From Dryococelus australis (Eukaryota > Arthropoda > Insecta > Phasmatodea > Phasmatidae): a DNA stretch of 64,000 nucleotides. The notes below the pieces were generated by a model. That model saw only the letters and a list, made by a program, of their open reading frames with translations, was not told the origin of the DNA and ran no database searches. The stretch covers positions 138,654,457-138,718,456 of the forward strand of contig CM056994.1 of assembly GCA_029891345.1 (NCBI GenBank). The letters are read 5' to 3'. Positions 1 through 64,000 of the stretch are shown here, in pieces (positions within the stretch are counted from its first letter, which is position 1; every line of letters begins with the position of its first letter). The translations under genes and the position numbers were made by a program.

Positions 1-149
1 TGCATGCACTGGCTTTGTTTGCGAAGCAACCAGGATTGATTTGAGTCGTTTGTTTCTTTCAATCCATCACCCTAACGGCATGAATTTCTATGAAAATTAA
101 AATGTTAATTATGATAGGAATATTATAAATTTGTTGAAATTATTTGCAG

Positions 150-248
150 GCCGAGACGATCACTTCTGCAGTAGTAGGGGTTGAAGGTGATGCACTGGGC
201 CCTGGATCAGACGATTGGAGACGTAGTTCGGCACTCATGGATACACCA
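150..248 (+). CDS. Candidate internal coding exon, gene unknown
   Basis: A 99-base open segment (33 codons) lies between a good acceptor (a T-rich stretch ending in tttgcag, AG at 148-149) and a donor (gtaata at 249-254). It is clearly more GC-rich than its AT-rich flanks and is open in the frame beginning AETITSAVVGVEGDALG and running to DDWRRSSALMDTP. The length is a multiple of three, so including or skipping it would keep the frame. I do not recognise the protein. It may be one exon, perhaps a cassette exon, of a + strand gene whose other exons are outside the window. An exon-like fragment inside a repeat is the main alternative. Confidence 0.4.
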
Positions 249-251
249 GTA

Positions 252-2215
252 ATATTTTCCTTATATTAGCCACTTCGCAAACTCTCCCGATTAGAAGTCA
301 TATGAGAAATCATTTAATAATTTATTTGCACATGGGGAAACAGGGATGACACGCCAAAGCATGCCAGACGGTGTTTTTCATTAATATATTATTAAACTTA
401 GATGTTATGAGGTGATGTAAAATTAACTTACACGAACGTGGGGCTAAAATTTATAACAATAATTTATTAAAATTTTAATAATGTTATCGTCTTGACATGC
501 ATCGCCTTGAGTAGTAGTACTTGTAGGAGCGCATTTCCAACCATAACAAACTTTAATTATTAATATATATTTTATAATATTTCTGAAAACGAGTTGTAAA
601 TAACCAGATGGTTGGTGAAGGATATTGGTTCTTTCATTCTTTCAGACTATTGGCATGGATTTCTGTCAAAATTGTTAATGTTTATTAGAAAACAGATATG
701 AGATACTTGTTGAAAATAATGATGTATGGGTCTCTTTATTAAAATATTTATTCAAAGTAATGATATATATATATATTGTAGAAAGTGTGACACAGCACGA
801 GTCGTAGCTTATAATTCAAGCGTTCGAGAGACGAGTGTCTGGCAGTTACACAAGGTGGGAAATTTTCTTACATATTACATGTTGCGAGTTGACAAAAGAT
901 GCCTCCGATAGTTTTAGGGTTAAGACACTACATAATATTTACTGAAATGTTATGTAGCAGGGATTACACGAATGAAACATGTCAAAGAGTCTTAATTTAA
1001 TAAAATAGTTAATTTTTTTTTTTTGAAAAAAGGTAAGCAGTAAATGTGTTGAGCTGGTGGTGGTTGGGGAATTCGCTTGGCCAGTGGTGTGCAGGATATC
1101 TGAGTGGTGCATGGGCTGCCGGTGGCACACGGTGAAGCGCATGGCTGGCAAGGTCATCATTAATGACAACTACGATCTAATTTCAGTTTGCTGTGAGGAG
1201 TGGTAGCGGGTGAAAATGCAATTTTTATTTTTGTAATTCTGCAATTGGTATTTGAAATTGTTCTTTCGGTACTTGTTGCATGTACTTATTGACCGTAATT
1301 CTGCAATTGTTTTATTGGTAATCATGTCATTACTATCTAATTGCATGTACTAATTATTTAGTGCATAATTAATTATAACTCATTATTAGTAGTTAGTAAT
1401 TACTCATTGGTCAGATATTTATATTCCTCTGCAATTTATTTGTAATTATTGAATGGTGCAATTGTTAGTTATATCACCTTCCCCTCACGGCTAGCGACCT
1501 ATCCAATCTCAGTCGCTCGTCGAACACCGAACAGATAACACCACTGGAGCAGACGACCCCTCTCTCCCCTTTCACCTCATCAAATCATTCTGTCGTCAGA
1601 GTTCAGTCGTGTGCCGACCACTTTAAGAGTAAACATATATTCTCCTAAAATGTCCCTTTTGCTGGTTTTGCTGCCACTACCAACTGCAACCACAGCACAC
1701 CTCCCAGCGAAGGAGAGGAAAGGAGGAGTAACCCAACATCAGGTAGGGGTAACCCCATTATAAACTATCCGCCCATTCACAGGACAACACCTCTATATGA
1801 GGAGGATTTGGAGGAGGAGGTGGTAAATCACAGCAATGGAGATGGTGAGTGGTGGCTGAGAAGGGTGTGGAGGACGGGTGAACCACGCGTTTGGGAGTGA
1901 TAAGAGGTAGTGGGACATTATTTAACCTCAAATTGATGACACAGTACTTGGGCCACTATTGCGTTTTTAATATCGGAAGTCTACGCCCCTTCTACTACAG
2001 AATAAGTACGAAATTATATATATATATATGTTTTGTATCATCATTGCTCTCTGTATGACTAAACCTGTGTACGCCTATTATCTAAGAATTTTAAGGCACT
2101 CGCTTAGAAAAATATGTGTGTTTCAGAATTATTAATTGTTGATCATGTTGAAAAACCTTATAAGTGACTTGAGTGTTGGTATCCTAGCAAATATTTACAT
2201 AATTTTAAAGATATA
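252..2215. other. No supported gene; AT-rich intergenic or intronic DNA
   Basis: No open frame here resembles a known protein. The segment has a T run at about 1,013-1,025, a short direct repeat around gtaattctgcaattg (about 1,233 and 1,301), and a GC-richer patch at 1,470-1,960. That patch holds a CCAAT-like word, TCAGTC initiator-like words and a possible signal-peptide exon, listed separately. A short TA run lies near 2,020. Confidence 0.5.
1650..1742 (+). CDS. Possible first exon with signal peptide (speculative)
   Basis: An ATG at 1650 opens a frame beginning MSLLLVLLPLPTATTAHLPA, a hydrophobic leader typical of a secretion signal. The frame reaches a donor-like site (cag then gtaggg) after base 1742, exactly 31 codons. 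The region upstream holds initiator-like TCAGTCG and a CCAAT word. No downstream exon was identified, and short leucine-rich frames arise by chance, so this is only a candidate. Confidence 0.15.
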
Positions 2216-2221
2216 TTTTCG

Positions 2222-2290
2222 CAGGAGGTGGCGTGGATAGCATATTTGCCTTTAAAACATTGAACCCAGGTACGATTCCTGGCATACCAT
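2222..2290 (+). repeat. tRNA-derived SINE head
   Basis: The segment reads like the body of a tRNA gene. An A-box-like TGGCGTGGATAGC (about 2,228-2,240) is followed some 35 bases later by a B-box-like GGTACGATTCC (about 2,269-2,279), and the sequence around these is tRNA-like in spacing. It continues into T-rich sequence rather than a proper tRNA 3' end, which fits a pol III-derived SINE rather than a working tRNA gene. The 3' limit is not clear. Confidence 0.45.
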
Positions 2291-4829
2291 TTTGGTTTTT
2301 ATAAATGATTTGAGTTGGCACTTGGTTTATCTAGCTCAATAATATGTCTGACTGTGTATAAATAGTGGTCTCATTTAAGAACGAATGGGTTACAAGCTAA
2401 AGGATATCTTGATTACTAATCATGCATCCTATCTCACTTTTACTGTTATAGCTGCAAGAGGGTTCAGGCACTGCTTAGCAGTCAGAAAATCATTTAAGGG
2501 AAGATTGTCACAGTTTATTTTTTTAGTGTGGCGTAGAAAACTGGAAGAAATAAGAGGTATGCCAGATAAGGAACACTTACGTCATGATTCAATATTGGTA
2601 ATTGCTTAAGCAGTGAGTAGAATGATAAGCTGCATTCGGCCACAAAGGCATCAAGAGTATGCACTAGGCGCACACACACCCAATATTTAATTTCCCTTTT
2701 TTCTCCCAATTTCCATTTCCCCTCTTGAAATCGACTATCTTTCACATAAAATTACCCCTTTTTACAATAACATTATCAATTTTTAACTCAAAAAGAAACT
2801 ATCACCTCATTTGCAAATAACAAGGTTCTTTCTTGTGAAACTATCCATAAGAAGGATTTGGGAGGCTGGATTTTACCTGCGACCTTGAAATTCGACCTTG
2901 AACTATACACTGTAGCCTGTGACCTTGGTTGACGTAATAATAAAATAGTGGAAAATATAACATCGATGACACCAACTATAATGATGTATGCCAGTGACAT
3001 TGTCCCCAATGACCTTGAAAACAACAAATCGAGGAAAAAAAGGTAAAATACAGTAAATCCTTAAACATCGGCGAGCAAATTACTTTATTGACTATGACCA
3101 CCATCTTGGATCTAGGTAACAATGAAATTGACCCTTGACTATTAGGAGGCTTTGACAAAAAAATACTAAAAATCGAAAATATAAATAAACCGATGTAAAT
3201 TTTACACTGACCTTACCGACTGTCGTGACCTAGACATTAAATCAAAACCTTTACCTTAAATGAATTTGAAAGAAAAATAAATTACGTTTGTTATAAAACA
3301 TGCCAGAAAATTATAGAAACTGTTCAAAATATTTTAAATATTTTTTTTACAAATTTGATTAAAATTAAAAAAAATGAAAAATATTTCGAATGTTCCGGCT
3401 GAGAGGATACAGGGGAATGGAACTTAACAGTCACCGTGATATTACATTATCCAACCTCCATATTGAAACCAAATGACCTTGAACTTGACATTTGACATTA
3501 ACCCCCTGATCTTGTATGATCTTAAAAGCAAAAATCATAAAGTTCTTCAAAAAAGAAAAATTAAATTATTCATAAATAATAAATAATTACTTATATGATT
3601 ATTAAATAAAAAAAATCATTTCTGAAGATTCCATAAGTACTGTGTCCAGCATACGACCGACCCTCGCCAATGTTTCCCATTGGTTCATTAGTTGGTTCGC
3701 TTCCACTCCCTCCACCAATATTAATCATTGGTCGATTACTTGTGCTCGGTTTGACGCCAAAATTTTTATTTGTTTATTACTCAGGCCTGTTTAACCGGAC
3801 ACCAATGTTTCTCATTTCTAAATTTGTCGACAGGCCTCCGCACACTTCACCATTGCTAATTTTGTCAAATGCAGTCCACATAACATATTAATTTCTTTAT
3901 TTGACATTTGTTTTCATTTTCATCACCTAGATGATGCCAGCATATTAATTTTGATTTCGCCAATATACGAGTTGCTGTTTTAACCACCATGTCAGTTATT
4001 CCTCCACATATGTGCTCCATCCACTATCTTGTATTTTATCCATGCTTTTTTATTCCATGTCAGCCATATATAATTCCATTGGTTTAATCTAGCAGGCAAC
4101 TGGACGAATATATGTGTATCTCATGCTCTGTCATGTCATGTTCACCATTTATGATTTCGTTTTTCTCTTAATAATATTTTTTTTTTTATTTCCCACCATA
4201 CCTTCTTTATTTAGTCACAGGACATCATGTTAGATTTTATTCATTTTCTATAATTCCGCCTCAATTTAGTTGCCTGCTGATTTCTCGATCCCCTCGAACC
4301 ACCATATTTGATTACAACACTTCAGCAATCATTGATTGAAACATATAGTCTGGTCCTTTAACTTTTAATATCTTCCATTTAGTTCGTCGTTTGTGATTAC
4401 GAGACAAATAACTGTGATCTATTAAAGCAGGACCAGTCTGGTAGACATTTAGCTAGGACCTCTCTTCGCTATTTACTGCACCGAAGCATTTCTGCCAGGC
4501 TCTACTCAGCCTTCGGCCTCCTCTCCCTTCATGTCTCAGAGACAAATTTCTAACACTTCAACAGCTTACTTCCACTAATATGCACATTGAGTGATTGCCA
4601 TACACAAGAAATCTTGAAATACTAACTTTCAAATCATTATACTTTGCCCACATAATTTCACTTGTTTTCAGTATCATGCTGACATAGAATACAGTGTTGT
4701 AGTAGCAGGTACGAAAAAAGGGTACTATATTCCCCATAAACGGGAAAATAGTTTTGCAAGGACAAGTTTTCATCAACACTAGCAAGAAATTTAACATTTT
4801 TGTTTATTCATTGAAAACATAATTTACAT

Positions 4830-5240
4830 TTACATCAGAATACATATATAAAATACTGAATCCTCACATTCTCCATACAATACAGTCAGTGTCTTGACAG
4901 CAACATGCTCACTTTTCACATAATGAATATAATCTGTGTATATGCAGCTCGAGAGAATCTCACTAGAAAGCATCCACCCACAAACATTAGCCATATGTTC
5001 TTGTTCTTCAAGATAAGGTTTTTCTTTCAATGACTCTATAGCCTCTGGAATGGTATTAACCATTAACAATTCTTTATTTGCTGTCTTGACTGTCCGCTGG
5101 CTGATTTCTTCATCAAAAAATTGAAGCTTTTCAAAGATAAGCTCTAGCTAAAGAATATCTATTAATGGGCCTTCTTCGACTTCTTCTGTTATTTGATTGA
5201 TTATCCTTTGCTTAATTTCTTCCAGTTGAATACATATACT
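4830..5240 (-). pseudogene. Unrecognised helical peptide frame, left arm copy
   Basis: On the - strand this reads as a charged, probably alpha-helical protein. An upstream part (EEIKQRIINQITEEVEE) is followed, after one in-frame stop, by a part starting at an ATG at 5069 (79 codons) that contains NTIPEAIESLKEKPYLEEQE. The same peptide is encoded on the + strand of the right arm at 7,450-7,870, with the core IPEA(I/V)E(S/A)LKEK conserved. I do not recognise the family. The frame points outward from the centre of the inverted repeat. It may be a decayed gene of the foldback-like element. Confidence 0.35.
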
Positions 5241-5555
5241 TTACTTCCAAACAAAATTATCCCCAGTTACATAATCTTTTTAAAAAAACTGGAATGCTGA
5301 TATTTTATGTAGAATCCAGTCGATGTGGTAAAGCCAATAGCTAGTAATGGGGATTTCCTAGATGCAGAAAATTAAGATTTTAGTTCTTGATATGTCTATT
5401 CACCTTATCACCCCGTTAGAACAGACATATGCCCTTAACTCATAGTTGCATAGCACACGAAGAATCCTACACAAGTAGTTCCATCGTACTTTCTTGCACT
5501 TTGGCTGTATGAAAATATCTTGACAAACTAAAAACAACAGAACTTTGACGAAGTT

Positions 5556-5900
5556 ATCGAATATGGTGCTTTAGGTGCTTTAGGTGCGCCATCCGAAAAA
5601 GTTGATGACATTCCCGAAGTAGTAGACAGCGGCATTACTGTAAGTAACCCATCTGAAGAAGACCAAAGTGATATCAGCATCGTGCCTTAAGAAGTCGATA
5701 ACAACACAGCTGTAGGCGACCCATCCGAAGAAGTCGACCGTGATGCTACTGAAGGCATGCTGTTCGAAAAAGTCGACAGCACTGCTGGTATCACTTCAAA
5801 AGAATTCTATGGTTTCGTCGAAACCATGACCGAAGATGTCGATGGCACTTCCATATAGCCGATTATCTTTGGGAAGTCCGAAAATATCGCAGATGCCAAA
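5556..5900 (+). pseudogene. Acidic 12-residue repeat frame, left arm copy
   Basis: The + frame encodes acidic repeats of the form P-x-E-E-V-D-x6 (for example GAPSEKVDDIPEVVDSG, NPSEEDQSD, DPSEEVDRDAT), with a stop near 5,690 and others later. The reverse-strand frame in the right arm (6,646-7,140) encodes the same repeat and is still open. It was probably a low-complexity acidic protein. I know of no family match. Confidence 0.35.
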
Positions 5901-6180
5901 TAAGGCTGACACAAATGCGAAGCAAAGGAAGCTAGTCGAGAAGATCGACCTTTCTCATCAGCCGCTAACAAACTAGCCCTACACTGCTTATAATTTACCT
6001 GTATACAAGCCCTATGATGTAATGTTGACATTGAACCAATTGTATTATGGCTATAAGACATAGCGCGGACATCAACCAGTCAATCAAAAAGTTGCTGTAT
6101 AATTGCAGCTGGCCAATAGCATTCAGGGACTGAGACATCACACGCAGGAGCCAGTCTGCAGGGGTCAGTCTGGGGTCAGT

Positions 6181-6449
6181 CATTCCATCAATCCTTCACA
6201 TTTTTCCTCTTCAGCAATTTTTTTTATTAATCTTCCACAAACTTTCACAATTCTCCTATACAAGCCACACCAATCCTCCTCCTCGGAAATTCCTCTTCCT
6301 CCTCAGCAATCCTCCTCCTCAGCATTCATTCCTTCAATAATTCAAATCCTTCTCCACAATCCGTAGAAATCCTCTACAGCATTCACCAATCTGCACCACA
6401 TGTACCACTTTAAGCACTATATAGACCATAAACAGCATCACAAACACCG
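6181..6449. other. Spacer between the inverted arms
   Basis: About 270 bases at the centre of the inverted repeat show no arm-to-arm match by eye. On the + strand the spacer is rich in cctcctcct and ttcctcctc words. It would form the loop of a hairpin. Confidence 0.6.
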
Positions 6450-6645
6450 CAATCAGCCCTACATGCCCCACTATCACTCCAACTGACTCCTGCCTGTGAT
6501 TTCTCAGTGCCTGCATGCTATTGGCCCGCTGCAATTGCAGGGCAACTCTGTGATTGAATGTTTCTTGTCCGCACAATGCCTATTAGGCGTAATATAATTG
6601 GTTCATTTTCAAAATGAAGTCATGCAGCTTTCATATGGGTATGTT

Positions 6646-7140
6646 TTAAGTGGTTTTGTGGTCAGCTGAGATGCTAGTTTGATAGTCGCTGACGTGAAAG
6701 GTGGATCGTCTCGGATATATTCTGTGGCTTAGCGTCTGAATCAGAGTCTTATTTGGCATCTGCGATGTCTTTGGCATTCCAAAGCTGATGGGATATATCA
6801 AAGTGCCATTGAAATCTTCGAACATGTTACTGACGAAGCCATCGACTTCTTCGGGAGTGTTATCAGCAATGATATCTACTTCTTCAAGCGGTATGTCTAC
6901 AGAGGTATTGCCATTGACTTCTTCAGGCTTGAAGCTGAAAGCATCATTGACTTCTTTGAATGGGTTGCCTACAGCAGTGCTACCATCGGCTTCTTTAGGC
7001 ATGACGCCGATAGCACATTCGTCTTCTTCGGAAGGGTCACTTATATTATTGTCGCCATATATTTCTTCAGGAATGCCATTGACTTCTTCAGATGGAGCAC
7101 CGAAAGTAGTACAATCATCAATGACTTTGTTAAAGCTTCA
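6646..7140 (-). CDS. Open frame of acidic 12-residue repeats, right arm
   Basis: The - strand is open for about 165 codons from near 7,140 to 6,646, although the first ATG is only at 7,002 (118 codons from there). It encodes near-tandem 12-residue units (36 bases) such as PKEADGSTAVGN, PFKEVNDAFSFK, PEEVNGNTSVDI and PLEEVDIIADNT, with consensus P-x-E-E-V-(D/N)-x6. No membrane segment or known domain is visible. Upstream of the open part a stop immediately precedes the start of arm-to-arm peptide homology, so a splice acceptor or an older start is possible. It may be a relic or a rapidly evolving gene of the foldback-like element. Function unknown. Confidence 0.35.
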
Positions 7141-7449
7141 TGTTGTTACTTTGCAAGATATTTGCCTTCAGCCAAAGTGAAAGGAAGCACGAAATAATTA
7201 CTTGTGTGAGGGTTCTTTCTGTGCTATGCTACACTGTGTTAAGTACAAACGTCTGTTCAAACGATGTGATAAGGTGAAGAGACATATAAAGCAATATATA
7301 GGCAGAGTTCCTGTTACTAAGAAATGCACTGTACTAGATATTAATGATACCACATTGAATTGATTCTAACATAAAGAATCAGCATTCAAGGGCATTTCAA
7401 AAGATTTTGTAATTCGAAATTTATTTATTCTACAAAATATAATGTATAC

Positions 7450-7870
7450 ACTTGGATCACATTAAGCAAAGCATAATCAATCAATTCACATCAAGAAAAG
7501 TTCCCATAAAATATAATGTTCGGCTAATTTGTACCTATGAAATGCCTTAAACTTTTGTTGAGTAAATCCGCCAGCAGTCATTCAAGACTCCAAATGAAGC
7601 ATACTACAATGTTGACAGCATCCCAGAAGCTGTGGAAGCCTTGAAAGAAAAACTTTGTCTTGAAGAAGAAGAATATATGGTTGGGGGTTCTGAATGTTGC
7701 TTGCTAGCATAGACCGTCTCGAGCTGCGTATAAGAATATTGTATTAATTATGTCAATAGTGAGCAAGTTGCTTGAAATACACCTCATGTATTACATGGAA
7801 ATGTGATGATTCTGCTTTTTTCTAAGTTTGTAGTCAGATGTACGTATAAAATATATGTATTCAATGAATA
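7450..7870 (+). pseudogene. Unrecognised helical peptide frame, right arm copy
   Basis: This is the + strand counterpart of the left-arm frame at 4,830-5,240. Recognisable blocks are CIHLDHIKQSIINQ, then DSIPEAVEALKEKLCLEEEE and NYVNSEQVA, interrupted by several stops. Peptide similarity to the left arm survives through the stops, so both copies descend from one coding sequence. Function unknown. Confidence 0.35.
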
Positions 7871-10489
7871 AATAAAAGTGTTTATTTCTCGCTTGCGTTG
7901 ATATTTCCTTGACATAACGTGCCTACTTTTCCTGATATAAAGAATACGGTGTGATATTGATAATAAAAATTAATGGAATGATGTAGGCATAATATGATGA
8001 TTTGAAAGTAAGTACTTCAATTTTTTTTGCATAGGCCAATCTCTGAATGTGAATAATAATTGATAATGTAGGAAATGAATATGCTAAAGTGTAAAAAATA
8101 ATTGAGTATATAAATCCTGTAACACATTCTAAGCAGGTTAGATGTAGTAGTCTTCGAAGTAAGCTGTTGAAGTGTTAAAAATTTTTCTCTGTGTCTCAGA
8201 GGGAGAGGAGTTCGAAGGCCAAGTCGAGCCTGGTTCAGTGCAGTATATGGCTAAGAGAGGACCTACCTAAATATCTACACGTCCAGCCCTGCTCTAATAC
8301 ACCAATAATATATTTGTATAGTTAACACCGACGACGATATAAATGGAACATCTTGATGGTAAAAACACAAAGTCATATATTTTAATCAATGATTACTGAG
8401 TTGATGTAATCGAATATGGTTGTTCATGTGGATCAAATATAATTAGCAGGTTATTAGATCGAGGTTGAATTGTAGAGCATAGTTAAAATCTAATATGATC
8501 GCCTGTGTTTAAATCAAGTAGGAATGAAAGGGAATTAAGGAAGTTAATTAAAAATTAAACGAAATCAATGATGGTGATCATGGCACGATATGGCATGAGA
8601 GAGTGTTTGTTTCATTAGCTTTCCTGTTAACTTAAGCAGATAAAATCACATATGGCTGACATGGAATGATAGAGCTTACGTGTGTGCGAAAAATTGTGAC
8701 AATGTTATGTAAGATAATGGTAGTTATGGCAACTAAGATGGCCTAAATGTAATAACAAAGCATGAATGAAGTACAAGATAGTGGATGGAGCACAGATGAG
8801 AAGGAATGACTAAGCATGATGGAAAGGTGACAAAACAAAATGTAATCCAAGATGGTAGCCGGTGTCAATAATGTTATTTATCTCTCGACTTCTGGGAATT
8901 TTTTTTCATATTTTGTGATATTTTTTTCTAAATGTTTTGAGTTAAAGTTATTCTCGGGTCAAGATCCAGTTCGATAACCGAAATCATGTTAGCTAAATCG
9001 ACAACTCGTCAGGTGACAAAATCGATAATTAATACACTACCATAATCTAGGTGATGAAAATGAAAACGAAAGACAAATGAAAAAAATGAATATAGTTTAC
9101 GGAGCACATTCGACAGAATGAGCTATGGTGTAACGGGCGGAGGCATGTCGACCAATTAACCAATGAGAAAAATTGTGAGTTGAATGGAACAGGCTTGAGG
9201 AATCGACCATAAAAAAAGTTTTGTGAGTGAAGCGAGCACAAGTAATCAACCCATGAGTAACATGTTTTGGAGGGAGTGGAGGGGAGCCGACTAATGAAAA
9301 ATGAGAAACATTGGCGAGGGTCAGTTGGCTTCTAGATGCTGTGATGAGGGATTCATCGGAAAGGGAAGTATTTATAAATACAATTTTAACCATATTTTTT
9401 ATTATTATTTATAATTTATGAATCGTAAAATTGTTCAATTTTTTAAGAATTTTGTGATTTTTAAGGTTCAAGGTCATTCAAAGTCATGGGGCAAGGTCAA
9501 AGGTTGAGTTCTAGGTCACTTTGATTTAATATTGTTTGTGGGTGATGTCATATCACAGTGGCTGGTCGTTCCAGTCTCCTGTCCCCTCTAAGCCAGAACA
9601 TTACAATTTTTGTCATAAATTTTTAATAAAATTTTAAATAAAATTTTGATATATAAAAATTTTTTTGGCAACGTTTATAATTTTTGGGAATTTTATTAAC
9701 AAATTAGCGAATATTTTGGGTTCAAATTCATCAAAGGTCAAGGTCTTGGTCCATGGACAAGGTCATCTGTATCTACGTTGGCAGTCGGATCAGATCAGTG
9801 TAATTTTTTTCTCGGTATTTATTTTATCGATTTATTGAGTTGAAAGTCATTGCATTTTATTGTTATAGTGTCAAGGGCCATGCTCATGGTTACCTGGATG
9901 CAAGATGGCAGTTGTAGTCATAAACGTTATGTTCTTGCCGACATTTATGTATTCACTAGATTTTTGCCATATTTTATCGAATTTTGGTTTTCAAGTTCAT
10001 TGAGGACAATGCTACTGGCATCCAACCAGTTGGCCGGAGTCATCGATTAAATGTTTTCTTTGGCAATTTTTTTTTTTTTTTTTTTTTTACTTTTCCGATT
10101 TTTCGGAATTTTTCTGGTTTAAGGTCGTCCAAACCACTCGGCACAGGTAAACAATCAAGCTCGAAAGTCTATGTCACGAATAAAAAATGAGCCCCGAAGT
10201 CCTTCTAATGGCTTGTTTATTCAAAAATAGGGACTATTTCTTTGCAAATTAGTGTAGAGCAGCTTCAGGGGGGGGGGGGGGGAGAAACGGAAATTTTAAA
10301 GGAAAGAGAAAAATTTGAAGTGAAAAATAGTCGATTTCGAAATATAAAGGGAAATATTTAAGTGAAAAACGGAAATAAGGAAATACAAATTGGTGGCCGT
10401 AAGCGCCTATCACCTACTCCTAAATCCTTTGTGCCAGAACGCAGACACCCATTTTTCTGCAGTGGACTACATTTCTAGGAAAGATACCT

Positions 10490-11190
10490 CGGTAAGGTGA
10501 GCACGGAGGAAAGTCCTGCATTGTAGCTCGATGTTATCAGTATGAACATGAATCCCAACCAGAGTAAAAGGTGTCTCACTGGAACATTTCGAGGATCTTC
10601 TGTTGGCATTTGCAACACCAGCATCCCCACTGTACGCATTGCACAGTCGGTGTATGTGGTGAAGAGGTGTCTGGTTGAAACTCCTGAAACACATCAGTCG
10701 CAAGTGTCGCCCTTTGCTTTTATATATATACAGAATGTTTCTCTATTAGACCGACAAACTTTGTGAGGTGATTCCTTATGCAAAAATAAGTAGAAAATAT
10801 ACAGGACACGTACTACTTAAATTGAATATTAATATAATTAGAAGCCCTTGAAAAGATAGATTTTAAAATTTATTTTTGTAACATATCGGAAACAAAGTGA
10901 AATGAAATTACAATTCTCCGATAATTGTTCTATGTTAAAGGATTCCTCAATTTAGGAGCAAACTCACATGGATACCTTTCTCCGTACAAGAAATAACAGG
11001 GGTGGCCACCCTATTTTTCATGACAACTCTTTTACGGTCAGGAATTTCGAACTTTCAATGATGAATAATTGAGCAGCATGACCGAAGTAACGAACTTTGT
11101 CCTCTGATTGCAACTGATCAGGACACGCCGTTTACGTGTAAAAGGCACTCAAAGATTCGTCTGCAGCGATTCAGTGCCTAGCACATAGGA
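10490..11190. other. Unassigned stretch, possible transposon remains
   Basis: A 78-codon frame on the - strand (10,703-10,467) and the complementary + frame match nothing I recognise. A transposon-end-like phrase, acagaatgtttctctattag, begins at about 10,730. The stretch probably belongs to the Tc1/mariner relic immediately downstream, but this is inference. Confidence 0.25.
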
Positions 11191-11289
11191 AATACTATCT
11201 AAATTAGTGTATGTCTACTCTAAATAGGTTGCTGTATGTGCATTGTACACGCAGAATTTTGTACCCGAATGTGCTAGGCACTGAAACGC

Positions 11290-11446
11290 TCGCCAGGCAC
11301 GGCCAAAATCCATTGCTCAACTCATGGAATGGTTGCAGGAGGAATGACGACGAATCACCGTGGATGTCCTGCAAACACTCGTAGAGAGCATGCCAGACAG
11401 GGTGGCTGCTGTTATAGCCGCAAGAGGTGGCCCTACGAGATTCTAA
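11290..11446 (+). pseudogene. Tc1/mariner transposase C-terminal relic
   Basis: The + frame gives LMEWLQEE, one stop in place of the usual tryptophan, then RRITVDVLQTLVESMP and DRVAAVIAARGGPTRF before a stop. This matches the C-terminal end of Tc1-type transposases, which cut and paste the element at TA sites through a DDE/D active site; they typically end in a helix followed by a GGHTRY-like motif. The catalytic core upstream was not recognised, so only the tail of a dead copy remains. A host gene end is unlikely given the motif. Confidence 0.55.
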
Positions 11447-11606
11447 CCGGGTGACAACCACTAAGGAAACATTGTGGACAGGGGCCCAATTACTTTTTTG
11501 TAGATAGTGTACATTCCAACATATGGATTGTAAGATTTTGACTTTATTGTCGGAAAAATTTTTATCGTCGCTTTAGTGTTCGTTTTTGTTGGTAAGATGT
11601 ATTTTT

Positions 11607-11884
11607 ACTATCTGTAACTAACTGCGACTACCTGTGACTACTTGCAACTACCTGTGACTATTCGCAACTACCTGCGACAACTCGCGACTATTTGCAAGTA
11701 CCTGTGACTCCCTGCGAGCATCTCACGACTACCTGCGAATACATGTGACTACTTGCGACTACCTGCGATTACCTGTGACTACTTGCGAATATATGCGACT
11801 ATTTTCGCCTATCTGCGACGCCTTGCAACTACACTGGACTACCCGCGACTATCCACAACTACCCACTACTACCTGCACCTTCCT
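11607..11884 (+). repeat. 10-bp minisatellite array 1 (ctacctgcga type)
   Basis: About 27 tandem units of 10 bases with the loose consensus tgcgactacc / tgtgactact / tgcaactacc. The register holds at 10 with occasional one-base slips. The same unit occurs at 18,688-19,010 and 43,705-43,975. Confidence 0.85.
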
Positions 11885-12565
11885 GAGTGAATTTTAGTTT
11901 GAAGCCAATGAATAATATGCACGTGAGGTAATCCTCTTTTCTACCATTCAATACTATATATGAAACCCTTTGAGTTGCCAAAGAAGACATATTTCGTTAA
12001 ACGTTTTGTTAGCTTTTTTACCTTTAAATGGAATACACGTGCTACGATGTCATGTCTATCGTAATATCTTTGAATGGGAAATAGTTTATTCTTTATTTCA
12101 GTCCATTTAGGGTTGCACGTAAACGAGATGAATAGATCAGGTCTACCAAAATTTCGGACGTAAGTAAATGCATTTTGCGTTTTTTCTTGAATGTATCTTG
12201 GAGATTCTGTAAATATTCAAGATAGTATGATATCTTGGCCGATATTTTGTGTATTAATATTTGATCTTGATTCACTGCATCTCGCAAGTGAATATAATTT
12301 TCACCACAACAATTTTTTTTTTTGTTTCTGCGAATATAGTCAAACCTTGCTGTTATCATCTTTGTCATTATATCATTACAATATTGGTTAAATACATTCC
12401 GGAAATGATGCAACGTATTGAAGCTATCTACTTTTAACATAAGTCTATATGCATAAAACCGTATGCTAGTTACTGTCATATTATGTGGTCAATTGCTTGT
12501 TATATCCTCAGGTAGTAACTTTTCCCCCCTTAATGAAGATCAATAGCTATTACAAGAGGTCATAT
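11885..12565. other. No firm gene; one 128-codon hypothetical frame on - strand
   Basis: A complete - strand frame (12,479-12,093, 128 codons, lysine- and isoleucine-rich, starting MTVTSIRFYAYRL) lies here. It contains LHHFRNVFNQYCNDIMTKM and DQILIHKISAKIS, and has no signal peptide or domain I recognise. It could be a transposon-borne or orphan peptide, but AT-rich DNA gives such frames by chance. A T run at 12,310 lies inside it on the other strand. Confidence 0.2.
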
Positions 12566-13430
12566 TGTTGGGACCAGAGGATGTAATGCACGACGAATTG
12601 ATAGTACATTGTGCCCACTCGCCATATTGGCCGTGTGCGAGCCACACTCCTGGAGAGGGGAGCTGAGGAGATATTGAGATGGTAACAAACCGACCTACGT
12701 CAGAAAACAGGACGGAGGCGCTGGCCTTCTTAACCTCTCGTAGTATCGTGAATTAGCAGTTGTTACAGAACAACTGATGGAGGCGCAGTTCACTCCTTCA
12801 CCTTGTAGGCGAGCGTGCGTAGTATTTCGTTGTGACGTAGGTACAACTGGTAGAGGCACTAGCCCTCCCTTTCCCTTTTGAAAGTTATCGAATATTAGCA
12901 GTTGTCAGAGTACAACTGGGGGAGGAGCCTTAAGGTTACCGCATAGTAAATTTGATAGGGTCTTTTGTAAGTGTTTTTGCCATTTGTAAGTGTGTAGAAT
13001 CAGATACGTCCATAGTAAGTTGTAAGGGTACCAAGAGGTGTAGCAAAGAAAGGTTGTTTATTATCTCTGTATACGCGCAGGCGACAGAAACCTTAGTAGT
13101 CATCTGCAGGAGCGAGTGAATGGTCTTGCTTACCCAGCGTTACGCAGCACATACTGCTGGAACACAGCAGTGCCGAGCTCATCTTGCACTCATTCTCTGT
13201 AGTAGTAGTAGAGTAGCATTTTTCTTTCATAGTGTAATGCATGGTTGTATAACGGAACCGTTGTCAGAACCATTTCGGTAACGCTAAGCGTCTCCTACAG
13301 TAAATTTGGGTTATGTGTAGTGTAGAGGAGCAAAAAATGTATTGTGCTTGTAGTTAGTACACTAGTTTAAATAAAGAGAGCGTGTTGTTGTGTTTAATTG
13401 TCTTTGTAAATAACTATTTGGTTTGGTCGT
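12566..13430 (+). repeat. 5' LTR region of Ty3/gypsy element (+ strand)
   Basis: This begins TGTTGGGACC at 12,566. About 130 bases (12,590-12,715) match 16,505-16,640 closely, including TAGTACATTGTGCCCACTC and the phrase gatattgagatgg. The segment leads directly to a gag start at 13,469, as expected for a 5' LTR plus leader. The start TGTTGGGACC is shared with the LTRs of the related - strand element at 51.2-58.8 kb. The 3' limit of the LTR and the primer-binding site were not fixed. Confidence 0.6.
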
Positions 13431-13468
13431 GCCAGATACGTTTTATCTTAAGTAATATTGTACAGTAT

Positions 13469-14601
13469 ATGGATACACGAAGTAAATCGACGACGTCTTC
13501 CGTGAAGAAACTTTTCAAGCAGGCGTTGTTAGAAATGTAGGAAACTGAACAGATTCTGAAAGAGAAAAAATTTTGCGCGCCGAAACACGAGCGAATCCGA
13601 GCCTTCAGGTTCTTCTAGCAATCAGAATCTTTCTTTAGAATATTCGTTTAACACAATTCCGGAGAACACGTCGTTACAACATTTGGATGACACTTCACTC
13701 CTACACGACACGGAGAGCTACTTATTCCCCATAGTGCACGCGCAGTCACAATACAAACACATGTATTACAATTTAGAAACACTTAGCGTAAACACGCAGG
13801 CAAGTCGAATTGTCGATAGTGCCATAAACATCATTGCGCCAGCTTACATCACTGTCAGTCATCAGGAAAAGGTGCCTATATTTTCCAGTGCAAAAACCGA
13901 AAACGTGTCCGAATTCTTAGAAGAATTTAAAGCTGACAGTGATATGAGTGGTTGGGACGACGCCGAACGGTGTAAACGTATTCGCGTACATGTGAAAGGT
14001 GCGGCCAATTATGCGATCGATAATCTACTTCAAGTTCATGGGAACAATATTTCATGACAGGTGGTAAAAATGAAACTGCGTAATATTTTTACACCTAGGG
14101 AGGAGAGTGAGAAGTACAGGCAGCTTCTCTATACCAAACGGCAAGCGCTAGGTGAAAGTTGCCAGCAACATGTCGAGATGCTACTGTAGGTACTGCAGAC
14201 ATAAGTACAACCCACATGTCCAAGATGCGGAGTTTATTAGCATACTCTGGAAGTCGCTTCTTTTATCGATCGCGGATAACATTATTGGATTGGAAAATAA
14301 GACAGTCGACAAGATGATACGTAATATGAAGCGAGAAGAGGTGGAAATCTGCCGATACAATCAGGCGGTAGCTACAGTTCTAAACAATCCCAATACAGAG
14401 CATTTCCGTACTGAAATCGCTAAGTTGAAGGAAGAAATCGGTAAGCTTATGCTACAAAATCAGCGGTCACAGGACACGGTAAAGCAGATTGGGAATAGTT
14501 GCCGAGGTGCGGACAGAGGCATAAATTCACGCCAGTACACAAATCAACCCTGCAAACCGTTTTTGAACAATCAGTTTTATCCTAGGAATAGGTACGGGTA
14601 G
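13469..14601 (+). pseudogene. gag: Ty3/gypsy gag, broken
   Basis: The gag frame starts at ATG 13,469 (MDTRSKSTTSSVKKLF) and is broken by a stop after about 23 codons. It resumes in another frame at about 13,650 with the capsid-type phrase NVSEFLEEFKADSDMSGW, and continues after a further stop near 14,055 with KLRNIFTPREESEKYRQLL and a charged helix (14,400-14,470). Gag would form the particle that packages the element's RNA. At least two frame breaks make it inactive. The capsid phrase resembles the gag of the - strand element at 56.9-57.4 kb, so the two are one lineage. Confidence 0.7.
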
Positions 14602-15600
14602 AATTAACTGGCACAGAATATGGCATAGCCTATACTTTCTATAAAGGATTTTTCAGGCTCAGAGCACAGACAAAACATTTTTCAACCGCATAATTTTCGG
14701 CAGATTTACCAAACCAAGGATTTAGCGATCGCACAGATCACGTGCAGACGACGCACTAACACGTGATCATCGACAGTTTCAGGACGACCGACGTAGTTAC
14801 TTTCGTGGTAGCAACCGCTGTATCCGTCAAGGCGAAAGTATGCAGCCGTCAAAAAACTAGTTTCCGATGGGGACAGTCACGTTTTCTCCGCCGAGGAACC
14901 AGAACGGACGAATAACGCCTGCAGGAAGATCTACAGCAAAGTCGTCAAGGGCACGACGTATGCGCACGTCGCTAAGGTCAATGCAAACAGTTAGGGCATT
15001 GTCCAGAGTTGCGAGGCAGATTCTTGCTGCCAAAATCCCGCCAAGGAGTGCCGTGAGGCGAAAGACTGTACTCCTGCGATACAGTTATGCTACCAGCGCT
15101 CCCAACGAACCACGATGTTGCGAGGAAACTGTACGCTACAGCAAAATCCGGTCGCGGACCCGACGACGCGGACAATAGGAGCGCCGTCGGTTGTTGTTGC
15201 AACTGCAGTGATTGACATGCGCCAAATGCCGCGTAGCGAGATTCCCCAGGAGGAGACGATTCGCGATACTGGCGACAATGCAAAAATAGTGTATGCGCTG
15301 TGCTTTTACACATGCCATTAAGCGCACCATTGCGCTCTTTTCCCAACCAGGCCTTTGACTTCGCAACTGACATCGCGGCAAGATTCCGGTGTTTCAAAAA
15401 CCAATTCTGGACGAAGCACATCAAACTTCAAATTAGCAATAACCCCACCACCACAGTCACTAATACTCATGCCAGAACCCCCACCATGGAACAACAAGTC
15501 GGCAATGATGATGATGCATTATGTGAAAGCAGAATGAACGAACAAATTTCCAACAACCACAACGAGGCCAAGGAATACTTGTTTGTCAGCAAGCTTTGGT
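14602..15600 (+). pseudogene. Degraded nucleocapsid and inter-domain region
   Basis: This is GC-richer sequence between gag and protease. Open frames on both strands overlap here (for example 14,867-15,178 and 15,300-15,629 on +, 14,978-15,424 on -), but none has a recognisable domain. Cysteine-containing patches between 14,980 and 15,300 may be what remains of nucleocapsid knuckles; this is uncertain. Confidence 0.4.
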
Positions 15601-15628
15601 ATATACGTCGACCACTAGAATTGAAGTG

Positions 15629-16250
15629 AAAATATTTGGTAGGCAATTTAGCGTGATTATCGACACAGGGTGTTTACGTAGTTATCTTGCATCGGCATTG
15701 TTTTCAAAATAGAAATTGGAGCCTATAACAGAGAAATTTATGCTTGTAGGTGCGAGAGAGGATTTAGAACCACCGAAGTTCAAAACAAAAGTTAACTCGA
15801 CTAATTCAGGACACACATACCCACAGGAGTTCTTGGTTATAGACAACCTTAATATGAACACGATATTAGGAGTCGATTTTATTAAAAAATATTAAGTGAT
15901 TCCAGTATTAAAACGTAACATTATTTTCATTAATGCAATGATTCAGATAAGATCATTCAAGTTCTCATGTATTTGTCACTCATAGACGATGAGAATGCAG
16001 GAACGATTCAATATTGTCTTAACAAATACGAAACCATAGAATCAGATAGGGAAGACGAACCCTTGCCGAAAATTAAGTCCAGATTAGATAGTCAACAACA
16101 GCAGGCTATTAAGTAAGTGAGTAGCAAATACCAGGACAGATTTGCATATTCCATTCTAGAGCTTACCGATGTAAAGAATTACAGTATTAAATTAGATTTG
16201 ACTTCAGATAAATCCTATTGCGACTCGACTTTATCGCATAAGCCCTAAGG
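15629..16250 (+). pseudogene. pol: Ty3/gypsy protease and start of reverse transcriptase
   Basis: The + frame contains VIIDTGCLRSYLASALF, a retroviral-type aspartic protease active site (DTG at 15,662-15,670), then a flap-distal phrase NTILGVDFIKKY ending at about 15,893. After a frame break, 16,040-16,240 reads like the linker and N-terminal edge of the reverse transcriptase (KSRLDSQQQQAIK, then FAYSILELTDVKNYSIKLDL). The protease would cut the polyprotein. The catalytic part of reverse transcriptase, RNase H and integrase are absent, so most of pol has been deleted and the 3' LTR region follows after about 250 bases. Confidence 0.75.
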
Positions 16251-16487
16251 TTAATGTATACCTTAATGGCTACGACGCTATCTTGCATCCAAACTAACAC
16301 CGTAGCATACACTGATCGTGTCGCGACTGAGTGGAAGAAAACTCTCCCGTTCCACTGTACCGACGGCGACGTTCACTATCCTGGACAGCTCCACTTCACG
16401 ATGCCACCATTAAAGTTCGACTTCCTCCTTGCCCCACGACTTCCCCAGCAGCCGTGGACGTCTGCTCCCAGTGGAGGAGGATGATGT

Positions 16488-16750
16488 GACTACAGGTTGT
16501 ATTGTAGAACGAATTGGTAGTACATTGTGCCCACTCGCCATATTGGCAGTGTGCGAGTAATACTCAAGGAGAGGGAGCTCAAGAGATATTGAGATGGCAA
16601 CAATCCGACTTACCTCAGAAAACAAGACGGAGAGAGGTGCAATAAATAGCGCCACTGGAAGCGCGCTCACCCCCACTCTACGGCCCAAACTCAGTCGCTT
16701 TGGCCATTTGTCGGCCTGAGTGTAACCGATCAAGAAGACGATTTCTGTAG
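16488..16750 (+). repeat. 3' LTR region of the + strand Ty3/gypsy element
   Basis: This follows a purine-rich tract (gtggaggaggatga, 16,473-16,486). The sequence at 16,505-16,640 repeats the 5' LTR segment 12,590-12,715 with scattered differences, then the two diverge. A SINE-like body at 16,770-16,905 sits downstream. The real 3' end of the LTR was not found. Confidence 0.55.
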
Positions 16751-16764
16751 TGCCACCGACGCGA

Positions 16765-16905
16765 AGCCGTTGGTTGGCGGGTTTAGTTGGGGATCTCCTG
16801 TTTCCCGCGCCCTTTCATTCCGGAGCTGCTCCATATTCACTTCGATCATCCTCATCGGCTCTCAAGATCTCGCTGTTAAGAGCCGCCCAAATTTATTCAC
16901 TCACT
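16765..16905 (+). repeat. SINE body, 5'-truncated copy
   Basis: The sequence GGCGGGTTTAGTTGGGGATC through GTTAAGAGCCGCCCAAAT matches the body of the SINE at 21,545-21,800. It keeps the same hairpin (CGGCTCT at 16,856-16,862 with AGAGCCG at 16,879-16,885). The tRNA-like head is missing or replaced. Tandem tcac words follow. Confidence 0.6.
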
Positions 16906-17890
16906 CACTCACTGACGCGTGTCATTGCTGGTCCAGGCAGAAGTCTTCCCACGTCAGGAGACGTACTCACAGCACTACATTTCCACTGCTCGACATCAGG
17001 AGGGACGGAGGAGCTCCGTTCCATTCGAGTCAAATTCAGTGGTAGGTGTACATTCAGTAGAGCGCAAGATTGAGTCGTTAGGGAAGCTACTCTATTAGAA
17101 AAAGATTATTTTTAGTAGTTAATTTAAATATTGCAAGTCAACGAAGAGTCAATAGTTAATTCTTATTTGTAATTCAATTGATAGCGAAGAGAAAATATGT
17201 AGTTTATTTAGTATTCCCTTGTGTTCCTAATTTCTATTTCTAGTACGTTCCCCACAGCCAGTCCTTGTGGTAATTTGTAATAGTAGAGTTGGGAAGAGAT
17301 TTAAAGAGAAATGTGAGTATAGTAAAATGTTGCACAATAGAGTCGAAGCAAGGACGGATTGGTGGCCTTAGGGCAGCAAGGCTACCAAGGCATAATTCTG
17401 AAATACGTCTCACTGGTCCGTTATGAACATGCAACACAATATCTCTCGGTTCTTTATCTTCGTTAGCACAGTGACTTCATTGGTTGTTGGAGAATTGTGT
17501 CATCCTCTGTGCTCATTTGCCGGTCGTCTATCTGCATGTATAATGATTTTTAAATCATCTGATTCTTGATTATTGTCCAAGTTGTGGTTAACATTTTTAA
17601 TCTAACAGTTATGTTTCTGTAAAGTTGTCTGAATCTGTGTTTTCAGTTCATTGTTTAAATAAGTTGCAATATTTAACCCTGCATTTAGTTGATTTTGATA
17701 GGGTAAAACATATATTTGTAAAAAACTGAGGATTTCTGTCATCTTCCTCGAAGGGGGGGGGGGGGGGGGTGAATCTTCCAGTCATATGATATATTTGTAC
17801 TTGCACTTTAAATATAGCCATAAAGATAATTTTTCTCTAAATTCATTGGCTTCAAAATTTGTTTTAAATATGGAATTTTATTGTCTGGCA
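16906..17890. other. No gene seen; contains a 17-base G run
   Basis: AT-rich sequence without convincing coding potential. A pure G run at 17,753-17,769 is the only marked feature; it could form a G-quadruplex and is a likely place for sequence-length error. Confidence 0.5.
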
Positions 17891-18583
17891 TTATCTACAA
17901 AAATGTGCCAAAAGCGAATGATTACCAAGTAGCAAATATTTAATAGATTGTGGTGTTTCAGGAGCATTCAACGAATATACTTTGCCTGAAGCGCAACATA
18001 AAATGTTAGGTTCATCAATCCATTGTTTTGCTTTGTATTTAGTACCAATTTTGTCCATTTTACCAATTTCAATATCTTTGTAGTGATAATAATTATTATT
18101 TGGTTTATAGTGGAATGCAGATCTAGCTACATTAATACTTTGTGCAATTTGTTGTTGTGCCATTTATTTTACTTAATGCTTATGTGTATTATATCTGGTA
18201 GCTCTTTCGTAACGTTCAGAACTGATCTCCCGGGCATGTGCTTGAGATGCATGTAAGTTTTGGCTAGCGAGACTTTCTGTGCGCTGAGAACTGCTCTCGC
18301 GGGCACGTACTTCTACTGTTCGCACATTTTGTTTGGCGAGTCTTATTTTTTTGTGCTCAGAACTGCTCTTGCATATATGTGCTCGTGAATTTTGAACTTT
18401 TTGGCTAGAAAGTCTCTCTAAGCGTTGAGAACTTGATTCTCTAGATAATCTTAAGGAATTTGCTATTGAAATTTGAGATAAGCGAATTTCTCTCTCTACT
18501 TGACTTTCATTCATACGTCTTGATTGTTGTTGTCTAGGAAGAGAAGATTTTCTTAACAAATGAGATATTATTTTAGTCATCAT
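17891..18583 (-). pseudogene. Helitron protein N-terminal fragment
   Basis: Two adjacent - strand frames (18,583-18,173, then 18,163-17,891, separated by a short gap with a frame change) look like the start of a Helitron Rep/helicase. The first is rich in arginine, serine and glutamine (RESSSQRLERLSSQ repeated as RESSSQRTESLASQ). The second has KAKQWIDEPNILCCASGKV followed by a proline-bearing stretch and LLLGNH, the typical cysteine region ahead of the Helitron-like N domain. Helitron proteins drive rolling-circle transposition through HUH nuclease and helicase domains. Both catalytic domains are missing downstream, so this is a truncated copy. Confidence 0.65.
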
Positions 18584-18687
18584 TAATAAATTTTTATCAC
18601 CTGTAAAAGTATGTCCATGTAAAGGAAAGATAATCGAAATATTAAAAGATATTCGAGAATTATTATAGGAACAAAAAAAACATTATA

Positions 18688-19010
18688 CCTGCGACAACAA
18701 GCGACTACTTGCGACAACTTGCAACTCCTTGCCACAACTTGCAAGTACTTATGGCAACTTTCGACTACTTGCGACAACTTACAACTTGCGACTAATTTTG
18801 ACAGCATACAATATTGGGCGAAAATTTGAGACTACTTGCGACAACTTATGACAACTTGCAAGTACTTGCGACAACTTGCATCAACGTGGGACTACTTGCA
18901 ACTAATTAGGACAACTTACGATAACTTGCGACTACTTGTGACAACTTGTGACCACTTACTACAAATTGCAACTATCTGCGACAACTTGAGACAACTTGCG
19001 ACAAAAGAAT
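18688..19010 (+). repeat. 10-bp minisatellite array 2 (gcgacaactt type)
   Basis: Tandem 10-base units (gcgacaactt, gcaactcctt, gccacaactt, gcaagtactt), interrupted by about 32 unrelated bases near 18,797-18,828. Because three units make ten codons, the array creates repetitive but probably meaningless open frames on both strands. It adjoins the Helitron fragment. Confidence 0.85.
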
Positions 19011-21540
<2,530 letters not shown>

Positions 21541-21544
21541 AATG

Positions 21545-21800
21545 CGTTCAGTGTCCTTGGTGGTGTAGTGAATAAGACTGCTCGCCCCTCAAAAAGGCGA
21601 AACGGGTTTGATTTTCGGCGGGGCCGCCCCCGGATATTCGCATGTGGTAATCGTGTCGGACTATGCCTCTGATCGGCGGGTTTCTTGGGATCTCCCTTTT
21701 TCCCCGCTTCATTATTTCGGCGTTGTGCTATCTCACCTGGTTTCAAACTTATCGGCTCTCAAGACTTCGACTTTAAGAGCCACCCAAATCTCTGCACTCA
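21545..21800 (+). repeat. tRNA-derived SINE with a hairpin in its body
   Basis: The head has an A-box-like TGGTGTAGTGAATAAGAC (about 21,560-21,577) and a B-box-like GGGTTTGATTTTC (about 21,604-21,616), at tRNA spacing. The body contains a perfect 6-base stem, GGCTCT (21,754-21,759) pairing with AGAGCC (21,776-21,781) around a 16-base loop. The body is shared with 16,765-16,905, which keeps the stem although the loop differs. Transcription would be by RNA polymerase III from the internal promoter, with movement using a partner LINE. Confidence 0.7.
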
Positions 21801-22340
21801 CATTCATGCTGTCTATAGCATTTTTATTTACAATATTTTGCATACGTAAAATTTATAAAAATATATGTAATCTTTTAACATAGTATTATTTTACTATATT
21901 AGCATTTATTTATTTCAAATAAACATGTTAGTAAACTAATTTTAGATTAATTTCCATAGTATTCATTACATTTATCATTAACTTAGTGCAAGAAAACCAT
22001 TTCCTTTTAACTGTTCCTTCCTCGCTCTGAAATAAAATCTTAGACACACAGTCATAAACATACATTTATACATGCACTAATGCATACATCTATGCATGTT
22101 AATAACATTACATAAATCAAAGTTAGTCCAAAGCAGAAATATGTACTTTTCTTCACTGTACCAATAAAATATTCAAATTTTTTTTCATTTCGATGGCTAT
22201 GTACACGTGCCCATGCCGCCTTGGACGAGTATGGATATGGCTACAAGGCGTTGCCAGTCATCTTCTGGTAATAAATGGTTGTATCTAGTTATGAAACTTC
22301 TATTTTGGCTACTACAAAAATGGGAATAGAGTAACAGAAT
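21801..22340. other. No gene seen
   Basis: AT-rich flank between the SINE and the LTR element. A 66-codon - strand frame (22,397-22,197) overlaps the LTR and looks spurious. Confidence 0.5.
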
Positions 22341-23106
22341 TGTTACAAGAAGCCAGAGGGGCGTATCAGAGTTCGTGACGGATGGAAGTCTTAACAAAAA
22401 TAAGATAGTTATATTGAAAGTAATTTATTCACAATGCTATTATTTACAGCATAATTCTATCCATCCCCTCTGTTACACTTTTTATTTCTCAGTGAGCCCA
22501 ATTACTAATGTCTATGTTTAATCTTAGTCACATCCTTCTTAATATCTCTGTGTGATTCGAGTCAATTAGTTTATACTCATAATTAACACACCTTCAGTCT
22601 GTCTCTTGTCATCACTTGTAAAGTCTTTCACTCTCGCACGCAGTCAAAATCCAGCCTGCCAGTGTCACTCTTCACTACCCCGATGCTCGTAGTCACAGAT
22701 TTTCCTCCCACTGGTCAATTTTCTCGCCGCTCGTCGTCTATCGCCAAAACTCAAGGCAGTCATGCAGTCATAAACTCATTAAACTCCCCAACCTGGAGGC
22801 CCGTTGTACTATTTATACTCTGCTGGCCTTGACCTGGGGAATTCGGTGCACCCCGAATCCTGCTAACACAAACTAAGGCAGTAAACCACTAGAAAATTCT
22901 TCAGATGAATGCAGAAACATAATATAATAAAGGCACCCCAAAAAGGATTATCGTATTGGGTTGCTTTTTGTAACAAATATATGGTTCTTTGCTTATCGCT
23001 CGCCTGAGATTCAAAACTTCCCTTGTGACTCGTCGCTACTATCATGTAAATACTGTGTCCTTCAATTCCACTTGCTCGCGCGGGACAAAGCAGCGAACGC
23101 ATTACA
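22341..23106 (-). repeat. 3' LTR of the - strand Ty3/gypsy element
   Basis: About 766 bases running TG...CA on the + strand match 30,029-30,701 throughout, for example GTATCAGAGTTCG, TTTTTATTTCTCAGTGA, CTAGAAAATTCTTCAGATGA and ACCCCAAAAAGGATTATCGT. On the - strand a purine tract (gaggaggga) lies directly before it, as expected for a 3' LTR. The two LTRs differ by substitutions and indels, so the insertion is old. Confidence 0.85.
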
Positions 23107-23109
23107 CTG

Positions 23110-24450
23110 ATCCCTCCTCAAGTCTGTTCGTCCCAGAAAGACACTGCAACATCCAGACCTTTATAGAGTGCCAGTCGGTCGATGTGGACAACATTTGGCT
23201 TCGCCCGAGAGCCTTGATGACCAAATGGAAATAACACATAATTGATCTTTTACAGAACTCTGCAGGGGTCTTCCCAATATTTCTGTAGCTTAAGGCAGAA
23301 CTTTTTTGGCCTCTGGAGATCATACAGGCAAACCAGTTGTTCTTCTTGAAATACCAGTCTGATATTCTTCCATCATAATGTATCTTCGTCCTGTCACTAT
23401 TAAATTTATTCTGAGGTGCTGTCGAGCAAAGTCATGAATGCCAACTTGTCTGTTTCATAATTAGCTGGCATAATCAGATGCTGCAAATCCCTCTTCTGTC
23501 TGTCGGCCAAACAACAGGACACACGGAAGGCATAGCTCTCTTCCAAAAAGGTTTCTTTATGGTGTTACCCTTGTGGATTAGTGAACAGCCGAGTGTTTAG
23601 CAAGGATAAACCATGGCAACTTTGAATCAAAAATTGACAGGTACTGTTTCATTGCAGTTGATCCTCTCGACCACCCCATCCGACTAAAGGTGTAAGGCAG
23701 TAGTCCTAGTCCTTTTCATTTCCAGATTCTTTGTTGCCTCCTGGAACACAGCATCCTCAAAATTTCTTCTGTGATCGGAACGAAGTTCTAGTGGCACCCC
23801 AAATTTCGAGCAGGCTCGCTATATGATTGCCTCAGCCACAGTACAGGCTGCCTGGTTCGGGAGGGGAATTACCTCAATCAATTTAGTAAAGCAATCCTGG
23901 TCCACTAGTAGATACCAATTACCCATCTCGGTGATCGGCAAGTGTCCCAGAATATCTATCGTCATCCTCTTGAATGGGGCTCCAACATTGTATTCTGGAG
24001 GTGAACATTTCTGCTGGTTCTTGTGCATTTCCTCACAGTGCTGGTGTTGCAGATTTGTCACCACTTCTCAACAGCCTTTCGACAATGAAACCAGTAGAAT
24101 ATCAGTCTATTTCTGTCAAGAGTCTTATCAACACCAAAGTGCCCACTGGCTGCTGCATTATGCAGTTCCTTTAAGACTTCAGTAACCCTGCATTCTGGAA
24201 AGAGCAACTGTAACCGTGTATGATTTCCATCACTTCTTTCCCAGTTTTTGTAATAGGGCCATATGCACTTCTTCAGTACGACGGAATTCCATTGTGCCCT
24301 TTATGCTTTGACTGCTGAGCTGAGGGTAAATATCTCTTTTCATTTTGGCTGAAACCCACCTTATTTCCACTTTAGTTATGGCTGCAAAGTGGGATCATTC
24401 AGCTGATATTTCCTAATAACCACATCACCCCAGCTAGTTGTCACACAACA
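23110..24450 (-). pseudogene. pol: Ty3/gypsy integrase region, broken
   Basis: On the - strand the integrase core is readable in pieces. QCSPPEYN-type and GAPFKRMTIDILGHLP occur at 24,064-23,819 (first catalytic Asp in TIDILG). FGVPLELRSDHRRNFE follows in a shifted frame, with the second Asp in RSDH; then one stop inside the usual HPQSDG phrase, then GVVERIN with the catalytic Glu. The chain ends with KPNVVHIDRLALYKG near 23,150, the usual gypsy integrase C-terminus just before the 3' LTR. The enzyme would insert element DNA into the host genome. Frame breaks and stops make it dead. Confidence 0.8.
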
Positions 24451-24510
24451 AGATAGATAACCTTGAATTCTTGTTCTCTGTACCTTCAGTCATTCGCCAC
24501 ACTTGTCTTT

Positions 24511-25023
24511 CTAGTGTTCAAAATGAAAGCAATAAGGCTTACATTTCCTTCTAGAAAGTGCATCTGTATTGCATTGAAGGTATATGTGCTGTGTTTCAAA
24601 GTCATATTCTTGGAGATACTGTATCTGCTGGGCTATTTGGCCTTCGGGGATCTTAAAGTTTAGGAGCCAGCCTAATATAGCATGGTTGGCTTTAAAATAA
24701 AATTTCCACCATAAAGGTATGGGTGGAAGGGTGAAATTGCTTTTAACATTGCCACAAGCTCCTTGCATGTAACACAGTAATATCTCTTAGGCTTATGCAA
24801 TGCTTTACTGAATTATTCTAGTGGTCTTTCCTTCCCACCCTGAACTTGAGATAAAACAGCTCCAAGGACGACATTACTATCATCAGTGTCCCAAATGAAC
24901 ATGCCCTTACATTTCTGGAAACTAAGGACTGGTGGAGATATCAGAATTTTATTGGTTTTACTAAATGCATCTTCATATTCTGTGGACGCATGAAATTGCC
25001 ATTTTGTCACAGTCAGCTCATAT
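24511..25023 (-). pseudogene. pol: Ty3/gypsy RNase H domain
   Basis: On the - strand, YELTVTKWQF leads into an RNase H domain (25,010-24,813) with WDTDDSNVVLGAVLSQVQ, where DTDDSN is the first catalytic Asp motif. Then 24,768-24,511 has FYFKANHAILGWLLNFK, EGQIAQQIQYLQEYDF and NTDALSRR, the end of the domain. A frame break separates the halves. RNase H would remove the RNA template during reverse transcription. The upstream join to reverse transcriptase is cut by the insertion at 25,024-27,330. Confidence 0.8.
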
Positions 25024-27330
25024 TGTTACGAAGCGATTTTTGGGAATTAATTTTTTGTTCAGAAGAACTTAAAATCTCTGGGATCGCTTTATATTTGCTA
25101 TCATTCATTAGGTTATTTTATTATTTTTCATTGTGTTTTATGACACTAAATTTTGTGGATTTGGTTATATTGATTCCTTCTTTGTTTAGTTCGGATGCGA
25201 GTCTTCTTTTTTAGTTTTGGTGATGATTTATTAATTTTATTTTTAATTGGGGTTTTGGTTGTAATTTTGGAAAGTTGTTCCGCTTTGGTTTAGTGTTCGT
25301 GTACTTAGGCTCTTTTACCCTTATTATAGTAGTCGTGGTTTGTTTGCATTTTAAACTTGTATTGACATTTCAAATTATTTTTATTTTATTATCATCTTTC
25401 TATAAGCAGGCCTTTAATTTTTTTTTTTTTATGAAAATTATTTATTATTCTTTTTGTAATTTTTGTGAGGGGTACAGGACTTACAGTTTATTTTGTTCAG
25501 ATGTGTTTAAATTTTTTTTAAAGGATTGGGATATAAGACTGTTAGGTCGTATAGCTTATTATGCCGGGAATTTTTCTTACACTTTCAGTAGGTAGTCCCA
25601 GAGAGTTGCTGCTGACTTGTTTGCCGAATGTTTCGCGTTGAGATAAGCTTCCGCAAGTTTGCTGTCTGCAGCTGTGTTCTACCTTTTGCTTTCGCCGCTG
25701 TGTTGGTAACGTATCATCATCATTTATAACTAAATGCTTTTGCATTGGCCGTTTGCACGTAAGTTCTCGGAGCCATACTGACAGGGACATTTCATTTCAA
25801 CAGATGTGCGATTTTAAGTCCCTAGAGGTAAAGAGGGGAGGTTTTGAACTGTGAAAAGCAGACACAAGTGTAGGACCCTCCGTGGTGAAGAAGGCTAATT
25901 TCATGCTAATCCCGTGTTTGTGAACCACTGCACATGTGCGCGGAGGGCTCGCATTGGCTAAAGGCAGGGTGACCAGAGCGATTACATCAAACGAGACGAG
26001 ATGTTGGGCTTTGTTGATGGAAGCCAGCTGTGGAGAGGTCACAATATTAAAGACTCGTCGTAGAGACTGCGCGGGTGTCGTGAGTCAGTCTGAGTCAGTC
26101 AGTAGTCCGTCGTAGTTGGAAGCTAGCTGCCGGGAAGCGACGTGGTTTTACGAGGTCAGGCTGGAAGAGTCTGTCCTTTTTGAGTTTGTGACACCTTTAG
26201 TTGACGCTCACGTACGATTAGCACTGTAAAGTTGATAGCTCAGGGCCTTCATTGCCGATAGTGCAAGGGAAGCAATGACGAGACTTTTTTTTTTATTCGC
26301 GCTAACAGACATCTTCCTTGAGTAGATGAATTTGTTAACCGATAGTCACGAACTTTCAAGTGTAAAACAGTATAAGTGATAAGATCTTTATGGTAGTGGA
26401 AAGAAGTGATCAGTTGCTAAAAGATGAAAGATTTTATTTATTAACATAAATAATTTTAATATTCCCAATTTGTAAGAATCTAAATTACATATACATTTTT
26501 AAAGAAATGTAAACCAAATTTATATAATTTGATTTTACAATTTATTTCTGAAATTATTACTTTTTAACTTTTGTAAACAATTTAAAAGGTATTTATTTAT
26601 TGACGTTTTTTAAAATAATTAAACAAAATGTATTACTTTACAACTATATTCTTTCATTTGTAGAGTTTTGGAAGTCTTCCTGTATATTTGGGATAATTAA
26701 AACTAATGTTTTATTTTATTACTGCATTTACTGGATGCTAGTGGTGTTTAGATATTTTACTATGAAGAAGATTCTCATTTAAAATTTATCTGACTTAATT
26801 AGTTGATATTTTTTTAAACTAGTCCTTGCTATCTACATCAGTATAACCTGTCCCAAGTTCACGATATTTATTTTCACCTCTCCCTACGAAGCAAGTGTGA
26901 TAGCGGTTTTGAGATACAGCAGATATAAGTAATAGTGTTCTATTTATGGGGTTTTTCAGGACGGCTCATTGAACAGTCCTGATAGTGGACGGGCACCCTC
27001 CCCCCCCCACCCCCCTGTTGCTTCAGAGGTTGGCCAACGTAATTATAGAAGTTTATTCATGTTCAAGTCGCGATGTTTATTTGAAACATATAAGTTATTT
27101 TTAGTAGCCATTGTGTTTGTGCTTTTAGGGTGCTACAATGATTAAGTTGTATTCAGATGTTGTTGTTATGTGTAAATGTTTATGAGTATTTGACAGTTGT
27201 TGACGTTTTGATAACCTTTGAATTAGCCATCAAGTTGGCAGGTTTTATGGAATCATTAGCTGGCTTGCCATTTGTTTTCGAACGCCTCCCCTCCCCCGCC
27301 CGAAACTTTATAGTGGCATGGCGATCGTGG
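25024..27330. mobile_element. Insertion inside the gypsy pol gene; possible solo LTR
   Basis: About 2.3 kb with no retroviral coding sequence separates the reverse transcriptase connection (ending FLGL near 27,330-27,375) from the RNase H start at 25,023. It begins TGTTACG at 25,024. It is strongly T-rich on the + strand at first and has initiator-like TCAGT words and a promoter-like patch at 26,060-26,180, features of a long LTR. A T run (26,287-26,295) and a C run (about 27,000) occur. The right boundary and the target duplication were not resolved, so the identity is tentative. Confidence 0.45.
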
Positions 27331-28300
27331 CGAAACAAGGTACAATGGACGGAATAAGGATCATAATCCCAGAAAATTCCGCACCAAAGTTTGGCCATTT
27401 GGTGTCGGCATTTCCTTATTATTTTGGTCTTCCCGGGGTCTTTTCGTATTCCATTGGCCTGCATTACATGTCCCAAGGAACGTTTTTAAAATACGGCTGC
27501 ACTTGTCTGAAACCAATTTTACGTTGGATGCAGTCATTTGATTAAATACAGAGTCTAGACATGATTAGCTGTTCTTAAAATGTCCTCCTAGTTACAACAA
27601 TGATGTCTAGGTAAACCTTATAGATATCTAAGGGCAGGACATTTTCCATCAGGAGTTCGAAGGTGGCAGGGTCATCGCATACCCTAAAAGGCATAACTTT
27701 GAAATGCCAATTTCGTTTCCCTTGGAAACAAAATGCTGTCTTCTCTTAGTAATTTGGTGCCACCTCGCACTGCCAGTAGCCATTCTTCATGTCCAAAGTA
27801 GAAATCCATTGCGAACTTGCCAAGCTGTTCTAAGTGTCATCATTCCTTGGAAGTGAATATGAGTCTTTCTTTGTCACATTATTAAGCTTGCTAAATTCTA
27901 CCGAAAACCTCAGATGACCATATTTCATCTTAATAAGTACAATAGGGGATGGCCATGGACCAACTAATGGATCTATCACATCTAAATCCTTCATTTATTT
28001 CAGAATTCCCTCGACTGCTTCATGCGAATCTAGTGACAGACATCTTGGTAGCTACTTTATGGGTCTAGCATCTCCTGCATCTATGTGGTGGCATGTTACA
28101 TTAGTAATTCCAAGGTGATTTGTACCACACGCGAAGGCTTCCTTATTTCTCTGCAGTAATTCAGAGAAAGCCTTCTCCTTTCGCCAATTAAGATTTTCCT
28201 TTTTTACTAGCAGTTCCCCCAGTGCCTCTTGTAAATGAGATTTTGTTTTACTATAGAATATTCTGGAACATTTTGAAGTACCTCTGTGACCTGCTCGCAA
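27331..28300 (-). pseudogene. pol: Ty3/gypsy reverse transcriptase, broken
   Basis: The - strand shows the reverse transcriptase in order: a leader ending HHIDAGDARPIK (about 28,055), WPSPIVLIKMKYGHLRFSV, then STLDMKNGYWQ with the first catalytic Asp. Later come KTAFCFQGKRNWHFKVMPF, VYLDIIVVT where the usual YLDD box has lost its second Asp, and GHVMQANGIRKDPGKTK. The end, FLGL, abuts the inserted segment. Several stops and frame changes are present. The enzyme would copy element RNA to DNA; this copy cannot. Confidence 0.8.
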
Positions 28301-28720
28301 ACACCTATCACGGCCTCCTCCTCAAAACGAATGACACTAGTGGACAAAATTATTATTCTAACAGGAACTTTTTTCAGAATACTTTTAAGCCCCAAGATAA
28401 ATTTATCCTCTATTTTTGCTGTGTATAAATAATGCTCTATGTTAAGGTCACCCAGCTTGAAGAATATTTTTCTCTTTCCTCTAGCAGGTGTGGTGTCATT
28501 TGTTACTGTAGCCAAATAGCACTCTTACATACTGTCTTCGGGCGATAGCTGGAGGGAATACCCGTGTACCTCTCGTATTACTACTGTTATGGTCTCCCCA
28601 GTTTCGACGACCACCTGGCTATGAACATCATTCAGGCTTCCCTCCACCTTCATTGCATCGCAACCCTGTTTCACTGACTGTACATTTAAGAACACTGGGG
28701 TGTTCCCTCGAGAAGTCACC
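28301..28720 (-). pseudogene. Ty3/gypsy protease region, degraded
   Basis: Two - strand frames (28,719-28,525 and 28,515-28,207) sit between gag and reverse transcriptase, where protease belongs. The phrase KLGDLNIEHYLYTAKIEDKFILGL fits the flap and ILGxDxL part of an aspartic protease. A clear DTG was not seen. Call rests on position and weak similarity. Confidence 0.45.
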
Positions 28721-29450
28721 GACCTTCGCCCCCAAGGTAGGTGTTTACAAATTTACTGAATGTAGTGTATTCTCACCTATCTCTCGCTGCCTCTTCTCCA
28801 GCTGCTGCTGAGCCATATGCAACTTCTTTGGTGTCTTCTTCATGCTGTCTTATTCATTTTCGTTCAGTATTACTGCTCGTACCTAGTGTTTGGTGTGCGT
28901 CTACCGATTCTGCTGACTCCACCTCCAGTGCTTGGGCCAGGGCGTCCTCCATGTTGCGGGGTGCAGCCAGACGTACAACTTGCCATGCCTCTATGTCGGC
29001 GATGGCATCGATGAAGAAGCATACTGCGATAATGTCACGTGCCTCCTCGAAGCACCCCTTTGAGGATAGGTGGGAGAGCCGCACATTGTCTTGCAGTGGT
29101 TCCCCATGTCATTGGGTGCGCCTTCGCAGCTCGGCATGATGGGCATGTCACAGGTACCTGTAAACGAAACATAACTGCAAGGCCGAAACCAGTGTGGAGT
29201 ACTCCAGTAGATGTCTCTCCGGCAGAGATTCTAGTATGGTCTGGGTGGGGCCTCTCAGTACTACAGCGATGTAGTAATCCCGCTGTTCGGCTGACCAGCC
29301 TTTCAGGGTGGCGACTATTTCCAACAGATGTTGGTACTCCCGCCAAGAATTCTGGACATCGTAAGGGGCGCCCTTTAGTGAGACCCCTTATTCACTCTTG
29401 GATGGGCCACACCGATGCCACAAAGCTGCTGACTGTTCTCAGAGGTTGCT
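28721..29450 (-). pseudogene. gag: Ty3/gypsy gag, broken
   Basis: The - strand reads gag in pieces: a capsid-type phrase WSAEQRDYYIAVVLRGPTQ near 29,270-29,220, then EPLQDNVRLSHLSSKG and ARDIIAVCFFIDAIADIEAW, then NMEDALAQALEVESAE (29,084-28,854). At least two frame breaks and one stop occur. Gag would form the particle. It lies next to the 5' LTR, as expected. Confidence 0.65.
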
Positions 29451-30028
29451 GCCTTGGTGAAGACTTATACAGCTTCCCTATTTTTCTCAGTTGCAGTTGT
29501 GGTGGTATTGGAACTCTGCTGCTATCACTGTACATCCTGTTATTTTTTCTATATTGCGCCAAGCTTTTATATACTTAATATAAATAGATAAAAAAATAAT
29601 AATTTGCAGTAAAGTTTATTACGACGTTTGGGCCACGTCTTGTAAGTTCTACAAATTTTGTAACTAATACAGTTACTTTTTACTTTTCTAGTGCATTTAT
29701 AAATACAAATTTGGTGTTAGAAGTTTTTTTTTTATAGTTATTTTATATTGTCTACATTTTCATTTAAAATATTTACAGTTTCAACCACACTTTTTTTTTA
29801 CACTACTGATTTAGGCATTCGTACAATTAATTTTGCTATCAGCGCTACTATCACTTGCGCTCATTTGGGTACCTAATCCCAGAATTAATACTCTCAGTGT
29901 TTTCAAAACAGTATTAATAATGCAGCATACATAAATTAACATGAACTGTTCTTTAAATATCACAATCTACTTGCATACTGTCTAACCTAATCTCTAATTA
30001 AATGCATCCATCCCAATTTTGACACCAG
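29451..30028 (-). other. Leader of the - strand gypsy element
   Basis: AT-rich sequence between gag and the 5' LTR. Directly next to the LTR the - strand reads tggtgtcaaaattggga, in the place and style of a gypsy primer-binding site. No coding potential. Confidence 0.5.
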
Positions 30029-30701
30029 TGGTACAAAATGCCTGAGAGTCGTATCAGAGTTCGTAAGGAATGAAGGTCTGAATAACAAAAATTAATAATT
30101 TTTTTATTATTTACAGCATTAATATATCTATAACGTATATACCACTTTTTATTTCTCAGTGATCCCAATGTTTAATGCATACTTTTACTCTAAATAACAT
30201 TCTTCTTAATTTCTCTGTTACGTTATAGTAAATTATCTAATACTCTTCATTAACGCACATTTAGTCTTGATTTTGCTCTCATTTGTAATGTAATTCACTC
30301 ACGTATCAAATCCAAAATCCAGCCTGCCAAACGCACTCCTTATTTACCTATTGCTCGCAGACGCAGATTTTTTTCCCGCTCGTCACTTCTCTCGCCGTTG
30401 TCGTCTATCGCCAAAACTCCCGCCTCTCAGGCACCCCGAGTATTGCTGACAAAAGCTGGGGAAGTAAACGACTAGAAAATTCTTCAGATGAACGCAGAAA
30501 CTCAATACAACGAAGATCAGCAGCGTACACCCCAAAAAGGATTATCGTGTTGCCTCGCTTTGATGTAACATATACGCGGTTCTTTGTTTATTGCACGTCT
30601 GTGATTCAACACTTCCCTTGTGACTCGCTGCCGCTATCATGTAACTGATCTGTCCTTCACCTCCACACGCTCGCGCGGGACATAGCAGCCAGCGCGTAGC
30701 A
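30029..30701 (-). repeat. 5' LTR of the - strand Ty3/gypsy element
   Basis: Partner of 22,341-23,106 and about 90 bases shorter because of indels. It also runs TG...CA. Flanks (agaat on the left of the element, gtata on the right) do not form a clear target duplication. Confidence 0.8.
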
Positions 30702-30734
30702 GTATATTTCACTATAGATTATTAATATACGCAT

Positions 30735-32110
30735 AGGGACTAATGCTGCCTTGGTCCTATCATGATGAGCGGATATAGTAATGGTTACAGGAGCATACAA
30801 AATACAACTGTTTATAATAAATGAATCCACTAACACGTGCATATACTGCTTCCTCCATTAAATGTTGGGCAAGGATTTTAACGTTTGCAAAGCCCTCTAC
30901 AATACACCTGCAGCTACTAACACAGTAAATAATCCGTGGACTAAATGACACACCGACAGTAGGCAGCCACGCACCACGACTTTCGCGAACTTGACTGCAA
31001 AACGTATATTTAAGCCTAATTGCAATACGTATGTATAGATCTGCTGTTTGGTTACTACCGCCTCAAGATGAGTGTAGTGGTGGTTATGTACAGTCTTCTA
31101 CGTTAAATCAGCCTAGTAAGTACTAAAAATGTTAAACTTCAGTATACACCTGCTGTGTTGCCAACTACAACTCAAAGTAAGCACAGTTGTAGTTACCTAG
31201 CCCTTATAGAGTACGTATGCCTAATACTAAATTATCATAATTCGGTATAGGTCTGTAAGGGCGGACAGGTCAGGGTTGGCAGATTGGAAATCACCCTGAT
31301 GTCCTCACAGCCAGATGTCCTTTAAACCTGCATGAAATAAAGGATATGTTTAAAGGAAATGTTAAGCGTCTGCAAGAGTACAGTTAATAGCAATGGACTA
31401 AGAGATATTCAATGAGAGTAGGAAAACTTTTAAGTACGAGATGTAAAATTGCGGTAAATTTTAAACTTGAACATAATATCATGTTGTACAAGCCCTTGAT
31501 ACAATAAAGTCATAATTAAAGGGAATAATTCCCGCCATTAACGATTTTGATATTTTTTTGCATAGGTTCCATTACAGAAGGTTTAACGATATTTCATGCA
31601 TTCATAAATAACAGTATATTGAACAGTTAATAACAGTTCACGAACTTTATCCATATGTTACAACACCAACGATTTATTAATGGTTGTCTTGTGACAACCG
31701 AGAAGAAATTAATGATCATTTCTTGCTGGCGATTTCAAGAATTGTAATGACACCAGCGGTAATGTAATAACTGCTTTAAAAAATCAATATGAAATGCCTT
31801 TTGTTTTGTTGAGTCGCTAAACATAAATCGAAATCTGAACTTCAAAATGGGACGAAATTTTTTTAAATCCAAGATAACTGGTACTTCTTCTTCTTGAAGT
31901 TTAAGATCGGAATTTTTCCTCGGGGCTATGCCATGTTTTCATACCACTCAGCTGCTCCCTTTGCCCTTCCTACAAAAAAAAAAAGTTTATAATGCCTGGA
32001 TAGACTTCTCTGTTTCCAAACGAAGCCCCTAATCCTCAAGTTTTCCTTTGAATTTGCTGCTGTGTTGGCCACTACAACTGGCGGTCACAGCGCTTGTTAC
32101 AGAGCCATTT
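30735..32110 (-). pseudogene. Decayed copies of the end of IR exon 2
   Basis: At least four short blocks downstream of exon 2, on the same strand, resemble its last ~60 bases (the first membrane helix and donor): 32,050-32,110, 31,146-31,192, 31,035-31,095 and 30,735-30,795. The last shares the exact run GACCAAGGCAGCA with exon 2 and translates to VTITIS...RTKAAL beside exon 2's IVTVLTLRSVTKAAD. A further weak match lies near 30,890. They may be remnants of tandemly duplicated exons or of neighbouring IR pseudogenes. None keeps a long open frame. Confidence 0.45.
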
Positions 32111-32587
32111 ACAGTACATCTGCTTACGGGCTATTTATAGTAAATTGAGCAATTTTGAAAGCTTTGCTTAAGATGTACTTGTATATGCACAGTGTCCCCT
32201 TCAACCATGTAAAATTAACACCGTTATGGGCCCGATCACTAAATTTATGCATATAAAAAGGGAATACGTGAAATTTTTATTTAAGTATATGTTATAAAAA
32301 TTTGCTCATTTTTACACTTTGATGAATAAGAAAAACAGAAAAAGGAACAAATAATTTCGAGGAAGTCAAAAATATTTACCTATAACTTTTTATTAAACGT
32401 TAAGACACGGAACTACTTTTCCTCCGACGTTGCCAAGTTATCTGGGCGCGTATACCAGTCAGTGCGCCCAACCGTTAAAATATTATGCAGGATGGTGTGT
32501 TAACATTTCTCATAGGTTGATTTCAAAAGTGCTCAGTTGACCGTGACGAGCCTATACATACAAATATTTACATATATATGACTGTAC

Positions 32588-32860
32588 CTAGGTATGCATC
32601 TGCTGCCTTGGTCACTGACCGTAGTGTGAGCACAGTGACAATGAGCGAGCCGCCAACGGCCAACCACGACCAGCCATTGAATGGCAGCACTGGCACCTTC
32701 CAAGCGCCGAGCAGCCGAGGTTTGGGAACCAAACAGGTCACTGCAGATTTCACATGCGGATACGTAAAGTCCACGTAGGGGTAGTCGTTGTATATCAGAT
32801 ACATCCCGGTGAAGCCAAATTCGGCTCTGTCCTCCGACACCAAGCCCACAACACCATTAC
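32588..32860 (-). CDS. Ionotropic receptor (IR) gene, exon 2
   Basis: This 273-base exon continues the receptor begun at 43,003. The acceptor is tttag/GT (exon from 32,860) and the donor is CTAG/gtaca (exon to 32,588). Both junctions fall after the first base of a codon, matching the end of exon 1. It encodes about residues 397-487. First comes the end of ligand-binding lobe S1 (NGVVGLVSEDRAEFGFTGM, then YPYVDFT). Then comes the link VPKPRLLGAWKVPVLPF and the first membrane helix (WSWLAVGGSLIVTVLTL). In glutamate receptors an Arg just before the VDFT-like motif binds the ligand's carboxyl group; this protein has YLIYNDYPYVDFT with no Arg there, as in divergent chemosensory IRs. The exons for pore, M2, lobe S2 and M3 were not found. 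Confidence 0.85.
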
Positions 32861-34957
32861 CTAAACAACCAGAATCATTAAACTGGCTTTGACCACGAAA
32901 ACACATTAACATATAAAAATTTATAAAAATGTAATTTATTTTTAAAATCCCCTATGTGAATTTTGTTCTGATAAGTCCAAAACTAAAAATGTTGTGCAGT
33001 CAAGTGGCAAAAGGTTTATCGATCCTTTCATCCTCTCAGTTTAAGTCGGGAAACCACAATGCTAGAAAAATGTTTAAGTATAATTGCTCAAGAGTTCTTC
33101 TGATAATCTCCGCCTGGCTGTGACGTGAAGTGCGTTGCAAATGTGCATCTACTCTTATATTATTGTAGCGAGGTCTAAACCAGAAAAACTCTTAAGGAGC
33201 GTTTCGTGCGCAAACAAAAGTTTCAAGTCCAAGGGTTAAAGTTGGAATTTTTGGAATCATTTTTAGCTGATAAATTTTCTATACAGCAACTTCAGAGAGG
33301 TCTTTGGACACGCCTTAATGAATAATTAAATAAATAAATATATATATGTATATATATATATATATATAAGCGTGCCATAAAATGTAGGGTCCTTGCTTAA
33401 AGACACGTTCAAGCGAGTTGCCGGCGGTAAGAATGCATGCCAGTTGAGCGCCTTGCACATAGAGGCGATAAGGCTAGTGATGAGTGAGCAAGAGTCGACC
33501 TTACAAATCTCACGTTTCGAGGCCTTAAACATGCAAAATAGCTGCAGGCAGACGGAACCTTTAAAGGCCAGCTATCAAGAGTTTTTTTTATAAGCTATTA
33601 TCTTGACATTAACATCCTGAAAACCTTCACCACCTCCATTCCAGCTGGAAAAGTATAAAATTCTAATTTAAATTACTTTTGTTACTAAACAACTTATAAA
33701 AATGTCGGGTTGTAACACCGAAGTTGCGTAGAGAAGTGAAATATGTGAAGATAATGCACGGGTCATTTTAAACTGTGGCCAGCTGTTTAGTCACAGTAAC
33801 TCCATGCATCTAACATATGAATGTGCGTGGATCCCCGCTATTCCTACGCAAAAATTTTGTTGAACTTTAATAGTTAGATAATTTGCTAAGTAATATTCCG
33901 CAGCATGTGGTAGTATGCCAGCGAATGGATGGTGTATACTCTGAACTTCAAATGAAAATCCCACCCATCTAACAAAGTGTTTTGAACCTTTATTGTTGAC
34001 CGCTATTTCTGGTGTGTATTAATATGTAATGTCGTTATATGATTTGTCAAATGTGGAGCATTATTTTTATGCTTTACTACCTTCATAACAGGTCTTGTGT
34101 GTGGCTGGTGCGGTGCCAAAACACGATCATGTGCTAGATTTATGGGAATTCTGCGACCAAATGGTTGGCTTCAATACAAAAGGACCCTTGTATTTCTTTC
34201 CCATTTTTTACTTAAATAAGTGATATCGGTGTTATAATTCGCCAATTTTTTCACATTATGTTCTTGTCTTAGGTCATTACCCTTTGGCTGAGCTTCAGGC
34301 CCTGATATTCACGTACCTTTCGATCTGCCAAGAATATTCAACAGCCTAATTTGGAATGAATAGAATTAAAATGTAGGTAATCCAAACTAAAAAAAAGTAC
34401 TGTTTTATAACTCTTGTAAAGTACAGGCTTTGAACATTTAAATATTTTACAAGTTTCGCTGCTTGTCTAATTGTCAATAACATTTATTTAGTAAGATATT
34501 TCATATCTTTGTAATCAAAGGTTTGCGAACGCGCTTTTTTCTTCTGATAATGTGATCTATTAACTTGTCCCTAATGTTGTACACCTAGTATTTGTGAGCT
34601 TACACTGACAGTACTCGGACAGAACTGGCCATTATTTTTCTGGATTTTTCTGTTTAAAAATTAGGTCTTTTATTTTACATTTTAAAAACTCATGTTCATT
34701 TAAATGAAAGGAATTGTAAAATTTTTGTAAGATTCTTTTTTAAGCAATTTTTAAAATGTTAAGTACATTTGATATGTGGATAAACCAATTAACCTAGCAT
34801 ATAATTTTTTATTTTTGTCTAGATCATTTGGTTCACCTAAGGCGTATTTTAGAGTATTATTGAATAGTGGACCACCTTTGGACCTGGTAGTCTCCCTAAG
34901 ATAGCCTATTTTCATCATTTTCTGAAGCTATAGATTTAGATTCAGTTAAAATGTTAT

Positions 34958-35021
<64 letters not shown>

Positions 35022-38000
35022 CCTATTCGCGGCGTTCTTCTCTCTTTTTTGAACAAAACTTTTGAAAAGTCTCTCCATGTATGACGTGTTAAGCTGTTTA
35101 CTAAATGCGTCAAGTATCACAAACGTTTTATACGTCTCTGAACATAAAAATATTTTATTTTTGGATAATTTGACTTTTCCTTATATTTTATTTATGGACA
35201 ATAATATTTTACTTATAATTGAAATTAATCAAACTGGCCGAAAATAGGTGTTTTGGTGATGCCCAGTAAGAAATAGTTCTTATGGAATATAGTATTTCAC
35301 TGTGTACACACGAATGCAGTGCGTTGTTTTTTGGTGCAATTTCCAATACACGGTTAAGCATTGTTTGCATGAAGCGGAGAAATAGCCTATAGCAGGGCTT
35401 CAGAAAAGTTGGAAATAGCCGTCAATGGACTCTAATTGATAGTTTTTGAACATTAATCTTACGAGGTGTGCATAACGATATCAGAATTATATCTGTTAGT
35501 ATGGAGTCTCGAAAAGCTATTGCATCTAAAGGCGTCCGCCTACCTGAAGTCTTTTTGGGAGTTCAGGGCCTAGAAATGCGTGAGCTGTAATGCCGAATCT
35601 TGCTTACTCACCTTCAGCCTTATCATCTCTACGCGCAAGGCACTCATATTGCGTTTAGTCTTTCCGTCAGCGACACGCCTGGAAGTGACTTTAAGCGGCA
35701 ACCCTATATTTTAATGGCACTCTAATAAAGATAAAAAATGCTGTGTGCCTAAACACAACTCTTAAGTATATGCATGGAAAATGCATCACCTAAAACTGAT
35801 CCTGCAAACAGTTGCTTCAGTTATTTTCATACCTACAAACAAATCATGGAACTGAAATGAGAACATCAAACTTGTCTTTGGACACGAAACGTTCCTAAAT
35901 GTTTTCTGTGTCTAGAGAACACAGTAAAATGTGCAACCGTTTATGAATGAAGTGTCTTATAAACAACATATGCAACCCACTACATCCGCCAGCTAGGCTG
36001 TACCTTTCAGTAGGACAACTACGTAGACAGAAGGTATATCGCACATTGTTCATGTATTGTTACTTGTCTGGTACGAGTTATAATGAATTTTGTTAGTGTT
36101 ACTGCTGTGTATCTACCTCAGTCAAGCTACTTGCACGCTGTTGGCAATCAAACTTCATATATTAAGTCCTTGATTTCCCCTTTGGGCAGACTTGATGTTG
36201 AATACAAAAAAAATGTTTACGTTGAAAGATTTAAAAAAATTAAATTATTAGCATTTGTAAACATACATTAGTATTCGTTAACATCCTCCTGCCTCATTAT
36301 TTATTTCGAATGGTTGCCTGGCTCGTGTTGCGGTCTATTTGTATTACATATACCGTTGACCTCAATGCTTATAGATACAGATATTTTGTAGATGAAATTC
36401 AAGTGTTACAATTAGAACAAACCTGTGGAGAACCTATAGAAATCCATTATATTTGCCAGGTAAATAGTGTATAACATTTACAATAACCCGTCTGCAACGT
36501 TCCTTTTTGGCTGGTCGTCATGTACCAATTCGTTCCTTTTAACACTTTATAATTTGGCCCGTATAGAGCAATCTTAAAATGATTCCCTCACTGTCTACTA
36601 TTTTGACATCAAAATTTAGGGGATATTAATCATGAAATTAAAATTACAAATAAATCGAAAATATACACCTCACTCCTCCTCAAAAATACATAAAAAATTA
36701 CAAACATATTTTTCGTTGTCATGTAATGGCATCCCAGTTTATTGTGCATAAAATTAAGACTTTTTAATTAAGTTTCTTTAGAATTTACTTGCCTGTAACA
36801 AGTCGTAAGAAGACGTGATTAATTAAACTTTTGATTATAACCATGACATTTTTCGAGATAGTTTTTAGAAAATTTTTAATTTCGAAAATGTTTGGAAAAT
36901 TCATTTATAAAGATATCAAAACTCAGTAACTATACTACATTTTTTTAAAAATATTATTGGTTCAATACTTGATGAGGATATTTATCTATTACATGTTGAA
37001 CAAGTGTGGAGCAAGGTCTCTCACGCTGTATGACCTGTACATAGAAAGCACACAACAGAGCAAAAAACATCCATAATGGTTACGTTCAATGTATCTTTCA
37101 TCTTTATTCGTACCACAACATTACTGAGTATACTACACTCGAGAAGGCTTTTGAGCGGTCAGCAGTCTACAGTCATCATAGCAGTTCGAGCAGCCCACAG
37201 TTCGAAATTTCAAGATAGTCTGCAGTCCACATTATTCAGTACGGTATTTGGGGAGTCTACAGTTACTAGACCTTGGGTCAAGAAGATGTCAACAGTCATG
37301 AGTAAATTTAGCAGTTTGCAACCTTCAAAGAACCTGCAGTCCAGTCATAAGAAAATTCTACAGTTTTCAAGACAGACTACAGACCAGACTTCCAGACAGC
37401 CGATAGTCTTCTAGTAGTTTACGGTATTCAATCGTACTTGAAATACCTTATCATAAATGCAGTATGTTAACTTAATAAGCTTTGGAGTTAACTGGTTGCA
37501 GCATATCGTTAAGACAGTAGTTATAAACGGAGTTGTTCTATTTATATGGTACGAAAAAATCAGTCTGTCAGTGAAACATATATATAAATTAAAATCTCAA
37601 TTTTATCTTTAAATTACATTTCTAAACTTATCATTTGTAATAGGCTACCTTTTTTTAGCTCTCCAATATTCGGCAATTCTTACTTAGTTCGCATAAGAAT
37701 AACCTACACTTTTTTTGCGAACCGGCAACACGTTTAATTGGCTGGCGAATATGAACCAGCTTGTAGATTGTACATGCGTTTTGATTTGTTTTAACTTTTG
37801 TCTCTAAAGATGTCACGCTCTCTAGTCTGTAGAACTGAATATTTCTAGAATAGCTGATACGAGGTCGTCTAGCATAGGAGCTATATGCTAATATCCAGCC
37901 ACAGTGAAAACATGGACTCCCTGTGGATAGAGCCAGTATCAGCAAAGCCACCGTTGAATCTCCAGTTGCTGTGAGTGATGACTAAAGGTTCAAGAGTGCA

Positions 38001-41000
38001 TGTATAGCATTTATTGGTACTGATATATCTGAAATAGTATGCAGTGATGTTGTTTGGCATGTCTGGAATGGGAATTTCGTCTAAATATATATATATTTAA
38101 ATTTTTCTATGAATAAACTATGTGCAGTATATCTTGGAATGCATGATCAAATTAAGACTTTTAGCAAACGATGTGCCAGATTACAGATAAGGATAGGATG
38201 ATTTTTCAAACAAACATATTTTTGTGTCCTTTGTATATTACACATTTGTGTAGCTGTCCAGGTCTAATTATGTAACATAAGCACTGAAATACGTTTTGTC
38301 AGTCTCACTGAGAATATTAAAAAAAAACTTCAAATACAGAAATTTTTAAATTATTTTGTGTACAAACTAAAATCCGCCATAGACGTGACTTAAGATATTA
38401 AATATTTTTTTCTGAATATGCAATTAAAATGTTATTAAATATCAACCCTTGTATTTTATTTAACTGAAGTCTACAGCTAGAGAAAGTGACGAAGATAGGA
38501 AAAACGTGAGTAACGACTCATTATTACTTGAGGTATCTATCCATTCTTCCTGCTGCCATGAAATCGGAACGTGCGGGTAATTCCGGTTTATGTTTGGCAG
38601 ATACCACTACATTTCTTTACATTGCAATGTATAATTCTCTCACTTGGCTATGTCTTTATCAATATTAGCACGAGCGCCTTTTTGTGTGGCTGGATCAAAA
38701 ACCTATATAGATCGTTTCCTGTTTGAGCGTTATTTAGCAACATATATATTTTAACAATTGTGAAAATTGCAGCACCAAGAAGAAACTGGTCTATTATCCT
38801 CCCTTTTTCACTAAAAATATGTGATGTAGTATCCAAAGGTTATACTTGGATATAGCTCACATAGTTTCTCAGCTCCGGCCATGGACTATTCACGACGGGG
38901 AGAGGGGATATAATCTGTGCATAAGAGAAGCCACAAAGAGTTAAATATGTCTTTTTTGGCAGAATTAATTTTTTTTCATGCTATAACTCCCCGTTGACAC
39001 AATAATACTGTGGACAGTTGTAATTTGAATGTGGTAAGAATTTTGTAATACGAGAAGCTTGGATGTCCTGCAGCTGTATTGCCATGCGTGAGACAAGCTG
39101 TCAGTCCAGTGATGCGCACGTAGTATAAGTAGACAGCTGAGAGTTGTACACACTGGCAACATCGAACAAGACATCGAAATCACACCAATGAAAAGGAGGG
39201 GAGATTTTTATATCTCTGACGCATGGCATCAGTCACAAGTCACCCAGTGAGATCTGTTGTGTTAGCACATCAGTGTAGCACAAAATAATCAGTAACAAGC
39301 CGAATTCAAGCTTGATACACTCCATAAATAGAGATAGGCAGAGCACATCTACAACAGCCAATGCATGTGCATTAGCGTAGCAGAGCAGCGATAGATAACA
39401 TGGATCGTCATCTATGAGCAGCATCACCGAGATAACCAGTAACCCTCTACCATAAGTGCCATGTAAAATGAGGTAGCAATTACAGGCGAATATAAGTAAT
39501 AGCTACGCGAATTTTAGTAGGCCTATCATCGGTTGGATACAGATTGGCCGTGAACAATGCAAACATAGGCATCTCTCATGATTATCTGACAATCCAAAAA
39601 ATTACCGACGTTTAATTTGTAGACTATAGCAAAAGCACGCTAGTACTGAGTGAATAAAAGACTAACTGTTGAAAACTAATTGAAATGTTTGATTTACTCA
39701 TACGTGTAGATATACACATTATATACTCACATACACTACGGAGGTGGTGGTAACCAGAATTATTGAGAGATAATATTGTTGCAGCGATTTTTTGGAGATT
39801 AAAAATCAATTTATGGGTTTTTATTTCCATTCACAATTTAGGTTGAATTTGGTTGGCGTAGCCTTAATTTTAGGTAATTCATTTTCAAGTATCTGTTGAC
39901 ACGGGAAGAGAATACATTCTTCAGTGTAGCAACTGGCCGCGAACTTAAGAAACGATGTGCCTTTTTTTTCATTTGAATGCTTTCAGCACTGTTTTTCACG
40001 TTGATTGCAGCAGGTGCGGTCTTTGCCGCGGGTAGAACTTGTCACCGATGGTCTGTGATATTTGCTGAGAGACGAATTTGAACATGCGTGCCGTGCACAT
40101 GTGTTTGAAGCGGGAAAATTAGAGAGTTTATTTCTCACTCCTATGCGCGGTGTTCGATATTTGTTTAGACTTTTCTGCGAACGATCAGCAAAAGAACAAT
40201 CGGGAAACACATTGTGAAACCTATTTCTACTATCGCGAAAGATGTTCGCGAGCTTACAAATACTTTACTTCGGGTGATCTTGGTCTCTTTTGCTCTTTTC
40301 TTGCTGTTTAGTATTCGCTCTTGTATTGTATTGAGAAGATGGCGGCAAGAGGACAAGGCCTAAGGCAGACAGCGGAAATATGTCTATCGTCATGCAGATA
40401 ACTAACTTGTACTTCTCTATTATGAAGCTAGAGTTATTTGGTAGATGTCCTGGGGCCAGCCCAACTAAAAGTTATAATTTGTGTTCTTTCAAGTTAAGTT
40501 GTGTCCATTACTCGTTCATATATCGCAACTAAATAATTAAGTTCAGAATCCAGGTTGTTAAATCGGTACTGTTTATCAGTTTAAATGAATGTCTCGGCAG
40601 TGGTTCCAGTATTTATGTTTAGACCTTTTTAAGTATTGCGAGGTAGTTTGTCGATTAAATTATTCTTTGAGTCAATTTTTGTTGAATCCTCGGCTGTGAC
40701 TATCTTCTCTCTTTTGATAATTTTGATACTTGTTTATCAATAATAATATTTTACAGAGACGTTTTCTGAATTGTTATCAAACTGAATCGTCATAGTTACC
40801 TACTATTTTTTATGTGTATTAAACTGAGCGATGAAGCAAACATTTCATACTTTCTTTTTACACATACTCAGTTACCCGGCCACTCCTCCTTGAGGATTAA
40901 TTATTTCTATTATTTTGATACTTAGACGATAGCTGTTAAAAGAACTGTTGACCTTCACAGTCATTCGGTCTCATTCGGTCTCCCGCTGTACCACAATGTG

Positions 41001-41814
41001 TGATAATATTCTTTGCTTAGTAAACCTATATATTATGTACACATATAGATACATGCATATGAATATTTCATCTATGTTTGAGATCCAGTCAATGGCAGTT
41101 CTGGGGAAACCACAAAATTATATGCGTAAATTCTGAGTCGCTATAGAAGTTAGTCAATAAAAAATTATTTACAAAAAGTGTGTTCATCTGTAAATCAAAC
41201 AGCTCACGTATGTGTTGTAAAACTCGGGGTTTTATATTTGAATCGTTTTGAAAAACATTAGGGCATATATAATGAGTCATAAAATAAATATGTATATTAA
41301 TGTGTTACATATATATGGAGAAAGTTTTAAAGTCAGAATTGTTTTAACAACGAACCATTATCAGATAAATAAAAGACAGTAAATTTTAGAGAAATATTTA
41401 TATGTGTGTCTTCATGATATAATGTATAGTGCTACATAATTTTTAAAGCTACTAATCTTGAGCACCAAGCTCATTCTCAGTATCATGAATAGCAAAATTA
41501 ATTTCATTTAGAATTTGTGTCCTTTTTGTTATAACAATTCTAGTTCATTTCACTCATACATAAAATTAAGAAATACTGCCAGTGTTACAGAATATTAATA
41601 CACTGAAGACATAATCTGGCCTATAAACAAAAATGTTGTTCAGTAAGATAGAATATTTGTCTAAGAACATCGATGGAACATTTCGGAGTAGAGTGGAGAG
41701 ATTTGGACAGCTTTTAAAATCACTATTTTTGTAAAAAATTAATTATTTAAGCTTATTTTCATAAACATTTACACCATAATATGTAACAGATATATTTGTC
41801 ATGTTTTTGCTCAC
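32861..41814 (-). other. IR intron 1 (8,954 bases)
   Basis: The intron lies between the donor CACAG/gtgagc (at 41,814) and the acceptor tttag (at 32,861). It is AT-rich and without recognised genes. It holds small TA microsatellites (near 33,345-33,368), a large TA run (34,960-35,020), and a stretch at 37,140-37,400 with degenerate cagtctacagtc-like words. Frames of 60-112 codons inside it (for example 37,076-37,414 + and 37,951-37,655 -) match nothing. Confidence 0.75.
34960..35020 (+). repeat. (TA)n microsatellite
   Basis: About 30 uninterrupted TA units inside the IR intron. Confidence 0.95.
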
Positions 41815-43003
41815 CTGTGCCATTCTCTTGTGTTACTCCCCACAAGTTCTCCGGGTCCAGTTTTTTCTTCCATGTCATATTTAATTTCTGTGATAGTTCC
41901 TTTAGTAGGCGGAACTCTGTGCCATCATCCACATCTTTCTGGTCCTGGAAATCCAGGACGGTGAATGGTAAGTAGTTGAACGCTACGATAATTAGCGGTC
42001 TGCCCGCAAGGTCAGCCAACTTGTCGGGGAACAAGTGTCCCACATGCTGGACTGCATCGCCTACTGACCACCTGGCCAAAACCTGGGTCTCTGATGGATC
42101 TGGATAGGAGAATTTATGGGTAATGGCTTCTACAAAGAGACCTTCTTGTACCTGAGGACAGCCCGGTTTACTTGTCACTGTGAACACTTTACCAAACAGA
42201 TCACTGTTCACCTTCATTTCTAGGTTCAGTCTAGGATCTGCCACTGTGTTTTTTTTCATGGCTCTTACTGGCGAATTGTCTTTTATGTTGAACATGTTTT
42301 CTGTTACTGTGCTGTTCACTCTCATGTGCTGAATTTGGAGAGGCTGGAGCTGCATCTTTCCAAAACAGTTATCTTTTTGATCCAGATTTTTACTGCAATA
42401 ACGTGAAGATGCAACAGAATGCCCATTACATTCTGATCGAAGAAGTAGAAGGTTTGACAAAAAATTTGCTTCTTTCATAGAGAAAATCTCATTTTCGTTT
42501 GCATATTCGTTACGAATGTGGGGCCCTCTTGTAAAGAGACGAGTAGGAGGTAAGAAAACATATTTTCTGTTCATTCTTTGGATGCTATGACGAAGCAAGT
42601 CTGCTACAATTCTGATCATGTCTTTCGGTCTCGTTGTCTGGAAAATATATGCAGAACAACCTATGTCCAGTGTGTGTAAGACCATTTGTCGAAAAGAGAA
42701 ATTTGATGACCAAATGCTTCTTGTAGTGTCCTTGTTGAATCCAATGATTTCTGTATTCCCGACATTTTCTTCAACTTCTAGTAAATGATAAACAGAATTA
42801 TGATCTTTAAGATATCTTAGAATTTCTCCAGCGTTGTTCTGGGTAACCACAACAATACAACTGGATCCAATCATATGATCCCTTACAATAGAATTTAAAA
42901 TTTTTCCAATAAATTTTTCATTCATATAAGTGCTCTTTTGGCAAAGAACGCACCCAACAATAAAAATTGCCGTAAATAAGTGATGCTTCATCTGGACAGA
43001 CAT
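41815..43003 (-). CDS. Ionotropic receptor (IR) gene, exon 1
   Basis: Intact exon of 396 codons plus one base, from ATG 43,003 to the donor at 41,814. A second Met at codon 5 directly precedes the signal peptide (HHLFTAIFIVGCVLC, residues 7-21). Residues 25-320 are the divergent extracellular N-terminal region typical of insect IRs, including SAYIFQTTRPKDMIRIV and KYVFLPPTRLF. From about residue 322 the ligand-binding domain begins (LFPDKLADLAGRPLIIVAF, YLPFTVLDF), with the lobe S1 end at LWGVTQENGTG across the splice. IRs are membrane channels related to ionotropic glutamate receptors and serve smell, taste, or temperature and humidity sensing in sensory neurons. The sequence fits the divergent IR class rather than the conserved co-receptors (IR8a, IR25a, IR76b), though the subfamily cannot be named. 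Upstream of the ATG the DNA is AT-rich with TATA words. Confidence 0.9.
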
Positions 43004-43630
43004 TTCATCTCATAGAGTGTATATAATTTAAACAGTAAATGTTAAACAATCATATGCATATATAGAGTCTACTAAATAAATGTTAAATAATGCATATAAT
43101 TATACATTGCAGTAATTCACAAAACTGTTGTCATCAATCTTCTTCAGGACACCTACTGTAACTAGAAGTTCTTCCTTTACAAATAACCGTAGTAACAAGC
43201 AGCCACAGAATATGTCCACGTATGTATCAACTGTTGCAGGATACTTCTTGCAGCGCTTTGACATGTCGATGTTCCGGTCTATTAAAATTAATATTTGAGA
43301 TGTCCATATCGACTATCTCGTTCCAAATTCAGAGGTATATAGTATTATATTTGCTTACAAACATAGCCTTTAGTAATAATGCAGATACCTACTTGCGCGT
43401 TTCCCATCAAGGATTTAGAGGAGTGATGGCAGTTTTTTGGCTTCCAAGTTGTTCCTGCAAAAAGTGATGACATTTTTCTCGTGACAGTCTGACAAGTTTA
43501 GAAATCAGTACGTTTTAGTGAGCTAGTAGTATGTCTCTAACAGTCTGCCAAATCGCTGAGGATAGTAATTTGAAGTCCACTGAGTCTCTGAATAGAAAGT
43601 TTACATTTAAAGGCGAAATTATTTATAAAC
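43004..43630 (-). other. Upstream flank of the IR gene
   Basis: AT-rich region that should hold the promoter of the IR gene. TATA-like words lie within about 40-60 bases of the ATG on the - strand (tatataca, ctatatatgc), but no initiator could be chosen with confidence. No gene seen. Confidence 0.4.
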
Positions 43631-43704
43631 TAGCAGCCCACCATCGCTTCGCACAGGTTTTATGGAGTTATTGAAATACACACACACACACATATATATA
43701 TATA

Positions 43705-43975
43705 TGCGACTACTTGTGACTACTTGCGGATACACGCGAATATCCGTGACTACCTGCGGATACCCTCGACTACCCGTGACTACCCATGACTACCTGCGAA
43801 TACCTGTAAATTTCTGCAACTGCCGATGTCTACCATTGACTATCTGCGACTACCCGTGATTACATGTGACTACCTGTGACGATCTGCAACTATCCATGAA
43901 AACCAGTGACTACCACGACTACCTGTGTCTGCCCGTCACTACTTCCGACTACTTGCGACTACTTGCGAATTTGTA
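43705..43975 (+). repeat. 10-bp minisatellite array 3
   Basis: Tandem 10-base units (gcgactactt, gtgactactt, gcggatacac) directly follow a CA/TA microsatellite (43,678-43,705). The unit family is the same as at 11.6 and 18.7 kb. Confidence 0.85.
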
Positions 43976-43984
43976 ATATTAAGA

Positions 43985-45075
43985 TCCACTCAGCCACTGG
44001 GGCTGATATATTTCTATCTACTAAGCCACTGTGCCCCACTTGAGAGTGCTCTAGCCTCTGAGCAACTGCGTCCCCACTTGGAATCGCTTTAGCCAATAGG
44101 TCACTGCAGCCCCACTTGAGAGTATTCTAGCCACTGAGCCACAGAGGCCCCACATGTCATTACTCTATCCATTGGGCCTCTGGGCCCCATAAATATATTT
44201 CTATCCTTTGAGCCACTACGGCCCCACTTGAGGTTTTTCTATCCATTGAGCCGGTGCGGCCCCACTTAGGATCGCTTTAGCCATTTTGCCACCGTGACCC
44301 CACTTGAGTTCGCTCTAGTCACTAGGCCTCTGTGGCCCTGCTTGAATTATTTCTATCAACTGAGCCAAAGCAGCCCCACTTGAGAGTGCTCTAGCCACTT
44401 AGCCACTGCGTCCAAACTTGGGATCGCTCCAGCCACTTGGCCACTCTAACTCCACTTGATATCTTTCTAACCATTGTGCCGCTGTGGCCCCACTTGGGAT
44501 CGCTCTAGCCCCTGGGCCACTGCAAGCCTACTTAGGATCGCTCTAGTCACTACTAGGCCACTGCGTCTCCACTTGAAATATTTATATCCACCGAGCCACT
44601 GCGGCCCCACTTGAGATCGCTCTAACCACTGAGCCACTACGTCACCACATGGGATCGCTCTAGTCGCTGGGCTAGTGTGGTATCACTTGGTATCGCTATA
44701 GACACTGGGCCACTGCGGCCCCTCTTGGGATGGCTTTAGCCACTGGGCCACTGTGGCTCTACTAAAGAGTTCTTTAGCCAGTGGGCCACTGCGGCCCTAC
44801 TTGGTATCGTTCTAGCCTCTGACCCACTGTGGCCCCTTTTGAAATCTCTCTGGCCACTGGGCCATTGCATCCCCACTTGAGATCTCTCTATCTACTAGGC
44901 CTCTGTGGCCCTACTTGGGATTGCTGTAGCTACTAAGCCACTGTGGTCCCTCTTGGTATTATTCTTCCCACTAAACTAATGTTGCCCCAATTGATTTATT
45001 TCTATGCACTGATCCACTGCGGCCCAACTTGGCATAACTGTACCCACAGGGCATCTTAAGCCACACTTGATATAT
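43985..45075 (-). repeat. ~45-bp satellite resembling repeated tRNA 5' ends
   Basis: About 24 tandem units of roughly 45 bases, with + strand consensus near GCCACTGCGGCCCCACTTG followed by GGATCGCTCTAGCCACTGG. Read on the - strand each unit gives GTGGCTCAGTGGCTAGAGCG, very like the 5' half of a tRNA gene with its A box. Exact CCACTGAGCCA occurs at 44,131-44,141 and 44,627-44,637. No B box was seen in the units. Confidence 0.8.
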
Positions 45076-45385
45076 TCCTGTGTCAATCTGGAAGAATGTA
45101 GGTTTCTAACAGTGAAAGAATTATAAGAATCGGCCCTGTAGTTTTGATAGAGCATGCTTATAATACAGCCAAGTAGCTCATTTTTCGCCGACATGGTTTT
45201 CAAATTTTTGAAATTTCTACAAGTTTTTTTAAATAAAATATAGCCTATGTCGCTCTGGAATAATGTAACTTTCTAACAGTGAAAGAACTATAAGAATCGG
45301 CCTTGTAGTTTCCGATATTAGCCGTTACATAAAAAACAAATAAACAAACAAACTAGCATCACCTCTTTATTATATTAGTACAGGT

Positions 45386-45729
45386 ACGTGTAGTTTTTTA
45401 ATTGCACGGAATCAATTTTAGCATTAAATTAATTATTTTAGTCTTCAGTCAATCAAGTGCTGCTTCTTCTTCCTCTTTTCGTGTAGACTTTCTTCTGGGA
45501 TTCTGCATGGTCCTTAGATCACAGTTTTCCTCTAGCACTGCTTCGTTAAATACGTTCTGTGTTCAAGGTAGAGTGGTGCTTCGAATAAAGCAACATTTTA
45601 CCCCAGTAATTACCTAAACTTACCTGGATAATTCAGGGTAACAGCTACCGCGTTATTATTAAATATTATTACCGGATGTAAAAATAAGAGCGGTTTATTT
45701 TTTAAAACACATTCGAACAGACCTTCATT
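45386..45729. other. No gene seen
   Basis: AT-rich. A 71-codon + frame (45,402-45,617) is serine- and phenylalanine-rich and resembles nothing known. Confidence 0.45.
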
Positions 45730-45771
45730 ATATATATACACACACAGTCAAACACACACACACACACACAC

Positions 45772-45834
<63 letters not shown>
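45730..45834 (+). repeat. Compound microsatellite (TA)/(CA)/(TA)
   Basis: A short TA run, CA repeats to about 45,774, then uninterrupted AT repeats to 45,834. Confidence 0.95.
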
Positions 45835-45837
<3 letters not shown>

Positions 45838-48650
45838 GAAGAAAGTACGAAACCACGCTATGGTGAAGTAAGTTTTCTTGATCGTATTTTCACGATGGCA
45901 GCATAAACGTACAATGGAAATTGCATCTGATTATTTTATTTTATCATAAGCTTTAATATAGCATATTCGTTAATACGCAGCTCGCAAACCATTTACTTTC
46001 TTGATTAAAACTCTTTTTCGGAAACTTTTTTTATGTCTCTGTTTCGTGTACCAGGCGTTTCACTCGACACCAAAACTTAGAACACCATCCTACGTAACAG
46101 TTACATGAGCTTGGTGCGGTTGGGTTTGCCAAGCTGAGAGATAAATCAAGTGCGTATTTAAAACTCACAATAGTGTAATACGGATTACATAAATAAAATA
46201 AAAACATTATTAATTGGGACGGGGTGTCTTGGTGTGTCACTACATACTTATCACTTGTGTAATTAAATTGGACACAGGAACTTGTATTTTCTTCCCTACG
46301 TGGTTTTTCGCTAACAATAGTCTCAGTGCTTGATACAGTCATTTTTCTGGGGGGGGGGGGGGGCAAAGTTGGTTCTGGTCCACTTTTTTTCTTAATCTAG
46401 AACAAGTAAAAGTTCAGATAACGTAATACACAATGAATACTGATTTTACATTAATATTAAAATAATAAATTTAAATCGATAATTTTATGTAACCGAAAAC
46501 AACAAATACGACTTAAGAGAATGTAAAAAAACAAGAAAAGAGAAAAATCTCGTTTTATTGTAGTAGGTTTGTATGAAAAAATTAGAACATATTCTACCCA
46601 CTTAGTTTAAATCTTTTCTTATTCCCTAAATTTTGCTACACAATTACAGAGAAAGTGAAAGATTTTATGAGTGAACGTTAAAATAATGGTCAAAGTTAAA
46701 GAAATCAAAATTATTTTAACAAATAAGAACGTTTTCCATATTATATAAAACTAATTACATTTTACTTAGGTAAAGGTACTGTAGCAATGAGATAATATTG
46801 GTGACAACGTACGCAGTAGGCGTACAATCTACTTCAAATAAAAAATTAGACTAAAAATCAAATAAGATAGTGATACGACAAATTTATATTATTCACACCA
46901 TGTCAGTTCCACAGTACAAAAAGTTATATATGGCCTTATTAACTGAATTTAAATAATGTAAATAACTAATAGATACAAAAGTCACACATTATAAGTATAT
47001 GTGTAATTTTCGAATGTACCATATACAGTTTAAATAACACACACTAACAATTTTGCCCCTCTTCTTTCAAATAATTGCCACCACAGGAAAGTTCTTACTA
47101 TGCCTATGCGTAATTGTTCTTTCATATAAAAGTTCCTTTGCACCATTACCTGAAAGCTGATTTTCGGAAACTCAAGATTCTAAAGCAAAGTTTTTTTTAG
47201 TGATCTGTTTAAACCAAAACATGAATATCTGATTTCGTGTATTGTATACGCCGGAAATAACGAATCAAAATATTACAAATATACTTGCTAGTGAGTAGTG
47301 TACGTATGCCGAAGCTGAGACAGTGTATTTTTAATGGGGAGTGCGTGGCTACGGCTGAAAGCCAACCTACTGAGGATCGACTAGGACGAGGTCGGTAGTC
47401 TTCGGCTCGATTCGGGGTTGCAGGCCTACCCGAAGGAGCTCAGTGGTTACGTCCAATAACCCTTCAAACATATTATAGGGCACAGTAGCCATATCACTTT
47501 TATAGGCATATGTTATGCCAAATCGAATATCCACATTTGTTATACTATATTTAATTTATTTTTTCATCTGACAAAGCACCTGCACATAAAATGTACACAG
47601 TGTAAACTTTTCCTAATTTTAATTATCGGATTTATGATTTAATATTTTTCTAAAAAAAAAAAAAAACTTAATTTAATTGACTGGAAAATTGTTTACACTT
47701 TAAAAACTAAGCGATTTTTTAAATTATTATATCCATCAACTTTTGCGAAACTATGCAGGACAATTAATCCCACTCTTTCTTTCAGTTTCGCAATCTGTGC
47801 CAGTTTACCATTAAATCTATTTATTTTACTTTAATAATTTTAAATCATCGAGTTGTTTTTTTAATTCATTATGATAATTCGTGTGGGTTTATTTTTATAA
47901 ATAATGGTTGTCCAATTAAGTTAAAATTGACCACCTCTCTGCTCGAGTCGCGCTGTAGGCATAGTGCGTTTCCGAAAAGCCCATCTACCAAGAAATACAT
48001 GCCCAACATAAAAAATCTGAAATGATAGCACAAACAAATAAAAAAACGCAATAATCTCAATCTAAATATATTGTTTAGATCTTTACTTATTAGAACATGA
48101 AAAATAATTTACTTGCAAATTTTTCCCTTAAACAACTAAAGTTTAAAATTATACGTATATATTTTAGAGTTTGATACGTTTTATGAATGGAAAATACACT
48201 ATTTGTTTTAAGAGAACTTTAGCGTTCTCAAGTGTAACCACTGTAACCGATATTTTTCCTAAGTGTATTACTTCAATTGTGAGTCTTTCTTTCTCTCTTT
48301 CTCTGAGCACAAGTAGCCTTAGGGAGCTGGCATCCAAGGCATCGAAGGCCAGCTCCTTAGCTATGTGATGTCTGTCCAGCATAACACGACCAAGCGAACA
48401 TGTATGCATGCACACTCATACCTTCCAATTATAATATTAACCCGACTGTTGTAGTTACCAACATATCTGGCCGATGGAAAAAAAAAAGATGACGTCACAT
48501 TGCTTGCTCGTGATATCTCAGTTTCTACGATTATGAAAGGCGATTAGAGATGCCAGGCTTCATAGTTCATCTGATGCGAGATCGTCTTCCCTTTCTTGGT
48601 CATCGTGGCTAAGTTTATGGTTAGTTATTTTAAGCTTAATTGCTTGCTCA
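45835..48650. other. No supported gene; AT-rich
   Basis: Contains a 15-base G run (46,349-46,363), an A run (about 47,653-47,666), and a GC-richer patch at 47,310-47,460 with tRNA-like words (ggctcgattcgggg, gagctcagtggttacg) in an order that does not form a tRNA. Frames up to 111 codons (46,366-46,031, -) show no domain. Confidence 0.45.
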
Positions 48651-48692
48651 CGTGTGGATGTTATTCGCGTGACAAATCGGCCTCAGCAGGTG

Positions 48693-48748
48693 TATAAGGT
48701 GGGCAGAGTCGCACAACGTCACAGTTCTTCGTCTGACGCGGCAGGTGA
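48693..48748 (+). promoter_or_regulatory. Core promoter module, copy 1
   Basis: TATAAGG at 48,693-48,699 is followed 30 bases on by an initiator-like TCACAGTT (48,719-48,726) and then by GCGGCAG/gtgac, a splice-donor-like end (gt at 48,745). The same order and spacing recur 152 bases downstream. Confidence 0.5.
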
Positions 48749-48844
48749 CAGGCGTTCTTAGCTGTAGATTCGGTAAGTTATTTTACGCCACTATGCTCAC
48801 AAGCAATTGGCTTTTGAACATGTGATGATCGGGTAAGGCATGTA

Positions 48845-48900
48845 TATAAGGCGGGTAGATTCGCGTATTGTCTCAGTTTCTCGTCAAATGCGGCAGGTGA
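48845..48900 (+). promoter_or_regulatory. Core promoter module, copy 2, with 5' splice donor
   Basis: TATAAGG at 48,845-48,851, an arthropod-type initiator TCAGT at 48,873-48,877 (A about 30 bases from the TATA start), then CGGCAG/gtgagg with gt at 48,897. An acceptor (tatgcatatag, AG at 49,171-49,172) lies 276 bases on, just before the ATG at 49,179. The module therefore probably drove the Polinton polymerase frame through a short 5' untranslated exon. Confidence 0.55.
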
Positions 48901-49178
48901 GGGATCATTTTGGTAGGTTATATTTTCACAGCAAAGTAAAAGTCTGCTAATATTTCAAATACCCGCCCGTGCCAGCAAATATTTACAACACTTATTACGT
49001 GATATGTGACATGGAGTGTTCCTAGATTTAAATCAAACTTACTGCAACATGTATTTAATAATTTTAATCCCGATCATTTATATATTTTCCTGTCATGTGT
49101 GAAAAGTTAATTTATTGCATAGCTGCCAAAATATTTATACACATTAATTTTGTTTTTTTGTTATGCATATAGATCAAG

Positions 49179-50052
49179 ATGAAGCGTACTTTTAATGGTG
49201 TGCCTGTAACCGCCATCCCGACTTAGTCTTCGGTTGTTCGATCGCTCGCTCCAGCTGGACTGCCTATGTCGTCGACTATGCCATTTGCTTCACCATCGAC
49301 TGGAATTGCAAATGCGATCCATCGACGCCCATTTCACTTCAGCAATAAAACGTTTATGTTCAACCACAATGCTCAAAGGAACGTAAAGTATGGTTGCACG
49401 AGTAATGTAGATCTACTGAAATATAAGTGTGGAAATAGCGACATGGCATTTGCTAGAGGCTATAATCTGCACATACACGTAAAACTCTGTAAGATAACAG
49501 GTCTTTCAACTGCCGAAATGCGAAATGTACTGTCTCCATTGCCATTTAAACTAATCACTCGAAAATAATTATTTATGATTGGAGCGTCAGCCAAGCACAA
49601 GAATCATGGCAGGTACTTTGTAGGCTAGTGTTGATGGTTTAGTGAACGCCGAAACCAATTTTTTGCGCGAATTTAAAGGCGTATGTCGTACATAGCGAGA
49701 ACGTTTCGTCACAAAATAAGACTTTTTGCTCGCATGAAGAAAGATATTGTTAGACAACTCACCGAGGACGTACGGGAGCATTGCCCAATTAAATTTAATG
49801 TGTGGCTTGAGTGTTATCATGCGAAACCGAACACTTCAAACGATAGTACAGACAAAAGACCATTCCAGACTACGAATGTACCTGTGTATGAGATTGGTGA
49901 AATAAAAAAATGTCGTAAAATATTGGATAGAAAAAATATGCGAAGAGGAAGATGTGTACAAATAGGTGTGGTTCGAGGTCGGCTTTGTCAAATCAAACCC
50001 ACCTAGAACTCAAAATCAACAAGCTAAATCCCTTCGTGAATCGTCTTACATC
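49179..50052 (+). pseudogene. Polinton/Maverick DNA polymerase B, N-terminal part
   Basis: From ATG 49,179 the frame reads MKRTFNGVPVTAIPT, a stop, then SSVVRSLAPAGLPM and onward. A degraded C2H2 finger (YKCGNSDMAFARGYNLHIHV) has lost its second Cys. After frame changes, 49,683-50,006 reads TFRHKIRLFARMKKDIVRQL and KFNVWLECYHAKP, and the segment ends near INKLNPF. This matches the N-terminal region of the protein-primed DNA polymerase B of Polintons, self-synthesising virus-like transposons. The gene is cut at about 50,052 by a pogo-like element and resumes at 60,290. Confidence 0.6.
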
Positions 50053-50734
50053 GATATGAGCAAATATGAGCAGTCGGGTAATATGAGCAACTATAACCTC
50101 TTTGGCAAAGATGTTGCTAGAGAATTTTTGTAACAGCCAAGAATTAGTGGCAACACTGCTCTATTACATGCTTTTGTTTTGTGAATGAGTTTTAGGACGC
50201 CAGCTCGTCTTGAAATCATTTTTGTTGGCAGTGAGGTAAGAATGTTTTATTTGATTGTTTATTATAGGGCTGTTAGTTAAATTTTGTGTAAATAAAAAGG
50301 GACAAAATATATGGCGCAAAACTTAAATGAAAATGTAGATTTCGTGCATGAAACGATTGTCTCCGCTCTTCTTTTCCATGTTAATTGAGTCGAGGTTTTG
50401 GTTATTCTGCAGTGTGCTGCACTCTATAAAATAAATTTATATCGAAAGTGTAATATGAGAAAGCACGATCAGGGTAATACGGCCAGCTGTTTTTCACTGC
50501 GAGTTATATGAGCAAGTAATAAATAGCTACCATATTATCTTAAAAATCATGTGTAGGTTGAACATTTTCATATACTCCAGACACGACACTGTTCAAATTG
50601 TACGGAAAAAAAAATGTAGTCAGTGAAACATAATACTGAATGTATTGGACTAATCGTATTTTGTAAATACAGGACCATTGTAGATTGGGCACAAACGTCG
50701 CTAAATGAACAAAAATGAAATTAAAATCTATGTA

Positions 50735-51243
50735 CTGAAGAAGTCATTACTGAGCACATAAAATACCTGTCGAAGTATTGCTTTTCTCATAACAGAGCGC
50801 AGTTACTGGCACTAGCAATTAATACATCTGAAAAATTGGGAATAATGCATAGGTTTAGTAAGGAAGAAGGTCTGGCAGGTTGGGACTAGCTGCAGAGCTT
50901 CATCAAGCTTCATCCTGATCTCTCAATACGAAAGGAAGAAAATATTTCAATTAAACGTGCCCTGTCTATGAGCAAATCAGAAGTTGGACTTTTCTTTGAC
51001 CTCTTTGAGGATAAGATGGGTGAGTTGAATCTGACTAATAAAGCTGACAGAATCTTTAACATTAATGAGAGTGGGTTTCAACTTAACACTAGGCCTAATA
51101 CTGTCTTTGCATTAAAAGGACGTAGGGTCGTTCACATAATTTCTCTGAAAGAGAAGGGAGAAACTATTGCTTTGGTAGCTTGCTTCAATGTGTCTGTTAA
51201 TTACCTTCCTTCCTGCATTGTAATGAATGGCAAAGGTACAGTG
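50735..51243 (+). pseudogene. pogo/Tigger-like transposase, 5' part
   Basis: The + frame from about 50,735 reads EEVITEHIKYLSKYCFSHNR, LAINTSEKLGIMHRFSKEEG, then (after one stop in place of Trp) LQSFIKLHPDLSIRKEE. This is a CENP-B-type helix-turn-helix that binds element ends. The DDE nuclease domain follows (NKADRIFNINESGFQLN, KGRRVVHIISLKEKGETIAL). The first catalytic Asp, normally in a NVDETG-like motif, is Asn here (NINESG). The reading frame ends abruptly at 51,243 where the gypsy LTR begins and is picked up again at 58,783. The N-terminal psq-type HTH was not found. Confidence 0.75.
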
Positions 51244-51894
51244 TGCTGTGGCCTCTCCTGGAGGGAGCAGGCCATGCATTTACTAGTGGGATCAAGGTAA
51301 CTCAAAAATAAAGCACTCGTATACAAAATACTACTTTTATTAACGACTAATAAAATACAAATAAGCCTCAAGTAGGCTCTTCAATCTCCGTCAAGGAACT
51401 ATACAATACAATAGAAATTTGCAAGTCTACTTCGCCATTTCACTTCACAGGGGCGCTTATGGCCTTAATTAAGTTTGGAATATATTAATTTAGTTGCTGA
51501 TAAACAGTGCTTGTATAGAGCTTAAGCCGTTGCAAATCACGCGCCCTATCGTGCCTTACGTCGCCCTACCAGGGATTCAATATTTGCCCTTTGTCTCGTC
51601 GCAGTAGCATAGCTCTCTCGACGATGGGCTCTCGTCTGGCGTCGATGGCGGACCACATGCTGTGGTCCTCTCGTCTGGGCGTCTCACGGGCAGCGCCTCC
51701 AGCAGCAGCAGGCAAGATGGTGCCCAGAGTCTCCAGCGCCCTGAGCTTACATACGACCTGTATGACATCGTGCTCATTCCCCCGGAATTTGTTATTTAAA
51801 ACAGCGGCTCAGCTGGCCGAGGTCGCCCCACACCTCGCCTCCGTGCGACACTGGACTACCCTCGCAGGAGCTGGTCCCAACATGACCCTCTCTC
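51244..51894 (-). repeat. 3' LTR of nested - strand Ty3/gypsy element
   Basis: About 650 bases match 58,130-58,782, for example ATAAAGCACTCGTATACA, TAGGCTCTTCAATCTCC, CGCCCTACCAGGGATTCAAT and CCCCCGGAATTTGTTATTTA. On the - strand the LTR starts TGTTGGGACC after a purine tract (aagagagaggg), as in the + strand element at 12,566. Confidence 0.85.
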
Positions 51895-54000
51895 TTACGA
51901 GCGTCCAGATGCCCTCGTCTGGAGTATGGGTGGTACATTGCAGGGGATCTGCCAGGTCAGGTCAGGTGGTTGTTTCAAGAGGTGACATAGCTGCGTCTAG
52001 GGCATCCAATCCCTGGTGGAACTGTGGAGCCCGCCGGAAAGAGCTGTTGTGAAACCGTTGTGCTAAAGTTGAATTCGTGTCTAATTGTAGGACATCTTAA
52101 CCCCCCACAATTCGGCGACTCATAAGGTGGTATCAGGCACGTAGGGTCGGGCTTGCGTTATATGAGCGGCAGCCTGTGGCAATGCTAAACTACTGTTGTT
52201 ATATTCTTTTCATAGCCGATATAGCAGAGTTGATGCATTATATACAGTCGGCTTAAAGAAATATGACCCTATGTTAAAATATTTTTACACTTTTTAATAT
52301 CACTTGTGATTTTTTGTCATATGGTTTTAAGTTAAGATATCAATTTTACACTCTAATTGACTGGAACGTGGTACAATATATACATTTAGCTTATAATGTT
52401 ATGACTTTTTACTTTGTGTTGCCAGAATATAAGTTAGTTCATAACATAGTAATGTATTCTACTCAGTCATATTATGATAATTTGTGTACATTTTTGTGGT
52501 TCCCTAACTCATATTTGTACAGAATTGTCTGGGTTTCGACATCAATATTTTACATTACACTTGTTTTTTAAATTGTAACAAAATCAATAAATAGCTACTT
52601 CTGACAGCATTTTGTGCCGGCACCTTACTTTAGTGGTCGGTCACTATTGCTTTGTGTTGGTTACTGGGGTAGGGAAGGGTACTGCTCGACTCCGCTGTAG
52701 ACTAAAGACTCCCTTAAAAATCAAATATGCTTGTTAACCCGGCGTCGAACACATGAGGGTGATGATTGTGAGTAGAGCACTCTGAAAACGTAACATTCGC
52801 CAATAGCATTGTTATTTCATACTAAGTATTTTTAAATTTTACTAATAAATATATTAGTTCCTGTGTATTATATAATTACACGAAACCCTTTTCTTTCCAT
52901 TTTGTGATCTGACTTTACATGTTGTATGAAAATAATAACATATATTTTTCTCTTTCTCCATATGTTAAAATTTTTCATAGTGAGCCGTGATGACATTCTA
53001 ATTTACAATTTTGCATACACCTTTACATACTTAACCATACCCAAGATTACAAAACAATGTTTCTTATAGTATATGGTCCCCCCGAGCTTACTTATATGGC
53101 GAGTGTTTCCACCCGGCTGTGATTGCGCCTAAATGCATTCTAGAGCATGAAAAAGGTACCTTGGCTAGAGGAATGCATAAGTGCTACACTCTACCCATTC
53201 ATTGTCTCGCTAATGTGACTGCTGTTGCGACATTAAGGTCAGCGCTTCTGTCTTTGTCGACTAGGTATCGCAGAGTTTTCCTATAATTTGCAGTGCTATA
53301 TACTTTGCATGCCGTGCCGGGATAGTGCGCTGTGCTACTGAGCGACATATTTTTATGTATAATGGCCTTTTTACATAGCTCATATGAAAGAGAACTATGC
53401 CTTTATTTGATGCACTTGTTTTTCGTCTAACTTGTAACCTTCTATGCTCCTCAAGCCTCAAAGTGCCTTATTACTAGTTTCAGGTAATGTGTATGCCCGT
53501 GCTTTGTATTTCATATTATTTGTGTCACAAAACTAAGAAATTTCCTCGCTTTCTGACTAACAGCTTCGAGGAAGCTGTTGTACTTACTGATCTTTCTGCC
53601 TAAGTGATAACTTTTTCACTTTAAAGTAGTGCTGCTTTGGCCATATTGTTCATTAGTATAGCAATTTTTATCAACTTATAATAAATGCCTACTAGCATTT
53701 TAGTCAGAATTATAATAGTGAGACAGGTGACGTAACTATAGTACCTTAGTTAAACTGTGCCTACATTTAAGATGAAGTATTTTTTTCAATTTTGTGTTTC
53801 TTTCATTATAAAATATTACCGCTACTGCCTTAAAACAAGTAAGGAAGCAATTTTTCTGTTTGTGCTATATTATTAAATACTTTCACCTGAACCACCCTTG
53901 GGTGAGCTCGCTGTCTCTTGACTCGTATGCTGCATCTGAAACAAAAGGTAGGGAAAAAAAAGACACTTAATAAACACAGGTGATTACATTAAAACAAACA
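51895..54000 (-). other. Degraded 3' part of the nested gypsy element
   Basis: Integrase should lie here but nothing recognisable remains. The first 200 bases next to the LTR are GC-rich; the rest is AT-rich. Frames present (for example 52,314-52,571 + and 53,461-53,261 -) look like chance. Confidence 0.4.
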
Positions 54001-54009
54001 AATGTGATT

Positions 54010-54960
54010 ACATTACACTCTTTGCACCCTGGAATCTCTTGCATCAGTACTGTGCCTATCGCTGTCTGAGACGCATTGCATGCTAGTATAGTATGACGGT
54101 CATCCTGAAACTTTGCTAGTATCGGCAGATTTAATAGGGCTAATTTTAGCTTAATAAATGCTATCTAGTGTTCTTCTTTCCATGTAAATGGTGTTGAATA
54201 TCTTATGATATCTGTAAGTGTTTCTGCTAATTTGGCATAATTAAGTATATACCTTTGTAGGTATGATGTCAACTCCAAAAACATGCATAACTTTTTAAGG
54301 TTTTTGGGTGGGGCCATTTGATATATTGCCTCGTTTTTAACAGGGTCCATTCGAATCCCTTCTGGTGTTATATAGTGACCTAGCATCTTAATCTCTTGTT
54401 CTGCGAAGTGACATTATTTTCATTAATTTTGATGTTTGATTTGCATAGTCCTTCCATGACTTTTCGAATGTTGTATATGTGTTTTTGAAAAGAATTGCCT
54501 AAAATGAAAATGTCTCTGTATGTTACTCTTGTGTTCCAAGCAGAGGGGCCAGAGCATAATGCCCAGGAAATTTTGAAAGTAGTTTGGGCTTGTGGCCAAC
54601 CCCATAGGCATACAAGCATACTTGTATAAACCAATACCATCCACACTAAAGACAAGTTTTTCCCTATCTTGTTCCCTTACTGGGATGGCATAAAACCCGC
54701 TGAACATATCTATAGAAGAATTGCACTTGGAATGTTTCAAGGTATTAATTATATCTTCAGTTCTAGGGATGGGGTATTGAACATTTTTAAGATGTTGATT
54801 GAGTAGCCTAAAGTGCGTTAATAATTTTATGCTGCCCTGGGTTTGTTTCCTACAAGGCTTGGCGTGGCGTAAGGTGATTCAGAAGGGGTGATTATCTACA
54901 TGTCGGGAATCTGCTGGATTTGTTCCAGTAATTGTTCATGCAGCTGGGGATTTATTCTGT
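54010..54960 (-). pseudogene. pol: Ty3/gypsy reverse transcriptase and RNase H start
   Basis: On the - strand: SIDMFSGFYAIPVREQDREK (first catalytic Asp in SIDMF), GLYKYACMPMGLATSPNYF, then in a shifted frame TYRDIFILGNSF, where the YxDD box reads YRDI and has lost its second Asp. Next comes LGHYITPEGIRMDPVK with FLELTSYLQRYILNYAKLAE (54,386-54,165). The start of RNase H follows (PILAKFQDDRHTILACNAS), whose first catalytic Asp is Asn. Order and spacing are normal, but frame breaks and active-site losses show it is dead. Confidence 0.8.
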
Positions 54961-55320
54961 GTGGTCCGGTATGAATCGGTTTTGTTGTTGATAATTTGCT
55001 TGGCTCGGATTGTCTAGTGCTTCAATTTTGTTAATGTAATATTCTATGAAATATTTTATTTCATAATATAGTTTATTTGTGTTTATAGTAATCTCAATTA
55101 TGCCTTTGTTATGGTATGAGTGTAAATATATTGACATTGTCTTTGGTGAATACTGGCACTTTGTTGTATCTTTTGATAAAGTCCACTCCCAATTTAAAGT
55201 CCAGTTTTAAATTGTCAATGAGTTGGAAATCTTGGTTTAAATTGTATCCTGCGTTATTTATATTTAGGTTTGTTTGGTATTTAGGTATTTCGATGTCTGT
55301 TTTGGCCTCCACTAATGAAA
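54961..55320 (-). pseudogene. Ty3/gypsy protease C-terminal part
   Basis: A - strand frame (55,312-55,109) has LKLDFKLGVDFIKRYNKVPV, which parallels the NTILGVDFIKKY phrase after the protease DTG of the + strand element at 15.7-15.9 kb. The DTG itself was not found upstream. Position between gag and reverse transcriptase supports the call. Confidence 0.6.
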
Positions 55321-56884
55321 ATTGTTAAGTGACTGGTTGCCGATAATGTTTGTTAACAAGTGTTGTGGATATGCAAGAATGTGACCATCCCGTGTCAAAC
55401 AATGGGTTATAAGAGCTTCTCTTGAGCCGTACAAGGATGTGCAGCATCCACGTTTGCACATATCTCGTGCGACATTCGTCCTTGTCAGTCAGTGGGGCTT
55501 GGATGTTATTGTGTCTCAGTTTCTCTTTGTCATCATCACCACTGTTTTCTGTGTTTGTGTTATTTGTAGAATGTTGTGAGTTGTTAGTATCAGTTAACGG
55601 TATGCCTACGTTTAACTTTGGTTAAACCAAAATGTCTTTTAAAATTATTTTATCTGTCCTTTATGTTTGTATTGAAATATTCCATTTTATATGGAAAGAC
55701 TGGGCATTTCCTGGCTCGATATCCTTGGTAAAAGCACACGGCACATGTCATGGCTGCCAGCGACCGCAGTCCAGTGAACGTCATGCATGCACTGATGCCA
55801 CGATCGTGCTGACGCATGAATTACATGGGCCTGACCTCGGCTTGCCACACCGCTTCCAGTGTGTCTACCGTATTGGCTTTCACAGGCACTGTGTTTTGGT
55901 GATGTGATGCAGTGTCTTTGTGTGTGGTGTCGGGATTCCCCTGTTTGTCCCTTGACCTGCATTTTTGAGCTTTGAAGGTGATACTTGACATCCCAGTTCT
56001 GATGATACCACATTTGGTTCGTTCCTGTGTTACTTGACTTTTATATACCTGGGGTTGTTGAAATTTCCCTGGATGCGAATTCAATTTAGCAATTTCTGTG
56101 TACGATCACGTCGGAATCCCTTTACTGAAAGTGCCTCGCAGGTGTTGATTACACATTTTACTTTCGCATTGTGAGAGATGGTTCTTTGTATGTGTCTTTC
56201 CAGGCACCTTTCGACCCGCAGGCGGTCATGAATTTCCCATGCATCTCTTAAGGACCCTGCCTGATGGTTTCATACATTAACATGTTTTTGCATACAATGT
56301 TTCCACAGGTGTTGTATTTGTGCCTGTTGTGTCCTTAAGGGGCCTGTCTGTTTGTGTGATGTGTATGCGAATTGGATGTGGCATTTCTGTCTTCTGTATT
56401 GTTCGCTTCTCTGTGGCCTGTATAGTTATGTGTGAGATTCTTTTCTGATGTGAATTGGTATAGTGCAATGGGTGGGGTGTTTGTATTGTTTTTGAAAAGG
56501 GTTTATGTGTGTTTGAGAGTCTTCTTGTACTAATGTGTCAGTGTTCTATTTGGTCAGTTCTTGTTCTAATCGGGCTAACTGACTATTCAATGTATTTATT
56601 TCGGTTTGAAGTGCTGTGTTTTAACTGTCTGTGTTCCTGTTCTCCATGAGTTGGTTGTGATTGTGTAGCACAAACTCAAAATTTTTCAAATTCGGGAACA
56701 GCTGTTCCAGTGTGTCGTTCTGGAGTGGTGTCAGTTTATGTGAAATTTATGGTAATGTAGATCTTCAAATGATTTTAATGAAGTCATACACTGGCAAGTT
56801 GTACTTACATTAATTTTTATAAAACATCAGATTTTCTACATGAGCGTGAGAGCTTTCACGTGGTTTTTGTTTTGTGTTGTACAG
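55321..56884 (-). other. Degraded gag-pol linker
   Basis: Between protease and gag, with several threonine-, histidine- and proline-rich - strand frames (56,013-55,687; 56,084-55,821; 56,468-56,277). They probably represent the nucleocapsid and linker, shifted by indels. No zinc knuckle could be named with confidence. Confidence 0.4.
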
Positions 56885-57397
56885 TTATTTGGTGTATCTG
56901 TCAATTTCATTTAAGGGGGTGAAAACTGATTTTAATTTGTTTTCTACCTGCAGCCATGTTAACTCTTCTGTGTGAGAGTAGTGCAAGTTTCTGTATGCTT
57001 GTTGTTTAGCAGTGTATCGCAAGTAAAGTGCAATATGGCTGCATTTTTTGCTTTCTGACCACACATTTATGTCACTTGCTGAGTTATATGTGTTCAGAAA
57101 TTCTTTAATGTCTTCATCCTTGTCCCCTGTAAATGTGGGAATGGCTTCAGCAAAGTTTATATTTATTTGAGATGGCTGTTGTGTTTTAGGGGGTGACAGT
57201 AATTGTGGCATATCAGTAGTTTCATTAATGTTGGGTGGTTGAGGGGTGTGTGTCGTTTCAGCCGAGGAACACACATAGTGGTGTTCTGGGTTTTCATTTA
57301 TATTGATGTAGATGTGCTTGGTGGGCGGGATTGAAATTAAAAATGGCTGTGTTGTCTGTAGTGATTGTAATGGGTGGAGTCGCAGATACCTGCTCAA
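56885..57397 (-). pseudogene. gag: Ty3/gypsy gag fragment (largest open piece)
   Basis: A 170-codon - strand frame contains FAEAIPTFTGDKDEDIKEFL, SASDINVWSESKKCSHIAL and LQVENKLKSVFTPLNEIDRY. These align in order with the gag of the + strand element (VSEFLEEFKADSDMSGW, KLRNIFTPREESEKY). A proline- and threonine-rich N-terminal part precedes the capsid. It lies next to the 5' LTR at 58,130, as expected. Confidence 0.7.
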
Positions 57398-58129
57398 GCT
57401 TGTTTGTTACAAGGTATATTCACTGGTGTCTGAGAAGGAATTATCGAGTGCCGACTATTGTTGTGTAGATGCTGTGTTTAAATATTCAGGTAGGGTTGTA
57501 AGTTGTCTTGTTAATTCGTTTTGTGGTTCCTCTAATGTGCGCTCAGCTTCACTTGGGCTGATTGTTACTGTTTTAATGAATTTTGTTAGTTTCTTGGACG
57601 TTGATTAGCCTTGTTTGTTCAGGCTTCATGTTAGAGTAGTGTATTGTAGGGTTTTCTGTGTAACATATGAGGTACACTCTCAATAATAAGGCAAGATTTC
57701 CTATTCTCTACAATTTCCACATATGCCACACAGTTGTGGAAATTTGCAAAAGCGAATTTTGCAATATGGTGTGAAGAGTGGATCTATGTTTTAAACATGC
57801 ATTAATTTCTTTAAGCAAGCATGCACACTTATTCTAAGGCATAAACTGGGCGACTGTTCGGCATAGCGGCTTTTCGATATGCGGCAACTCTGGCTCACAT
57901 GCTCTGGTGCGGCCACGAATAAAGTGCTGACTGACACAACAGTGCTGGCATGAATGAGTGCTTACTATTGCTTTGAACATTTAATACCCTGGTTGTGTAG
58001 ACACGGTCTACACAAGGGAATTGAAACACTTAGGGCAGGTGTACGGCATTACACATTTTTACAATTGTCACTATTTTCATTTAATTTTACTTTAAGGGGT
58101 GGGTCAGAGAGCCGAGTACCTCCAGCATT
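57398..58129 (-). other. Leader of the nested gypsy element
   Basis: AT-rich sequence between the gag fragment and the LTR. The - strand directly after the LTR reads aatgctggaggtactcgg, a possible primer-binding region. A 98-codon + frame (57,312-57,608) is antisense and probably meaningless. Confidence 0.4.
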
Positions 58130-58782
58130 TGCTGTGACCTCTCCTGGGGGGAGGAGGCCACACATTTACTGGGGGATCAAGGTAATTCAAATATAAAGCA
58201 CTCGTATACATAATACTACTTTCATTATTTACTAATGAAAGACAATTAAGCTTCAATTAGGCTCTTCAATCTCCATCAAGGCACTTTACAATACAATAGC
58301 AATTCGCAAATCCAGTTTCCTGTTTCATTTCAAAGGGGCACTGATGCCCTTAATTAAGCTTGGAATAGATTTATTTCATTGCGAATAAGCAATGGTCCTA
58401 TGGAGCTTACGCTGCAACAGGGTGCAGGACCCTTGAGTCCTGCACCCTGTTGTGCCTTATGTCGCCCTACCAGGGATTCAATATTTACTCTTTTTATCGT
58501 CGCAGTAGCATAGATCTCTCGACGACGGGCTCTGGTCTGGCATCGATGGCGGACCACGGGCTGTGGTCCTCTTGTCTGGGGATCTCATGGACAGAGCCTC
58601 CGGCTGAAGCAGGTAAGATGGCTCCCAGAGCCTCCAAGCCCTGAGCTTATATACGACCTCTCTGACCTTGTGCTCCATCCCCCGGAATTTGTTATTTAAA
58701 ACAGTGGCTCAGCTGGCCAAGGTCGCGCTACGCCTCGCCTCAGTGTGATGCTGGGCTACCCTCGCAGGTGGTGGTCTCAGAA
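58130..58782 (-). repeat. 5' LTR of nested - strand Ty3/gypsy element
   Basis: Partner of 51,244-51,894, differing at many positions. The bases flanking the whole element (cagtg at 51,239-51,243 and aagtg at 58,782-58,786) look like a 4-5 base target duplication, and the transposase frame continues across when the element is subtracted. Confidence 0.8.
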
Positions 58783-59960
58783 AGTGGTTGACTTGAAGGA
58801 AAAGTTGCCAGCTGGCAGCGATATCTTTTTCAATGAACAGTCTATGTACATTAATTCACAACTGTTCTTTGTTTTCATTAAGAAGATCGTTTATTATTTC
58901 CACATCAGCAAGGATTAACCAGCCATTTTGATTTTGGAGGGGCATGATTTGCTTTGTTCTAACCCTGATATTCTGGACTTTTCTATGGAAAATTGACTTT
59001 GTATGTTGTTTTCACCATGCCATACCACTAATTGGCTTCAGCCTGCAGACAAAGGGTTATTTGCACCCTTGAAACGAGCTTATTGCGATACTTGCGATCG
59101 TTTTGTTAGGAATTACAGCAGAGCTTTTACCAAGCTGGAATTCGGAGACCTGATAAAGGAAGCCTGGGGGAGAGCTGCAACTGTTGGCCTATCATCGAAT
59201 TCGTTCTGTGCTACAGGTATGAGGCCTGTCAATCGAAATGCCATTCCTGATCATGCTTTCATTTAAGAAGTTTTTCTAGGCACAGCCCAATACTCTAGCA
59301 CTGCCAGAATCCAGTTATGTAAGCCTACTTCAAGACCACCTCAATCATCAAACCCACATGCAACAACTGGAGTTCCCCAACTTCCCCTAATAGTGCCAGC
59401 CAGTTAAGTAAGACTACTTCAGGCCCTCCTCAATGATCAACACCACATACAACTACACCTCCCCAACTTTCCTCTACTACTGCTAGCCAGTCAAGTAAGC
59501 CTTCTTCCGGCCCTCCTCAATCATCAAAACCATGTCCAACAACTACAGCTCCCCAACTTCCCTCTATCGCCAACCAAAATTCTCCAACAAAGTAGAGCCA
59601 GCAAGCTGATGAAACATCAACACCTAGAAGAACTATTAAAGCACTTTCTCCCCTTCAAATGCTTAATTGTCCAAGTTCTTCTAGAGGCAGAAATTGTGGC
59701 AAAGCAAGAGAGCTTACATCACCTGACTCGATTTCAAAAGTTAAACTTCAGGAAATGCGTTCAGGAAAGTCTAAGACAGCTCTTCCCACTGAAAAGAAGA
59801 AATTGAGAGATTCTGACTGCATTTGTCCTGTGTGTGGTGGAAAATTCACAGACGATCACCATGGTAAATAGTGGGTGAGGTGTGAACAATGTAGTGAGTG
59901 GTACCATGAAGAAAGTGTCTGTTATTTTGACTCATTATGTTTTTTTTGTGAGAACTACAA
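58783..59960 (+). pseudogene. pogo/Tigger-like transposase, 3' part with PHD-like finger
   Basis: Continues the transposase of 50,735-51,243: EKLPAGSDIFFNEQSM, FFVFIKKIV, then LILEGHDLLCSNPDIL (usual catalytic Asp is Glu) and PCHTTNWLQPADKGLFAPLK, which keeps the last Asp in the LQPxD motif. From 59,320 to 59,600 is a proline/serine/threonine stretch of near repeats (GPPQSSKP, TTTAPQLPS). The C-terminus (59,819-59,960) has CPVCGGKFTDDH, one stop, WVRCEQCSEWYHEECV and CFFCENY, a PHD-type zinc finger. Such C-terminal fingers occur in some insect pogo-related proteins. Stops near 58,916, 58,995 and 59,868 show decay. Confidence 0.75.
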
Positions 59961-60289
59961 ATAGTAGGAACAATCTTCAGTCTATGTTGATCCTATTTTG
60001 GAGCACTGAAAGCGCTTTAGTGATGATTATTTGATGTAGCTGACTTTCTGTCAAGTTAAATGTGCCTGCTCATATATGCCTAACGACCTGCTCATAATAC
60101 CCCTACTATTGGGTAATGTGAGCATCTTGTTGTTGTTCAATTTTTGTTTGTACCACGACATGACGTGATTAGGTCAAAAATACTTTTGGTATAAGTAAGC
60201 TTACACAAAAGGTTATTATTTAGTGCATTTTATAAAATATTTTAGTTCACTACTTTAATAAATGTTCCTTAATATGCTCCTATTTTCCC

Positions 60290-61710
60290 GAGTTCCCCTA
60301 TGCCTCCAGCGATCTTGAACAAGAAGGGTGTGATTAGCATGCAATTCACCAGCGACCTAATGTGATTCAAGTGGTTGTTTTGTCATGGTATATTCAAGGT
60401 GAACATCCGGAACGAGTAGACCACTACTACAAAGCCCTCGGTTTGAAATGCGATTTTCCAGATCTGAATCCCTCACACCATTGTGTCAAATCAAATTCTT
60501 CGAGAAGATCAACCCTTCTGTGTCAGTCAATGTGAAATTGCTCACCGACGAGGAGAAGTTCGTTTGTGTACGAGTTGTCAAAGAAAAAAGAAAAACAGTT
60601 TGACTTGTACTGATGACAACCTTAGATGGGAACCCCTATTATACCTACATCAAGCATTTTGAGTGTTTTGTGAGCTCACAATTGACAGCCCGTGTCCATA
60701 AGATCCATATATGTACGTGGTGCTTTACATTTTACTATGACATGTCACGAATTTCCGGGCTGATAGGGCAGCAGTGCCTGAATAAACACATGACATATTG
60801 CAAGGATAAAGCACCAGTGCGCCATAAGATGCCTAAATGTGATAAAGATGTTAGGCCACCAAATTTGAAATTCAATAAATACCATCACTTGAAGAGATTA
60901 CCGATCGTTATATATGCTGACTTCTAGGCCTTGCTCAAACCATTTTACACCTGCCAGCTGAACATCAGCCTCTCATATATGTGCTCCTACCAGAAGCGCA
61001 TGACTAACAGCTATTGTATGTACGTGCAAGCAATAATATTGTGATTCCTGAATCGCTCACCTCATCACTGCCTACACAATCAGTTCTGTATATGGGCTGG
61101 ATGCGGAGAAGCAATTCGTAGAAATGATGGTGGATATTGGCAATGGGGTCGAATATATTAATGTTACTTCAAAGCAAATGCTGTCGCTGACACAAACTAA
61201 AAATGCATGCTACTCACGGTTGATGAGATACTGCTACTGCAAATTATAGTTCATAGAAGAAAATTATAAAGTGTGTGAACATTGCCACTTCACGAGACTG
61301 TATATAGGCCCTGTAAGCACCAACTGCAATCTTCTGTGCTGAATACAGAAGAAACTTGTTGTTTTCTTCCATAACTTAACCTACGACGAGAATTTCATCA
61401 TCAGGTATTTGAGACATGATAAAAGACATTTTCATTATGCCGCAAACGAGCGCGAAAATGATCACGTTTTTGCAGCCATCTGCGATATAGATTTTCGGTG
61501 CCATTTGTTGATGTTGATACATTCAGTTTCATTGCCCCCACTTCACAATCCTTGGCCAATTGCATTCCTCCTTCAAAATTTAACGATACGAATAAGTTCT
61601 TTGGGCCTGATAAACTGTCACTCGTCTCTCACAAAGGCGTATTGCCATACGATTTATTGACAGCTGGTAGAAGTTGAATGAGTTGCAGTCGCCCCCAAAA
61701 TAATAATCCA
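60290..61710 (+). pseudogene. Polinton/Maverick DNA polymerase B, central part
   Basis: Resumes the polymerase interrupted at 50,052: PAILNKKGVISMQFTSD, GEHPERVDHYYKAL, then KFFEKINPSVSVNVKLL and YTYIKHFECFVSSQL. A zinc-binding patch (ICTWCF...CLNKHMTYC) follows, then LPIVIYADF, the start of the exonuclease domain (YADFE motif, cut by a stop). Further pieces are VCEHCHFTRLYIGP, VVFFHNLTYDENFIIRYL and SLVSHKGVLPYDLL near 61,650. At least five stops or shifts occur. The polymerase palm domain is missing beyond 61,710. The enzyme would replicate the Polinton DNA from a protein primer. Confidence 0.75.
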
Positions 61711-62090
61711 CAATCGGCTGACAGGCAACTACATCACTGCCAAAGTTACCGCTCATGATCAGGTGGTAATGGTGAGTCGTCCAGACTGCAGTGAACAGTG
61801 CTGCCAACAGTATCTACTATACGAATAACAACATTCTGTACAGTGAATCGTGTTGGTAATACTCAAAACGAACGTTTGAAATCAGCTGACTTTTTCCGAC
61901 TATATCGAGCAGTCCGAATGTCATACGACCTTTTCGTATGGCATAAATCGGACGCATAAAAGGGCCCATACTTTTATGGGGTGCTGGTTGCTAGTAGCAT
62001 TTCTCTGCCTATGGCGGAAATGTATGTGAATTATTATTCAGTTACTAATAAGTGGAGATCTGATACTTAGCATAAAAAATTCGATTTGCC
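61711..62090. other. Tail of the Polinton remnant; nothing recognisable
   Basis: Some frames may still be polymerase-derived (for example KSADFFRLYRAVRMSYDL near 61,880), but no motif could be assigned. Confidence 0.35.
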
Positions 62091-62091
62091 T

Positions 62092-62545
62092 GTGCTAACA
62101 TTTCTGGTGTCAGCAGGAACAAATATGGCTGCGAGCCCCCCGAGATTGCTACATTAAACTTCTCCGCCCGGCCTTGTTTGCGATACCTGCCCCCGGCTGT
62201 TGTCAAAACTATCGTCGCCATGGCCGACTTCTCGTTGCCTCGTCGCTGCTCTCACTGCCTGGCAAGCCTCGGCCTAGTAGTGTTATAGCATTTCCACCTT
62301 TCTTCGGGGCTCGTGAGTCCCGCACGAGCTCATGTGTCGCAAAACAGTAGGGGAGGCATCATATAAGGCCGGGCGTGGGTCAATGCCTTACACTGCACCA
62401 CCAGAGCTGCCTGAGATAAGCCTCTCAGACGCAGTGGTCGAGTTATGGTGCAGTGGGTATTAAACGTAAAATTGTCCTCGCGCACAGTTTATAGCTCTCC
62501 CTAAGGCGTTGAAAGTAAAGTGAGGCTTAGGGTTTTGCGTTACAT
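62092..62545 (+). repeat. GC-rich island, possible LTR remnant
   Basis: Clearly more GC-rich than its surroundings. It has a TATAAGG at about 62,363, a later ATTAAA that could serve as a poly(A) signal (about 62,459), and an end gcgttaca followed by ttctctggcggtaac, which resembles an LTR end with a primer site. No partner copy is in the window, so a solo or 5' LTR, or a promoter island of another kind, remain possible. Confidence 0.3.
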
Positions 62546-62596
62546 TCTCTGGCGGTAACTATTCACATGTGAAAACTATGTTATAGACGTTTGCTA

Positions 62597-62662
62597 GCTA
62601 TGATTATGTAACAATTGAAATACTGAAATGCTATGATTATGTAACAATTGAAATACTGAAAT
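62597..62662 (+). repeat. 33-bp tandem duplication
   Basis: Two identical adjacent copies of a 33-base unit starting gctatgattatgtaacaatt. Confidence 0.95.
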
Positions 62663-64000
62663 GCTGAGAATATATACATTAAGACCATTAGTAATTATAA
62701 TTCTCTCTTAAGCAATATATTGTTTTCAGTTTGAATATATGTATTGGATTAAAGTCAAAATAGTGAATTGATATGGATGTTTACATATGTCCATTATTAA
62801 TTAAATTGGTATTATAACCAAAGTATTGGCTTGATACTAAGTATGTACATATAGTTACTACTATTATAATTATTTTATTATTTGTACTTATCAGTTGTTT
62901 GTTATTATTTAGGAAACTAACATTTATTTCATTTCCAGTAAGTAATATTTTATAGGACTTTGCTTCCTGTTGGCCTTGTGTGGGGAATAAGTAGTAGGGG
63001 CGTGGGACCCTAATTTACTTCTGATTAATCGGATTAACGATTTGATTGATATGGTTAATTGGTATAATCCGATCATAATCCGAACTAAAAAATTAAATCT
63101 GATTTTGATCACATTAATTTTTTTAGATAATCATTAATCGTAATCCGATTTGATCAGATTGTTTGATGTAAATAATGTGGTCAAATATGATTGATGATAA
63201 AGTTTGATCGAATTTCTTTGATAGATTTTTTGTGTTTGAAAGGTTTGTTATATTTTATTTTCTTTCTTTCCTTTTGGGGGGAGGGGAGCAGCTCTAGCAC
63301 ATTCTCACACTTGGAGCTTTGGCGTTGTACTGAGGTGTGGTGCGATGGATAAACTTCGCACAGGAAAACGAATGACTGAGCTGAGCTATGGAAAGAAATA
63401 AAATTATTTTAATATATGTTCGTTGGGTTCGAGAGATCGCAGAACGAATGTCTCGTAGCGTGCATTTCTGTGAAATGACATCTAGCCCTTCTGATTAGAT
63501 ATGATTTTCGAAGTTATGTAAACGAACACAAGTACATGACCATTGTGATGCCTGCAGTTCTACACGTTCCTTAAATAATTTTAAAACACCTCCGTCCAGT
63601 TGCAAGGTTGCTGAATGAATGACGGTAGTATAGAATTTCCGGATACTTATAAGCACGATTAGAGATGTGGAGCGTGGCCTGCGGCTGAGAGGCAACTCAG
63701 GTTATAATTACTCGTAAAATTATGTGAATACGATTTACATGTCAGAATAAATGAAATTTCGGTTGGAATATATAAATTACACTACTTGAATTAAATTGGT
63801 GAAATCGCACAAGTACCTCTCCCAAAACAAGTCTGGCTGACTGGAATGTCATTCAAGGAATGAGACATAGAGCTTGAGGCTGAGTTGAAATTATGCCAAA
63901 AACCCTTAATACGTCTCGCTAAACGAATTACAGAACCTATTTCCCTAGAAAACTCGTTTATCTCTTATTCTGAAAATTTAAAGATGTAAACAAATTACTT
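62663..64000. other. No gene seen
   Basis: AT-rich. Contains an imperfect inverted repeat rich in GATTAATC/AATCCGAT words (63,020-63,165) and a short G-rich stretch (63,277-63,288). Confidence 0.5.

Follow-up and report, generated by a model that had tools for sequence, protein, structure and literature searches.

The closest described systems are the self-synthesising Maverick/Polinton transposons and the Galileo and Foldback elements of Drosophila. For vertebrate Mavericks, the available excerpts of one source give (AGT)2//(ACT)2 as the commonest ends and 6-bp duplications around intact elements, and they report outward gene orientation for the cane toad, most vertebrate Mavericks not being outward (PMC8097293). 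According to the excerpted text of another source, a 6-bp duplication is what the retroviral-type integrase of such an element usually leaves (PMC12220804). Galileo/Foldback elements, as far as the excerpts go, have internally extended terminal repeats in a TIR1-F1-F1-TIR2 arrangement that vary in length (PMC3573991), and in this they resemble the element described below.

Here we analysed a 64,000-nucleotide stretch of the Dryococelus australis genome (the window), in which positions 2616-10458 are one mobile-element insertion of 7843 bp (~7.8 kb). We interpret it, with a probability of about 0.82, as a decayed non-autonomous Maverick/Polinton-type element in foldback form. It shares with Maverick/Polinton elements the 6-bp duplication, (AGT)2 ends, terminal inverted repeats and a region like a polymerase N-terminus, but differs from them in that eight gene pieces find no match in it and that its gene points outward. 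From Galileo, a member of the P superfamily with another transposase, it differs in its Maverick-like duplication and ends. Going by the excerpts, it also departs from vertebrate Mavericks in size, being 7.8 kb long as against 12.7-24.6 kb, with terminal repeats of 3.5-4 kb as against 46-1447 bp (PMC8097293).

Structure and ends of the insertion

The insertion comprises the following features.

2610-2615, no strand: left copy of the target site duplication GCAGTG, 6/6 match with the right copy
2616-2704, plus strand: left terminus, AGTAGAATGAT.., 5/6 to AGTAGT; E 4e-11 with a profile that has both window termini as rows
2616-6155, minus strand: left arm A, 3540 nt, oriented from centre to outside (blastn, global alignment)
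5906-6155, minus strand: inner end of arm A, with the same ATTGG (inverted CCAAT) motif as arm B
6156-6481, no strand: central spacer, 326 nt, TCC-rich in part
6482-6731, plus strand: inner end of arm B, with ATTGG (inverted CCAAT); promoter-like by motif only
6482-10458, plus strand: right arm B, 3977 nt (blastn, global alignment)
7960-10369, plus strand: outer part of arm B, without recognised coding frame
10370-10458, minus strand: right terminus, AGAAAAATGGG.., 3/6 to AGTAGT; E 1.6e-12 with the same profile, itself containing this terminus
10459-10464, no strand: right copy of GCAGTG, 6/6 match with the left copy

The arms are opposed (main blastn block of the window, E 0.0, 70% identity) and are 71.1% identical over 3454 paired columns of a global alignment; the inverted repeat that an earlier note on this DNA had reported therefore exists. 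The spacer measures 326 nt rather than the ~270 bases given, and the span of 2610-10460 was nearly right, the GCAGTG duplication moving the ends to 2616 and 10458 (6 and 2 nt off). An assembly fold is unlikely, as the note had argued, given a 29% difference between the arms and the recurrence of the layout at other loci. In the outer part of arm B, frames of at least 120 aa were judged by eye, and three shorter frames that were scanned gave no credible Pfam match.

The element is a single insertion with a 6-bp duplication: the target duplications anticipated for it are there, as a perfect GCAGTG outside both ends, and a full match occurs in 0.06% of random 6-mer pairs of the window. Other genomic copies do exist, as had been supposed: the element is one of a large family scattered through the genome, with 2045 first-look candidates, of which 40 were scored. 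Among 29 family termini, 12 match AGTAGT exactly, 12 have one mismatch, four have two and one has three, a count (24/29 with at most one mismatch) that is biased towards the motif because the pattern and the profile used to search for termini derive from the first ones seen; no terminus was found in 4 of 25 arm loci. Duplications of 6 bp fit four of the six copies with both ends placed, with 6/6 in the window element and in L019, 6/6 in L030 provided that its left end has 3 extra nt, and 5/6 in L026 provided that its left end shifts by one, while L011 and L016 have none. When lengths of 4-10 bp were compared, a full match appeared only at 6 bp, in the window element, L019 and the shifted L030. 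Searching upstream of the outer end at 19 loci, we found a convincing duplication and second end only in L019.

Coding frames and family copies

The earlier note described two conserved peptide families, both carried by each arm. The frames concerned are as follows.

4830-5069, minus strand: IPEAIESLKEK peptide of arm A, 79-codon frame
5109-5525, minus strand: zinc-finger region and downstream part, arm A; broken, with 6 stops and 3 frameshifts
5573-5862, minus strand: Ser/Thr-rich repeat, arm A; broken, with 2 stops
6649-7137, minus strand: acidic PxEEVD frame, arm B, 163 codons from stop to stop, antisense of the Ser/Thr-rich repeat
6788-7130, plus strand: Ser/Thr-rich 12-residue repeat, arm B; sense frame, open
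7141-7561, plus strand: zinc-finger region and downstream part, arm B; broken, with 3 stops and 4 frameshifts relative to L028
7605-7690, plus strand: IPEAVEALKEK peptide, arm B, last part of the conserved region

Both peptide frames are indeed present in both arms, and the acidic frame, put at about 165 codons, is genuinely open in the right arm over 163 codons, with 2 stops in the left. It is not a separate peptide family, however, but the antisense strand of the coding Ser/Thr-rich repeat, which disposes of the idea of two families. At L028 (4761-5414), a like Ser/Thr-rich repeat continues in frame through zinc fingers and on into the conserved region. Each arm thus holds one ancestral coding frame, of which the acidic frame is the antisense. 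The IPEAIESLKEK peptide of arm A has no match in Pfam. The peptide constraint expected between the window arms was not borne out, and no selection is seen on them: differences at codon positions 1, 2 and 3 are 0.32, 0.33 and 0.21. Constraint appears only between subfamilies, where 14 of 20 diagnostic differences fall at third positions (p 0.0009). The window element is now decayed.

The inner arm ends are promoter-like by motif, ATTGG/CCAAT occurring at a mean of 2.2 per 250 nt in 17 inner ends and at 0.62 over the loci analysed. Such enrichment would suit a host gene pair under a shared two-way promoter, as would the stop-free state of 17 of the 150 scored peptide matches. Yet the peptide search returned 24554 first-look candidates, the other 133 scored matches contain stops and target duplications are present, and we find this reading scarcely credible.

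The foldback form recurs in the family. Five other scored places match at least 575 of the 641 bases of the foldback centre (6000-6640) at 63-68%, and pairs within 10 kb among 150 scored copies comprise six head-to-head, one tail-to-tail and no tandem, with 0.07 expected. Terminal repeats measure ~0.5-1.1 kb in L011, L022, L026 and L030, and span the whole arm in the window element and L016. Other family copies carry a single gene, and such copies are common. This would be expected if two single-arm elements had come to lie head to head by chance, or if one had undergone an inverted genomic duplication; the L016 pair, with no flanking duplication, and the tree, in which the window arms do not group, point the same way. 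Against this stand the one perfect duplication around the whole 7.84 kb, the five places that match centre and spacer, and the failure to reject a sister relationship between the window arms (p-AU 0.32), and we judge such an origin very improbable. Lineages of A arms and of B arms common to the window and L016 were each rejected (p-AU 0.003), the groups having been named after inspection of the tree, where L016 already has its two arms as sisters, and the A and B sides having been distinguished by eye from the spacer.

Beyond this genome, no family relative was scored in a large protein collection (6 and 4889 candidates), viral contigs matched neither the family nor a Maverick piece, Rfam gave no match to the window, and PHROGs gave none to the one peptide tried.

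Probable relation to Maverick/Polinton elements

The earlier note was right to propose a foldback-type mobile element. Its suggestion of an undescribed type does not stand, because the ends and the 6-bp duplication are as published for Maverick/Polinton and the peptide aligns with polymerase N-termini. In a profile comparison, the family frame, represented by nine hand-picked pieces, aligns collinearly along 110 columns with the N-termini of Maverick polymerases from this genome, represented by five pieces (E 0.0012, hhalign probability 19%); none of 200 column shuffles reaches its score of 30.9 (best 20.7), and the reversed comparison gives 13.8. A second alignment version gives E 0.012 and a probability of 3.6%. 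By this comparison, the region after the zinc fingers resembles the N-terminal part of the Maverick family-B DNA polymerase. With a cut-off of E <= 1, the window element has no match to any of eight Maverick pieces, which include integrase and polymerase, so the profile comparison is what carries the polymerase link; the two later polymerase pieces are among the unmatched ones. Since the retroviral-type integrase piece is unmatched (one 169-aa query against 28 targets, E <= 1), we file the element as a non-autonomous derivative and not as a full member. The four capsid, ATPase and protease pieces of this set, labelled by eye except for the DJR-like capsid, likewise have no match in it. One Maverick of the same genome has a DJR-like capsid piece (7.1e-9) as well as integrase (1.3e-5) and polymerase (0.0016) pieces that fall below Pfam cut-offs. 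Two polymerase pieces returned 13938 and 16841 first-look candidates, and all 150 scored of each matched.

Could the element be a foldback member of another DNA-transposon superfamily with long variable terminal repeats (for example P/Galileo-like, Mutator-like or Dada)? Galileo has a target duplication of 7-8 bp and a P-type transposase; here the duplication is 6 bp, and 13 scanned frames of the window element gave no Pfam transposase match. Such a reading would account for the lack of any Maverick enzyme match, and Galileo, in the excerpts available, likewise has terminal repeats that grow by taking in internal sequence (PMC3573991). It is nonetheless improbable in view of the full duplication match confined to 6 bp, the (AGT)2 ends and the alignment of the gene with Maverick polymerase.

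Under the Maverick/Polinton reading, the terminal inverted repeats would reach inwards as far as the remaining gene, and because they extend over it, each arm would hold a copy. From the centre, the putative order is a promoter-like 5' end, the Ser/Thr-rich repeat, zinc fingers, the candidate polymerase-N-terminus-related region, ~2.5 kb without recognised genes and the terminus. The gene points outward, opposite to the Maverick in L034. Mavericks of this genome could have supplied integrase and protein-primed polymerase in trans, moving and copying the element via such ends, and it was probably moved by other Mavericks; its arms may have been near-identical at insertion. We found no autonomous parent bearing these ends. 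The Maverick beside L018, whose own terminal repeat copies are 92% identical, is not supported as parent, there being no duplication that matches the outer flank of L018 and no second family end there.

Origin and meaning of the symmetric form

The symmetric form may have arisen by fold-back during protein-primed replication or by repair-driven repeat extension. The latter, proposed for Galileo in the excerpts available (PMC3573991), bears solely on how the form came about and is no rival to the assignment of the element: its symmetry would stem from extension of terminal repeats in the chromosome and not from replication of the free element. Variation in terminal repeat length, from ~0.5-1.1 kb to the whole arm, would follow from this, and we give it somewhat under an even chance. 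It has to contend with the duplication outside both arms, because of which the window element must have been inserted already symmetric, and with a centre common to several loci, which argues for movement in symmetric form.

Adenoviruses yield symmetric one-end defective genomes, inverted duplications of one genome end that keep both replication origins; the excerpted text on incomplete particles mentions left-end fragments only. It would be tempting to regard the symmetric copies as integrated snap-back genomes, that is, as defective and parasitic variants of a virus-like element whose replication is protein-primed, although we hold this to be rather unlikely. A displaced strand would fold near the polymerase promoter, one genome end being copied onto both sides, and the product would retain both replication and integration ends and could thereby out-copy its helpers and reach very high numbers. 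The adenovirus comparison is one of working principle, between free viral DNA and an integrated element read from its sequence. Inverted twin Mavericks were set aside as support, since the C5 twins have identical stops, consistent with a later duplication in the chromosome or with assembly.

The window holds a real, unusually shaped element, but its kind is not entirely new. Repbase lists non-autonomous Polintons, and among the open-access papers searched none has the phrase non-autonomous (or nonautonomous) Polinton or Maverick, or Maverick MITE. Mavericks connect transposons with DNA viruses, and a high-copy non-autonomous family with a polymerase-related piece and a foldback form would show Mavericks breeding their own parasites. 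Many family copies are available for testing the origin of the symmetric form, and, if the snap-back explanation were true, the symmetric ones would preserve, as fossils, the defective interfering genomes of a DNA transposon.

Structure and insertion of the window element

The inverted repeat in the window is, at a probability of roughly 0.8, a decayed non-autonomous Maverick/Polinton derivative in foldback form. It was inserted with a 6-bp duplication and carries Maverick-like ends, and its foldback form recurs with a common centre. The window lies at C2:138654457-138718456 of a 3.4-Gb genome in 646 contigs, and the element has these parts:

2616-6155: left arm, facing the right arm (arm comparison and global alignment)
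6482-10458: right arm, facing the left arm (arm comparison and global alignment)
between 6155 and 6482: spacer between the arms, 326 nt
2610-2615 and 10459-10464: target duplication GCAGTG, immediately outside both element ends

The arms are 71.1% identical across 3454 paired columns of the global alignment, with 433 transitions versus 565 transversions. Because GCAGTG directly flanks both ends, and only a length of 6 bp matches fully among the lengths of 4-10 tried, the element was most likely inserted once, as one whole.

Elsewhere the window holds three arrays built of related 10-bp units (such as ACTACCTGCG; 11617-11876, 18690-19004 and 43705-43968), an array of 38-bp units with a higher-order period of 114 bp (44004-44955), and a direct repeat of 152 nt, 84% identical (12566-12717 and 16482-16632). 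A 416-codon minus-strand frame (41759-43009) resembles arthropod ionotropic receptors by eye, an identity for which neither Pfam nor the structure collection gave support, and two frames have a by-eye likeness to retrotransposon Gag proteins (13560-14054 and 56885-57406, the latter with no Pfam match).

Dispersed copies and their ends

The further copies that the earlier note had proposed to look for proved to form a large family: a search with 1.1 kb of left-arm sequence gave 2045 first-look candidates, and among the 40 scored the main matches were 70-76% identical, the window itself excepted. From this list we took 25 loci (L009-L033), with eight short loci in addition; L034 was added separately, and L035 and L036 were chosen for matching the window's centre. 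A facing second arm stands at the inner end in 4 of the 25 (L010, L016, L021 and L027), two of these arms being short (161 and 292 nt); five loci (L011, L019, L022, L026 and L030) have a single gene with shorter terminal inverted repeats, and the remaining 16 have one arm and no recognised partner. The loci selected by centre match are both foldbacks, one arm of L035 being truncated and L036 lacking recognised termini. The centre search (641 bases; 1951 candidates, 40 scored) found five other places where the match covers 575 bases or more, at 63-68%. Among 150 scored matches of a peptide search (24554 candidates), seven pairs lie within 10 kb versus 0.07 expected, six head to head and one, whose two members score equally, tail to tail. 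Variable numbers of ~118-bp tandem repeats lie beside the gene in second-subfamily copies (L027:2848-3311 and 7363-8022).

An end pattern, later a profile, was derived from homology ends in L026, L028, L030, L032 and L033. It placed 29 termini, in 21 of the 25 loci, L035 and the window, and none in L009, L015, L021 or L029; only the pattern supports the L031 end, and for a few ends the position was reached by extrapolation over at most five bases. AGTAGT is exact in 12 termini, with one mismatch in 12, two in four and three in one, a count biased towards the motif because later ends were sought using features of the first. Target duplications are independent of this bias. Checked in the six copies with both ends placed, as the earlier note had advised, they match at 6/6 in the window and L019, at 6/6 in L030 provided that its left end has three extra bases, and at 5/6 in L026 with the end shifted by one; L011 and L016 have none. 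Random pairs agree at all six positions in 0.06% of cases. When 19 loci were screened separately for a copy of the outer 6-mer with an AGTAG-like start behind it, only L019 gave a convincing second end. PMC8097293 describes vertebrate Mavericks as 12.7-24.6 kb in size, with 6-bp duplications, terminal repeats of 46-1447 bp and ends that are most often (AGT)2//(ACT)2.

The encoded gene and its likeness to Maverick polymerase

L028 retains a single 218-codon frame running from Ser/Thr-rich repeats through zinc fingers (zf-C2H2, E 0.0034, under Pfam's cut-off) into the first part of a conserved region. The two peptide families proposed in the earlier note dissolve into this one gene: the acidic PxEEVD frame is the antisense strand of the Ser/Thr-rich repeat, remaining open in the right arm because three of six repeat frames are stop-free there, and the IPEAVEALKEK peptide is a later part of the repeat/zinc-finger frame, as L010's 138-codon frame indicates. 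The zinc-finger region was aligned in 33 copies, and apart from the L028 reference every one of them, 32 in all, is broken by one or more stops or frameshifts; 17 of the 150 scored peptide-search matches are stop-free, the longest open frame having 350 codons. Diagnostic differences between the two subfamilies fall at third codon positions in 14 of 20 cases (p 0.0009), subfamily-1 copies differ almost equally by codon position (0.18, 0.19, 0.19), and the window's arm frames show no third-position excess against each other (0.32, 0.33, 0.21). Since this excess occurs between subfamilies only, and not among subfamily-1 copies or window arms, constraint seems to have acted on the source gene while inserted copies decayed freely.

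A Maverick adjoining L018 (in L034 and L018) contains a DJR-like capsid piece (7.1e-9) and, both under Pfam's curated cut-offs, pieces of rve integrase (1.3e-5) and family-B polymerase (0.0016); its polymerase N-terminus piece had no Pfam match. A profile of nine frame pieces hand-picked from family copies aligned collinearly with Maverick N-termini, four additional pieces included, over 110 columns (E 0.0012, probability only 19%). E was 0.012 with an alternative version of the family alignment and 0.0076 with a single Maverick sequence; with repeat columns removed, the score was 30.9, whereas the best of 200 column shuffles scored 20.7 and the reversed profile 13.8. In direct searches, tblastn with a single Maverick N-terminus piece reached E 0.28 for the best family copy, and eight Maverick pieces gave no match to the window element at E <= 1. 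Given these searches and the collinear profiles, the family seems to hold only the polymerase N-terminal region in diverged form.

Maverick remnants adjoin family copies at three loci: L034:510-8500 with L018:1-3400, L028:32-436 (a polymerase piece, E 3e-12) and L031:7020-7370 (a capsid-like piece, E 2e-7). This adjacency may be chance because Mavericks are so numerous: the polymerase N-terminus piece gave 13938 first-look candidates and a second polymerase piece 16841, with 150 scored for each (all of them matches for the N-terminus piece), and the genome looks extremely Maverick-rich. Inverted twin polymerase pieces with equal scores occur at C5:154182170-154183783 with C5:154202103-154203716, and at C7:130334077-130341836; stops common to both C5 twins suggest a recent inverted duplication or an assembly fold.

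Origin of the symmetric form

The 33 arms form a star-like tree. A locus's own arms are sisters in L016, L027 and L036 (bootstrap 99-100) and not in the window and L035, where a sister relationship is not rejected (p-AU 0.32 and 0.42). The window arms have end branches of 0.17 and 0.20 versus a median of 0.095, a contrast skewed by the make-up of the set, in which most loci are the window's best hits.

Maverick integrase and polymerase would act in trans on the family's ends. The symmetric form could arise by fold-back copying during protein-primed replication, or through terminal repeats lengthened by repair, the route that PMC3573991 argues for in Galileo. Variable repeat length is compatible with both; insertion as a finished foldback, together with the common centre, leads us to lean towards fold-back copying during replication.
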